NCBI RefSeq assembly: GCF_020509005.1
Contig: NC_063013.1
Coordinates: forward strand, 6,820,001 to 6,884,000
Direction of reading: 5' to 3'
Length of the DNA: 64,000 bases
Source: Fulvia fulva
Taxonomy: Eukaryota > Ascomycota > Dothideomycetes > Mycosphaerellales > Mycosphaerellaceae
The notes beneath the pieces were generated by a model that was not told the origin of the DNA, made no database searches, and was given only the letters and a program-made list of their open reading frames with translations. Both the position numbers and the translations under genes were made by a program. Position 1 is the first letter of the stretch. Every line of letters starts with the position of its first letter. This document shows, piece by piece, positions 1 through 64,000 of this stretch.

Positions 1-1052
1 AGCCACCGGTCTTCAGCAGTGAGGTGTTTGCGTAAATAGCTTGCAATGGCTGAAGAAGTTTCATGCAGGATGGCATATGTCATGCATCCGTTAGGTCCAA
101 CTATAGCCTCCCTGTCCGCGTGCTTGACCGCGACGCTGGAGAAGACGTTGTGAATGAGGGTCTCTTGACTTTGTAGTGCTTGCTTGGAATTCCAGGCCAA
201 TACCCTGTTTCGATCGACCGCTTCAAAGGCATGGCATGCTAGGTCTTTCACGGAGAGGCTTGCGACTCCTTGGTTGGATGTGTGGCGAATGCAGATCTGC
301 TCGACAATGGACGTAAGAACGCGTACGAATCGAGTCGCCTCACGACGGCTCATACTGGACCGACGATAGACCAGACTCATTCGGACTTCGACTTCAGCGC
401 CAGCCTCACCATAATGACAACAGATCTCGAGGCAGAGGTTGGAATGGATAGGCATGGATGGTCGAATGGTAATGTTGCTGTCACAGCTGCTGTACTGGAT
501 CGCCACAGCAGAGAAAGGCCCAAGACAGCCATGGTGGTCAATGACATTCTCTCCATCACTATGCGCAATGTCCTCAAGTTCTCCAATAATCCGATCGAGG
601 CCATAGCCAGGCTTTAGGACTCCGCGAACTCGAGCCGTGTTACTGACTTGCGATGCTGTACCGTTACGAACAAGACGTCGAAAGGAGACGACCTCATCGC
701 TCGAATAGATGTGGAGATTGACCAGTAGGGCTAGTTCCAGACATGACGATGCAGCACTAGACGAAGCGGCTTGAGGTGCCGTAGCGCGGATCATTTTTTC
801 CAAGATCGTGGAGTACAACGGCTCCACTTCGATGCTGTGGTCGCCTCGGGTAGCACCACCGAGAACATGACGTCTGGAAGGCATCCCGTACGTTCGATGC
901 ACTGCGCTTAGGAGCTGGAGAGTGGGATCAGCAGTGACCAGATTGATGCTATCTCGTGCACTTGATCTGTTTTCGCTCGAAGAAAATCGGTCACAGGAAG
1001 TCACATCGTGCCCGTGCCTGTTCCCGCACAGCCTCTCACGTGACGAATGCCC
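1..1052 (-). CDS. Nonribosomal peptide synthetase fragment: C-domain end and A-domain start (partial)
   Basis: Read on the minus strand, one frame stays open from about 1052 to the left edge, roughly 350 codons; a TAG closes it upstream at 1053-1055. The frame carries features of a fungal condensation domain: SSDEVVSFRRLVRNG resembles the conserved block around DDVVFG..VSGRN, and a later GLDRIIGELEDI segment matches the stretch before the usual V.QHQN region. The C-to-A linker VLAWN is at about 189-203. An adenylation-domain start follows (TLIHNVFSSVAVKHADREAI, then a MTY.IL core). NRPSs build peptides by thioester templating, with the A domain choosing the amino acid. The catalytic HHxxxDG motif of the C domain is not visible, and the part between the VSGRN-like and QHQN-like blocks looks short. 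The gene is therefore truncated, spliced or decayed at its 5' side. It faces away from the isopropylmalate genes at 1684-6096. Family is fairly sure; product is unknown. Confidence 0.72.
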
Positions 1053-1169
1053 CTAGACTACTCCAAAGTCAGCTTGGCCCCTGCCCGCTACGTCCTTACC
1101 TAATACGTCAACGACAGGCACATAGGGGTTGCCCGGACATGAACTTACACCTCGAACAGGTATAGTAAG

Positions 1170-1238
1170 TGTAAAGCTCTAGGTCAAAAGGAACGCTCCT
1201 TAAGAGAGCTGAGTAGTCTGGTTATATATAGTTTCACA
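1170..1238. repeat. Left 69-bp LTR of miniature element
   Basis: Direct repeat of 1409-1477 with three mismatches; begins TG, ends CA, and is preceded by GTAAG. Confidence 0.88.
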
Positions 1239-1408
1239 CACCCCCTCAGGTTTGGTCGACATGCAATGCTATGCGGCCAAAGCTAGAATTGAATTGGACG
1301 GTGCTAATGCTGTTCAGTATTCCGTGAGGCTTTTGCGGGCTTTGTTCTGCGTGATGAAACTTTTCGCTCCTAGTGAGCTAAAGCTGTGCGGAATTATGGT
1401 CTCATAAC

Positions 1409-1477
1409 TGTAAAACTCTAGGTCAAAAGGAACGCTCCTTAAGAGAGCCGAGTAGTTTGGTTATATATAGTTTCACA
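1409..1477. repeat. Right 69-bp LTR of miniature element
   Basis: Direct repeat of 1170-1238; begins TG, ends CA, and is followed by GTAAG at 1478-1482. Confidence 0.88.
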
Positions 1478-1683
1478 GTAAGGCTGAAGATGCTAGATTA
1501 ACGCAAACTAACTTCTGTCATTTGATCGCGGCGTATCCAGCTCCCACGGACGCATGGGTCATGGATGGAAGTGAGCTTTAGGATCACAAACGCTTGGTCC
1601 CAAACCTGGATTGCGAAAGTACACCAAAGCTATGGGACTGACCATTAGACTCTTCTTGGAAACATTTTGAGCGGCTCTCATCG

Positions 1684-3508
1684 ATGAATTGCCTATGCAA
1701 CATGTCCGCGATATCAAACTCCGGCACATTGACATTGAGAGAAAAGTATGGCGATCGAGTACCGGCCTACAATAATCGAGGGCGGAAATGGCCAGACGCT
1801 GTGCTCGAAAAGTGCCCGATTCTCTTGTCCACAGACCTCCGAGACGGCAATCAGTCCTTGCGCATACCTATGGTAAGAGCCGCACACGCAACTACATGCA
1901 ACCGCTAAGTGTAATAGACATTCGCTCAGAAACTACGATTCTACCATCTAATCGTGTCAATCGGATTCAAGGAGATCGAGATCGGTCATCCATGTGCCAA
2001 CGACACCGAGTTCGAGTTCATACGCCATCTTGTTGACACTCAAAATCTAATAGCAGATGACCTTCTTGTTCGAGTGATCGCTCCGTGTAGCGAGGAGGCG
2101 GTCGAGCGTGCGATGCAGAGCGTCAATGGCGCACCAAAGGCCGTCATTTTCACATATCTACCTAGCAGCGACAATTATAGGGAGACTGTGCTGGGGATAT
2201 CAGAAAATGATTGGGTGGATCGTGCGGTCAGAGTCACAAGGTACGTACGATCACTGACGCACAAGAGTCAATATCGAAAGCGGACCAAATGGGCCTTTAA
2301 CTTTGGGTTTGAGGATTACGCCAATGCCCGACTGGAGGCGGTGATCGGATGCGCAGAGGCAGTAAAAGCGACCTGGCGCCCAAGCAGGGAAGAACCAATG
2401 ATTTTTTTCCGTCGCTTGCAGCGTGGAAAGCTCGATGCCGAACATATTCGCTGATCAGATCGAACGATTCTGCCAGGGTGTATCAGACAGGTCGTGCTGG
2501 AGACTATCGGACCATACACACAACGATCGAGGTGGTGCCCTGTCAGCTGCTGAGCTCGCAAGTCTGGCCGGGGCAGACCGTGTCGAGGGATGTTTGTTTG
2601 GGAACGGAGAGCGTGCTGGCAACATGGATCTGATCACATATGGACTCAATCGACTAAGTGATGGCATAGACTGTGGACTCGACGTCAGCAAGCTACAAGA
2701 GGTGCGCCAAGAATACCAAGACATTGTGGGAATACCTATACACCCGAGAACGCCATACTCAGGAGAACTTTGTCTCAAAGCGTTCAGTGGTGGGCATCAG
2801 GACGCTATCGTCAAGGGACTCCGGCGTCGAACATTGGCAGCTAGCGATGCCGTCGGTTCAAGCACATACTGGCCAAAGTGGAGCGTTCCATACTTTCCGA
2901 TCGACCCCGCAGATATCGGATCCAGTCCTGAGGATATCATCGAGATCAACAACCAGAGCGGGAAGAGTGGTGTAACGTGGGTGTTAGAGTCCCGCCTTGG
3001 TCACGAAGTCTCTCGAGAACATGCCGAGGAGACAACACGCAAGGTGAAGATGCTCCTCGCTGGTAGACATAAGGCGATGGAGGCCGATGAGATCTGTCAA
3101 ATTTATCAACAAGTGATCTCCAATCACGCCCCTATCAGACCGTTCTGGGATCGTGTCGACGCCACATTGCACCATGTCCGAAAGGTGCCGGCGACATGTC
3201 CGCTGAGCTACACCTGGACAAGAGATATCTACCGGGGTCCTCAGGCTGTATTGCTAGCCTGCTCGGCGGAACTCCACAAACGTGGCTATTTTCAAGAAGA
3301 ACAGGTGATCCTGCACGTTGTGGACTTGTGTAATGCAGATGTTGAAGCTGGGGGCTTGGGCTTCCGTGATCGTCGCTGGCCAGACTTTTGCCCGGATGAG
3401 TTGAGCCGATTACTCGAGCTAGTAGAATCATGGCTGTTGACTATCCCTTCGCAGAAAAGTAGTCCTCCGAAGCCGTCACTGCTGCATAAGCCAATTAACA
3501 GACAACCC
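1684..3508 (+). pseudogene. 2-isopropylmalate synthase-like gene (LeuA family), frameshifted
   Basis: The family condenses acetyl-CoA with a 2-oxoacid, the first step of leucine synthesis and of 2-oxoacid chain elongation. Exon 1 (1684-1872) carries the DLRDGNQSL substrate/metal motif. A GT-AG intron at 1873-1929 joins it in phase 0 to IGFKEIEIGHPCANDTEF. Later come HTHNDRGGALSAAEL (metal-binding HxHND), GADRVEGCLFGNGERAGNMD and INNQSGKSGV, all typical of IPMS. The frame breaks at a run of seven T (2402-2408): sequence before it reads in one frame and SSMPNIFADQIERF after it in another, so one extra base explains the shift. The C-terminal regulatory-domain region (~3110-3500) resembles the family only in pieces, in two frames (SAELHLDKRYLPG near 3200-3238, then VILHVVDLCNADVEAGG), suggesting further indels. 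No in-frame stop separates it from the dehydratase at 3509. It is probably decaying, although sequencing error in the T run is possible. Confidence 0.8.
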
Positions 3509-6096
3509 ATGACTCTGGCGTCGAAAATCCTCGCTCATCACGCCATCTCTTGTGGTCAGACAAGCCACGTTGCAGTGGGAGAGATCCTTCGCGTAGACGT
3601 CGACTGGATCATTGCGAGTGAGCTTTCGTGGATGGGCATGAAACGAAGCGTCGCAAAGTTGGGGTTCAAACCCAAAGCGTGGCGAAATGATCGCTTCTGG
3701 CTCGCTGGAGATCATGCCGTGGGTATAAGCAACCCACCCCTGCGAAGGCCCCTTTTACCGACTCGCAAGGTCTGTCCTTCGAGGCTCAAGCCTAGATCGA
3801 CGTCTTGAGGCTCGACGACTCCCAGAGCCATGTGTAGGGTACTTGACGCGATTGGCTGATCACATTTGCAGATCCACGCAACTATGAAGAGCCCAAAGTA
3901 CGCAATCTCATAAATGGCCTAGAGGAGGCAAGACGAGAGCTCAGAATGACAGAGTATCAGGGTACCAATGTAAGTTCCACGAACAGCGTCCATCCGGGCC
4001 TGGCTTGCTAATCGGTTGCCTAGTATACGATACTTCATACGGAGTTCGTAAGGGAGAGAGTCGAGCCTGGCATGCTAGTTCTCCGTTCAGATTCGCACAC
4101 TTGTTCAGCCGGCGCGGCAAGTGCGCTGGCCATAGGTCTTGGAGCAGCTGATGTGATGGCAGCTCTAACGACGGGACAAAAATGGCTGCGAGTGCCAGAG
4201 TCGGTCCGGGTCGATTTTGGTGGCCGGCCATCATGGCATGTGTAAGGCATTGTTTCGCCCTGTTGTGACCTTTGGCTAACTCTGTGTGCAGTGGTGGCAA
4301 AGACATTGTCTTGCATCTACTAGGCCGGCTTAAGCGCAACACGATAACAACAGATCGAGTAGTAGAGTTCGGAGGACCTGGGGCTGCATTGCTATCTTGT
4401 GATGCTCGATTTGCCATTTGCAACATGTGCACCGTACGTTCTCATTTGCATTTCAGAGTTCCTTCTTGACCAATAGTAACCGCACAAGCAGGAGTTGGGC
4501 GCAATCACGGGCATTTTTCAACCAGATGCTGTGACTGAAAGCTTCATTAAAGGTCGCCAGAAGCGAATGTACAAGGAGAACTCGTTGTTCTTCGCTGCCG
4601 ACAGTGATGCACCATACTCACATCACACCACCATAGACCTAAGCGAAGTGCAGTCATACATTGCTTTGTACCCGAACCCGGATGATGTTCAACCAGTGTC
4701 TATGCACCTTGGCATGGAATTCGATGGCATATTCATAGGGGCGTGTACGACTACAGAAGAGGACCTTGTGCTTGCAGGATTGATACTGCGAGCGGGGTTG
4801 GCCAGAGGGCTCCCTTTGTCAGCTGGGAGACGCATTGTGGTCCCGGGTAGCTTGCCCATTGTATGCAATCTGCGCAAGCTAGGGCTGGTTGATGTATTCG
4901 CACGCAGTGGTTACGAACAGCCTGCGCCGAGCTGCAGCTTATGCCTTGGCATTGGCGCAGATGTAGCGCCGTCCGGCACCAAATGGCTCACGACACAAAA
5001 TCGAAATTTTGAGAACAGGATGGGGAAAGGCAAGTATCGACCTCAATGCTGCCGACTGAGGCTTGTCACTGACGAGAAGGGGCCTTGTAGGAGCCATTGG
5101 ATACTTGTGCTCTGCTGCTGTAGCGGCAGCCTCTTTTTTTTCCATGGCTTTGACAGATCCTTCGGAGTTGCTGGACGACATTTCCTCCGACGAATATCAA
5201 GACTGCCTAATGCAGATATCCTCATCCAAACGTAAGATAACAACATCCAGCGAAGGCTTGCAGTACAGCGAGCCACGTCTCAGTGGATGCGTTGTCGCCC
5301 CATTGCCAAGCCACGCCATGGTGAAGCCGCCTCCAAGGCAAGCATATCCTGCTGTACAATCTCGTGTATACCAGCTCGGTGATTTTGTAGACACCGATGC
5401 CGTAAGATCCACTTCCCGGGATGTAGAATTGCCAGGTACTGATGTCGAAGTTCAGATCATACCAGCAAAAGCCTGCCTAGGAAGCCCTAGCGACGAAACG
5501 CTTGGGGATCACTGCTTGGAGATCTACAAGCCCGAATTTCGTGACAGCGTACGCAACGGTCTGGCAGTGGTGGTAGCTGGCAAAGCTTTTGGATGTGGAT
5601 CGTCACGGGAAGAGGCCGCTCGAGCACTGAAAGGTGAACTCGTTCGATCAAAGCATCAGTCTTGTATGAAAATTGACCAAAATCCGCAGGCCTTGGTATC
5701 AAGTGCGTGATTGCCCGGTCGTTCTCGTACATCTTCTCGCGCAATATGTTCAATATCGGCATGCTTGCCATCACCATTGATGCGGATGACTTTTTCGCTG
5801 CAGCAGTCCATGGGGAGCAGATTACCATCGACATGGATCAAGAGGCGATCTCGGTAAATCATCACACATGGGCATTCGCCTTGGGAGATATCGAGCATGG
5901 TGTTTTCCGTGCAGGCGGCTTGGGAGTAACTCTACACGGTCATAGCGAAGAGCTGTCTGCACAACAAGAGCCCACCGACGTGGTCAAGAATGCTGAACAA
6001 ATGGAATCCTGCTCGAGCTTAGGTCGGAACAGCAGCATCTCCACCAAAGCCACGGGTTCAAAATGGGTACGTAGCCTTGATGATCTGTCATGGTGA
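3509..6096 (+). CDS. Aconitase-family 3-isopropylmalate dehydratase-like protein (LeuC-LeuD fusion), 7 exons
   Basis: The family isomerises 2- to 3-isopropylmalate (or homologues) through a 4Fe-4S cluster. Seven exons fit both the splice sites and the family: 3509-3722, 3872-3969, 4024-4241, 4292-4433, 4492-5029, 5091-5633 and 5690-6096. They sum to 2160 nt, which closes exactly as 719 aa plus stop. The N-terminal part is LeuC-type: MTLASKIL start, [19 protein letters not shown] with cluster ligand Cys131, PSCSLC with ligands Cys372 and Cys375, and [11 protein letters not shown]. The C-terminal swivel part is LeuD-type, with [13 protein letters not shown] then [17 protein letters not shown]. 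Length suits fungal fused enzymes. The fifth intron (5030-5090) uses a GC donor (GCAAGT). ATG 3509 matches the family start, but the upstream IPMS frame runs into it without a stop, so a fusion cannot be excluded. Next to an NRPS and an IPMS paralogue, a role in elongating an amino-acid precursor (as proposed for homotyrosine in echinocandin clusters) is likelier than housekeeping leucine synthesis. Confidence 0.88.
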
Positions 6097-6424
6097 CACA
6101 ACCAAGAGCCAGCTTGCATTGAATTCTTGAGATAGCTTTGAGGATCAATTGCCCTGACAAGGAAAATTGCACCCAACTTCAGCGCTTCGCCGCTCTTAAG
6201 AGCTCGAGACGATCACCTCATGTGCAGTCAAAACGAAGACACCTTGTGCAGAAGGCGTCGATCAGCCGGCGGCTTGGCTTTCATCTTCACCATGCTAGTG
6301 TATAAGAATTTACTATGCAGGCAACATAGCACCCTACCCAGAGCATGAGTAGTAGAAACTATAGAGTACGGTGAAGCTTATAGCATTAGGAAGGACAAAT
6401 AGGATTCTATATAGCTCTGGCTTA
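6097..6424. other. Convergent intergenic spacer
   Basis: Tail-to-tail spacer between the dehydratase and the minus-strand hydrolase. No coding frame or repeat was recognised; it presumably holds both 3' ends. Confidence 0.6.
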
Positions 6425-7567
6425 TTACAAGCTCTTCGAAAAGCTTACGATATCTCTGATGGCCTTGTTATGGACTTCAGGTAACAGCTTCCTGAAGATC
6501 AACGCCGAAGCATGCACCACACCCAAATTGACTTGAGCGGTCACCTCGATACCAGCAGCGAGCAGCTTTCTAGCGTACGCCATACCCTCGTCTCGCAGAA
6601 CATCAAGCTCGTCCATCGAGAGGATATGAGGAGGTAGACCGGTACAGTCATCTGTCGACGCATAGTATGGCCAAGCAAGAGGGTTCTCCGAGTCGTCGCC
6701 GCTGTAGTATCTACTCATTCCAGCCATCATGGCGGTGTAGAGCCAGTACCCTTCACATTCGTACAGGCTGGGAAGTTCTTCCAGTTTGCGGGTGTCGCTC
6801 CAGCCGTATCCGTTACTGATGTAGGGAGCCATGGCGTAGACACCTGCGATCTGATCGACCCAGCCTTCACGTTTGGCTTTTAGAGTAGTTGCTAGTGCGA
6901 GGTTTGCTCCTCCGCTCTCGCCTTGAAGGACAATGCTGCTGACTTTGAGCTCCGTCTTATGCGTGCTGATATACTGAACCGCAGATGCGCAGTCATTCAG
7001 ACCTCTCGGGAAAGGGTTGCTGCCTTTGGAACTCCAGACATTGCGGAAGTCGACAGCTATCGCCACGACACCTTGGGCTGCGAGGGATGTACACCATCGG
7101 AAGTGGATCTTATTGGCAGTGTCCAAGACCACCATCCCACCGCCATGGAAGTACACCACGCACGGCAAGTCTCCTTCCTGGCTAGCTGGGCGGAAGACAT
7201 GCAGCTTCCGTTCCACTCCATCATAACTCTCGAAGGTCTGAGTTGACTGCTCGACAGCTGGTTCGTCTTCGTCCCCAGGTAGGTCATTCGGCAGTACCTC
7301 ATACAGCGTCGAGGTGTCCGTATGGCTCTTGGCCATTTGTTCATCTGAAGAAAGCTCTTCCAGGGACATGTCGGCGTACGGGTTGGGTTGACTGCCGTCC
7401 ATGCCAAATGCTCGCAGAGTCTCCACGATCTTTGGATGGGCTCGCGGGTCCTGGAATATCTTCATGTTTGGGTCCCCGAGTCTGCCGGGGCCTTTGTAGG
7501 TTGTTGAGAGCACTGCTTCTGTCAAGCCATTTTCCACGTTTGGGTTGAGGCCGGATTTAGTTGCCAT
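6425..7567 (-). CDS. Alpha/beta-hydrolase (HSL/acetyl-esterase type)
   Basis: Single intact frame of 380 aa without introns. YFHGGGMVV (HGGG at residues 141-144) is the oxyanion-hole motif of the hormone-sensitive-lipase branch (abhydrolase_3). GESGG (216-220) holds the nucleophile Ser218. SMDELDVLRDEG supplies the acid, probably Asp322, and LGVVHAS the His352, so the catalytic triad is complete. No signal peptide or membrane segment is seen, suggesting a cytosolic carboxylesterase/lipase-like enzyme. The first ~90 residues are an extension before the core. Proteins of this type occur in several fungal secondary-metabolite clusters, where they hydrolyse or transfer ester or acyl groups. Here the gene converges on the isopropylmalate dehydratase-like gene, so cluster membership is plausible but not shown. 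Start ATG at 7567 is chosen because it opens the frame and no alternative lies upstream. Confidence 0.9.
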   Translation of the reverse strand: MATKSGLNPNVENGLTEAVLSTTYKGPGRLGDPNMKIFQDPRAHPKIVETLRAFGMDGSQPNPYADMSLEELSSDEQMAKSHTDTSTLYEVLPNDLPGDEDEPAVEQSTQTFESYDGVERKLHVFRPASQEGDLPCVVYFHGGGMVVLDTANKIHFRWCTSLAAQGVVAIAVDFRNVWSSKGSNPFPRGLNDCASAVQYISTHKTELKVSSIVLQGESGGANLALATTLKAKREGWVDQIAGVYAMAPYISNGYGWSDTRKLEELPSLYECEGYWLYTAMMAGMSRYYSGDDSENPLAWPYYASTDDCTGLPPHILSMDELDVLRDEGMAYARKLLAAGIEVTAQVNLGVVHASALIFRKLLPEVHNKAIRDIVSFSKSL

Positions 7568-8463
7568 GATGGAGGAAGATCAGGGCTTGATCTTTTGGAT
7601 GATCTTATTTCGATACTGTAGCAGACAACCCTCTTGCTGTTCTGTCAGTTCAATATATCACACCGAAAGCTGGTCTCTACACAGCTAGATGCAGTGAATC
7701 GGACGGCACATCTATAATGTGGATAATACCAGATGCCTGACTTATAATGTGGTCAATATCAGATGCCTGACTCGCCTGCAGTCGGCCGTCATTGTTACGA
7801 GTCATGGACGCCGCCATCCCAAAGAATTGGCCGGACGAGATTGTCGATTGAGCTTGCTTGGACGCCTTCATCGCCCATCGAGGGAGTTCACGCAAGATTC
7901 CTGAGCTGCTCATGACATAGCTCCTCCTACGAAAGTCCTGATGGACTGATGTAAGTCGTGTTCTCATGTTTGGACAGAACGAAGCATGCTGTGCCAAAGA
8001 TCGGCGATGGATTTCTGCCCCGCAGAATATGCACAAGGACCAAAAAGAAGTGACCTTCAATCGGACCTTGTGTCAAGACACTTGATCATCTGTAGTGTGA
8101 TTAGAGAGGCTTGAACAGCACAAGTATTGAAGGACAAGTCGTGGTCGAAGATATCTAACGCTTGAAAACAGGAACGTCTGAAGCTTGGCTAACAATGGCC
8201 ATGGGCTTGCCTATGGCGTTAGCCGTGTAACACTTCGCTATCATGGTCTGTCTGTCTCTTTGAGATAAGTATACATGTTAGCAGCCACAGGAAGCCGCTG
8301 TAGTCAAGATGCAAGGTTTTTCGAACCGAGGCTTGATGTTGCTCGCCTTGCTGAGCTAAGGCTTTGTCAAATCTGAATATTCCACATGTGTCGGGCATGA
8401 CTAAGCAAAATCACTGGTGGCTGTCCACAGTCACTATCCCATGGGTTCTACTCAATAGAGTTC
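7568..8463. other. Intergenic region without a recognised gene
   Basis: It holds the presumed hydrolase promoter (right side of 7567) and a tandem 30-bp repeat. A 127-codon minus frame (7677-8060) contains CIFCG...HASFC, which superficially resembles a C2HC zinc site. It includes the tandem repeat and shows no other family feature, so it is not called as a gene. Confidence 0.5.
7713..7772. repeat. Tandem duplication of a 30-bp unit
   Basis: Two adjacent copies, 7713-7742 and 7743-7772, both start TATAATGTGG and end CAGATGCCTGACT, with a few mismatches in the middle. The unit is upstream of the hydrolase start (minus strand), about 150 bp away. Confidence 0.85.
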
Positions 8464-8601
8464 GCCGGAATGGCGCAGTGGTAACGCGTACGTGCCTAGT
8501 CTGCCTTCTTCAAGAGCGGAGTTGTTGACCAAAATCTAGGTCGCACTTGTATACCGCCCGTTGCAATGCGAAGATCCCTAGTTCAATTCTGGGTTTCGGC
8601 A
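8464..8601 (+). tRNA. tRNA-like gene, apparently with a long intron; anticodon uncertain
   Basis: The 5' end GCCGGAA (8464-8470) pairs over seven bases with TTTCGGC (8594-8600), followed by A at the discriminator position. TGGCGCAGTGG fits the A-box and D-arm, and a CCTAG/CTGGG stem around TTCAATT gives the T-arm/B-box. Right after the end is a T5 Pol III terminator. The span of 137 nt implies an intron of roughly 60 nt in the anticodon loop. Counting from the D-arm would place AGT at 34-36 (threonine), but position 37 would be C and the 3' anticodon-stem strand is ambiguous. Alternatives are a decayed tRNA or a tRNA-derived SINE head. Confidence 0.45.
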
Positions 8602-8605
8602 GTTC

Positions 8606-8610
8606 TTTTT
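8606..8610 (+). terminator. Pol III T5 terminator of the tRNA-like gene
   Basis: TTTTT begins five bases after the tRNA-like 3' end, as expected for RNA polymerase III termination. Confidence 0.5.
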
Positions 8611-8930
8611 GCTCTTCCGCGTGTGTTAGAGGCACGCAGGAAGTGTAGTAGAATGTGGCTGAGACATAATCTTAGCCTATCAGAACCTCTGACGCAAGCT
8701 CGCTTCGTTGCCTAATAGGAACAAGTCTAGGCTACTAAAGCGTAGTGTTAGGAACCGCTGTACGTTATCACAACTCGGGCTTGGATCTTTGCAGGGATGT
8801 CTCAATCAGTTATGAAGGTAGTAGTTCCAAACAGTATATGGTGTATACTTGAAATGAGTTGAGCACGAGGCTCCTATCTACTCGTAAAGAAGCGTCGTCT
8901 ATATAGTGCCATGTCTTGGCGTGAATCGCC

Positions 8931-8970
8931 TGCTCGTCTGCTCGACTGCTCGACTGCTCTTCTGCTCGCC
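8931..8970. repeat. 8-bp tandem repeat, five units
   Basis: Five head-to-tail units of the form TGCTCGNC (TGCTCGTC, TGCTCGAC twice, TGCTCTTC, TGCTCGCC). No coding context is supported. Confidence 0.85.
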
Positions 8971-9139
8971 CAATGAAGTCTCCGTTTCCGAACCGTAACA
9001 CGTAGGTGGTCTAAGGGCGCAAGTCGCGAAAAGCGCTATCGCTACGTAGACGCGTACCTATTTTATACCAGAACGCTAGCCTAAACACCTGGTGCACTCG
9101 GCTTTCCTGGTCCGGTTAATCGCGAGTTTTCTAAAAAAA

Positions 9140-9713
9140 TTCAGAAAATAAGATATAACTTCGTAGTATAGCTAGATACGAGAATACAAATTTCTAGAAA
9201 TATAGAACTAATGTTAAGATGTAGCATCTCAAAGGGGGTCAACAATTAGGAAGTAATCTAGTAGCCTAAGGTATCTACAATAACTCAGCTTATAGGGAGA
9301 TAACTTCTCTCCCCTTTAGCTTAGATAGATATCTAATACAATCAACACATTAGTTCCTAATATATTACTATATACCCGTGCTATTAGTTAGTTAAAGATT
9401 AATCTCTTACTCTACTCCGCTACTATTAATCCGTACCTATTTAATAGATTATAAGCCCGGGTTTATATAGGAATAAGAGTAACCTATATTAGTATAGGTT
9501 ACTTATATCCCTTACTATAGTAGTAGAAAACATCTAGGAATTAGAAGTCTATCCCGTCTATCCTATTAAGGAGCTTAGTTCAATACTAAGTAATAGGTAA
9601 CCTAGATAAGGACTCTATATCGCGATCCGATAGTATATATAGGCAATATCCTATTATTAAAACTTAAGGCTACGTACGCTAAGAGTTAGGTAACTAAATA
9701 TACTTAGACATAT
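9140..9713. repeat. Left edge of the block with copia LTR-end/primer-site remnant
   Basis: CCTATTTAATA (9436-9446) followed by GATTATAAGCCCGGG (9447-9461) matches the LTR end plus primer-site junction of the two copia elements downstream (35612-35637 and, inverted, near 52314-52340). The rest is not assignable. A perfect 10-bp hairpin with a 4-nt loop lies at 9479-9502 (arm GTAACCTATA). Confidence 0.6.
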
Positions 9714-9911
9714 TGTTACGAGATAGCACTTTTTACGGACTACCTCGTAATATAGTATCGTCGGCTATACGCCCGCGCGCTAGCGGCCGCTAGTACCCGC
9801 TAGCTCTATTCGCGCGACTTTATCTCCTCGCGCTTCTCGCGCTCTCTTAGATAGCTCGCGTAACTATATATATCTTTACCCGACCCTATTATAGTACTCT
9901 CGCCCGTAATA
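9714..9911 (+). repeat. Gypsy-type LTR (element 0)
   Basis: It begins TGTTACG and ends CCCGTAATA (CA changed to TA), the same terminal pattern as the LTRs at 11931 and 19256, and shares a CTCGCGC-rich interior with them. Position and continuing gag-like sequence downstream suggest a 5' LTR. No partner LTR was found. Confidence 0.55.
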
Positions 9912-10252
9912 GTCAGTTACGCCTACCTACGAGTAGAGAGCTAATATCTACGTATAATACCGAGACCGCCCGAGATAGTACGATAGTACTAGACCGTACG
10001 ATTAATTCGCGATAATAGAGAACGCCGACGAGGCCTCTCGACGCCCTCCCCTACGACCTTTAAGTATACGACCTAGCGCTACTATTTAGCGATAGTAATA
10101 CCTATATCGTACGCCCTCTATCTTAGCCGAGTTACTAACCGGAGACTCTTAGAACCTAGAACTTTAGAACTAGCTCAACTCGATCCTTAGCGATAGTATA
10201 TATCCGGACCGTATAAGTAGGATATAATATAAGTAAGGAAATAGAATAGATA

Positions 10253-10322
10253 ACGTACTTTACTACCGAGCGGGCTATACTACTAAGCGGGCTACTTTTG
10301 CTAAGAACTATACTACTTCTAC
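10253..10322 (+). repeat. Left terminal inverted repeat of Fot1-like element
   Basis: Inverted copy of 11316-11385. It contains TACTACCGAGCGGGC (10261-10275) and a second, 3-nt shorter version starting at 10278. Confidence 0.85.
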
Positions 10323-10517
10323 TTTAATTGCGACGGTATCTTAATACGACGATATCCTATAGAATCGTTACTATAAGGACAATTCCTCTTTAGATTCTTT
10401 GCTATCTAGCGAGTCTACTTAATAGGTACGTACGTTATGCCCCGACTCGCTATATCGCTTATAGCGTCGTAGCCTTAGTACTAGCCGAACACTATCTAGC
10501 GACTCTCTACTCACTTC

Positions 10518-11290
10518 CTACCTCCTAGTATCCTCTAGAGGTATTAATTACGACGCCTTATTAAAGGTTAGAGACCCTCTAGACTGAATGTACTTACGCT
10601 TTCGTACTTTCCGCTATATAAGGGCCTCGTTAGACTTACGTAGCTTACTAATCTCGCTTTGTATAAGAGCTATCTAATACGCTATCTCTCTACTCCCTCT
10701 CTATTGCCCTATTAAACGACCTTCCTCTTTCTACTACGCCTTTCTAAACCCGTAACGACGCTCTAAGACGTAATGACACCTATTATAAACCCTATCTCGT
10801 CGAAGTTGTAGGTGTCCTAGTTAAGGATACTATACTTCTCCTTTATATTACGTATAAGCAAGAACTACTTCTTAATAACGTCTAGATCTTCTATTAGGGC
10901 TCGCTAACGATCGTATCTACGTGTTATACAAACCTTTAGCTTACGATACCGCCTAATAAACCTGTCTGTCTAATTGAGACTAGCGGGCTTAAGACCCTTC
11001 TCTTATAGTAATAAATCGGCTATTACTCGTATACTAGCCTTCTATAGCGGGAAACCTCTAAGATCTAGCTCGAGTATGTACTCAAGTATCACCCTCTCTT
11101 CTAGCTCTATAAGCTTCTTTAAACTAGGCTCGTAGTCACCCTAAGGAGGTCATCTATTCAATTGATACCCTAGTATAGTTCGAGACGCGTCGTATACCTT
11201 TATAGCAAGTAGATTCGTAATTATCGCGTCGTGTTTCGTAGCCTAGACAGCTAAGGACAGTTTAGCCTCGTTTAAAGACAATATACGCTA
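10518..11290 (-). pseudogene. Fot1/pogo transposase, internally deleted and RIP-mutated
   Basis: Minus-strand reading gives LIELEERVILEYILEL and FIRRY.KLKVCITRRYDR, typical of the CENP-B/Tc5-type DNA-binding half. Then YNFDEIGFIIGVITS (around the first catalytic Asp of the DDE core) and VVTGLERRRRKRKVV appear. After the point where family members continue through the rest of the catalytic core, the sequence jumps to the C-terminal helical tail (LIQSEISKLRKSNEAL, VRKRKYIQSRGSLTF). It ends at a TAG at 10518-10520. Most of the DDE core is therefore missing. In-frame stops are TAG, as expected from RIP. The N-terminal limit is approximate. Not functional; such copies can move only in trans. Confidence 0.8.
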
Positions 11291-11315
11291 TAATAGTAGT
11301 TATATAGCTATATCT

Positions 11316-11385
11316 ATAGAAGTAGTACAGTTCTTAGTAAAAGTGGCCCGCTCGGTAGTATAGCCCGCTCGGTAGTAAAGTACGT
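11316..11385 (-). repeat. Right terminal inverted repeat of Fot1-like element
   Basis: Inverted copy of 10253-10322. It holds two 15-bp copies of GCCCGCTCGGTAGTA (11346-11360 and 11363-11377) separated by 2 bp. Confidence 0.85.
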
Positions 11386-11930
11386 TAGGTCCACTCTCTC
11401 TTATCTTTATATACCCGATTTACAAATTCCTATAACTAATAATACGCCTTAGTCTCTAATACGACACGAGGGTAGTAGGGTAGAGGGTAAGAAGCTAGCG
11501 CGACTAGATGTCGAAGACACTCGTCTCTCGTCTTACGAGGACGATAGTAAAGGTATCGACTTTATATAGTTTATTAATAGTGTAGCGCCTCCTCGTATAG
11601 ACTAGATCGACTTCGACGATATAGACTTCGAGTACGATCTAATAAACTATAAGATCGCCGATACCGAAGTATTTAAGAGGGTAGTTACCTTACGGCCTAA
11701 TACTATATATCTTAAAGTTAAGAGTACTATAGATAGGTACGTCTACTAGAAGGTTATACTCGACTACTCCCGAGCCTAGGTACGACGCTATTACGAGGAA
11801 CGCGATTAAGTCGATACTAAACTTACGAAGCTCTAAGAAGAATATAATGTCGTCTTCGAAGACCGATAGGATATAGTAACCGAGCGAGATAAGATATAAG
11901 CCGATACTATAATATATTAGATATCCTAGG

Positions 11931-12101
11931 TATTACGGTTTACTACTACCGTAACGTCGCGCCGCGGCTCTCCCCCGCGTACTAGCGCCTTAGCGCTTCC
12001 CTATATATCTCGCGCGCTTCGCGCTTCTCTTTTATAGCCTTACCGAATAACGCTTGTTTTACGGTAACCCTATACTATCTTATAGATCACTACCCGTAAT
12101 A
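11931..12101 (+). repeat. 5' LTR of gypsy-1
   Basis: 171 bp, starts TATTACGGTTTACTACTACC and ends CCCGTAATA; partner at 19256-19405. The original TG/CA ends have become TA by RIP. Confidence 0.88.
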
Positions 12102-12599
12102 GTTTGTTCGGTCTTATAAGCGGCCTATCTAGTCAGGCTAGTAGTCATAATCAAATTGTACTAATAATAACTATAGTCGCGTAAACAAGCGTATTAGTTA
12201 AGTCAATAGATCACCTCTCTCCTTCGCGTAAAACGCGCGCCTCCCTACTCTTATAGGGCCCTTATATACCTACTAAGAGAGCAGTCTTATCTACTACGTA
12301 ATAGTATAACATAGCTATACCCGGTAGCACTACTAACGGGGTGCTCTTACCTAAGTAACCTCTTTATCTAGATCTTAGTAAGTATAAGCGTTAGTCGCTC
12401 GTACGCGCTAAGCTTTTCCTAACCGTATCTACTAAAACGTAGACACTCGATAACCTAGGTATCGATACCGCCCTAGGTACCTTCCCTTCCGACGACGACT
12501 CGAACGTATTCGCCGCCGAATAATAAGAGATCGAGAAGGATCTACTACCTAAAGAACAGTAGTTTGCCTTAACCTCCGACCCTATTAACTTCGTATAAA

Positions 12600-15500
12600 T
12601 CCTCGACGAAGAATAGATCTTAGAAGAAGGAGGAATGAAGGTGTATAAGATCATAGAGCTAAGAGATAATATATCTATATAAGATAGTAAAACTATTAAT
12701 ATACGCTAATCTAAAGAGTAGGCAATCGCCTTAGAATATACTACTATTAAGAGCCTAGCCGAGTTCGCGACTCGTACTATAGTATACCTAGAGATTATGT
12801 TTCACCTCGTCCGCTAGATATAGTTAGACTTTATTATACTTTTCGACTAGGTCGAGTCCCTAAAGAAGGCTAATAAGGTTATATAGCGTAAGTACGCCGA
12901 TATAAAGAAGGAACGTAACATTATATCCGAGAGTCTTAGTTAACTCGAAAAGGATAAGGATGTTAAGGGCCTCTTTATATTCTACTTTAACAAATACTAG
13001 AAGTATAAGAGTTAGATACAAGACCTTAAGGAAGCTAATTAGCGCCTCCGATAGGATAATAATATACTCTTCGGATAGGTCGAGGAGTCGTAGGTAGGTA
13101 TGTTACCTAAGGACATTAAAGCCCTGTCTAAGCGTGATTAGGCTCTAAATAGGGAGGTAGTAGAGCTGAAGGCTTAGCTAGTAGCTAAGGACACGAATAG
13201 TACTAGCGATACTAGCGGTACTAACGGTAATAATAATAATAACCGTAGTCGTTAGGTCCGCGTCTACTCCCCTCCTCGTAACGGTATTTCACGATTACCT
13301 ATGCCTCCTACTTAGTAGGACCGTATAGGTAGAGGTACCCGACGAGGAGGTAGTAGAGGTAGTAGCGATAACGACGGAGATAACTCTAATAACAATAAGG
13401 GTAGAGACAATAGTCGACTACGCCGTTACCTACGCCGTAACTCCTTAAGACGAGAACGCTAGGGCATACCTAGTAGTGCTTCTAGGGTAACTAGTAATAC
13501 CGCCGTTAGCTAGTTCACTACTATCGAACCCTCCGTTAATATTATATATACTAATAAGTTAGTTAAGGACCTAGAAAGTAAGTTCGATAATAAGAATATA
13601 AACTTTAACCGTTAGCTCGATTAGCTAGAGATTAAGCTGTCCGTAATATAGTTCTAGACTATTAAGGACAGACTACGCTACATCCTTAACTACCTCGACG
13701 GGTACCCGTACTAGCTATATAATCCGCGAGTACCCTCTAAGCGTACTAAGCGCAATTACGTTAACCTCTTTAAGTCTATTGATAGGATAATCTAATTCCT
13801 TATCGATCGGTATAGTAAGAAGAACGTCGTAGGCAAGGCCTTCTAGAAGCTCTAGGTCTTATAGTAGAGTAAGAACGAGTCATTTTCTATCTTTATCGCT
13901 AAGTACGACAAATAGCGTAACTTATACGACCTGTTAGCTAAGACTAATTACCGCCTACTCGAGGGTAAGCTTAACTATAAGTATATAGAGGTACTACCTA
14001 TAGAGACTAAGGACCGCGAAGACTTAGTCGACCTATACTATAAGCTCGAAGCTAAGTTCGAGCGCCTAAAGTCAAAGACCCTAGCTACACTACGACTACC
14101 TCGTAGTACTAGCGGTAGTAACGGCACTATACCTACCGCGCCCGGCGTAGCCTAAGGTTTAGGCCTTAAGCTATACGCTTAGATACCGCGCGAATTTAAG
14201 GAACTTAAGAAGCTCGAGCCTAAGGAGAAGGCTAGTATTATCGTAGTAGGCGGTTATGTCTACTACCGCCGTATAGACTATAACTTATACTCGCTAGACT
14301 ACCCTATTAAGTAGTATAAGCGCCCTCCGCTCGCGCGAATACTAGCTCTATAACATAGACACCGGCTAACCCTTAGTAATAGGGAAATAGCTAGACTAAC
14401 GCTTAAGTACGATAACCGTTAGTCCTACTTACGAACATAATACTAAGAAGGAAACATAGCGAGATACGGTAATATAAGGACTAGAGTACGCTTTACGTAT
14501 ATCAGTAAGCTCTCTAATACCGCCTATTATACGAGGGGCACTAAGGCCTAGACTATTCCCTTACCTTATAATGCCTAGTAGTATAGATAGTAATTAAGCT
14601 CTCGCCTTCCTTAATTATAGTGCTACCTCTTAGTATATAAATTCTATATACGCTCGTCTATATAATCTTCCTCGACTCTAGGAAGAACCTCTTTGATTAG
14701 GACTAGCTAATAGCGGCTCCGCTAACGAGCTTATTACCGAGTCTACGTACTTTCCTTTTAATGTCGGCGGCTACGTCGAAATCCTTAGCTACTATCTATT
14801 AGAATTACTAGAGTATAACATCGTGCTCGGCTCTAGTTAGTTCGTAGACTACGAACTAGAGATATAATAGGAAAAGGGCATTATAATAATATATCATTTA
14901 AATTGCCGTACCTATAAGGCAAACTAGAGGTCTAATAAGTACCTAATAGTATAGTCTATTAACTATCTAGCTACGCTAGTACTATTAGGCAATTATCGAC
15001 CGCCGATAGTAGAAGATGACCCCGACGAAGTCACCGCTCCTACGCTATCGTTACCTAAGTACATACCCTAACTATAGTTCTATACGACGTTCGAGGACGA
15101 AGAGGATGACTTCCGTATATATACTCGATAACCGTTACCGGTAGACGGCGTTAAGACGTTAAAGCGACCGTGCTAATATATAAAACAAAAGTAACGAGTT
15201 GTCGAACTAGAACTAGAGATCGATATCGTAAACATCTCCGCGGCCTACGTAGCAAAACTAGCTCGTAAGAAAGGAGCGGAAGTCTATATAATGTGGATTA
15301 TACTACCTAGTTAGAAGCACTACGCTAACCTATTACGAGCCTACGTAATAGTAGCGACTAGGCAAGACTTCGATCCTACTAGGCTCTACGCTATAAACCT
15401 TCGGAAGGTATAGTTAGCAAACCCCTTGATAGTATATATAATAATAGTGAACAGCGACTTCGATAGATTTATAAAAGGCAAAGATAAGGACTAAGATACT

Positions 15501-18500
15501 AAGGTCTACTTGCCCTAGGAACTATACGATTTTAAGGACTGTTTTAACCGTTAGGATATATCGAAGATCCTACCTTACCGCCCTAGTAAAGACTATAAAA
15601 TACACCTTAAAGACGAAACTAAGTCACCCCCTTTTAAGCGGCTATACGTAATGTCGTCTCGCAAGAATAAGGTAATTAAGAAGTAGGTCGATGATTAGCT
15701 AGAATCTAGAGCGATATAACAAAGTACGAGCCTGGCTTCTATACTAGTACTAATTATACGCAAACTAGGCGGCGGTCTACGGGTCTGTATCGACTATAGA
15801 GCTCTTAATGCCCTTATAGTCAAAAGTAGATACCTAATACCGCTATTCTAAGAAACGCTAAACCGCCTAAATAGGAAGAAGTACTTTACTAAACTTAATG
15901 TCATCTCTACCTTTAACCGTATTCGTATTACGGAGGGCTACGAATAGAAAACTACGTTTAGTACTCGCTATAGTCAATTCGAGTATATAGTAATGCCTTT
16001 CGGCCTATATAATGCTCTAGGAACATTCTAGTTATATATTAACGATACGCTTAGGGAGTATCTCGATAACTTCTATTTAGTATACCTAGATAATATCCTG
16101 ATCTTTAGCGACACATTCGAGGAACATATATAATACGTACGTAAAGTACTATAACGTATACGTAAAGCCGGCCTATAATTAGACATCGATAAATACGAGT
16201 TCTACTAAATAGAGACGAAGTACCTTAGTGTTATTATAGGAGTCGACGGTATCCGTATAGACCCGGAAAAGGTCGACGTAGTCAAGAACTAGCTTACTCT
16301 AATATACCTAAAGGATGTATAAGTATTCCTTAGGTTCGGAAACTTCTATCGAAGGTTTATATAGAACTTCTCTAAAATCTATATGCCCCTTACGAATTTG
16401 ATAAAGACTAGTAAGAATAGTAAGCCGATACTATTCGTTTAGATAATAGAATACGAAGTCGCCTTCTAAGGATTAAAAGATGCATTCTTAACGGACACGG
16501 TACTCGTACACTTTGTACTAGGGTTAGAAACTATAGTCGAAACAGATGCCTTAGATTTCGTTACTACGGTAGTAATTTTATAGAAATACGGAGACGTCTA
16601 GAGACCGGTAGTATATATGTCTAAGAAGATGTTACTATAGGAGTATAACTACGAGATTTACGACAAGGAACTATTAGCTATCGTCCTCACCTTCGAAGAA
16701 TAGAGACCTAAGCTTACCGTTAACTTAGACGATAATATAGACACCGATTTCGAGAATACGAAGGATATAGACAATAATCCCGTTATTATCTACTCCGATC
16801 ACAAGAACCTAGAATACTTTATAGGTACGAAACAACTTAATAGACGGTAGGCACGCTAAGTATAGTTCCTAGCACAGTTCGTTTTCAAAATTACCTATCG
16901 TCTAGGTATATAGGGCACAAAGCCTAATAGCCTTACTAGACGATCGTAAGATCTGCCGTCGGATCTAAGCGATTCACGTCTATAGCATTAGAGCTAGGTC
17001 ATCCTACCGCCCGCTCGCCTCGATACTAAGCTCAATTTAAGCGAGCTACGGGGGGGGGAGGTAGCGTAGTAGGTAGTATAGCAGGATTTACTTATATAAG
17101 TTAAGGCTCTATATAACGAAGAGACCGTTTAGGCTACTATATAATAGCTATCCTAGAACTAGTAAGTACCCCTATTACGTAAACATAAGATCAACGATCG
17201 CACGTCTAAAGTAGAAGATAGCATAATCTATATAAAGAACGCCTACGGAGGATATAGCTTATTTGTCCTAGAAGTTACTAGCGTAGTAGAACTTCGTACT
17301 CTAATTACAAAACGTTTCTACGATATACCCGCGGCTAGGTATCCCGGCCGTAAAAAGACATTCGAGTTAATTAGTAGATACTACCGCTAACTACGTATAG
17401 TATAAACGATTAAGAGATTCGTCCGTAATTATATTATATATAGAATAACGGTTCCGTTAAATTAGTAGTATTAGGGCCTCCTTATACTATTACCGGCACC
17501 CTTCGGAGTATAGGAGGATATCGCTATTGACTTCGTTATAGATTTACCCGTAAGTAAGAGCTTAACCAATAGACAAACGTATAAGAACGTCCTTATAGTT
17601 ACGGACAGGCTTACTAAGGAGAGACACCTAATCCTAGTACTATAGATAGACGTCCTATATATCGTATACATCTTTATCCGCTATATCTTCGTACGTTATA
17701 GCATTCCTAAGAGCATCGTCTCGGATCGGGGCTCCTAGTAGATATCTACGTTCTAGAGACGAGTTTGCTCCCTACTCGGTATTTAATAACGACTGTCGAC
17801 GGCCTTTTACCTAGAATCCGATAGATAGTCTAAAAACACGAATAAGGTTATAGAACGTTATCTTAGGGCCTATATCAACTACGCCTAAGAGAATTAGGTT
17901 GATTAGTTACTACTTGCCGAGTTTACTACTAATACTTATGTATTAGCTACTACTAGAGTATTACCCTTCTACGCTAATACCGGTCGTAACCTAGAATTCA
18001 CGGATACTAGTCTAACTACCCCTATAAAGCTTATGCCCTATAAGTAACGACTCGATACAGAATCTACGAATACGTTTACTAAGCGTATAAACTAGATATA
18101 CGTATATCTAAGGCAAGAAATTATATTAGCCTAAGTATTATAAGTAGATTTTGTAAACGTATATCGCTAGCTACCTCCGAATTATAACATCGGCGACGAA
18201 GTTTATATCAACACTACTAACTAGTCAACAACACGCCTGTCTAAGAAGCTCGACATTAAGAACGTAGGGCCGTACGAGATTACCGTAGTACTCCCGTATT
18301 AAAATGCTTACCGCGTTATAATACCCGATTAGTTAGGTAATCTCTATAACACTTTCTACGCCTCGCTCCTATAACTAGCTGCTAATAACCCCGAACCTAG
18401 ATAGATCCTAGCACCGCCGCCTCTAATCGAGATCACCCGCGACGACGACGGCGAAACATCCGAAGAGTACTTCGTAGAGGACATACTCGATAGGAAATAT

Positions 18501-18700
18501 TTCAAGCTAAAGGGAAGACTACTAAAACACTTACTACCGAAGTAAGACGAGTATAAGTACCTAGTAAAGTAGTAAGGATACCGCGAGCCGAGCTAGGAGA
18601 CACTAGAAGCATTAGTAGGAGTAGCCGCCTCTATTATAGACTTCTACTACAACTTTCCGACGAAGTCTATACCCGCCGACTTTAAGCCGCCGTACGACTA
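12600..18700 (+). pseudogene. Gag-pol of gypsy-1 (gag, PR, RT, RNase H, INT, chromodomain), RIP-destroyed
   Basis: Domains in order on the plus strand. Coiled-coil gag is followed by a zinc-knuckle relic YYRRIDYNLYSLDY (~14260-14305), where expected Cys and His ligands have become Tyr. Protease-end region LEYNIVLGSS lies near 14805-14840. RT has DVISTFNRIRITEGYE then MPFGLYNALGTF (~15895-16030), and its active site YLDD now reads YLDN (16083-16094). RNase H is at about 16430-16900. The integrase core EDIAIDFVIDLPVS is near 17515-17555. A C-terminal chromodomain (EYKYLVK...GYREPS, ~18545-18600) targets integration to modified chromatin in chromoviruses. Dozens of TAG/TAA stops interrupt the frame. 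Order INT after RT, plus the chromodomain, places it in Ty3/gypsy. Confidence 0.85.
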
Positions 18701-19239
18701 GGTACCTAATAAGGACCGAGTTACTAGTATACTACGATCTTATACTAAGTCTAGGCAGTTGCCTACGGAGAACGCGAGTACGTCTATACTAGTAGTTATA
18801 CCGTAAACTAATGCGCCCGTAACGGCGTCTAAGCTATAAGTAAGGACGTTACGCCGCTCGATAAGACTTAATACGAGTACGATAGAGTTCGATACGCCTA
18901 TAGTTAACCTATAAAGCTCTATAGAAACGAACGCTATAGACATAGGCTCGGATACTTAATACGCTAAGGCTGCTATAGAACCGCGTATGCCTACTTCTAT
19001 AAAGATAATAACGGATAGAAGTCTCTATAATAAGCGTTAGAACAAGGATGTCGCTATATACCCTAAGCCTCTATATAGCCGTACTAGCTTAGCCGCCCGA
19101 CGGATATAGTGATCGATAGTAAGGAGGATATTAAAAGTTTAGAGGGTGCTTAAGCTAGACAAGGTAGACTAGAGGATAATATAGTTTTCGTAGATATACT
19201 ACTATAGAGACAGAGCCGTCCGAGGACGAATAGCAATCT

Positions 19240-19252
19240 AAAGGGGGGGGGG
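19240..19252 (+). other. Polypurine tract of gypsy-1
   Basis: AAAGGGGGGGGGG-type tract immediately 5' of the 3' LTR; serves as the plus-strand DNA primer in LTR elements. Confidence 0.7.
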
Positions 19253-19255
19253 TAC

Positions 19256-19405
19256 TATTACGGTTCACTACTACCGTAACGTCGCGCGCCTTAGCGCTTC
19301 CTTATATATCTCGCGCGCTTCGCGCTTCTCTTTCGTAGCCTTACCGAATAACGCTTATTTTACGGTAACCCTATACTATCGTCTTATAGATCAATACCCG
19401 TAATA
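19256..19405 (+). repeat. 3' LTR of gypsy-1
   Basis: 150 bp; same ends and internal blocks as 11931-12101 but lacks about 20 bp of it near the CGCGCC segment. Confidence 0.85.
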
Positions 19406-19540
19406 CGATAGGACCCTATATAGGGCCCCTCCTTCTCTATCTTAGCGCTACAATCGCCTAGTAGCCCGGTTAGGGACCCCGAGGCTAAGGCGCGTCTACT
19501 AGCTAGTAAATTCTTCCCGCCCCTAGTTGAGGCTAATCTA
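19406..19540 (+). mobile_element. LINE fragment (ORF2, between endonuclease and RT)
   Basis: Closely matches the reverse complement of about 30120-30275 in the minus LINE (shared strings include GGCGCGTCTACTAGCTAG and TCTTCCCGCCCCTAGT). It is cut on the left by gypsy-1's 3' LTR and on the right by the next LTR, so it is a relic of an older plus-strand LINE. Confidence 0.75.
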
Positions 19541-19546
19541 AGTAAC

Positions 19547-19741
19547 TAGTACGGACAAGGCGTAAGATAGGGCGTAAACGTATTAATACCCTAAAATCGA
19601 ATAAGTTCTATAAAGAAGAGAAGATAAGAAAGTCGCGAAGCCGCGATAAAGTAAACGTTAAGGTTAGAGTCTAGGGTCCGGGCGCGCTAGCGTACTAGGT
19701 TACGTAATACTAAGTATAGCCTTACGAGGTGAACCGTAACA
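19547..19741 (-). repeat. 3' LTR of minus-strand gypsy-2
   Basis: Ends CCGTAACA (TGTTACGG on the minus strand). It is followed at 19742 by a C-rich tract that is the complement of a polypurine tract, marking the 3' end of a minus-strand gypsy element. The outer boundary is estimated from a TAGTACGG that mirrors the terminal motif. No partner LTR was found. Confidence 0.6.
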
Positions 19742-22700
19742 CTACCCCCCCTCTTAAACCGCCGTACGCCCTCGTACGCGGAAATATATCGCCGTAGAGT
19801 ATATCTATAAGGAAGAACTATACTATTAGAAAGCGCTAGCTTACGTCGGGTTAACCGTAGAGAGACTATATATCTTACCGTAGTAAGCCTTAAGTCGAGA
19901 GTCTATATTATACCGTAGTATACCTTAGATAAGCTAACTATATATTAAGCCTTAGCTTACCTCAAGTTATATCTAAATTACGCGGGCGTCGTAGGGTCGA
20001 CTATCGGTAACGATATCTAGGTCGTCTAATATCTAACCTTTAGGCTTACGCTATCTAGGTAGTAGTCCGGCCGCTAACGGGTTCTTATAATAATAATCTA
20101 CTATTGCTTCCTCGGTACTACCTTTTAATTTGCTATAAGGCACTTCTATAATAGTACTACCTTCCTAACGGACGGTATACTTTACGTACTTCTTAGCTCT
20201 ACTAGTCTATCTACTATCTATAATCGCCTTAACCGCGTATTTATCTAGCTCTTCGCTATCGCCTTCGGAGGCCTCGATAAATAGTTGACCTTAGCTTTAA
20301 TTAGGGAATAGGTCGTCGTTTACTAGGCGTAGTACGCTAGTATAGAGCCTCGGGTATATACGTATACTTTTCTAAAGGTCGAGCTTATATACGTCTACGT
20401 TAATCTTATAGGTAATCGTAAAGGGACCTATATTCTTATAGTCAAGTTTCTTATAGGGCCTTCGAGTACGGATATTTCTAGTATCTAGCTAAACCTTATC
20501 GCCGATCGCGTATCTTAGTATAGGCTTACGCTTATTTACTATAGTATCTACGTACCGCTCTTAGGTATATCTAAGCTATATAATATAGTATACGTTAACG
20601 TTCTCTATAAAAGTCGCGAAATCTTCTACGTACCGCTTTAATAAGGCCTATACTTTCGGAAGCTTAGTACCGTTACCGCTCGTAGCCTAAGGGAATACCT
20701 CTATTCGAGGATTACGGCCTAGCGTTACGAAGAACGGTAATATACCTATAGTAGCGCTCTATTAATTGTTTAGGGCAAACTCTACGATAGGTAACTACTA
20801 GACCTAATCGTCCTACGTATAGTTAACGTACGCGCGTAGGTACTATTCTATAGCTTAGTTCGTACGTTCTAACTACCTATTAGTCTAAGGGTAAAAGGTA
20901 GTCGAGATCTTTATACGTATAGCTAGATGCGCTATTAGAGCCTTCTAGAATTAGCTTACCTACTTACTACTACGGTCTAATACTACCGTATTGAATAGGC
21001 CCTAATCCTTAATTACGTACTTTTATACGGCGTCGGCCGCTACCTTAGGGGTCAAATCTACTACGGGTCTAAGATGCTTCCTCTTAGTAAGTCTATAGGT
21101 TAGGATAAGGATAGCGTTATACTTTACGCCCTTAGTACTATAACTATCCGGTAGCTCTACTACGTAATCGAGTACTACCTCCTTATAGATACCCGAGGGT
21201 ACGGGTAACTATCGGAGTATACCTTAGTACGTATTATAAAAAGCCTTAGATCGTATATATAGGTAATAATTCTTAACGTACTTAGCGACATCTACTACTA
21301 GACTAGGCTAGTAGTATATACGCGTAAGTAGGTCGACTATCTTCTTACGCCTAGAATACCTAGCTAATAGAGTATTATAGTACCTCGCTATTAGCTCCGG
21401 ACGAAGCTTATACGGTACGTATAGACGTCCTTAGATCTTATATAGGTCACCGTCTAACTTATAGTCGCTAAGTAAGATATAGCTAGAGCCTTCTTAGTTT
21501 TATAGTAAAGTACGAGCATTATCGTCTAGGGCCTTCTTAATACCGTACGCTAGCTCGTCTTTAGTATAGGCTTCCTCGATAAGTTCTTCGATAGAGGCCT
21601 CGTTTACTTCGAGTACGTAAAGTACTAATTAATACTAGTCGGCCGTAGTACGCGGAGTAGTTATAGCTAATAGCTTTAAGCGCTTACGTATATTAGGAGG
21701 GAGATTACGTAGCTTTAATATAGCTTACTACCTATGTTTTATATTATCCTTATCGTCTATGTCTATCTACGGCGCGTAAGGCTATTAGGCTTCGTCCTAA
21801 GCTTACTAGGGCGATATTCTATCTAGAAGTCGAATCTAGATAGGAACTCGCTCTAGCGCGCTTATCGGCGGGTTAGCTACTTAGTCGTTATAAACTACTC
21901 TAAGCCCTTATAGTCGGTAAGAACCTTAGAGGGAGCGCTTATTAGCTCCGGCCTCTATTCCTCGAACGCTCTAATAATAGCTATTAGCTCCTTATTATTA
22001 ATCTCGTAATTATATTCTACTAGGTTTATCTTTATCGAGTAGAATTCGATAGGATACAATTTACCGTCCTCTCTAAGCTAAGATAATACGCTAGCTATAT
22101 AACTATCTAAGGAATTAGTTTCTACGACGTAGGGCTTAGTAATATCAAAATGTACTAATACTAGGCGTTTATAGAATACTACCTTTAGGGTCTCGAACAC
22201 ACTTTAGTAGTCTAGGCTCTATACGAAGGGTATACGATTCTTAAGTACGTTACCGCGTATAAGGTCGGTTAAAGGTATAACGATACTAGAAAAGTTATTA
22301 ACGAACCTCCTATAGAGGTTAGCTAGCCTAAGGAAGGACAGTACATCCTTTAAGCTCTATAGAGTAGCCTAATCTATAATAGTCTAGACCTTGGATTTAT
22401 CTATCTAAATGCCCTTGTTAGTAATTATTAGTCCTAAGAACTTGACGCTCTTCTAGAAGAAGCGGTACTTATAGACGTCTATAGGAAGTCGAGCGTTAAT
22501 TAGACACTTAATAATAGTACGTACGTGTTTTATATATTCCTTAAATGAACTATACGTAAACACGATATAGTCGTCTAGGTATATAAATACGAAGTCGTCT
22601 AGGTGTCTATATAATACTTTATTAATATATACCTAGAACGCGCTTAGTACGTTATAGAGACAAAATAGCACTATAAGCTATTCTTAGGTACTATATTTAG

Positions 22701-23855
22701 TAGTAAAGGCTATCTTCTTTTCGTCGCCTTTACGGATACGTAGCTCCTTAAATACTATAATAATGTCTAAGGTAGTAAACTACTATATACCGCTTATACG
22801 AGCTAGGGTCTTACGGACTTAAGGTATCGGGTACCTATTCTTAACGGTAATAGCGTTAATAGCTCTATAGTCTACGTAGATACGGAGTCCTCTACCTAGC
22901 TTCTAAATAATAATAATAGGACTAGCGATCTAGGACGTAGAGTATCGGATTTTACTAGCGGCTTCTTCCTTATTAACGTAGGCTTTAGTTAGATCGAGCT
23001 CTAGTTTTGATATAGAATAAGGACGCTTAAAAAGTAGCTTAGCGCCTTTAACGAATTCAATCGCTAAATCTGATTCGGGGCGATAGGGAGGTAGGCCTTT
23101 AGCGATAGACGGGTCAAATCCGTACTTTAGGTCCTTTAGCTATTAGGGTAGTAAGGATTCGACTTCTCGTATAGTCGCTTACTTCTTATTTATATAGATA
23201 GCCTTGTCTTTAGCTAATATAGTACTTAGCCGTATACTAATAGCGTAAATAAGTTCCTTAGTCGTAGGCTCTAGCTTATTAGGGTTAAGAGTCCCTATTT
23301 CCTAAATAAGGTAACCTTCGTCTAGGTTGTCTTCGTAGGCTTCGCTAATTGTTATACTAGACACCTAGATGTTAGGGTCTAGAGTCTATAAATAAGGGAT
23401 AGCGTGCTATATATAAACCTTCGTACCGCCGATAGTCGTAGGGTAAGGATCGTAATGATCCGTATAATACTTTTTAGTAAATATAAATTTATTAGCTCTC
23501 TAGTCTAGTATAGGGCAGTGCTTCTAAAACTAGGGTATACTAAATATAAAGTCGTAGTCGAGGTTAGTAACGAAGTAACTAACTTCCTTAATATAACCGT
23601 TTAGGTCGACCTTAGTCTTAATATATTCTATAGCTTGACTAGATACTTTAGGGTTAGCTCCTAGGCCTATCTTCTAAGCTTAAGGTAGTCGTGTTCGTAA
23701 TAGATATTTCTTTATAAACTTTATATTACAAAATAGCGACTTGGTACCGGGATCTATTAGAATACGTACTAGCTTACTACCCGCTATATACCTACTACTA
23801 TAATATATAAGCTTCTAAGCGGAAGGTCTATTATCTTTATAGTATATAGTATAAC
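19742..23855 (-). pseudogene. Pol part of minus gypsy-2 (INT, RNase H, RT, PR), RIP-destroyed
   Basis: Minus-strand reading gives an RT active site FVFIYLDDYIVF at about 22550-22595. RNase H and integrase sequence lie to the left (lower coordinates) and the protease region to the right up to 23855, where a LINE interrupts the element. The gag part resumes at 33881. Catalytic YLDD is preserved because its codons contain no TpG. Frames are broken by many TAG/TAA stops. Confidence 0.75.
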
Positions 23856-24379
23856 TAGAAGCTTCGAGGACGGATTCTCGGAGTGACGCTATATCTAAGT
23901 AGATCGACGAGGACTATTTAATCGACAGCCCTTATTAAGACGAGTAATCTACTTAAGTAGTAGCGACCCGCCTACGCTAGCGGCGGCGTAATCGTAGTAC
24001 AAAAAACCCTAAAACCGAGGTCCCTTTTCCCTAAAGGCAGACCCTAGAATTGCGGAGTTACGGAGGACAACTGCCTAATTAGGAAGCGCGACCCCGAATA
24101 GTAGCGAAGGATAGTAACTAACGAGAGCTATAGCCTTACGAACATTCTATACTAAGAGTTAAACCGGGGAACAAACTAAGAAAAAACCTAGGGCATAAGC
24201 TAAGGCCTACTATATAGAAAGTAGAGGCTAACAATAAACAATATAGCGTAGACGACCCTATATACGGAGGCGGAAAACTTACTAGGGGATAACGAACACC
24301 TAGCCCGGGTATATAAGAACACTATAGTATAGCTACTAGAAGCGCTAAAAGCGCTATTATACTAAATCCCGAAGACAAT

Positions 24380-27300
24380 CTAACAAGCAACACAGAAGGT
24401 AGCCTAGAAACTAACTATATAGGTAATAGTAGTAGTAGGTAAGAATTAACCCCCTCCGAAGGCAAGTAAGGCGGTACGCCTATACATTACTAATCCGGCG
24501 GAGAAATAAGAAATCGTAGCCCTAATAAGCAAGGAGATTGTCGACAGAATCGGCCAAAAGGAGGTAGTTAGGGCGAGGGTAGAGGCAATAGGCGTAGTAA
24601 GACTCTTTACCGTATAAGAGTCTAATAGACGAAAGCTAGAGACCTATAAGGAGTAGACTACTAAAGTCGCGATGTCGGCACGAGTCTCCTACTAACAGTA
24701 TACCGTTATCGCCTACGGGGTCCCTAGGATATTTAAGGTCGAAGACCTTCCCTACCTCTAAGTATAGAACTAGAACACCTCCCTAGGAGTACGACTAACA
24801 AAGGCGGCATAGCTATACAAGACAGTAGACCGAGAAAAGACGTATTTATCGCTTATTATTTAGGTAGAGATAGCGGAACAAGCTAACTAGAGACTAGACA
24901 ATAGGCTATTCTAGAACTACGAGAGAATAGACACGGAGATCTATTAGAGTAGCTATAGGGTACTACAATACTTCTAATACTAATAGTACGGTTATATAGC
25001 CCTAAAATATAGGGAGAAGACCCTAAGGTGTCCTTACTACGTAGGCCTACACTAGGGAAGGGAATGCCTAAAAAAGGAAAGTAGGTGCGTATACTACGGC
25101 AGAAGGTACCTAGCGTATTCAAGCTAATGCCTAGCTAGAATAGTAGTATAAGAACGAGCGAGGCAAGTAAGGATCTCTATACTAACTAGGTACCCCTAAC
25201 GATAGTAGGAGGGACCTACCGTATATAAGGGCTTCGAGCCGAGCAAAAGGAAGAGGGCAGAAGAGACGAATAAGGAAACCTAACCGTAAACGTATCTACC
25301 TCCCGGTAGGCCTCGACACCTTAACCGGGCTACTAACGAACTAGGCTAAATACGAATCTTTAGGGCGCCCTAGCGGCCCTAGGGCTAGCCGGATAGCGAG
25401 ATATAGGCTTAGGAGACATAGTAGGTTAGTACGGAAATAGACCTTACGGATAACGAATAATACTATACGACGATATTACTATCGTATAGTATAACGTAAA
25501 CAAAAGTAGGGACAAGGTCTAGCGCCACTTTCTATAAGAGCTAGACCCGCTACGGCACTACGTTATTACGGTATATAAACTATACATTAACCCCTACGTA
25601 GGACTCCTAGCTACTTATAATGACCGGAGATACTACACCGTAATCGCGGGCTAACGAGGCGTTATCCCGAGGACATATATATACGTAAGCAAGACTATAG
25701 ACCTTAAGTCGTAGAAGGTTATACTACCGTAGTAGAGCAACCTAGGAGACATAACATTAATCTAGATCGACACGACATAAGGCCCTATCTAGATCTATAA
25801 CGTTTATAACCCGCTACCGCGGGGTCGGACGAGTAGGGAACTAGGAACCCTCGCCTACCTAGAGCGGACCCTAAGCTAAGACATAAAGTAAGTACTCCTC
25901 GGCGACTTTAACCTCTACTACCTATAGTAGGGACTCGAATTCACTCCCCTACACGCGTTTCTAGGGGGGAAGCTACTAGACATAACCGTACGCTACGGAA
26001 TGGCCTTAGTAATACTAAAGGGAACAGAGACGTAGAAGGCCCGTACTAGTATAAGCACGATCGACCTATACTTTCTATTATAAGAACTTAAGGAGAGACT
26101 AGTCTAATGCCGACCGAACTACGCGCTAGAAGCCTCTTTAGACTATATCCCTATCCAAACGACGCTAGGGGTGAAGGCGATAGAGGAGCTAGTAAACGAA
26201 CTACGTCGTAACTAGAAGAAGGCACGCTAGGACAACATAAGAGGCTTCCTAATAGCGAACCTACTATAGTATAGAGAACTCGAGACGATAGCTTAGCTAG
26301 ATCAAGTAGCGGAACAGATTACCTCGGTTATATAGTAAGTAGCGGAACAATACTATTACGCGACATAAGAGAAGAAGGCATAGATAAGACGCGATAAGCT
26401 ATAGGACTAGAGAGCGACGATCGGGCTCGTTACGGAAAACCCGGAATAGATATAGAGACTTACTAAATAGGTACGACTACCTAAAGAGTAACAAGCCCCT
26501 CACTTCCCCCTAATCGTAGACCGCGAAGGGATTGCCTAGGCTACGCCCCGGGGTAAGGCAAAAGCGTTAGCCGACTATTTCTTTTCGACGTAAGTAGAGG
26601 TAGACCTTACGGACATCGACCCGAGTATATACCCGGAACCCCTAGACATAGATTAGGCGGTTAGCTCTAACATAGTAACAGGAGTCATAAGTAAGCTAAA
26701 AGGACGAAGAGCCCTAGGCCTAGACAGGATACTAGACGTACTGCTAAAAGAGTATAGAGAAGAGATCGCGCCGAGCCTTACAAACCTATTTACCGCGTAC
26801 CTACGGCTAGGGTATTACCCGAAGCCGTATAGAGAGTCTATAATAGTAGTGCTACGTAAGCTATAGAAGGAAGACTATACTTAGCCTAAGTCGTATAGAC
26901 TAATAGTACTTCTAAATACGATAGAGAAGGTCCTAGAAAAGATAGTAGCCTAGAGACTTACGTAGCTTACCGAGGACAACTACGTACTCCTAGTAACACA
27001 GATAGGGGGAAGAAGCTAGCGATCGATACTAACAGCAATAGAGCTAATTACGGAGTAAATTCAGACCCTCTAGTACTACGGTAGGAACCGAGCGGCGTCC
27101 TTACTATCCCTCGACATCGTAGAGGCCTTCGACAACGTCTTATACTAAAGGCTAATATATATCCTATAGCATAAAGGCATCCCCTAGTAGGTAACAACGT
27201 TCGTCTACCCCTTTCTCTAGGAACGGACGACATACCTAGTCCTAGGAAGGTATACGTCCGACCCGGTAAAGGCAGAGACTAGAATACCTTAGGGATCTCT

Positions 27301-27927
27301 TCTCTCCCCTATCCTGTTTCTAATATTTATGTCGGATCTAATCCCCCTACTCACCTCTCCGTAAACCTTAGTATCGGGGTTCGTAGACGATATAAACATC
27401 CTAGCCTAGTTAGACTCGACAGAAGAGAACTGTCGCCTCCTTAAAGATCGGTATAAGAAATACGAGGAGTAGGCAAAGAAGTATAGTGCCCGGTTCGCCC
27501 CTAAAAAGTACTAACTTATACACTTTAGTAAAGCGAGAACATACTATAATATAAAGGCGGCGGTAAGAATCTAAGGCTACGAGACTAAGCTATTAGCGGA
27601 GCTACGAGTACTAGGGATCTAGCTCGACCCGAAGCTAAGCTAGAATATATAGATTAAGAAAGCCTAGAGTCGAGCGTAAGTTAATAAAGCCTCGATAAAG
27701 AGGCTTACGGCATCTATATAGGGAGTAACATTCGATAAGGTAAGAGTAATATATAAGGCGATCGTTAGACTAGCTATATTATACGGGGTATAGATTTAGG
27801 GAACAGGAGGCGTAGGTAAGCCGATCCCGAAACGGATAGAGCAACCCCTAAACAGGACATAGGTAGGTAACCTACGTAGGGTACTAGGCGTATATAAGAC
27901 AAGGTTAACAAGCACGGTAGAAATAGA
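24380..27927 (+). pseudogene. ORF1 and ORF2 (endonuclease, RT) of LINE-A, RIP-mutated
   Basis: Collinear with the young LINE. Nucleic-acid-binding ORF1 relics lie near 24.9-25.3 kb, then endonuclease, then RT with FVDDIN at about 27380-27397, matching FVDDTN of the intact copy. The C-terminal segment continues beyond LINE-B (32936 onward: EASVAIQIRSEYI-like sequence near 33320-33370). Numerous TAG stops. Confidence 0.8.
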
Positions 27928-27940
27928 GACAGGAATACTA

Positions 27941-30900
27941 GATAGATAGATTTGTCATTCCCCTATTCTAGGACCCTATCCGGCCTATATAGGTATATAT
28001 CTATTGTTATTTATAAAGGGAAACCCGAATAGGTAAAAACCCTTCCCGCCCCCGACTACTCCTTATCTAGATTAGCTTTCCCTCTAAACGTACGTAGTCT
28101 ATGTTACTACCCCGTTAGCCCCCGCTCCTAGCCGGTCTCGTCGCGCTACGTCGTGTCCTCTCTTCCTATACTGCTCCTACTAGGCGGTACTGTTCTAGCT
28201 AGCCCTTCTCTAGTATCTAGTTTGTAATGCGCCGTAGGTCCTTAGCGTTATTAAGAAGTGCCCTAATCGTCCGGTTCCTCGCCTTTACTATCTACTCCCC
28301 GCTTCCTAGCGACCACCTCGGATAGACGAGGAGTACGTACCGTACGTTCTAGGAGTAATAGCCGTAGGGCTAGCTAGTATTCGTATATCCTAGAACCTTC
28401 CTCTATAATAGGTACCCCTAGAGGCCGATATGTTCGCTTCGTAGTTAGGTTGCTATACTACTCTATACCCTCGTAAGGCGGTAGTAGATAAGCTTCGGGG
28501 GGTACTTAACCGCGGATTTCGTAGCTAACTATTCCTTAGGTTATCCCGCTAGCTAAGGGCGTCTACTATACCCTACAACCTAGTTGTTCTACCTCTCTTT
28601 CTATAGTTGCTCTATAAACGATTTCTTACCTTCCTATTATATTACTAGCTATTCGTCCCTTGCCCGGTAGTTCGGCTTATTTCCGGGTCGAATGCCCTTA
28701 TACGCTAGTACTAATTCGCGGGCCCTTACGACTATACTACCGATGACCTTCTGTACTAGGTACTATGCCGACTTGCCTAAGTAGGAGGTCCGTAGTCCCT
28801 AGATATATAGGTCGATCGGCGGTATAGCGGTCTCGTGGTTAAGCATCCTCGTTAGTATCGACTTATATACCCCGGTGACCTTCCTTAGGCATTAGTTTTG
28901 GATCTTCGCTAGCGGCGCGACGAGTCCCTTCGATAGGTAGGCCCTCTCGCCTAAGGACTATACTTAGCTACTATAGGTAAGGACTAGCCGTATAATAGCC
29001 GTATATAGAAGTCGTGACTACCGGAAGTCCGCCCCTTATATAGACGTAGTAAGCCTCTAGCATAATGCTATATTCTGTTTAGCTTTCCGTAATATTGCCT
29101 ATACGTACTTCCTCTACCGTAGCGCCGGGTCTACCTATAGTCCGAGGATCCTAAGCTAATTTGCCGGGTTAGTCGTATACCCCTATATCTAGATAGAAGC
29201 TTGTATACTATAGAACCGTAGCCGGCGCGTAAAGTGTATTAGATTGTACTTTTCTAGGGCAAACGGAGCCCCGTGCCTCCTAGCCTAGTCCTCGTAGATC
29301 TTGTGCTTCTCTTCTAGTAGCCTATAGTTTTCCTTAGTCGAGGAAGACTACGCTAGGATATTTATGTCGTCTACGAAGCCGCTCGTAGCGGTGTTCTAGG
29401 ATTCTAGGGCTAGGAGCAGCGTCGCTATAAAGAAGAGGAACAGAATAGGTACTAGCGTTAAGCCTTACGGGATTCTAGTATAGACTGCTTGAAATGGGCT
29501 TCTATACTAGCCGACTAGGATCGACGTACTACGGTTTTAGAGGTAGGACCGTACGAAGTTAACAAGCTACTTAGGGAGTCCTTTCGACCTTAGGATATAG
29601 AGTAGCCGCGGGTATAATACGTAGTCGAAGGCTCCTAATATATCTAGGCTAAGTAAGGAAGCCACCTTGTCCCTATTCTTATACTAGATAGCCTTTACCT
29701 AAGAGGTGATAAGTTCTATCGCGGATAGCGTCGATCGCTATAGGCGCGTACCTATCTAGGTATCCGGGAGTAGGGAGTGTTCCTCTACCGCCTCGGAGAG
29801 TCTCGTTATAACTAGCTTCTTAAGCGCCTTCCTAAGAGTATTAAGGAGCGTAATTAGGCGGTACGACTTTACCTACGTATAGTCTTCCTTTTGCGGCTTA
29901 CGTAGGACTACTATCGTCGATTGTTTAAAAGCTATCGGGTAGTATCTGGTCTATAGGCAGTCGTTAAAGATCGCTATAACTACTAGGGCTAGTTGATCTC
30001 TACACTTCTTTAGTAGCTTGTTTAGGATCCTATCCGGCCCCGGGGCTTTCTTCGCCGGTAACTTCCTTAGTATAGCGGCAACTTCTCCCTCGGACACCTC
30101 CTATTAGACCGCGATACTAGGGGCTAGGGGAGTAGAGCTGTTTATGTCGCTTAGATTAGCCTCGACTAGGGGCGGGAAGAACTTGCTAGCTAGTAGACGC
30201 GCCTTAGCCTCGGGGTCGCTAACCGGGCCACTAGGCGATTGTAGCGCTAGGATAGAGAAGGAGGGGCCCTATATAGGGTCCTATCGGGCCCATTTTACTA
30301 GCTTCTACATCCTCTCTAGCTTACCGGCGATTTCTTCTACTATAGCCCTCTAGCCGACTACTTTCTCCCTTCGTATTATAGCTTTCTTCTATTAGTATGC
30401 CTCCCTATATACGTTCTAGGCCTCCTCGCTATAGCTACTCGTCTACACCCGGCGGGCTCTCCTTACTTCTCTTACTACCGTAGTGCACTCCGGCGTCTAG
30501 TATAGTTTAGACTATATCGTTAGTTAGGTAAGCGGAACGTAAAGTAAGGTCGCTTTTCTTATTTCGTCTATTAACCCCTAGACTACTTCGTCTATCTCGT
30601 CTTTACTGTTATATTACTACTACGCGATCTAGACTAGCCTCTTAGAGTTATTGAGATACGCCTAGATATTAGCCTAGTAGGCCTTTCCCTAGTTTAGCTT
30701 AGGGGTTCTCGCTAGTATACGTTATATCCGTATCGTAATAGAGGTCCTGACTAGTATATAGTCTAACGACGCCTCGAGTTTATGTTCGATCCTATAGTAG
30801 GTTACCGTATAGTAGTAGCTATCTAAGATCTAGGAGAGGTCGATCGTGCCTTAGAGTCCCCCTCTCTTCTAGGTACCTAGGTTCTTCGGGTTATTAAGGG

Positions 30901-32922
30901 CAATTACGTTACTCGCTATCAAGTCGAGTACTTCGTCGGCTATATAGTACGGCTATATAAGGCTTTCCTAGGAAGGGTAGTATATATTAAAGTCTCCTAC
31001 TACAATGTGGCACCCCTGTCTCTTAAGCGCACTGTCTAGGTGTCTATAGACCCCTAGGTCGCGGCTAGACCTCGAGACTAGCGGTTGTATATATAGGTTG
31101 TGTATCTAGGTGCTACCTACGTAGAGGGAGGTAATATCGCCCCCGCCTTCTTCGTCTACGTAGTACACTACCTCCTAGTCGGATTCTAGTATGTCCTTAC
31201 TAATATAGAAGTACGTACGGGGTCTACCGTCGCCTCGTAGGCATGTCGTATAGCCTAGTAACTTGTAGGTCGTTAGTCTCTTATAGTACGGGTTAATCTA
31301 TAGCTCCTAGATTGTAAGGACGTAGTAGACGCGCAGGTCCGCCTCGTATAGGAAATGGTTCTAGACTATATCCTTGCTATAGTTAACGTTATACTAGATA
31401 ATACTAAGCGTGTCGAGGCTAGTTATCGGTATCGATAATCATTTCCTCTATATCGTCCTATATCCTACTACCCTATACGTCCTAGTCTACGCCTATTAGC
31501 TATATACTAAAGGGGAGCCGGGTATAGTTAGATTCCCTCGCCGTAGCTAGTAGAGCACGTGGCCTCCCGTACGCCCTAGGTTACGTATCCTTTATATCGT
31601 TCTCGGCCCTAGGGCGCTTATACCCGACCGCCGCTAGTTAGTTCCGGTATAGGCTAGCCTTACGGTCGCCGTAGAATCTTAGGGCGACGGTTCTGTTTGT
31701 GATTGCCTTATTTTTCGCTAGTTTCCGCTATAGGCATTCCGTACTATACGATAGGTAGTGCCCTAGACAGTTCGCGTACCGTCTCGTAGTTAATATATAG
31801 TCCCTAGATATATAGTCTCCTATATAGTTCGAGTAGGCCTACTTGTTTGTACACGTGTAGGTTTGGTGTCTATACTATTAGCATTTAAAGTATTAGAGGA
31901 CACGAAAGGATAAGGAGTGATTTTCTACTATCTTGAGGCTATATTACTAGACTAGGCCTTGTTCTATCGCTAGATCCGCCGCTTTCGCGTCTTATAGCTA
32001 TACTATTAGCGCCGAGGCCTTCTTGCCTTCTAGCCATTTCCGATAGAGCTAAGTCGCCTTCTAGATTAGAGAGTTAAGAGTGACCGGGTTGTCCTCTTAG
32101 AGAGCGCGTAGGTGACCCTAGTTAGTTAGGTCAAACTCCTTAGGTATGTCGTAGACTAGGATCGTAAATTGTTTCGTTAAGACCTTCGCTAATACCGTAA
32201 CCTTAGATGCCTACTATAGCTATACCTCTAGGTGCCTCCTAGTAGTAGTAGAGCTAGTATAGATCTATAGAGTGCCGTTAGACTATTAGTTCACTACGAC
32301 TACCCCTAGTTAGTTAATTCGTTAGGCGAGCTCCTTATTTAATAGCTTCGTAACTTCGGCCTAGTCTTCCTTTACTACAATACGGATTGTAACTATATCG
32401 TACGTTAGGCGGGGGCCTAGTATCGATAACGCGACCGATACCTAGCTATAGGGGTGTTAATTCCGGGTGGCCTTACTAATCGCCTAGGACGTCGTCCTCA
32501 TTTCTTATTACCCTCGATAATACGATAGTATAAGAGCCGTGCGTAGCTAAGTGATCATTACCTATAGAGACCGGTAAGGGAGCTAATCGTTAGTTTCTAT
32601 ACTTTTTACGTCCTCTATAAGTTGCTACTAGTTATCTTAGGGGGGCTTCGCCTATAGGGCCGTAGGCGCCGTTAGTACCGTAGCCTAGGCTACTATTACC
32701 TAGGAGTTGCCTAATGTAGCTAGGCACCTCCGCGGCGTTTAGAGCTGAAGAAACAGGGTGAAGAGAGATTTAAGCTGTCTAGATTAAATAAGGTAGAACT
32801 CCCTTAGTCCTAGGGGCAGTGGCCTACTTTATATATCGTTAGAATAGCCTTAATAAGAGCTTTCGAATGTGTCGTGTTCTAGCGCGAAAGGATCCTTTAG
32901 ACTAAGTATATAGGTAATAGTC
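27941..32922 (-). mobile_element. Minus-strand Tad1-like LINE (LINE-B) inserted in LINE-A
   Basis: Flanked by a perfect 13-bp duplication GACAGGAATACTA (27928-27940 and 32923-32935). The inverted tail GATAGATAGATTT follows directly at 27941. Length 4982 bp, matching full-length LINE size. RIP-saturated, although CpG-rich coding stretches are still readable. Confidence 0.92.
28600..32740 (-). pseudogene. ORF1/ORF2 of LINE-B (endonuclease, RT), RIP-mutated
   Basis: On the minus strand GFVDDI is read at 29361-29380, the RT active site (FVDD). The region around 30.0-30.3 kb matches the ORF2 segment before the RT core; endonuclease and ORF1 lie at higher coordinates. Not functional. Confidence 0.75.
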
Positions 32923-33880
32923 GACAGGAATACTACTAATCGGCTAGTATATCCGGGGAATAAGAATTTAATACGCGGCAAAGACGATAGGTTACCTAGT
33001 ACAAACTACGATCTAAGAGGCAAAGAATAAGATAGAAAGCCGCTACCGGAGAGGGGTAGGACATAGGACAAGCCAAAAAGAGGATGACCTTACTACCTTT
33101 ACGGCCGTATAGACAAGCACCGAATAGCTAGCACGAAAGGAGGAGGAGCGTAGGACTCGCTAGGCCGGCGGGAGCAAGGCTAAGACCTAAAGCCTAGCGG
33201 AATAGATAGCGAGCTACCTATAGGAGTAGGACTAGAAAAGGAAGCCCCCTAAGACAATAGGCCCGATAGCGCTCCGAGCCTTCTAGAGACATAATTACTA
33301 GCTATATAGGGACCTAATAAGGGCCGAAGCAAGTGTAGCGATCCAAATTAGGTCCGAATATATTAGATTAAGGGCCTACCTATTTAGGAGACGCGTACTA
33401 GACATCTATAGCCTAGCCTACTAGTATAGCTACCTATCGTAAAACCTAGAACATATACTACTACGATGCCCGTAGTAGGCGAGAGGTAGGGGAAATTAGA
33501 GGCACTAAGCGGGAAGGAGAGACTATAAGTCAATTATTAGGGACAAAGGCAATATTCGCCGAATCTCTCGGTAGATACTATAGTAGGGATACCTCTAGTA
33601 GTTTAGCCTCGCGAGCGAGACGGAGGAGTGGATAGACAAGAGGCGGAAGCGAGGGGGGTTATAGATAGGGTAGTCATTAGGGCAGGCCTATAATACTAGC
33701 GTACCCCTAATAAGGGAAATTTAAGACGACAACTAGGAGGAAAAGATAGGCGGGAAGGAGGAGGGGTTTTTACTAACACGGTTTCCCCTCTATATATACA
33801 AAAACAAGATAGTATAGCTATATAGGCCAAAGGGCACTATAACAGCTTAATAAAATATTTATCTATCTATATAGTATAAC

Positions 33881-34990
33881 CTCCGGACTAAATATTACGC
33901 GGATGTTACTAATTACTACTTCCTACTATATAGGGTTCCTCTTTCCTCTATAACGGTAGTATAATAAGGGCGTAGCCTTAGGAGGTTCTCGTAGTACCGT
34001 CTTCGGAGGATTAGTACTAGGCGCGAGTATAGGCTACTAGTCGGTACGTATACGACTAGAGCCTAGGCTTCCCCCGACTCGGTAGCCTTAAGCTCTACTA
34101 GTACGTCGCCGACCTAGATCGATACGTTCTTCGTGGCGTTATTAGCGTCGCTACTAGTCTTCTTATACTTCTTAAAGGGACACTTAGGCGACTAGACACC
34201 CTTATAGTCTATAGTCTTATATACGTAGTAGAATATATCCTCCTTAGGCTTAGCTACTTCTTCCTTAGTAAGATTACGGAAGGTATAACTATCGCGCTTA
34301 GCGGCTTTAAGATTATATTCCTTACGAATCTTCTCGTTATAGTAGATATACTTAGGCTTACCTTCGTTACTACCGCGACGGCCACTATTATTGCCGTTAC
34401 TATTACTACGACTACTATAATTACGGCCGCTACCGCCTCCGCCGGAACCCTTAATATCGTCTAATTTCAGTTCGATATCGCAAAGGTATTACTAAAGGGC
34501 TAGGAGGTTATTAAAGTGGTCGCGATATACTAGTACCTACTTTAACTTATCGTTTAGCTTGTCCTAGATATCGTCGATAAGTTCCTTATCTATCTTCTCT
34601 AGGTAGTACCCGTACTCTAGAAACTTAGTATAAAATACGTCAAATATACGATTACCTTAGGTATAGTTATTATAAGCCTTCTTATGCTTCTTAAGCTTAT
34701 AGTACTCGCCGTAAGAGTCGTTTAGTACTATTATTAACTTACGCTAACCGGTTAACTTCTTCTTATATAGCCGTAGGCAGGCGTTAGTATTACCGACGAC
34801 TAAGTTATTAAATACTACTAAGTATATTATAGATAATCGGCTATATAACTCTTCTATAGTTATATAGTCCTCTACTTTCTCCTTCTACTCTATAAATCCT
34901 AGTTCATCCTTATAATTAGGTATATTAGCTAAGAATATAGGAATCTTCCTCGTATTAAATAGGTATAGTATATATATATACGGAAGTTAA
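33881..34990 (-). pseudogene. Gag part of gypsy-2, continuing past LINE-A
   Basis: Sequence resumes exactly after the right target duplication of LINE-A. It reads on the minus strand as a basic, glycine/arginine-rich zinc-knuckle region (near 34330-34440) and a helical gag region (34450-34900). It is RIP-mutated. The expected 5' LTR matching 19547-19741 was not found to its right. Confidence 0.65.
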
Positions 34991-35388
34991 GATACGTAAT
35001 AAGGAAGAAGCAAGGACTAATAGAGTATACGAAGGTATATAGTAGAATAGTGTTTAGTACTAAAGGGGTCTCTACTATCAGTATAGAGACTACGTCTCTT
35101 ATACCTATATAGAGGGATCTTACTCTAGTCCTAGTTCTGTTTTACTACGCCTTATAGGTTTTACCTATATCTTATCCTACGACGGTAGTTCCTCCGACAG
35201 TCTCGTACTAACTAGCTAAGCGACTTTAGGTCCTCTAAGTCGCTCCTACTATTCGTACGGTATCTCGGTAGTATTACCGTACTATTGTCTCGACTAACTT
35301 AGTATATACTAAGTTAGTCTTAGTACCGTACGATATGCCTACTAACCTATATCCGTAACACTCCTACTTAGGTCGTAAGGTAAGGAAC
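34991..35388 (-). repeat. LTR-like terminus of an older minus copia (copia-3) with long palindrome
   Basis: It ends CCGTAACA at 35360, followed by CTCCTACTTAGG (35361 onward). That string corresponds to the complement of the copia polypurine tract, as next to the LTR at 47257. This suggests the 3' LTR of a minus copia whose interior begins at 35361 and is interrupted at 35389. The left limit is unknown. It contains the 28-nt palindrome at 35292-35319. Confidence 0.45.
35292..35319. repeat. Perfect 28-nt palindrome
   Basis: Half-site GACTAACTTAGTAT is followed directly by its reverse complement. A second, spaced inverted pair GTACGGTA/TACCGTAC lies at 35255-35262 and 35275-35282. It could form a cruciform or a hairpin in an LTR transcript. 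Confidence 0.9.
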
Positions 35389-35622
35389 TATTGAGAACAT
35401 ACAGGCCGTAGGACAACTATGTAGGTATAGGTGTGTCATGTGACTAGATCACGTGATTAGGGTTTGCTAGCCTATAGGCTAGCAAACATCCGGACACCTA
35501 GTATCTACCTACACTAATACCGGCGATACTATATATAGATACACGCTATCCTATTAGGTCCTTCTTCGTCTTTCGTGTGATCCGCTGTCTTCTACTACTA
35601 CGTAACTCGTACCTATTTAATA
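35389..35622 (+). repeat. 5' LTR of copia-1
   Basis: 234 bp; begins TATTGAGAACATACAGGCCG (TG changed to TA) and ends CTATTTAATA. It contains a conserved hairpin at 35462-35487. Confidence 0.9.
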
Positions 35623-35637
35623 GGTTATAAGCCCGGG
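35623..35637 (+). other. Primer-binding site of copia-1
   Basis: GGTTATAAGCCCGGG directly follows the LTR. Its complement, CCCGGGCTTATAACC, looks like a tRNA anticodon stem-loop with UAU in the loop (isoleucine type). Drosophila copia and yeast Ty5 are known to prime from an internal, anticodon-side tRNA region. The same string follows the LTR in the minus copia and in the remnant at 9447. Confidence 0.6.
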
Positions 35638-36126
35638 TTAGTAACTCGGTGTTTCACCCTCGACAAAGTCGTATTGGAGTTATTCCTCTTCAGAACAAAA
35701 GGAAGGCAGACTAGAGGCCGCACCCGCCTTGTACAGGAAGCTACAGCCGTGCTATAGGTATATATAAGACGTAAAAGAGCCTAGTAAGGCACTGTTAGAC
35801 TCCGAGTCAGGGAGCCTATACTAATACCTTAGACAAGTAGGCGAGCTTACTAAGAAGAGTCGCTCTCCGGACATCGCGTTCGTATCGACTAACTGTTCAT
35901 TCTAAGAGAGCCGTAGTGTCTCAGAAACCCCCTCTACTAAGAGAGTTACGCTACAGTGTCTTAGTACTAACATTATCCTTACGACCGACTTTCCTCGCTT
36001 TCTAGTGGACAGCCATTCTCTCCACTATCAGCCTCGCGTTCGGTTCACCTCCTATCGATCCAATCGCGTACGACCGAATACATCCTGTTACCTAAGGGCA
36101 GCCAACCTGTCCCTTAACTTATAAAA

Positions 36127-39100
36127 ATAGAGAACGAGACTAGGTTTATAAGAAAGAGAGCAGCACCTCTTCTGACAAGAGAGAACCACGAAACATAGTT
36201 CAAGCTAATAAGAATATACCTAGTATCAAAGCAGGTTGACTAGGTCCTCGAGGACATTATTACGGACATTCCCGCTACAACCCTAGCGACACCCTCTACA
36301 TTATCGGAGTCATCCCTTCCTTTAGATCAAGCGATAAGGAAGGCATCGTACAGACGGCATAATGCAACGGCCCTATATAAGATGTATATCTGTCTGTCGA
36401 CAGATAACCAAGAGATGACATACGAGATCCGGTATACGAAGGAGTTGTAGGAATGGGCTGAAGCTAAATATAAGAGAAGACTTCTCGCTACTGGAAGAAG
36501 TTTGCTTCAGCAATACACCAATTTCGTGATGACAGAGGACCAGTCAATAGATGACGCCTAGTAGGAGCTTAGCTTAATTGCAAGGAGGGCTGTTTCAATC
36601 TCGCCTTAGTTCCAAGACATCAAGACTAAGGACAGAAAGATCTAGCAACTCTTAGTAGCTCTGCTAGACTCATTTGGCTCAATTCGCGATGCAATTGATG
36701 CCTAGGTGAATCTCTCACTACAAGACATTCTTGCAATTCTTAGGGAGAAGCAAGAATCAATGATTCATTAAGGGACAGCTATGTTCGCTAAGAAGGGTTC
36801 CTAGGGCAAGCTCACGTGCCATCTCTACGGTAGTGACCATTTTATGAGCAAGTGCCCACACCTTTCTATAGCTCAGCAGGCTGTTAGGAACAAGGACAAA
36901 CTAGCTAGGGTTACCTACCCTGCTAAGAGACAACCGTCACCACCTCGTAGGAGGTCATTATTACCAAACCTTCGTGATGTCCTCAAGGTGATAACGGACC
37001 TTACAAAGCAGATAAAGGAGAGCCGTAAGCCAAAGGCCTCCTCTAGTAAGCCTGCAAGGGCCTATACGACCTAGGAAGACGCATTAGACCCTGAGATACT
37101 ATCAGAAGATGATGATGTTGATGAGGTTGCCCATTCCACTGTGGAAGCCAAAGGCAAGTACCCCTCGTCCGAGTGGTTGCTTGACTCTTGTGCATCATCA
37201 CATATGACTGACCAAGATTCACTATTCAGGACACTGAAGCCTCTTCAAAAGAGGAAGTGGATCAAGGTTGGGGGTGGCTATCTACAAGCTACACATATGG
37301 GAAGTGCAGTAATGGGTGGTCCTTCTGGAAAGCAAATTGTCTTAGAAAATGTCCTGTTTGTTCCTGGCCTTAGAGTTAGTCTTGTTTCGTGGAATCAGTT
37401 CAGCCAACAGTTTGCTGTCCAACCACCCAGTTTCACCCTAAAATCCTTGTCTGGTAAACCCGTTGTCCAGACCAAACTTCGAGGAGGAGTACCGTTTATC
37501 CACTCGATCTCGGAAATTCTTGAGCCACAGCATGCTGGCATACTCTCTCAAGAACGTGACGGTACCGCTATGGCTAACACTGAGTCCGAAGATCAGTAGG
37601 AGCTATGGCATAGAAGATGTGCACACCTTGGCAAGGGACTGCTAAGAAACCTGCATAGAGTCACTGACAAGAAAGATCCCATTCCTGTTCCTTCTGAACA
37701 CCAGAATTGCAAGGTCTGCTCCCTTGCAAACATGAGGAATTTCAAAGGACCTGCCACAGAGAGGAAAGGGGAGAGGCTGGCCCTCATCTCCATTGACATC
37801 TGTGGGCCTTTTCAGGGCGCAGTCTCTAGGCTAGGATACAAATATTGGCTTGAGATTGTAGACAACTTCTCTAGGAAGAAGTGGGTAATCCCTTTGAAGG
37901 CCAGGAGCGACGCTCCTGCAGCCCTACGGGATTGGAAGGTCCAGGCAGAACGGCAGTCAAGGTGCTTTCTGTCTGCGATCCGCAGTGATGGTGCAAAGGA
38001 AATTCTCGCCTTGCTAAAAGAGTGGGAGAAGGAGTTTGGCACTCAGATGGACACAACTGATGCCTACAACTCTCTTCAAAATGGACCTGTGGAAAGGTCA
38101 ATTCAAGCCTCTGAGAACACAGTCCGGGCTATGCTTGAAGACTCTGGCATGCCAGTTGAGTTCTGGCCAGAAGCTTTGTAAGCACAGACTGTGATCAGAA
38201 ACAGACTGCCTAATGGTCCGATCATTGATGGTATTGCTCTTTCACCAGAAGAAGCCTTTACTGGCCAAGTACCGTCAGTCGACCATTTCCGCGTCTGGGG
38301 ATGCAAAGCTGTGGTCTATGTAGACCCAAGAGCCCAACCTCAAGGCTTGAGGAGAGACAAGTTGATGAACCGAGGAAAAGAAGCCGTGTTTGTGGGCTAC
38401 TCAGAAAACACCACAAAACAATGGCTGTTCTGGGATCCCGACATGAAAGCAATAAAAGCGTATAGTCACGTCGACTGGTTTGAGAATGAGAAGGGGGGAG
38501 ATATGGATCTTGGTATCACCTTCACTAACCAGCCGAGTCGAGCGCCACAGCGCAATCCTGTTGGGAGGAAGCCCTTTGGGGCGAAATTTTCCGATAGGGG
38601 ATTATCAGAGACACCGTTACGAAGGCCAGGAGAAAATATTGAGGCGGTTTCAACACTGTCGAAGGCCGATAACGGTGGATCTATACAGAACCTACCCAAG
38701 TCATCAACACCACAGCAACCGCTGTTTGTGCAACTTCCCCCTCCCCCAAAGGACATTGGGGAATACCAGAAGTTTGGAGATCAGGGTACTCCAATGAAAG
38801 AAAAAGAAGATGTCGTTCAGTTCGACCCATCCGAACACCCAGCGCCACCTCAGGTTGCAGGCAACAAGAGGTCAAGGGGGGACGGAGATGATAACTCTGA
38901 AGAGCATGAGGCTAAACACCATAAGGCTCTTATCGCCCAGATGTTCCATCTAGACCCTACAATGAGCTGGGTAGAGGAGATTCTGAACGACGTGGAAGAA
39001 CATGCATTTGCTGCTGTTGGGCAGGCCATAGCCTATCAGCAGGAAGTGCCAATCCCAAAGTCCTATAAGGCAGCCGTAGGAGACCCCGAATGGGGACATA

Positions 39101-40647
39101 TGTGGAGAGAGGCAATCGAGAACGAACTTATTGCCTTAGCAAGCAACAACACCTGGGAAGCAGTTGTACCGCCAAAGGGTGCGAATCTAATTACTTCTAG
39201 GTGGGTCTTTGATGTGAAAAGAATGATTAGTGGAGCCATTGAGAAGTTCAAGGCAAGACTAGTTGCAAGAGGGTTTTCACAGAAATATGGGGTTGACTTC
39301 GAAGAGACCTTTGCACCTACTGTTAGACATGATACTCTCCGAGTATTAATGGCAGTAGTATGTGAGAGAGATCTCGAGATGCACCTAGTGGATGTGAATA
39401 ATGCTTTTACCCAAAGCAGCCTTCTTGAAGACATCTATATGATCCCACCCCCAGGAGTTGAAGCACCTCCAAACATGGTGTTCAAGGTCCTACGAAGCCT
39501 TTATGGGCTTAAGCAAGCAGCTAGAGACTGGAACAAGCTCTGTGTTGCGAAGCTAGAGAAGATTGGATTTACCCAGTCCCAGGTAGATCCATGCCTACTT
39601 ATCTATACGGATAGAGACCTTATGGTCCTTACCCATGTGGATGACATACCCATTGCAGCTCCGAAGCTGTCAGATGTTCAGTGGTTTAAGGCTGAGCTTG
39701 GAAAAGTGTTTAAGATTAAAGATCTTGGTGAACCTACGAAGATCCTTGGAATGAGGATTACAAGAGACAGGTCCCAAGGCACTTTGAAGCTTGATCAAGG
39801 ACACTATGTCCACGCTAACTTAGCCAAGATGAACATGGCTAGAGAGAAGGCTACGCCAACCCACTCACCTATAGAGAGCTACGAGCATTTAGTGCCTACG
39901 GCACCTATGGATGAGAGGTGCAACAAACAGGATTACCAGAGCCACAATGGTACCTGGATGTGGCCAATGACAATGACAAGGCCAGACTTAGCATTCCCCC
40001 TTGGAAGAATTAGCTCATTTGTTGCTGATCCCTCGCAGCAGCATATGAAGGCTTTGAAGAAGCTCTCCCGATACCTGCGGTCGTACCCAGACCTAGGTCT
40101 TATGTATAGAAAGGGAGGGGGCAATCTCCAGGGATACTCGGACTCTGACTACGCTATGGACAAAGTGGATAGAGTCTCAATTCTGGGATACGTGTGGTTC
40201 CTTTGTGGATCACCTGTGTCCTGGATGAGTAGGAAGCAGAAGTCTGTTGCAACATCAACAATGGAAGCTGAGTTCATGGCTATGAACGCAGCCGCAAAGC
40301 AGTCACAATTTCTTGCTGCTGTCCTCAGGGAAATGGGGTGCCCAGAACTGGTAGGAAAGAGCTCTTTCCAGCCGAGTGTAAGGGCAAGCAAGGGCACTGT
40401 TGACGAGCTAAGGCCAGTCAAGCTCATGGGTGACAACCAAGCCGCTTTGACACTTGTCAAAGATGCCCATGTGCATGAAAGGTCAAAGCATATTGATGTT
40501 GCATATAACTATGTCAGACATCTCTGGTGGCAGAAGAAGATTGCAGTGGACTACTGCCATACAAAGGACATGGCTGCTGATGGGTTAACAAAGCCCCTCA
40601 ATGGCCAGCAGTTCCAAAACTTTGTAAGGCAGCTCCAGCTTGCGTAA
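36127..40647 (+). pseudogene. Gag-pol polyprotein of copia-1 (PR-INT-RT-RNase H)
   Basis: A single frame of about 1506 codons. The presumed start is now ATA at 36127, where the inverted copy has ATG. Gag (to ~37070) has about ten TAG/TAA stops and a zinc knuckle CHLYGSDHFMSKC with its second Cys now Tyr (~36820-36860). Pol has only three stops (37072-37074, 37597-37599, 38179-38181). Visible domains: protease DSCASSHM (~37180); integrase with an HHCC region near 37610-37730, SIDICGPF (Asp), IRSDGAKE (Asp) and NGPVERSIQ (Glu); RT with ITSRWVFDVKR, VARGFSQKYGVDF, YGLKQAARDW and active site HVDD (~39633-39644) in place of the usual YVDD; RNase H with YSDSDYA, STMEAEFMA and KHIDVAYNYVR. The last 818 codons (38191-40647) are fully open. 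The element encodes all enzymes needed for copy-and-paste transposition, but this copy is inactive. Confidence 0.9.
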
Positions 40648-40682
40648 AGGGATTGTAGGAGACCATGTGGCCTGAGTGGGAG

Positions 40683-40917
40683 TGTTGAGAACATACAGGC
40701 CGCAGGACAAGCATGTAGGTGTGGGTGTGTCATGTGATAGATCACGTGACTAGGGTTTGCCAGCCCCTATAGGCTGGCAAACATCCGGACACCTAGCATC
40801 TACCTACACCAACACCGGCGATACTGTATGTAGATACACGCTATCCCATTGGGTCCTTCTTCGTCTTTGGTGTGATCCGCCGTCTTCCACTGCTGCGCAA
40901 CTCGTACCTGTTTAACA
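40683..40917 (+). repeat. 3' LTR of copia-1
   Basis: 235 bp; begins TGTTGAGAACATACAGGCCG and ends CTGTTTAACA. Unlike the 5' LTR it keeps its CpA/TpG sites. Hairpin at 40755-40782 (arm GTTTGCCAGCC, 11 bp). Confidence 0.92.
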
Positions 40918-41055
40918 GGTACGAATGTCTCTTCGAAGTTAACGCCGAACTTCTATAAAAACCCTCTTACGACAAGTCTTGCCTTAAACTTTTCGATTGC
41001 TCCGCTAAAAAGTCTCTTTACGTCTAAGACCTACTTAGAGGTAACTATATTCGTC
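40918..41055 (-). pseudogene. RT fragment of older minus copia-3 (left of the young LINE)
   Basis: Aligns with the minus copia around 48625-48770 (shared GTCTCTTCGAAGT, TATAAAAACCCTCTTA and AGTCTTGCCTT), i.e. the start of the copia RT read on the minus strand. It is continued at 45985 after the young LINE, which proves the LINE is an insertion. Confidence 0.75.
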
Positions 41056-41136
41056 GGCACACACGCTATATACCGAGTATGATATACCTACTTATATAGC
41101 TTACGGATACACGCGGCAGAAAAACGGCGTGACACG

Positions 41137-42396
41137 ATGATAGCGATCGCAGGAAACGACCAGGAGCAGGAGAGTAACGAGTGGAAGGAGGTCTGCAGGA
41201 AGGCAGAAACAATGGCAATGGCAGGAGATGGCGAGCACCCAGAAAGAGCACTTAAGGGGATGATTTTGGAGCTCCTTGGAGGGCTAAAGGCACTAAGGAG
41301 CCAAACAGGACAGATCATTAACAGGACAGTAGCAGCAGCAGCAAAGAAGAGGACACAGGAAGGCCAGAAACTAAGCCAACCAACCTGGGCAGCAGTTGCA
41401 TCCCAAAACCCTCCCCCCCAGAAAACAGCTATCAAGGTCTACATTTCCGACTAGCAAGAGCAGAAAGAGATTGAGGGCCTGTCAGGCAAGGAGATCATAC
41501 AGAAGATTGGGATACAAGGCATCATTGGAGCCAGGAAAGAGAAGGGTGGTGTCCTTAAGCTGTTCACAGCACAGGAGCAAGACAGGAAGAGGCTAGAGAC
41601 ACAGAAGGAGTGGACAGTCAAACTAGGCAAGACGGCTAAGGTCTCACACCAACAAAATATGGTTATTGCCCATAGGATGACCACAAAGTTTGACATTGAA
41701 GGAGACCTTAAGAGGCTGCAGGACCAGAACCAGGCTGTATGCCCAGGGCTACAGATCACAAAAGCAGCATGGGTCAACAGAAAGACAAAGGACACAAAGA
41801 GAGAGTCTTCTCTAGTGCTCTGGATAGGCACTGTAGAACAGGCAAACACCGTGCTTGACAAGGGCATCTTCTGGGAATGCGAAAGAATGAACACAGAAAT
41901 CCATAGAAGCACCCACAGACTACTGCAATGTTTCAAGTGCCAACAGTATGGTCATATCTCTACTAGATGCCCAAGCCAAAAGGACACTTGTTCCCACTGT
42001 GCTGGTAGCCACAAAGTACAGAATTGCACAGCCCCAAAGAGTGAAGCCAGATGTGCATGCTGTGGAAAGAAACACCCTTCCTGGTCCCAAGACTGCACAG
42101 CTAGGATTGAGGCAAAGAGGAGGGCAAGAGAAGCCAGGATCAACACCCCTATCAGATTCCAGACAGGGACAATCACCCAAGAACCCCTAAGGACTGTCTA
42201 CAACCCTCTGAAAAGAGGCAGAACAGAAGAGACCACACAGGCCCAAGGCCACCCTGCTATGGGTAGACCAAAATCAATTATGGTTGCAGGAAGAGACCCG
42301 TCACAAAGCAGGCTCAACCTTACCACAATCCCAAATAGCAGCCAGCAGCAGGAAGCACGAGAAGACCAGCAGGAGACCAGCATGGATGAGTCATGA
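41137..42396 (+). pseudogene. LINE-C ORF1: nucleic-acid-binding protein (one TAG)
   Basis: 419 codons, one in-frame TAG at 41452-41454, otherwise open. The C-terminal half carries three zinc knuckles: CFKCQQYGHISTRC, CSHCAGSHKVQNC and CACCGKKHPSWSQDC. This is the standard ORF1 organisation of Tad1/I-type LINEs, where the protein coats the element RNA. The N-terminal third is rich in Glu/Gln/Lys, with an AAAAKKRTQEGQK stretch. The stop is explained by CAG to TAG. The TGA terminator overlaps the ATG of ORF2 (ATGA at 42393-42396), which suggests termination-reinitiation coupling. Confidence 0.9.
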
Positions 42397-45300
42397 TTGA
42401 GACACCTAATCTTACCACTATCCAGTACAACGTCAACAAAAGCCAGCACAAGGTCCAGAGAAGCTTTCTCCAAGCACTGGACCCAAAGAAACACCTAGTT
42501 ATTGCAGTCCAGGAACCTTGGATCAACAGCAAATCTAACAGACCATCTACTGCTAACGACCCAAGGTATCACACACTCCTAGCCAAACAAGGCACCCCTA
42601 GAACATGCATGTACATCAGCAAAGAGATGGCAACAGACAGCTGGGAACAAATCCAACAGGAAGGGGGAGACATCACCTCAGTCAGACTCAACACTAACCA
42701 AGGCAGTATCCACATCCACAGTGTATACAACCCACCCCCCAGCTCTAGAAGCAGCACCCAGCTGGGCACACTACAACAGCTGCCAGACATCCTGCAGAGT
42801 GACTCCCAACACATCGTGCTGGGAGACTTCAACTTGCACCATCCTACATGGGGATCAGACTTTGCACCTGCCCATCACTTCCTAGCTAACAGACTCCTCT
42901 CCACTACCCAAAGCAACAACATGCACCTAGTTACCCCAAAGGGCCTAACTACCTGGTCACAGAGAGCAAGCTCAAGCACCATTGACCTGTGCTTTGCATC
43001 ACATGACCTGCAGCAGAAGGTCACCAGATGCTGGGTTAACCAGGACTTGGAGTCCTCATCAGATCACCTCCCAATTCAGGTGGAGTTTGAAACACAGACA
43101 CAGCAGGAAGGAGACCTAGAACCTCAGCTGGCCTAGAAGGCAGCCAACTGGGAACAGATCAGACAAGACCTAGAACAGAAGCTAGCTGGACTAGAGACCA
43201 GGAGACTGGAAACAGCCTTAGACATAGACCAAGCAGTGGCAGAACTGGTTAGAACAATGCAGGAAACTGCAGCAGCCTACACTAGAGAAAAGAAACAGTC
43301 ACTGTACTAGAAGCCATTCTGGACAAAGGAATGCTCAGAGAAGGTCAAGGCAGCCAGGCAGGCCAGGAGAGCCCTTACCCAGAGTCACTCCCAGGAAGCA
43401 TGGGACAGATACAACCAGGCAACCAGAGACAAGAAGGCCCAGATCAAGAGGGACAAGATGCTGGAGTGGAGGTCAACAGTTGGATCCATTACCCAGAATC
43501 CTGAGAAGATGTGGAAACTAGCAAAGTGGGCAAGACAACCCACACAGGACAGAAACATGCTGCCCCAGTTTCCAAACATTGAAGACCAGGAAGGAGTAAT
43601 CCAACACACTCTCCCAGGAAAGGCACAGGCATTGGGGAAACATTTCTTTGGCACACAGGTAGAAGCTGACCTGCAGGATCTGGAGGGCAGTGTGTATCCA
43701 ACACCACTAGAGCAATCCTGCACAGTGGGAGAGGGAGAGATCAAGAGCATCATTAAGACACTCTCAGGAAACAAGGCCCTAGGACCAGATGGGATTCCAA
43801 ACTTGTTCATCAAGACATGCAAGGACCAGATCTCCCCTGCACTGTCAAACATCTTTTCACAGTGCATGGCCCAAGGACACTGCCCTAAACACTTCAAGGA
43901 GTCACTGACTGTGGTCTTGAGAAAACCACAGAAAGAGGACTACACAAAGCTAAAGGCATACAGACCTATTGCCTTGCTCAACACACTAGGCAAACTCCTG
44001 GAAAAGATCATAGCAGAAAGGCTGACAAACCTAGCTGAAGAACATGGAATCCTTCCTGAAGAACAGATGGGAGGCAGGAAACAAAGATCAACACTAACAG
44101 CTGTGGAACTTATCACAGAGCAGATCAAGACCCTATGGCACTTTGGGAACAACAAAGCAGCCACACTCCTCTCACTAGACATATCAGGAGCCTTTAACAA
44201 TGTCTCACACCAGAGGCTGATCCACATCCTGAAACAGAAGGCTATCCCCAACTGGACAGTCCAGTTTATCCAGTCCTTCCTCAGAGGCAGAACCACAAGA
44301 CTAAGACTGGGCAGATACAAATCTGACAGCATGCCTACAGAGACAGGAATCCCACAGGGATCAACAATGTCTCCAATCCTGTTTCTCCTCTTTATGGCAG
44401 ACCTGCTAGCAAAGCTAAACTCCAGAAACACATCAGCCTCAGGGTTTGTAGATGACACAAACATCCTAGCCTGGTCAGACAGCACAGAAGAGAACTGCAG
44501 AATCTTGCAGAAGAAACACAAGGAATGTGAGGAATGGGCCAGGAAACATGGAGCCAGATTTGCCCCAGAGAAGTATCAACTCATCCACTTCAGTAGAGCC
44601 AGAAACAGACACAATATGCAAGCCCCAATCACTATTCAGGGACACACAACAGAACCCTCAAGTGAATTAAGGGTGCTAGGAATATGGATGGATCCAAAGC
44701 TCAGCTGGGGACCACAGGTCAAGAAAGCACAGGCAAGAGCAGACAACAACAGGCAATCAATTGACAGGCTTACAGCCTCCACATAGGGAGCCACATTTGC
44801 GAAAGCAAAGGTTATGTACAAGGCCATTGTGAAGCCAGCCATGCTATATGGAGCCCAGATCTGGTCAGCCCAAGACAAGATCCCAAAGAGAATTGCAGAT
44901 CCCATCAGCAGAGCCCAAGCCTCCTGTCTGAAAAAGGTGCTTGGAGCATACAAGTCAACTCTAACAAGGGTGGTCGAAATGGAGTCTGGCTCCCCACCAG
45001 CCAAGCTCTACCTTCAAGGGTTGAGATACCAGTATGCAGGAAAGACGTCTGCATACCCAGCCCAGCTAGTAATCCAGAAGGCAGTCAACAAAATCAGGAG
45101 CCAGTGCACAAGAAGGCACAGACAAGCAAGACCCAATCCAGCCCCACAGAAGCAGCAGGACCTGCAGAAGTTCAAAGAACTAACAGAACAGCTGCACCTA
45201 GCCCAGCAGGAACAGGACAGAAGGGCTCAAGGGAGAGGATCAGCAGCCAGCCAAGGGAAGAAGCAACAGTCTCTAGCTGAAAGGATGGCAGGACTCCTCT

Positions 45301-45779
45301 GGAAGACTGAATGGACAAGAACCCCACAGAGGCCAGGAACCCCAAAGGCACTCCAACAGTTTGGTAGCCACAACTACCTACTGTACTCAGACCTGACCAG
45401 GTCAGAAGCAAGCATAGCAATACAAATCCGCTCTGAACACATCGGAGTCAGGGCATACCTGCATCAGAGAAAAGTCCCAGGTATCGAAGACAAGAGTTGC
45501 CCATGCGGCTACCTGTCCCAGAATGTCGAACATAGACTTCTGGTTTGCAAAGAATGGAGTACAGGGAGAGGTGAATGGAGGGCAAGGGCAAGGAACAGAA
45601 ACTTCCAAGCCATGATCAGCAATAAGGGAGACCTCCAGAGAATTACGAGGTGGATCATCCACCAAGGATTTTTGGAGCAGTTCTCTCTTACTAGGGAAAC
45701 AGAGAGATGGATTGAGGAGAGAAAGAAGGAGGAGGAGAGCAGGAAGAGGGGGACAACTCTAGGGTTGCAGACAAGGTAG
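42393..45779 (+). pseudogene. LINE-C ORF2: endonuclease-reverse transcriptase (three TAG)
   Basis: 1128 codons in one frame with TAG at 43134-43136, 43308-43310 and 44784-44786. The N-terminal APE-type endonuclease shows TIQYNVNKSQ, VQEPWIN, LGDFNLHHPTWG and SSDHLPIQVEF, and nicks target DNA to prime reverse transcription. The central RT shows ALGPDGIPNLFIK, YRPIALLNTLGKLLEK, LSLDISGAFNNVSH, GIPQGSTMSPILF and active site FVDDTN (~44445-44462). The C-terminus has a CCHC-like CPCGYLSQNVEHRLLVC. No RNase H domain was recognised. All three stops fit CAG or TGG to TAG changes, so very few mutations separate it from an active element. Confidence 0.93.
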
Positions 45780-45984
45780 TCAGAGGCTAACCACCATGAC
45801 ACTAGTGCACCCTAATGGAAGGAAAACTGAGAACTCATGGCAAGGAAGCTATTAGAGAAGGAGAGGAGGTTTTTACCTAGGAATAGGTTTCCTACCTTAT
45901 ACAGTAACATATATAGACATAAACCCGCATAGGCCGGAGGGCACCACAACGGGTAAATGAATCATCTATCTATCTATATTCGTC

Positions 45985-47023
45985 CCCCTTAGAGCAATAG
46001 CCGTTTCCTAGGTATTATAACTTAATAACGAGAGTACCTCGGTATCGATAGCGTCCTTCTATAAGTAGCCCTATTTAGGATCCCCTACCGTAGCCTTATA
46101 TATCTTCGGGATAGGTACTTCCTATTAGTAGGTAATACCGGGTCCGAATGTAGTAAAGGCGTATTCTTAGACTTTGTCGAATAGTTCCTCTACCGTAGCT
46201 ATTAATATACGTTCGTCGGCATCGGTAAGTCTATTATTTACCTATAGTAGTTAGTAGAACAAAGCTATTATAGCTTTGTAGTACTTAGCCTTATAGTCCT
46301 AGTCCTAGCCGTAGTTATCGTTAGGATCCCTAGTCCTTTTCCTCCGGACGATTAGTTCCGGTAGCTCCGGGGTTTCCTCGATCTTCTTATAGTCCGCGAT
46401 ATTATCTAGTCTACCGGGAAGTTAGATATAGAGCGGTCTTAAGACAGTTGGTCCTTTATCCTTAGCCGTAGCGGGGTTAGTCTCTACGTAGGGAGCGGGG
46501 ATTAGCTAGGTCGGTTCTTCTATAGAGGACTCGGCTACTTTAGTAGTAGAAAGTTAGGGTATTTTATACCCTATCTCGCTTACGTCACTCTCGTCGGGCC
46601 TAGGTATTATACTACCCGAGGATCGTGAGATTGCTATCGGGGTATCCGCTAGTCGCTAAACTAGTAGTAGTCGCGAGACTACTAGTAGTCGACCGACTAG
46701 CCTTCGTTCGGGTACCTTACTAGGTTAGTTCGTAATAGAGACACCTAAATCTAGATCTCCCCCCTTCTCGTTTTCGAACTAATCTACTTAGCTATACTAC
46801 CTAATAGCTCGTATATCTAGCTCCTAGAATAACTATTACTTAGTCGATTGACCGTATCTAACAAAAATAGCTTCCTTACCCCGGTTTATTAACTTATCCT
46901 ATCGTAGCCCTTTTAGATATAATTTCGGTTCTATATAAACTACTCCCCTACAACCCTATACTCTTAGGTGATCTACCGTCGGTACTTTACTAGTAAATAC
47001 TTCTTCCGGCCGAAGTTAGATAC
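45985..47023 (-). pseudogene. Copia-3 fragment: INT-RT linker region, right of LINE-C
   Basis: Matches, on the minus strand, the region between integrase and RT of the neighbouring minus copia (compare 46940-47010 with 49590-49700), but is clearly a different, diverged copy. It is cut at 47024 by the LTR of copia-2. Confidence 0.7.
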
Positions 47024-47257
47024 TATTAAATAGGTACGAGTTACGTAGTAGTTAAAGACGGCGGATTATACGAAAGACGAAGAAGGACCTAATAGGATAG
47101 CGTATATCTATATATAGTATCGCCGGTGTTAGTGTCGGTAGATGCTAGGTGTCCGGATGTTTGCTAGCCTATAGGCTAGTAAACCCTAGTCACGTGATCT
47201 AGTTATATAACACACCTACACCTATATACTTATCCTACGGCCTATATGTTCTTAATA
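47024..47257 (-). repeat. 3' LTR of copia-2
   Basis: Begins TATTAAATAGGTACGAG and ends GTTCTTAATA on the plus strand. Reverse complement of the copia-1 LTR with RIP changes. Hairpin at 47159-47184. Confidence 0.9.
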
Positions 47258-47292
47258 CTCCTACTTAGGCTATATAGTCTCCTACAATCCCT

Positions 47293-50200
47293 TTACGTAA
47301 GCTAGAGCTACCTTATAAAGTTTTAGAACTACTAGCTATTAAGGGGCTTTATTAACCTATTAGTAGCTATGTCCTTTCTATAGTAGTAGTCTACTATAAT
47401 CTTCTTCTACTACTAGAGATGTCTAATATAGTTATATACAATATTAATATACTTTGACCTTTTATGTATATAGGCATCTTTAATAAGTGTTAAAGCGGCT
47501 TAGTTATTACCTATAAGCTTAACTAGCCTTAGCTCGTTAATAGTGCCCTTGCTTACCCTTAGACTCGGCTAGAAAGAGCTCTTTCCTACTAGTTCTAGGC
47601 ACCCCATTTCCCTAAGGACAGTAGCAAGAAATTGTGACTACTTTGCGGCTACGTTTATAGCTATAAACTTAGCTTCTATTGTCAATGTTATAATAGACTT
47701 CTACTTCCTACTTATCTAGGACATAGGTGATCGATAAAGGAACTATACGTATCCTAGAATTGAGACTCTATCCACTTTGTCTATAGCGTAGTCAGAGTCC
47801 GAGTATCCCTAGAGATTGCCCCCTCCCTTTCTATATATAAGACCTAGGTCTAGGTACGACCGTAGGTATCGGGAGAGCTTCTTTAAAGCCTTTATATACT
47901 ACTACGAGGGATTAGCAACATATAAGCTAATTCTTCTAAGGGGAAATGCTAAGTCTAGCCTTGTCATTGTTATTGGCTATATCTAGGTACTATTATGGCT
48001 CTAGTAATCCTGTTTGTTGCACCTCTTATCTATAGGTGCCGTAGGTACTAAATGCTCGTAGCTCTCTATAGGTGAGTAGGTTGGCGTAGCCTTCTCTCTA
48101 GCTATATTCATCTTAGCTAAGTTAGCGTAGACATAGTGTCTTTAATTAAGCTTCAAAGTGCCTTAGGACCTGTCTCTTATAATCCTTATTCTAAGGATCT
48201 TCGTAGGTTCACCAAGATCTTTAATCTTAAACACTTTTCCAAGCTCAGCCTTAAACCACTGAACATCTGATAGCTTCGGAGCTACAATAGGTATGTCATC
48301 TATATAGGTAAGGACCATAAGGTCTCTATCCGTATAGATAAGTAGGCATAGATCTACCTAGGACTAGGTAAATCTAATCTTCTCTAGCTTTGTAACACAG
48401 AGCTTGTTCTAGTCTCTAGCTGCTTACTTAAGCCTATAAAGGCTTCGTAGGACCTTAAATACTATGTTTAGAGGTGCTTTAACTCCTAGGAGTAGGATTA
48501 TATAGATGTCTTTAAGAAGGCTACTTTAGGTAAAAGCATTATTTATATCGACTAGGTACATCTCGAGATCTCTCTTATATACTACTGCTATAAATACTCG
48601 GAGAGTATTATATCTAGTAGTAGGTGTAAAGGTCTCTTCGAAGTCAACCCTATATTTCTATAAAAACCCTCTTATAACTAGTCTTGCCTTGAACTTCTTA
48701 ATAGCTCTACTAATTATTCTTTTCACATCAAAGACCTACCTAGAAGTAATTAGATTCGCACCCTTTCGCGGTATAACTACTTCCTAGGTATTGTTACTTA
48801 CTAAGGCAATAAGTTCGTTCTCGATTGCCTCTCTCTATATATATCCCTATTCGGGGTCTCCTACGGCTACCTTATAGGACTTTAAGATTAGTACTTCCTA
48901 CTAATAGGCTATGGCCTGCCTAATAGTAGCAAATGTATGTTCTTCTACGTCGTTCAGAATCTCCTCTACCTAGCTTATTATAGGGTCTAGATAGAACATC
49001 TAGGCGATAAGAGCCTTATAGTGTTTAGCCTTATACTCTTTAGAGTTATTATCTCCGTCCCCCCTTAACCTCTTGTTACCTATAACCTAAGGTAGCGCTA
49101 GGTGTTTGGATAGGTCGAACTGAACGGCATCTTCTTTTTCTTTTATTAGAGTACCCTAATCTCTAAACTTCTAGTATTCCCTAATGTCCTTTAGGGGAGG
49201 GGGAAGTTGTATAAACAGCGGTTACTATAGTATTAATGACTTGGGTAGGTTCTGTATAGATCCACCGTTATCGGCCTTCGATAGTGTTAAAACCGCCTTA
49301 ATATTTTCTCCTAGCCTTCGTAACGGTGTCTCTAATAATCCCCTATCGGAAAATTTCGCCCTAAAGGGCTTCCTCCTAACAGGATTACGCTATAGCGCTC
49401 GACTCGGCTACTTAGTAAAGGTGATACTAAGATCTATATCTCCCCCCTTCTTATTCTTAAACTAGTCGACGTGACTATACGTTTTTATAGCTTTTATATC
49501 GGGATCCTAGAACAGCTATTGTTTTGTAGTGTTTTCTAAGTAGTCTATAAATACGGCTTCTTTTCCTCGGTTCATTAACTTGTCTCTCCTTAAGCCTTAA
49601 GGTTAGGCCCTTAGGTCTATATAGACTAGAGCTTTATATCCCTAGGCGCGGAAATGGTCGACTGACGGTACTTAGCTAATAAAGGCTTCTTCTAGTAAAA
49701 GAGCAATACTATTAATAATCGGACTATTAGGTAGTCTGTTTCTGATTATAGTCTATACTTATAAAGCTTCTAGCTAGAACTTAACTAGTATACTAGAGTC
49801 TTTAAGTATAGCCCGGACTATATTCTTAGAGGCTTGAATTGACCTTTCTATAGGTTCATTTTAAAGAGAGTTATAGGTATTAGTTATGTCTATCTAAGTA
49901 TCAAACTCCTTCTCCTACTCTTTTAGTAAGGCGAGAATTTCCTTTATACTATTACTACAGATCGTAGACAGAAAGCACCTTAACTACCGTTCTACCTAGA
50001 CCTCCTAATCCCGTAGGGCTATAGGAGCGTCGCTCCTAGCCTTTAAAGGGATTATCCACTTCTTCCTAGAGAAGTTGTCTACAATCTTAAGCCAATATTT
50101 ATATCCTAGCCTAGAGACTACGCCCTAAAAAGGCCTATAGATATCAATAGAGATAAGGGCCAGCCTCTCCTTTTTCCTCTCTATAGCAGGTCCTTTAAAC

Positions 50201-51822
50201 TTCCTTATGTTTATAAGGGAGCAGACCTTATAAATCTAGTGTCTAGAAGGAATAGGAATAGGATCTTTCTTATTAGTGACTCTATATAGGTTTCTTAGTA
50301 GTCCTATACTAAGGTGTATATATCTTCTATACTATAGCTCCTACTGATCTTCGGACTTAGTATTAGCTATAGCGATACCGTCACGTTCTTAAGAGAGTAT
50401 ACTAGTATACTATAGCTTAAGAATTTCCGAGATCGAGTAGATAAACGGTACTCCTCCTCGAACTTTGGTCTAGACAACGGGTTTACTAGACAAGGATTTT
50501 AGGGTGAAACTAGGTGGTTAGATAGCAAACTATTAGCTAAACTAATTCTACGAAACAAGACTAACTCTAAGGCTAGGAACAAACAGGACATTTTCTAAGA
50601 CAATTTGCTTTCTAGAAGGACTACCTATTACTACACTTCCTATATATATAGCTTGTAGATAGCTACCCCTAACCTTGATCTACATCCTCTTTTAAAGAGG
50701 CTTTAGTGTCCTAAATAGTGAATCTTAGTCAGTTATATATAATGATGTATAAGAGTCAAGTAACTCCTCGGACGAGGTGTACTTACCTTTAGCTTCTATA
50801 GCAGAATAGGCAACCTCATTAACATTATTATCTTCTAATAGTATCTTAGAGTCTGATGCGTCTTCCTAGGTCGTATAGGCCCTTATAGGCTTCTTACTAG
50901 AGGAGGCCTTTAGCTTACGGCTCTCCTTTATCTACTTTATAAGGTCCGTTATCACCTTAAGGACATCACGAAGGTTTAGTAATAATGACCTCCTATAAGG
51001 TAGTGACGGTTGTCTCTTAGTAGGGTAGGTAACCCTAGCTAGTTTGTCCTTGTTCCTAACAGCCTACTAAGCTATAGAAAGGTGTAGGCACTTGCTTATA
51101 AAATGGTCACTACCGTAGAGATAGTACGTGAGCTTGCCCTAGAAACCCTTCTTAGCGAACATAGCTATCCCTTAATAAATTATTAATTCTTGCTTCTCCC
51201 TAAGAATTGTAAGAATGTCTTGTAGTAAGAGATTTACCTAGGCATTAATTGTATTGCGAATTGAGCTAAACGAGTCTAGTAGAGCTACTAAGAGTTGCTA
51301 GATCTTTCTGTCCTTAGTCTTAATATCTTAGAACTAAGGCGAGATTGAAACAGCCCTCCTTATAATTAAGCTAAGCTCCTACTAGGCGTCATCTATTGAC
51401 TAGTCCTCTATTATCACGAAATTGGTGTATTGCTGAAGCAAACTTCTTCTAGTAGCGAGAAGTCTTCTCTTGTATTTAGCTTCAGCCTATTCCTATAACT
51501 CCTTCGTATACCGGATCTCGTATATTATCTCTTAGTTATCTATCGATAGACAGATATACATCTTATATAGGGCCGTTATATTATGCCGTCTATACGATGC
51601 CTTCCTTATCGCTTAATCTAAAGGAAGGGATAACTCCGATAATATAGAGGGTGTAGCTATAGATAGGGTTGTAGCGGGAATGTCCGTAATAATGTCTTTA
51701 AGGACCTAGTTAATCTACTTTAATACTAGGTGTATTCTTATTAGCTAGAACTATGTTTCGTAGTTCTCTCTTATTAGAAGAGGTACTACTCTCTTTCTTA
51801 TAAATCTAGTCTCTTTCTCCAT
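47293..51822 (-). pseudogene. Gag-pol polyprotein of copia-2, RIP-mutated
   Basis: Same gene as in copia-1, read on the minus strand from ATG at 51820-51822 to TAA at 47293-47295. This is 4530 nt, an exact multiple of three, so no net frameshift relative to copia-1. Gag is at about 50.9-51.8 kb, protease and integrase 49.5-50.8 kb, RT 48.2-48.8 kb, RNase H 47.3-48.0 kb. Many CAG to TAG and TGG to TAG stops. The start codon is preserved here although it is lost in copia-1. Confidence 0.87.
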
Positions 51823-52328
51823 TTTTGTAAGTTAAGGGACAGGTTAGCTACCCTTAGGTAAAAGGATATATTCGGTCGTACGCGATCGGATCGAAATGGG
51901 ATAAACCAAACGCGAGGTTAATAGCGAAGAGGATAGCTATCCGCCGGGAAGAGGAGGAAAGTCGGCCGGTAAGGATCGTGTTAGTACTAAGACACTATAG
52001 CGTAACTCTCTTAGTAGAGGGGGTTTTTAAGATACTGCGGCTCTCTTAGAATAAACAGTTAGTCGATACGAACGCGATGTCCGGAGAGCGACTCTTCTTA
52101 GTAAGCTCGCCTACTTATCTAAGGTATTAGTATAGGCTCCCTAACTCGGAGTCTAATAGTGCCTTACTAGGCTCTTTTATGTCTTATATATACCTATAGT
52201 ACGGCTATAGCTTTCTATATAAGGCGGGTACGGCCTCTAGTCTGCCTTCCTTTTGTTCTAAAGAGAAATAACTCTAATACGACTTTATCGAGGGTAAAAC
52301 ACCGAGTTACTAACCCGGGCTTATAACC

Positions 52329-52562
52329 TATTAAATAGGTACGAGTTGCGTAGTAGTAGAAGACGGCGGATTATACGAAAGACAAAGAAGGACCTAATAG
52401 GATAGCGTATATCTATATATAGGATCGCCGGTATTAGTATAGGTAGATACTAGGTGTCCGGATGTTTACTAGCCTATAGGCTAGTAAACCCTAGTTACGT
52501 GATCTAGTTATATAACACACCTACACCTATATACTTGTCCTACGGCCTATATATTCTTAATA
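52329..52562 (-). repeat. 5' LTR of copia-2
   Basis: Partner of 47024-47257. Hairpin 52464-52489 is a perfect 11-bp stem, GTTTACTAGCC/GGCTAGTAAAC. Confidence 0.9.
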
Positions 52563-55500
52563 TAGTATATCGGCGGTAACTTCTCCTTCGGGTTATAATT
52601 AAACTACTTATTTAAGAATTAGTCTAGATTATTAGTAGCTATTATACTTAGCTTAAGCTCTCCGCCGTCGCTCTTACGCCTAGTAGGTATAATGTAGAAG
52701 TACTTAGCCCTAGGCCGGTACGCGTATATCCCCTACGCGCGTTAAGAAACGCCCTAGTAGTCTACTTCTTCATCGTCTATATCTTCTAGGTTATATAATA
52801 AGACATTTAGCTCTACTCCTCCTACTATAAAGCTCGCTACTTCTCTAGTTAAGGGCTCTAGTCCGTACCGTACTAGTACCTCTTTCTTCTTCTCGCGGTA
52901 GTTTAGGGATTATACTATTGTCGATGTCTTATTCTATAGATAGTAACTAAAGTAGTAATCCGATCTAAATACTACCTCGCCTATCTCCTAGAAGATGTTT
53001 AGGTTATACGCTATAAGCTACGGTAGGCTAAAGACGATATCGTATTCGAGGTCGGTAACGTAGTATAACATTTGCTCGTAATAATCGCTAATAACTACGT
53101 CTATAAGGGCCGCGTATATAATCTACCGCGTAGTGGCCGTTCTATCTCCTAGTATTAGTCGTCGGCTCTACGTTAAAGGGATTAGGGGTATTATATATTT
53201 GCGTATAAATTTCTAGTTAAGAAAGAGAGAGGTAGAAGTAGAATCTATAAGTCTCGAGCCTTTCTATATTATATTATTACGGGTAATACTATATAAGGGT
53301 ATATAGCTAGCTATTACTTATCTAGTACGTATACCGATATCTTAAGCTCCTTACTATAGTCTATTACTATCTCTTACATTCCGTGTCTCTTAATCTTATA
53401 CTCTTTCTATCCTAGGAAGTTTAGGTAACCGCTATCTACTACGCTTAGGTAGCGGTCGTACTATTTCCCTACTACGGATCGGCGGCTAGGGAACTAAGGT
53501 TTACGTTCGGATTCGGCGTAGTATTATATAGACGCGGTAGGCGGTAGTCGCTATCGTACCTATATATTAGGTATTTAGGGTTAGTCGATACGTAAGAACC
53601 TATACGGTAGTAGTAGTACTTACCCTACTTCTTAGGGTCTTCGCGCTACTTACGGTTAAGCGTAGGTAGGTTCTATAGATATATCGGTAGATCCTCCTTC
53701 TTCTTAGTACTAGCGTACTATAGTAGGCGCTATACTAAGGCACCTACTATACCGGTAGCGGTACTAGTAACTACGTTACCGTTATTCTAGTTATTCTAGC
53801 CGCTATTACCGTTCGAGTTGCTATTACTACGGGGGCGCTCCTTCTACGGGTATAGTCGATCTGTCTCGTAGAAACTCTCGTCTAGTACCGTATACTCCTC
53901 GATAACTTCTTATATACTATCTAGGCGGCGGTCGACTTCGCGGTCGCCGAAGGTCTTAATAAAGTACTTACGGTTTAGTCGGTTACGGAATAGTATAAGC
54001 TCGGTCTTATTAGTTAATAATATCTAGGCGCGTAACTTCGAGTAGCGGGTATAGAAGGCTATAAAGGTTTCGCCTTGTTCTTACTTATAGGTAGTAATAT
54101 TAACTATAGCCTTAGTTCCTTTATTACGTATACTATATTAGCGTGCTTTCTAATCTAATAACTCTTCTCTAGTCTTAAACTCTTTAAAGGACTACTGTCT
54201 AGGTATAGGGATCCTCGGCTTAATACTTCGCTAAGGATTACCTTACGTCTACCTATATACGAAGCGTAGACTTTCTACCTTAGTACGGAAGGTTACTATA
54301 GTTAGCTTTAGGAGAACACTACTATACTAGCTATTAAAATTAGGGTCGTTATCGTTCTTAAAGTACTTAGGATTAGGTATACCCTTACCGATCTCTATAC
54401 CGCAAGTAAGGGTACGGTTAATAGTAAAGAGACGTTCTAGAAGGTTAACTAGTAGTATCTAGGTACGGGTATTACGTATTCTCGAGTTACGACTATTATT
54501 AGGTCCTAGTCGCGGACGGTCGTTATTACGTCCTCGGCTATTATTACTACGGTTATCGTCGTCTCTATCGTTATTACTACTACCGCTACCGCTACGTCTA
54601 CTAGTAGCTTCGCGATACTTACGTATTAGCTACTCGAGTAAGGTCTCGCGTAGGCGGGAACGAGAGGGTCGGCGGCCTAAGCGGCCCCTACCTCCGTTCT
54701 ATATAGTGTCTCCTACCTTAAGCCGAGCCTTTAGGTTATCGACTTCTTGTTATAGGGCCTAGTTCTTCGCCTTAGCATCTTATACCTTCTTCTTCTCCTT
54801 CTCGTAGATCTCGCTAAACTGCTTATATAGGTTATTAGCTTCCTTATATTTCTTCTCTAGCTCTTATAACTTAGCTAGGTCGTAATCCTTCTTACGCTTA
54901 AGATCTACTACCATTTTCTATATAATAAGCTCTTTACTTCGTAGTATCTTATAGATACGGTCGTATTCGGTATATAGCGTAGTATACTAGGTGTTCTAGA
55001 GGTCGTTAGCTCGCTCTATTATATCGAGTTGTCTACCTTTAGTAATCGCTATATTTACTACCTATAGTACGAAGTCGTAGGTAGTCTTCGGGTATTAGGA
55101 TATAAGAGTCGTAAGGTTATCTAGGGTGACATTCTAGTATTCGGATACGAGAATGTGTTCTACCTCGTCGAGTAATAGATATACCTCGTCTAGGTCGCCG
55201 CCTAGGTTCTCTTCGAGCTTAAACTCGAACAGTTCTATAAAGTCAATCTTACTACCTTCTTCTCGCTCGAAGGCCTTCTAGTAAGCTTTATTAATCTCTT
55301 ATTATAGCGCGACACCGGTGTCTACTATAACCCGCCGGTTATCGTCCTATATCTAACTCTAAGGAAAAGAGGAGAGGTCGGGGAAAAGAGATATACGCTA
55401 CTTACTTTTGCCCTTAGGCTTAGGTAGCGGTAGTATGCCGCTATTCGCTATTTATAAAGTTATATTATCTAGGTTCGGGGGAGGCGTAACGGTACCTATA

Positions 55501-55690
55501 TCCTGACTATCTACGAGCGCGCGACTACCTACTAATAATGTCGCCGCGTTACGTTCTCTAGGTATCTACGCGCTATACGCCTTACCGTATTCTATATTCT
55601 AATACGACTCTACGCGTTCTCGAGTTCTACGGTTCTATCTATTCCTATTATTACGCGTCCCTTACCTAGATCCGCGATCTAGGTAGAGTA
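52563..55690 (-). pseudogene. Gag-protease fragment of minus gypsy-3
   Basis: Minus-strand reading gives a protease-end motif (LEYDIVFSLP then LIAYNLNIF) around 52995-53075. Further right is a long helical, charged gag region with coiled-coil character (~54.1-55.3 kb). It is similar in layout to gypsy-1 gag. Pol is absent: copia-2's 5' LTR abuts at 52562. RIP-saturated. Confidence 0.65.
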
Positions 55691-55699
55691 GTAGAACAA

Positions 55700-55885
55700 A
55701 CTATAAGGGCGCGCGTACTATAGGGTCCGAACGAGATAGTTATTATTCTACGAAGCTACGAAAGAGGAGCGCGAGGCGCGGCGAAGTTATAAAGTAAAGC
55801 TAAGCCGCGCTAACCCGATACGGAAGGTCCGCGGTTCAGCCGGGCCGACGTAGCTATAGTAAGGGGTCGCGGGCTACCCGTAATA
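55700..55885. repeat. Probable gypsy LTR
   Basis: Ends CCCGTAATA at 55885, like the other gypsy LTRs, and has a similar CG-rich interior. It could be the 5' LTR of minus gypsy-3 or of a plus element to its right. The left limit is estimated. Confidence 0.4.
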
Positions 55886-55909
55886 AATTGTTTCTAGACT
55901 AGTAAGTAC

Positions 55910-56848
55910 TCTACCTACGACCGTAGCCGGTCTCGTACTAAGTTTAGCTATACTAAGCGGTCTTCCCGGTTAAAGGACTCTAAGCGCCTAGTTACCCCTA
56001 GTAAGGTAGCTAACTTCTCTAATCTTCTATAGGCCTACGATATTACTTAGGTTACGGAGTCTAGTTAGTTCTAGAACACTAAGTTTAAGTATCGTAATCT
56101 AGCTTAGATTAACGCCCCGACCCTAGCTATATATAGTCTAGTCTTCTATGTTAGTCGTAAGCCTTATACTACCCGCGACGCCGCTAGCCGCCTAAAGGCC
56201 GCGTTAAAGGCTAACTTAGCTTACGTCCGCGCCTTTATTTACGAGAACGCCGAGACTAATACGAATAGATCTAGCTAGGAGGAGAACACCTTAGATAAGG
56301 AGGACGACGGCTTATTTAGGTTACTAACTAAGTCTAGTAAGTCCGCTAGTACACCTAAGGTACCTAGGAAGCCTCCTAGTAAGAAGCCCGTATCTTTAGC
56401 TAGTAAGAAGCCCGCGGCCTTAGCTAAGAAGAAGTCGGCTCCTAGGACTCGGCGTAGCCCTCGGTAGATGTCGCCGCGCTATACCCTAGACCGTAACGAG
56501 CCGTAGGAGGGTCTAAGCGATACCTCCGACTACGTTAGGTAGCTCCGCGAGATTCTAGTATAGACGCCTCTCCTAGAAGACTCTAAGGGTAAGGGCGAGG
56601 CGGTCGTAACCTCGCCTACGGTCTACGGTCGTATAGCTAGTCCTCCCGTTCTTCTAGTAGCTAAGCGGTTTAGGCGGTTAATCGCGACTAGACGTACTTT
56701 ACGATTCGGCTCGATTACCGAGAGACCGAGAGGGGCTATAGTTCTATCTAGCTCCTTAGCTCGTTCGCCTATACCGATAATAGAGGATAATAATAGAGAG
56801 GATCTAGAGGTAGTACCTAGTAATTTCCGGTTTCTAGGTTAGAAGTAA
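55910..56848 (+). pseudogene. Fossil reading frame of unknown family, basic and Ser/Pro/Lys-rich
   Basis: A plus-strand frame of 313 codons is interrupted only by TAG, the RIP product of CAG/TGG, until a closing TAA at 56846-56848. It reads as a real former gene: an N-terminal basic stretch (TKFSYTKRSSRLKDSKR), a middle helical part (ASRLKAALKANLAYVRAFIY), and a repetitive basic segment (KPPSKKPVSLASKKPAALAK, then KKKSAPRTRRSPR). It ends in an acidic/Pro tail (SPIPIIEDNNREDLEVVPSN). No domain was recognised. It follows an LTR end directly, so a gag-like or extra ORF of a gypsy element is the simplest idea. A captured host gene is possible. The original start codon is not identified. Confidence 0.6.
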
Positions 56849-56869
56849 GGCTCTAAGAGTCTAGATAAT

Positions 56870-59800
56870 AATGAGCCCGAGGCTACTTTATAATTTAGTA
56901 CTACGTTCTTGTTTTATACGAGCAATAGGTAGCCGAGTAGCCTAACTTAAGAGTACTATAGACTAATAACCCTAATTAATAATTCTTACGACCTAACTCT
57001 CTTAGCGCCGCTTTAGTAACTAGGCTTGCTCCTATAGTTTCTTCTTCGTTATCCGCTACCTCAGTCCCTTTAGGCGAGCGGTCTTAGCTACTACCTCGGC
57101 TTCTTAAAGCAGCTACTATAATAGGTCAGCTTGTCTAACCTCCGGGTCTACTAAGTCCGGTATATCTATATCTAAAAGGCTATTAGCCGCTTTAGGTTCG
57201 GCTATAACTTCGTCCGCTACGCTTGATCTAAGCAATATTCCCTAAGGTAGGGCTAACTCTTTTTCGTCGGCCTAGGGATAGAGCGTCGAGCTAAATACTT
57301 TAATCTCCCTAACCGGTATCTCCTACGGGACCTTAGCGGGTTAAGCTAGGGTAGGGATAGCTTCCTAAGGACTTTCTTGTTATAGAGGCTAACGATCTTC
57401 CTAAGTATCCTTCTCGAGTAGTAGGGAATATACCTAATCTTACTCCTCGCCTACTCTTCTTAACTTAATCTAATAAGATCGCCTTTAAGACCGAAGTACT
57501 TTAGCTAAAGTCTTTCGCTCGCTTCTTTTCCTCTAAGTATTCTTTATAACTCTAAGGTCTCGCTAAACTTACTCTAGTGAGTCAGCTTCTCTTCTTTAAC
57601 CTTCCTCTCCTACTAAGAACCCTCGCGCTCCTACGTAAGGTTAGCTACGTTCTTTCGTAGTCTAGAGTTCAACTTGTTTCTTTAACTACTTAGCCTCCGG
57701 TATAGTTAAAAGGTCCTTTAGATCAAGACTCGTGTCTTGACTAGTACCTAGAACTTCCTTAAGTTCTAGCTTATCTTCTAAAATACCGGACCTATCTAGA
57801 AGTCTCCTAGCTAGATACCGATACTAGAATTTAGCTAGATCCTTATATACGGCTAATATAAGCCTATTCCTATAAACGAGATGCCTTAGAATCCTACCCG
57901 TAGGGGTCTAAAGTATATACGTCCCTAGGAAGCTCGCTTTACGGATCTTATAGGGTCTAAAGTACTTAGGTTCTAGCTTACGCGGATCTAGGTTTATTAG
58001 TAAGACCTATTCTCCGACTTTACGTCTTAGCTATACCTCCGGCGGAAGTAACTTTAGACTTATTAGGTTCCTAGTCTAAGCTCGAGAAAGTAGTCTTTTA
58101 TTTACGAGCTAACGTATATAGCGGACACGGACGATACGCTTCCTATAGTCGTTTACTAAGCTATTCTTAGCTCGTAGCTCGTTCTCGTCTTCTAGGATTC
58201 GTAGGTATTAGCTATATATAAGGTAGAAGGGGCTAAGGTAGGTTATTATATACTAGTAGTATCTAGTATAGTAGATCGCTTTAGGTAGGAAGGTATCCTA
58301 TAGCCTAATATCGTTACCGATATATAGCTTTGTTAGTATCGATCCTAGTATACCGTTTAGGTTTTCTACCTTCCTATTCGTTATAGGATAATATAGGGAT
58401 ACTAGACGATAATTAGCCTTAAACTGCTTTATTAGGTAGCTTATAACCCTACTTAGGAAGTTCTTACTATTATCTAAGAGGAGCTCGCGGGGTGGCCCGT
58501 AGTCCTAATAGATTCTCTCGTATAGGAATACTATAGTTGCTTTAGTATCCGTACGCGGAACGGCCTAAGCGACTAGCTAACCCGTAGCGTAATCTATCGC
58601 CGTAATAATATACTCGTTTCCTAGTAGACTCTTCGGTAAAGGCCCTACGATATTAATCGCCTATCTCTTAAAGGGCCTAAGCTTATTGTTAACCTAGTAA
58701 AACCGCGGCTCACGTGTTTTAGGCTTATTAGGCTTCTTTTTCTACGTTAGCTAGTATCTAGGGTAGGATTCGATAAACTTTTGTACGTCCTTTCTTATAC
58801 TAGGCTACTAGGCTCTTATCTCGAGCTAACCTATTAGCCCGGGCGCCGTAAAGTATCCGTATCGCTAGTATACGTAGTTTACTAGATTAAGACGCTAGGT
58901 TAGTACGAGGAAAGGCGCTATTCCCTTATCGTCTAGAAGAACAAAGCCTAATCTAGGTTCCTTAGACTCGTCGATTAGTAGGAGTAGCTCGAATCCCTCT
59001 TCTCGTACCTTAATTAAGCTCTCGAGGTAGGGACCGTAAGTAAGTATCTATCCCGTCAACTTGAACTACCTTATTAGTTTAGGGAATAAGTCGGTCTCGT
59101 TAGCTTTGAATCTTATAGCTACGAGTTGCTTAACCGGCTAAGCTAGGTTAGTAGGTCCTTCTCCGATAAAGTTAGGCCGACGGGAGAGCGTATCGGGAAC
59201 GATCGCCTCTTCTCCCTTACGATATCTAATATCTAAGTTATATTACTAAAACTCTTTAGCCTATCGTACGATCCTCTTACTCTAGCCCTTAGTGCTATTA
59301 AGGTACCTAAGCGACTAGTAATCGGTTAGGATCGTAACCGTATAGCTATTTTCTACGTAGTTGTCCTAGGTTCGGAGGGCTTCCTTAATTACTAGGCCCT
59401 CCTTTTCGTAAACTAGGTAATTTAGCTCGGCTCCCTAAAGCTTCCTTCTAGAGAAGGCTATAGGGTATAGCTAGTTATTAGCTCCTATTTAATAGAGAGT
59501 AGCGCCTATAGCCTATTTAGATATATTAGTCTTAATTATAAAGGGCTTCTTAGGGTTAGGCGGGATTAGTATAGGCCCTAAGGTTAGCGCGAGCTTTAGG
59601 CTCTTAAAAGCGTATACGTACTAGGCGTTCTATCGTACTAGGCGACGCTTTTTCCGCCTAAGGGACTCGTCGCTTTCCTTAAGAAGATCTAAGAGGGGTA
59701 CTACGAGTTTTACGAAGCCCTTAATAAAGCGGCGGTAGTAGCCTACGAGGCTAAGGAACTACCTAATCTACTATATATTAGTAGGCGTAGACCAACTATT

Positions 59801-62650
59801 AATCGCGTCGATCTTGTCTTATAGTAGCCTAATCGAATTCTTCTCGATCTAATGCCCGTAGAAGGTGACTAACTTGACTCTAATATCGTACTTCTTAGGG
59901 GAGTAGAACAGTTTAGCTTTCTTTAGGCGGTCGAAGACCTCCTTTAGGTCTTTTTCGTACTATTCCTTAGAGTCTAAGAAGACTAGGATGTCGTCGAGGT
60001 ATACGACGACCTTCTTCTAAAGTAGGTCTCTTAGGATCTCGTTTATTATAGACTAAAACGAGGCTAGGGCGTTTATTAGCCTAAAGGGTATAACGAGGAA
60101 CTCGTACTTCCTATCCCTAGTATTAAACGTAGTCTTATACGTATCGGCTAAGTCGATTAGTAGCTACTAGTACCCTAAGACTAGGTCTAGTTTACTAAAG
60201 TATTTAGCCTTCGCGACCGTATCTAGGCATTCCTAGATACGTAGGAGGGGGAAGCCGTTTTTAGTAGTTACGGCGTTTAGGGCGCGATAGTCGATATATA
60301 TACGCTACTAGCCGTCTAGCTTAGGGACAAAGAGGACTAGGGATCCCTAGGGTAAGGACGAGACCTTAATTAGTCCGTAATTAAGGAGTATTTAGATCTA
60401 GCGAGCCTGTTCTCGAAGCTAACTAGGGTTTAGACGGTAAACGGGCTAGTTAATAGGTCGAGCGTTACTAGTAGGGATAGTATAGTCGAAAGCTCTCTTC
60501 CGTAGGAGTCTAGCCGGGAGCTAAGGTCTCTAGATCTCTAGGAAGAGATTAACTAACGTCTAGAAGACCTAGTTACCTACCTACGGGAGCTAAGACTCGT
60601 TGTCTAGGTCCCCTACTATAGCTATAAGGCGTTCGTATACCTTATCTAAGCCGTGTTCCTCGAAGTCGATATTAACTAGGGTATCGTCGGGGAGTCGCCT
60701 AAGCGAGTAGAAGAGCTAGGGTCCTTTATATCGTATAGCGAAGTCTACTAAATATATAGAATTAAACATTTCTAGCTCGCCTTCGTCGTCCTTTAGGTCG
60801 AACACCTTAGAGTACGACCTGATCGTATAGTACCGGCTACGCCGGTCCCGTAGTCTAGTAGAGCTAGACTACTAGTTTACGTTAGGGTTGACTTCCTAGA
60901 ACTACTTAAGGCCTAGGATAAGGTTAAATCCTTCTATATTAATAACTCTAGCGGGGACTATGTCCTACTAGGTACTAATCTAATATAGTAGAAGGACACC
61001 CTAAGTAGAAATAATCTCCTTACCGTTTAGGAGGACGATCCTTACTAGCGGTAAGTCCCTAAAAAGCGATCGAGAGAGTTACTTCGATTTTCGGACTAAG
61101 AGGTATACTTTAGAGGCTACGTAGTCTAGAGTAACCTTAGCCTAAACCTAATTAGGTCCTAGGTAGGCATCGATAGTAAAGAGCCCTCCGCCTATCGCTA
61201 TTAGCCTCTCTATCGTATAGTCGACCTCCTCTTTAGTCTCCGACTTAGGTTCTTTAGATAAAGATAATACTCTATCCTCTTCTACTTGTGTCTACTAAGC
61301 CTTACCCTTAGTAGCTAGGGTCGTCCTATCCTAGTAGGATTCTCTAGATAAGGGTATAGAGGCGTCTAAGAATCCTAAGTACGTCTACCTCGATTAAGAC
61401 GTCTTAGGCTCTATTTTTTAGCTTAGAGTAGTCGCGTACAAAGTGGCCTATCTTACTATAGTTATAGTATTCTTCTAAGCGTCCGGAGGGGCCTCTACGA
61501 TTACCTCGCCCGCGTCTACGTCCGCCGCGGCCTCTACTACGGCCTCTACCGCGCGCCGAGCTACCTAAGTCGCTCCGGAGAGCTATAAAGGCTTTAGTAT
61601 CTCTATCTATAAACTTCTCGACGGCTAATATTATTACGGCCAGCTTCTAGTCTCTTCCGCGGCTAAGATAGAGTCGCTAGTCGGCTATAATAGCCTACTA
61701 GAAGTAGACGCGGATATTCGTATTAGTCGCTTCGAAGTTACGATTGTCTAGTTTAGCTAGTATATCGGGCTTTAGGCCGGCTAAAAACTTATATAGGTAG
61801 GTAAAGTTATCTAGTAGGGGAGTTATACGGCTCCTAGTTAGCCTAAGCGACCTAATAAAGGTCCTAATACTCCTAGTTTAACGGGTAGTCTCCTACTTAC
61901 GCTAGATCTACTCCTAATAGTCTAGGTCGACTATAAAGTTAGAGATCTACGTAATTATGTCGTCGAAATCGCCGTGCCTAAGATAAGGGGGCTTTAGGCG
62001 CGTTTCTTCGATAGCTTTAAACTATAACTAGTTAAAGTCGCTACCGACGAAGCTACTAACGAGCTCTAGTTTCTCTAGGTCGGAAAGGCGTCGTTTAATA
62101 ATCTATTTCTTATTTAGGCTAATCTAGGCTCTAATAGACGATATCTAGTTAAGGCACTCGTCGTTCTAAGCGTTAGACTTTAGAACAGGGGGATCCCCTA
62201 TCCTAGGTGCCTTACCTCTACTAGCTAGCTCGTTATATAGGCCGAAGTTATCTTCGTCTAGGTAGTCCGCCCTATCTATCTCCGCGTCGCTATCGCGGTT
62301 AGGGCGGCGGTACGACCGAGTAGCTAGGGGTATAGCCTAAGTGGCCCTAAAAGTGTCGTTTAGGCTAGTAGGCTAAGCCGCGTAGTTATTGCCTAGGGCG
62401 CGACTATAGGCTAGGCCCTCTCCGACTAGATAAGTAGCGAAACCTTACTAATCCGGTAGGTAATAACCGCCTTAATTAGGGTATTAGTTAGTGTCCTCTA
62501 TACTAAAGGTTTAAGTAGCCCGCCCCGTTCGTAGGAGCTAAGATAAGGTTAGTAAGGTTACCTCACTTAGCTTTAGTACTAAGGTCCGACTGAGGCGTAA
62601 GTTAGAGACTTATAGCTTAGGAGATTTACTTATAGGCTAATTTAACCTAA
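56870..62650 (-). mobile_element. Minus-strand Ty3/gypsy element (gypsy-4), near complete
   Basis: All gypsy domains are found on the minus strand in order from right to left: gag, zinc knuckle, protease, RT, RNase H, integrase. LTR boundaries were not resolved, so both limits are approximate. The right end is also the end of the RIP block. Confidence 0.7.
57100..62500 (-). pseudogene. Gag-pol of gypsy-4, RIP-mutated
   Basis: Gag lies at about 61.5-62.5 kb, with an Arg/Gly-rich tail at 61490-61560. The zinc-knuckle relic EYYNYSKIGHFVRDY is at about 61430-61475, its three Cys positions now Tyr while the His is retained. Protease is at about 60.9-61.3 kb. RT has active site VVYLDDIL at about 59985-60015, and RNase H lies around 59.05-59.65 kb. 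The integrase core GNEYIITAIDYATG is at about 58565-58620. Frames carry many TAG stops. No chromodomain was recognised at the left end. Confidence 0.75.
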
Positions 62651-62670
62651 TAGAAAGGCTGAAAGGAAGG

Positions 62671-64000
62671 GAAGCTACTAGATGTGAGAACCTTGGCGAG
62701 TGTGAATCTGAGATACAGAAAAGCTACCTGAGAAAACTCTAAATACAAAGCTGAGCGCCAAGCCGGCGGTGTGTTCGGATAAGAACGTCACACCATAAGT
62801 CGTGCGCCGTCATGTGACTGGACCCTGAGCGGGACCTTCCGACAATGCACAATCGATCATTCTCGCTGAGACCTTCCACAGCGACAAAATCGTGTACACC
62901 CGAGCCACCCTCACCCAAAGTTCTGAGCTCGTATCCGATACGTGACACCACGATGGTGGTCAAGAGGACCTCGCGCCGGGCATCATTACCTCGCATCTGA
63001 CGATCGACGACAACCACTGCAGCGATGAGCGACGCGCGACTCCTCTTCCTCTGCGATTAGATTGCATATTCCGCTGCGGACGAATCGATGAGCGAATTGT
63101 CGCCAGTCAGAGGCAGAAACCGCTTGTACAGCCTCTTTCGATCTGCGACTACCCCCGGCATTGCACCCGAACCTCACTTCGTCTTATGTCGGAACGATGA
63201 GCAAGCGTTGCTCGATGTGGCATATGATTCGCAGATGCGAGAAGAGGTGGCACATAAATTAACCAAAAAGTATACCTCAGGTCGTGGTTGCTACAGATGA
63301 ATCTGCTGGATTAGGTACACAGACCTGGTGCCAGTCATGGAACGAGCATGCTGAGAGCCAACACAGCGAATGCCTTCGCTACAGACATGTAGCATCTACA
63401 GACTACAGGCAGGTCTCAGCAGAGGGTGCTATCGGCAAATACTCCTCGCGCCGGGCTTGGAACCTGTCGCTATCGCATCGACGCCATGAGCAGATGCGTG
63501 AAGGCTGAGCTTAGTCGGTCTTGTTCGCTGCCAGACCCGCCACTTTGACGCTGCCGGTAAGATTCAGTGTGGCACCCTCTTTGGATGTCACCAGTACAGG
63601 TACTTCGCGACCCCCGGACGAGCCGCAGACATGGTAGGGATCCCTGCGTTGGCCACGTTCCTCGTTCATCTCGTTCTCTCAAGCTCGTTGACGGCATCTG
63701 TCCAGCAATTCAAACCCGCAGCATGCTCCTATCCATATCGTTACACTAGCAAGTCTGCGCTCTCGACTGATTTGGCTGATGCTTGCCATTTTTTGCGAGG
63801 CTTATCACGATGTCGGGTTTGACTGTGGCCTCACCAACACAATCGGGTGCTTTCCATCCGGAGCAGGGTACCATCCGGTTCGTGCGCGGCTGTGATCATG
63901 CCGGGGCTGGGTGCTGACCTGTGATAATCCTACATATATGAGCGGCGCTGCCTTTGCGACTGGCCAATTCTCACTATCTCCACTAACAGCTCCGCTGCGG
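62671..64000. other. Right flank with normal composition, no gene recognised
   Basis: CpA and TpG return to ordinary frequency at about 62.67 kb. Only short frames exist (up to ~92 codons, minus strand 62739-63017), and none shows a recognisable domain, splice-linked continuation or start context. It may be the intergenic or decayed margin of a gene beyond the window. Confidence 0.5.

What the first reader, a model, noticed from the sequence alone, without database searches (positions are those of the whole stretch)
1..7567. NRPS + isopropylmalate-pathway paralogues + hydrolase: edge of a secondary-metabolite cluster
A minus NRPS fragment, a LeuA-like gene, an intact LeuC-LeuD-type enzyme and an esterase lie within 7.6 kb. 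Leucine-pathway paralogues beside an NRPS are established in echinocandin biosynthesis, where they elongate an aromatic 2-oxoacid to homotyrosine, and are reported in some other peptide clusters. Inference: this locus once made, or makes, a peptide with a homologated amino acid. The dehydrogenase and aminotransferase that would complete the pathway are not in the window and may lie left of position 1.
Basis: partly seen in the sequence, partly recalled or inferred. Interest (0 to 1): 0.75.

Follow-up and report, generated by a model that had tools for sequence, protein, structure and literature searches.

The report
Broken peptide cluster with fused enzyme
In the tomato leaf-mould fungus this stretch is a decayed gene cluster for a small peptide, and two enzymes that lengthen an amino acid, separate in other fungi, are joined in one reading frame here and in unnamed relatives.

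Summary
The window is Chr2 of Cladosporium (Fulvia) fulva Race 5. A minus NRPS with four adenylation domains runs out of the window to about C2:6,806.4 kb. Five in-frame stops and three frame changes against a relative make it a pseudogene. Diverging from it is one gene, not two: an AMT7/HtyA-type isopropylmalate synthase (IPMS) reads without a stop into an AMT8/HtyD-type aconitase. Four unnamed relatives (67-72% identical) keep the same open junction, seen 104 residues into the aconitase core; another unnamed protein keeps NRPS modules 2-4 open. In C. fulva the IPMS half has one frame break; the aconitase half looks intact. Housekeeping LEU4 and LEU1 lie elsewhere. No isopropylmalate dehydrogenase or branched-chain aminotransferase was found within 1 Mb, so the prediction that they lie to the left fails. 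The fusion is a new variant: the searches listed no fused protein from a named organism. Bifunctionality is inferred, not shown.

The parts
1..1052 (-). 5' part of a four-A-domain NRPS: about 240 residues that look (by eye) like a partial condensation domain, then the start of A1; continues outside the window to about C2:6806412
   Evidence: open frame C2:6821052-6817231 and A-domain homology C2:6820188-6819013; Pfam of the continuation; end from relative P0237
1165..1245 (.). about 70-bp dispersed repeat, copy 1, between the two divergent genes
   Evidence: 15 matches in the genome, this copy included
1405..1477 (.). about 70-bp dispersed repeat, copy 2
   Evidence: 95% identical to copy 1
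1702..6096 (+). fused IPMS-aconitase gene; predicted introns 1873-1917, 3723-3871, 3970-4023, 4242-4291, 4434-4491, 5030-5090 (GC-AG), 5402-5455, 5634-5689; stop 6094-6096
   Evidence: tblastn of relatives, alignments; start and intron ends read by eye from the sequence, no RNA evidence
1702..3109 (+). IPMS half (HMGL-like domain plus IPMS_D2; no LeuA regulatory domain found)
   Evidence: Pfam; closest relatives P0002-P0005; tree
2396..2406 (+). frame change without room for an intron; the only lesion seen in this gene
   Evidence: six of six relatives and LEU4 change frame here; a protein cluster P0001 with the same downstream ORF is recorded from 2 contigs of at most 7,303 bp
3110..3510 (+). 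junction: about 55 fast-changing residues, then the N-terminal extension typical of AMT8/HtyD-type aconitases; open in one frame, no methionine
3511..6096 (+). aconitase (LeuC plus LeuD type) half; GACTTTEED and CSLC cysteine motifs and GCGSSREE present
   Evidence: tree
3723..3871 (+). 149-nt GT-AG intron absent from the unspliced ORFs P0002-P0005; no second copy found in the genome
6425..7567 (-). alpha/beta-hydrolase esterase, brefeldin A esterase family; convergent with the fused gene; membership of the cluster unproven
38191..45779 (+). retroelement ORFs in the low-GC block that borders the locus (44814-45779 has no Pfam match)
   Evidence: RVT_2 at 38191-40647; zinc knuckle, endonuclease and RVT_1 at 41659-44786

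Best explanation
This is the remains, in C. fulva, of a non-ribosomal peptide cluster that used an elongated (homologated) amino acid. Working model for the intact form in the relatives: the IPMS half condenses acetyl-CoA with a 2-oxo acid (probably that of an aromatic amino acid), the covalently attached aconitase half isomerises the product, a dehydrogenase (not in the cluster; perhaps a paralogue from elsewhere in the genome) decarboxylates it, an aminotransferase makes the amino acid, and a four-module NRPS with a terminal condensation domain builds and releases a peptide, probably cyclic. Shown: the domains; the open IPMS-aconitase frame in five sequences; cluster-type phylogeny; the lesions of the NRPS and the IPMS in C. 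fulva; a relative's NRPS ORF without stops; housekeeping copies elsewhere. Inferred: the substrate, bifunctionality, the peptide, and that the NRPS and fusion relatives come from one organism.
For: Genome and domains. Fusion: of the 120 proteins listed (of 5,731), four (P0002-P0005, 67-72% identical) cover 94% of the query, across the junction, besides the window's own P0001; no stop in 133 junction codons (chance 0.002 in one sequence); junction of 136-138 residues in all five, no methionine in the window or P0004. Type: window IPMS groups with P0002-P0005 (100/99), then P0006 (99/96), then C. zeina g3903 and P. fijiensis 190022 (100/99); the aconitase piece groups with P. fijiensis 190021 and C. 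zeina g3909 (93/96), away from own LEU1, LYS4 and an aconitase. Decay. Relative NRPS without stops: P0237, 3572 aa, modules 2-4, 65% identical to the A4 piece. Chemistry of AMT5-AMT8 and of homotyrosine: PMC8102738 and PMC7778625, passages.
Against: Dehydrogenase and aminotransferase are not near. Substrate not determined; an aliphatic 2-oxo acid is possible. P0002-P0005 and P0237 are unnamed ORFs (source lgn); their DNA and neighbours were not seen, the four fusions are visible only 104 residues into the aconitase core, and P0237 does not show module 1. C. zeina and P. fijiensis proteins are annotated as separate. The fold of P0002 is poor beyond the IPMS barrel (mean pLDDT 57.9, residues 599-743 under 50) and says nothing on the joint. 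At the NRPS lesion rate the fused gene would hold about two lesions (my arithmetic), so an intact aconitase half does not show selection.
Confidence: 0.72

Rival explanations
1. Two separate tandem genes that only look fused: stop and start hidden by an unrecognised intron, or the IPMS stop lost through decay in C. fulva.
For: C. zeina (g3903, g3909) and P. fijiensis (190022, 190021) are annotated as separate proteins; C. fulva is decaying; P0002, P0003 and P0005 have a methionine near the start of the junction.
Against: Four relatives without the C. fulva frame break have the same open frame with in-frame length changes only; the window and P0004 have no methionine in the junction; the joint is 40-44% identical between the window and these four.
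Confidence: 0.15
2. A peptide cluster whose leucine-type enzymes make an aliphatic or other homologue, or only supply leucine, not an aromatic homologated residue.
For: No enzyme was assayed; A-domain substrates were not predicted.
Against: Both halves nest with AMT7/AMT8 and HtyA/HtyD, which papers assign to tyrosine elongation (PMC8102738, PMC7778625, passages); no LeuA regulatory domain was found.
Confidence: 0.2
3. The locus is active in C. fulva; the stops and frame changes are assembly errors or lie in unrecognised introns.
For: Long reads are prone to frame errors; each single stop could in principle sit in a short intron.
Against: The assembly was polished with short reads (PMC9453070, passage); a cluster with the same downstream IPMS ORF is recorded from other, short contigs (P0001; their independence is not known); five stops lie inside, and three frame changes between, stretches that align to P0237; half of the C. 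fulvum NRPS genes are described as pseudogenes or truncated (PMC3895014, passages).
Confidence: 0.05

Closest known systems
AM-toxin cluster, Alternaria alternata apple pathotype (AMT1, AMT5-AMT8)
   Same: AMT7-type IPMS and AMT8-type aconitase beside an NRPS; cyclic tetrapeptide with an elongated tyrosine (PMC8102738, passages)
   Different: AMT7 and AMT8 are separate genes there; AMT5 and AMT6 are in the cluster; AMT1 is described as lacking one A domain, this NRPS has four; here NRPS and IPMS are broken
AM-toxin-like cluster 18 of Zymoseptoria tritici
   Same: same family of fungi (recalled); NRPS plus IPMS plus aconitase (PMC5561558, passages)
   Different: eight orthologues of AM-toxin genes in one locus, separate IPMS and aconitase, dehydrogenase and aminotransferase included
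Echinocandin/pneumocandin hty genes (HtyA-HtyD)
   Same: the two enzyme types and the elongation chemistry (PMC7778625, passages)
   Different: separate proteins, more distant than the AMT type in both trees
P. fijiensis MYCFIDRAFT_190022/190021 and C. zeina BST61_g3903/g3909
   Same: nearest named relatives of the two halves; consecutive (190022/190021) or near (g3903/g3909) gene numbers
   Different: annotated as two proteins; orientation and true gene borders not seen
C. fulvum NPS7 (2014 inventory)
   Same: multimodular, pseudogene or truncated, not assigned to a cluster (PMC3895014, passages)

Membership tests
AMT7/HtyA-type IPMS | nests among AMT7/HtyA-type proteins, not with LEU4 | tested here: met
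   tree of 15 rows, rooted by choice on the single LEU4 row, which has a long branch
AMT7/HtyA-type IPMS | HMGL-like plus IPMS_D2, no LeuA_dimer domain | tested here: met
AMT8/HtyD-type aconitase | nests among AMT8/HtyD-type proteins, not with LEU1, LYS4, ACO | tested here: met
   tree of 22 rows, rooted by choice on an own aconitase; the three housekeeping rows are very long branches
AMT8/HtyD-type aconitase | own N-terminal extension before the aconitase core | tested here: met
Homologation cassette (four enzymes beside an NRPS) | dehydrogenase and aminotransferase genes in the cluster | tested here: not met
   nearest Iso_dh match about 1.0 Mb away
AM-toxin cluster | NRPS orthologous to AMT1 | tested here: inconclusive
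   could list only proteins of about 1,132-3,601 aa; AMT1 is longer (recalled)
AM-toxin cluster | product with an elongated aromatic residue | not testable with these tools
   no chemistry
Bifunctional fusion enzyme | one uninterrupted reading frame through both halves | tested here: inconclusive
   open through the junction and 104 residues of aconitase core in P0002-P0005; the rest of their aconitase was not seen; in the window the frame is open through the junction but the IPMS is broken upstream
Bifunctional fusion enzyme | both activities in one polypeptide | not testable with these tools
   needs purified protein

The most novel reading that the evidence does not exclude
A lineage of fungi close to C. 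fulva evolved a single enzyme that carries out the first two steps of iterative 2-oxo-acid chain elongation, by fusing an AMT7-type synthase to an AMT8-type isomerase, and uses it with a four-module NRPS; C. fulva has lost the pathway. The fusion may be older still (P0006).
Probability: 0.5. Interest if true: 0.6.

Novelty: new variant of a known kind. Interest (0 to 1): 0.45.

Why it matters
Amino-acid elongation by leucine-type enzymes is used in echinocandins and AM-toxin, described with separate enzymes in the passages I saw. A natural fusion would suggest that the two steps profit from being linked, would be a tool for making homologated amino acids, and marks a gene that annotation may split. 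It also adds a case of secondary-metabolite loss in a biotrophic plant pathogen, at the border of a transposon block.

Tried and rejected
Introner-like origin of the extra 149-nt intron (introners in C. fulvum are recalled): no second copy found. Missing dehydrogenase or aminotransferase to the left or behind the transposon block: none found. Scattered remains: an isopropylmalate dehydrogenase paralogue on C10 and an aminotransferase on C5 each sit beside a P450, but without AMT5/AMT6 reference sequences I could not test a link. Structure of the fusion: poor model, not used.

Literature: five terms, 0 papers; 1 paper, Zymoseptoria; 5 papers with at least four of five terms. No title or abstract start in these listings, nor in those (of which 20 of 90, 20 of 211, 7 of 7, 7 of 7 and 12 of 37 were listed), speaks of an IPMS-aconitase fusion. 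Passages seen: PMC5561558, PMC8102738, PMC7778625, PMC3895014, PMC9453070, PMC9002641 (the last only mentions AM-toxin in general); one section of PMC9453070 was read. Only openly licensed papers are held, so this is weak evidence of novelty.

Full report
Where it is. The window is C2:6,820,001-6,884,000 of a 67,169,167-bp assembly in 14 contigs; C2 is 7,036,032 bp, which equals Chr2 of Cladosporium (Fulvia) fulva Race 5 in Table 2 of PMC9453070 (one section read). The first 8 kb have G+C of 0.50-0.53; from 8 kb on it is mostly 0.37-0.50, with retroelement ORFs.

NRPS. The window's own piece has no Pfam match, but its open frame continues left. Pfam finds A-T-C, A, T-C, A, T-C, A and T-C on successive pieces (the last C under its cut-off), that is four A domains and a terminal C domain, down to about C2:6806412. 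It is broken. Against the relative P0237 it changes frame near C2:6816510, 6811980 and 6806990 and carries five in-frame stops inside the aligned stretches, at C2:6816811, 6815621, 6813407, 6808015 and 6807238; a further frame change near 6817255 is read by eye, outside the reach of P0237. P0237 is 3572 aa without a stop and spans modules 2-4; it is 65% identical over the whole A4 query piece, and 51-62% over the four aligned stretches. The other listed hits are 27-35% identical (120 of 3,876 listed; only proteins of about 1,132-3,601 aa were candidates, so longer synthetases such as AMT1 could not appear). The gene may be the NPS7 pseudogene of the 2014 inventory (PMC3895014, passages); this is a guess.

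The fused gene. With six relatives and LEU4 as queries the IPMS homology runs to about 2406 in one frame and from about 2390-2402 in another: a frame change with no room for an intron. The second frame stays open to 3805. In it the IPMS part ends near 3109 and the aconitase core (MTLASKILAHH) starts at 3511. A search with this piece returned 5,731 proteins (120 listed): four, P0002-P0005, match at 67-72% over 94% of it; the other listed ones, AMT7-type and HtyA-type included, cover 42-62%, apart from the window's own P0001. A second search limited to the junction and aconitase start (131 hits, 120 listed; candidates of about 559-1,778 aa) gave the same four; of the other 116 listed, 115 carry an aconitase domain, one lists only another domain, and none lists an IPMS domain; AMT8 and HtyD are among them. 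So the stretch between the domains is mostly the N-terminal extension of that aconitase type. The joint itself, about 55 residues, is 40-44% identical between the window and P0002-P0005, against 77-78% in the IPMS part. P0002-P0005 are seen for 104 residues of the aconitase core, up to an apparent intron. P0006, a shorter relative, ends in a stretch that resembles the extension of two of four aconitases tested (1 of 300 shuffles as good, each); against the other two it was no better than shuffles (164 and 143 of 300). An older fusion is thus possible but weakly supported.

Aconitase half. Five relatives align from 3221 or later to at most 6003, with frame changes at predicted introns. Of the eight predicted introns of the gene seven have GT-AG ends and one GC-AG (by eye). 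Motifs GACTTTEED, CSLC and GCGSSREE are present. A 149-nt intron at 3723-3871 is absent from the unspliced ORFs P0002-P0005 and has no second copy found in the genome; the annotated proteins P0121-P0126 are spliced and cannot tell.

Phylogeny. IPMS tree, 15 rows: window with P0002-P0005 100/99, plus P0006 99/96, plus C. zeina and P. fijiensis 100/99; rooted by choice on LEU4. Aconitase tree, 22 rows: window piece with P. fijiensis and C. zeina 93/96, in an 11-row AMT8/HtyD clade 95/95; own LEU1, LYS4 and an aconitase stand apart on very long branches, so their exact place is unsure. Both window rows are short pieces (38% and 21% of columns).

Housekeeping and missing partners. LEU4 is at C2:3404528 (leuA_yeast, 807 bits) and LEU1 at C3:3075279 (leuC, 772 bits). 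The 12 Iso_dh and 5 Aminotran_4 matches lie elsewhere, nearest on C2 at 5.79 Mb. Tested ORFs with a Pfam match in the left flank (C2:6770-6806 kb) are a P450, carnitine acyltransferase, Rad51, Cse1, DUF3684, GH43, mannosyltransferase, zinc-type alcohol dehydrogenase, HsbA and a sugar transporter; right of the transposon block (C2:6882-6912 kb) ferritin-like, Fes1, FAD oxidase, HET/DnaJ, actin and RyR. Only chosen ORFs, mostly above 150 aa, were tested, and several had no match, so small or unusual genes could be missed.

Esterase. 6425-7567 minus is an alpha/beta hydrolase near brefeldin A esterase. A role in release or protection is untested.

Interpretation. The chemistry is that described for AM-toxin and echinocandins (passages of PMC8102738, PMC7778625 and PMC5561558). 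C. fulva has lost the NRPS and the IPMS half. What is new is that synthase and isomerase share one reading frame. Catalysis by the fusion is inferred.

Noticed in passing
window 1165-1245 and 1405-1477: About 70-bp dispersed repeat, two copies in the intergenic region between the divergent NRPS and fused gene; 15 matches in the genome, perhaps a small non-autonomous element.
   Followed up: partly
window 3723-3871: Intron present in C. fulva but not in the unspliced ORFs P0002-P0005; no second copy found; a possible intron gain of unknown origin.
   Followed up: partly
L031/L046, C10:76012-79354: Second isopropylmalate-dehydrogenase-like gene, 76 kb from the contig start, shortly before a cytochrome P450.
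   Followed up: partly
L040/L047, C5:3749066-3751463: Branched-chain aminotransferase paralogue beside a P450.
   Followed up: partly
P0121-P0126, first about 110 residues: N-terminal extension of AMT8/HtyD-type aconitases: for P0121 the matches to solved structures start at residue 110; its role is unknown.
   Followed up: no
window 5030-5090: Predicted GC-AG intron in the aconitase half.
   Followed up: no
P0180, P0187 (one search list): Annotated Trichoderma proteins join an aconitase of this wider family to a Zn2Cys6 domain (PF00172); other joins of this aconitase family may exist or be annotation errors.
   Followed up: no
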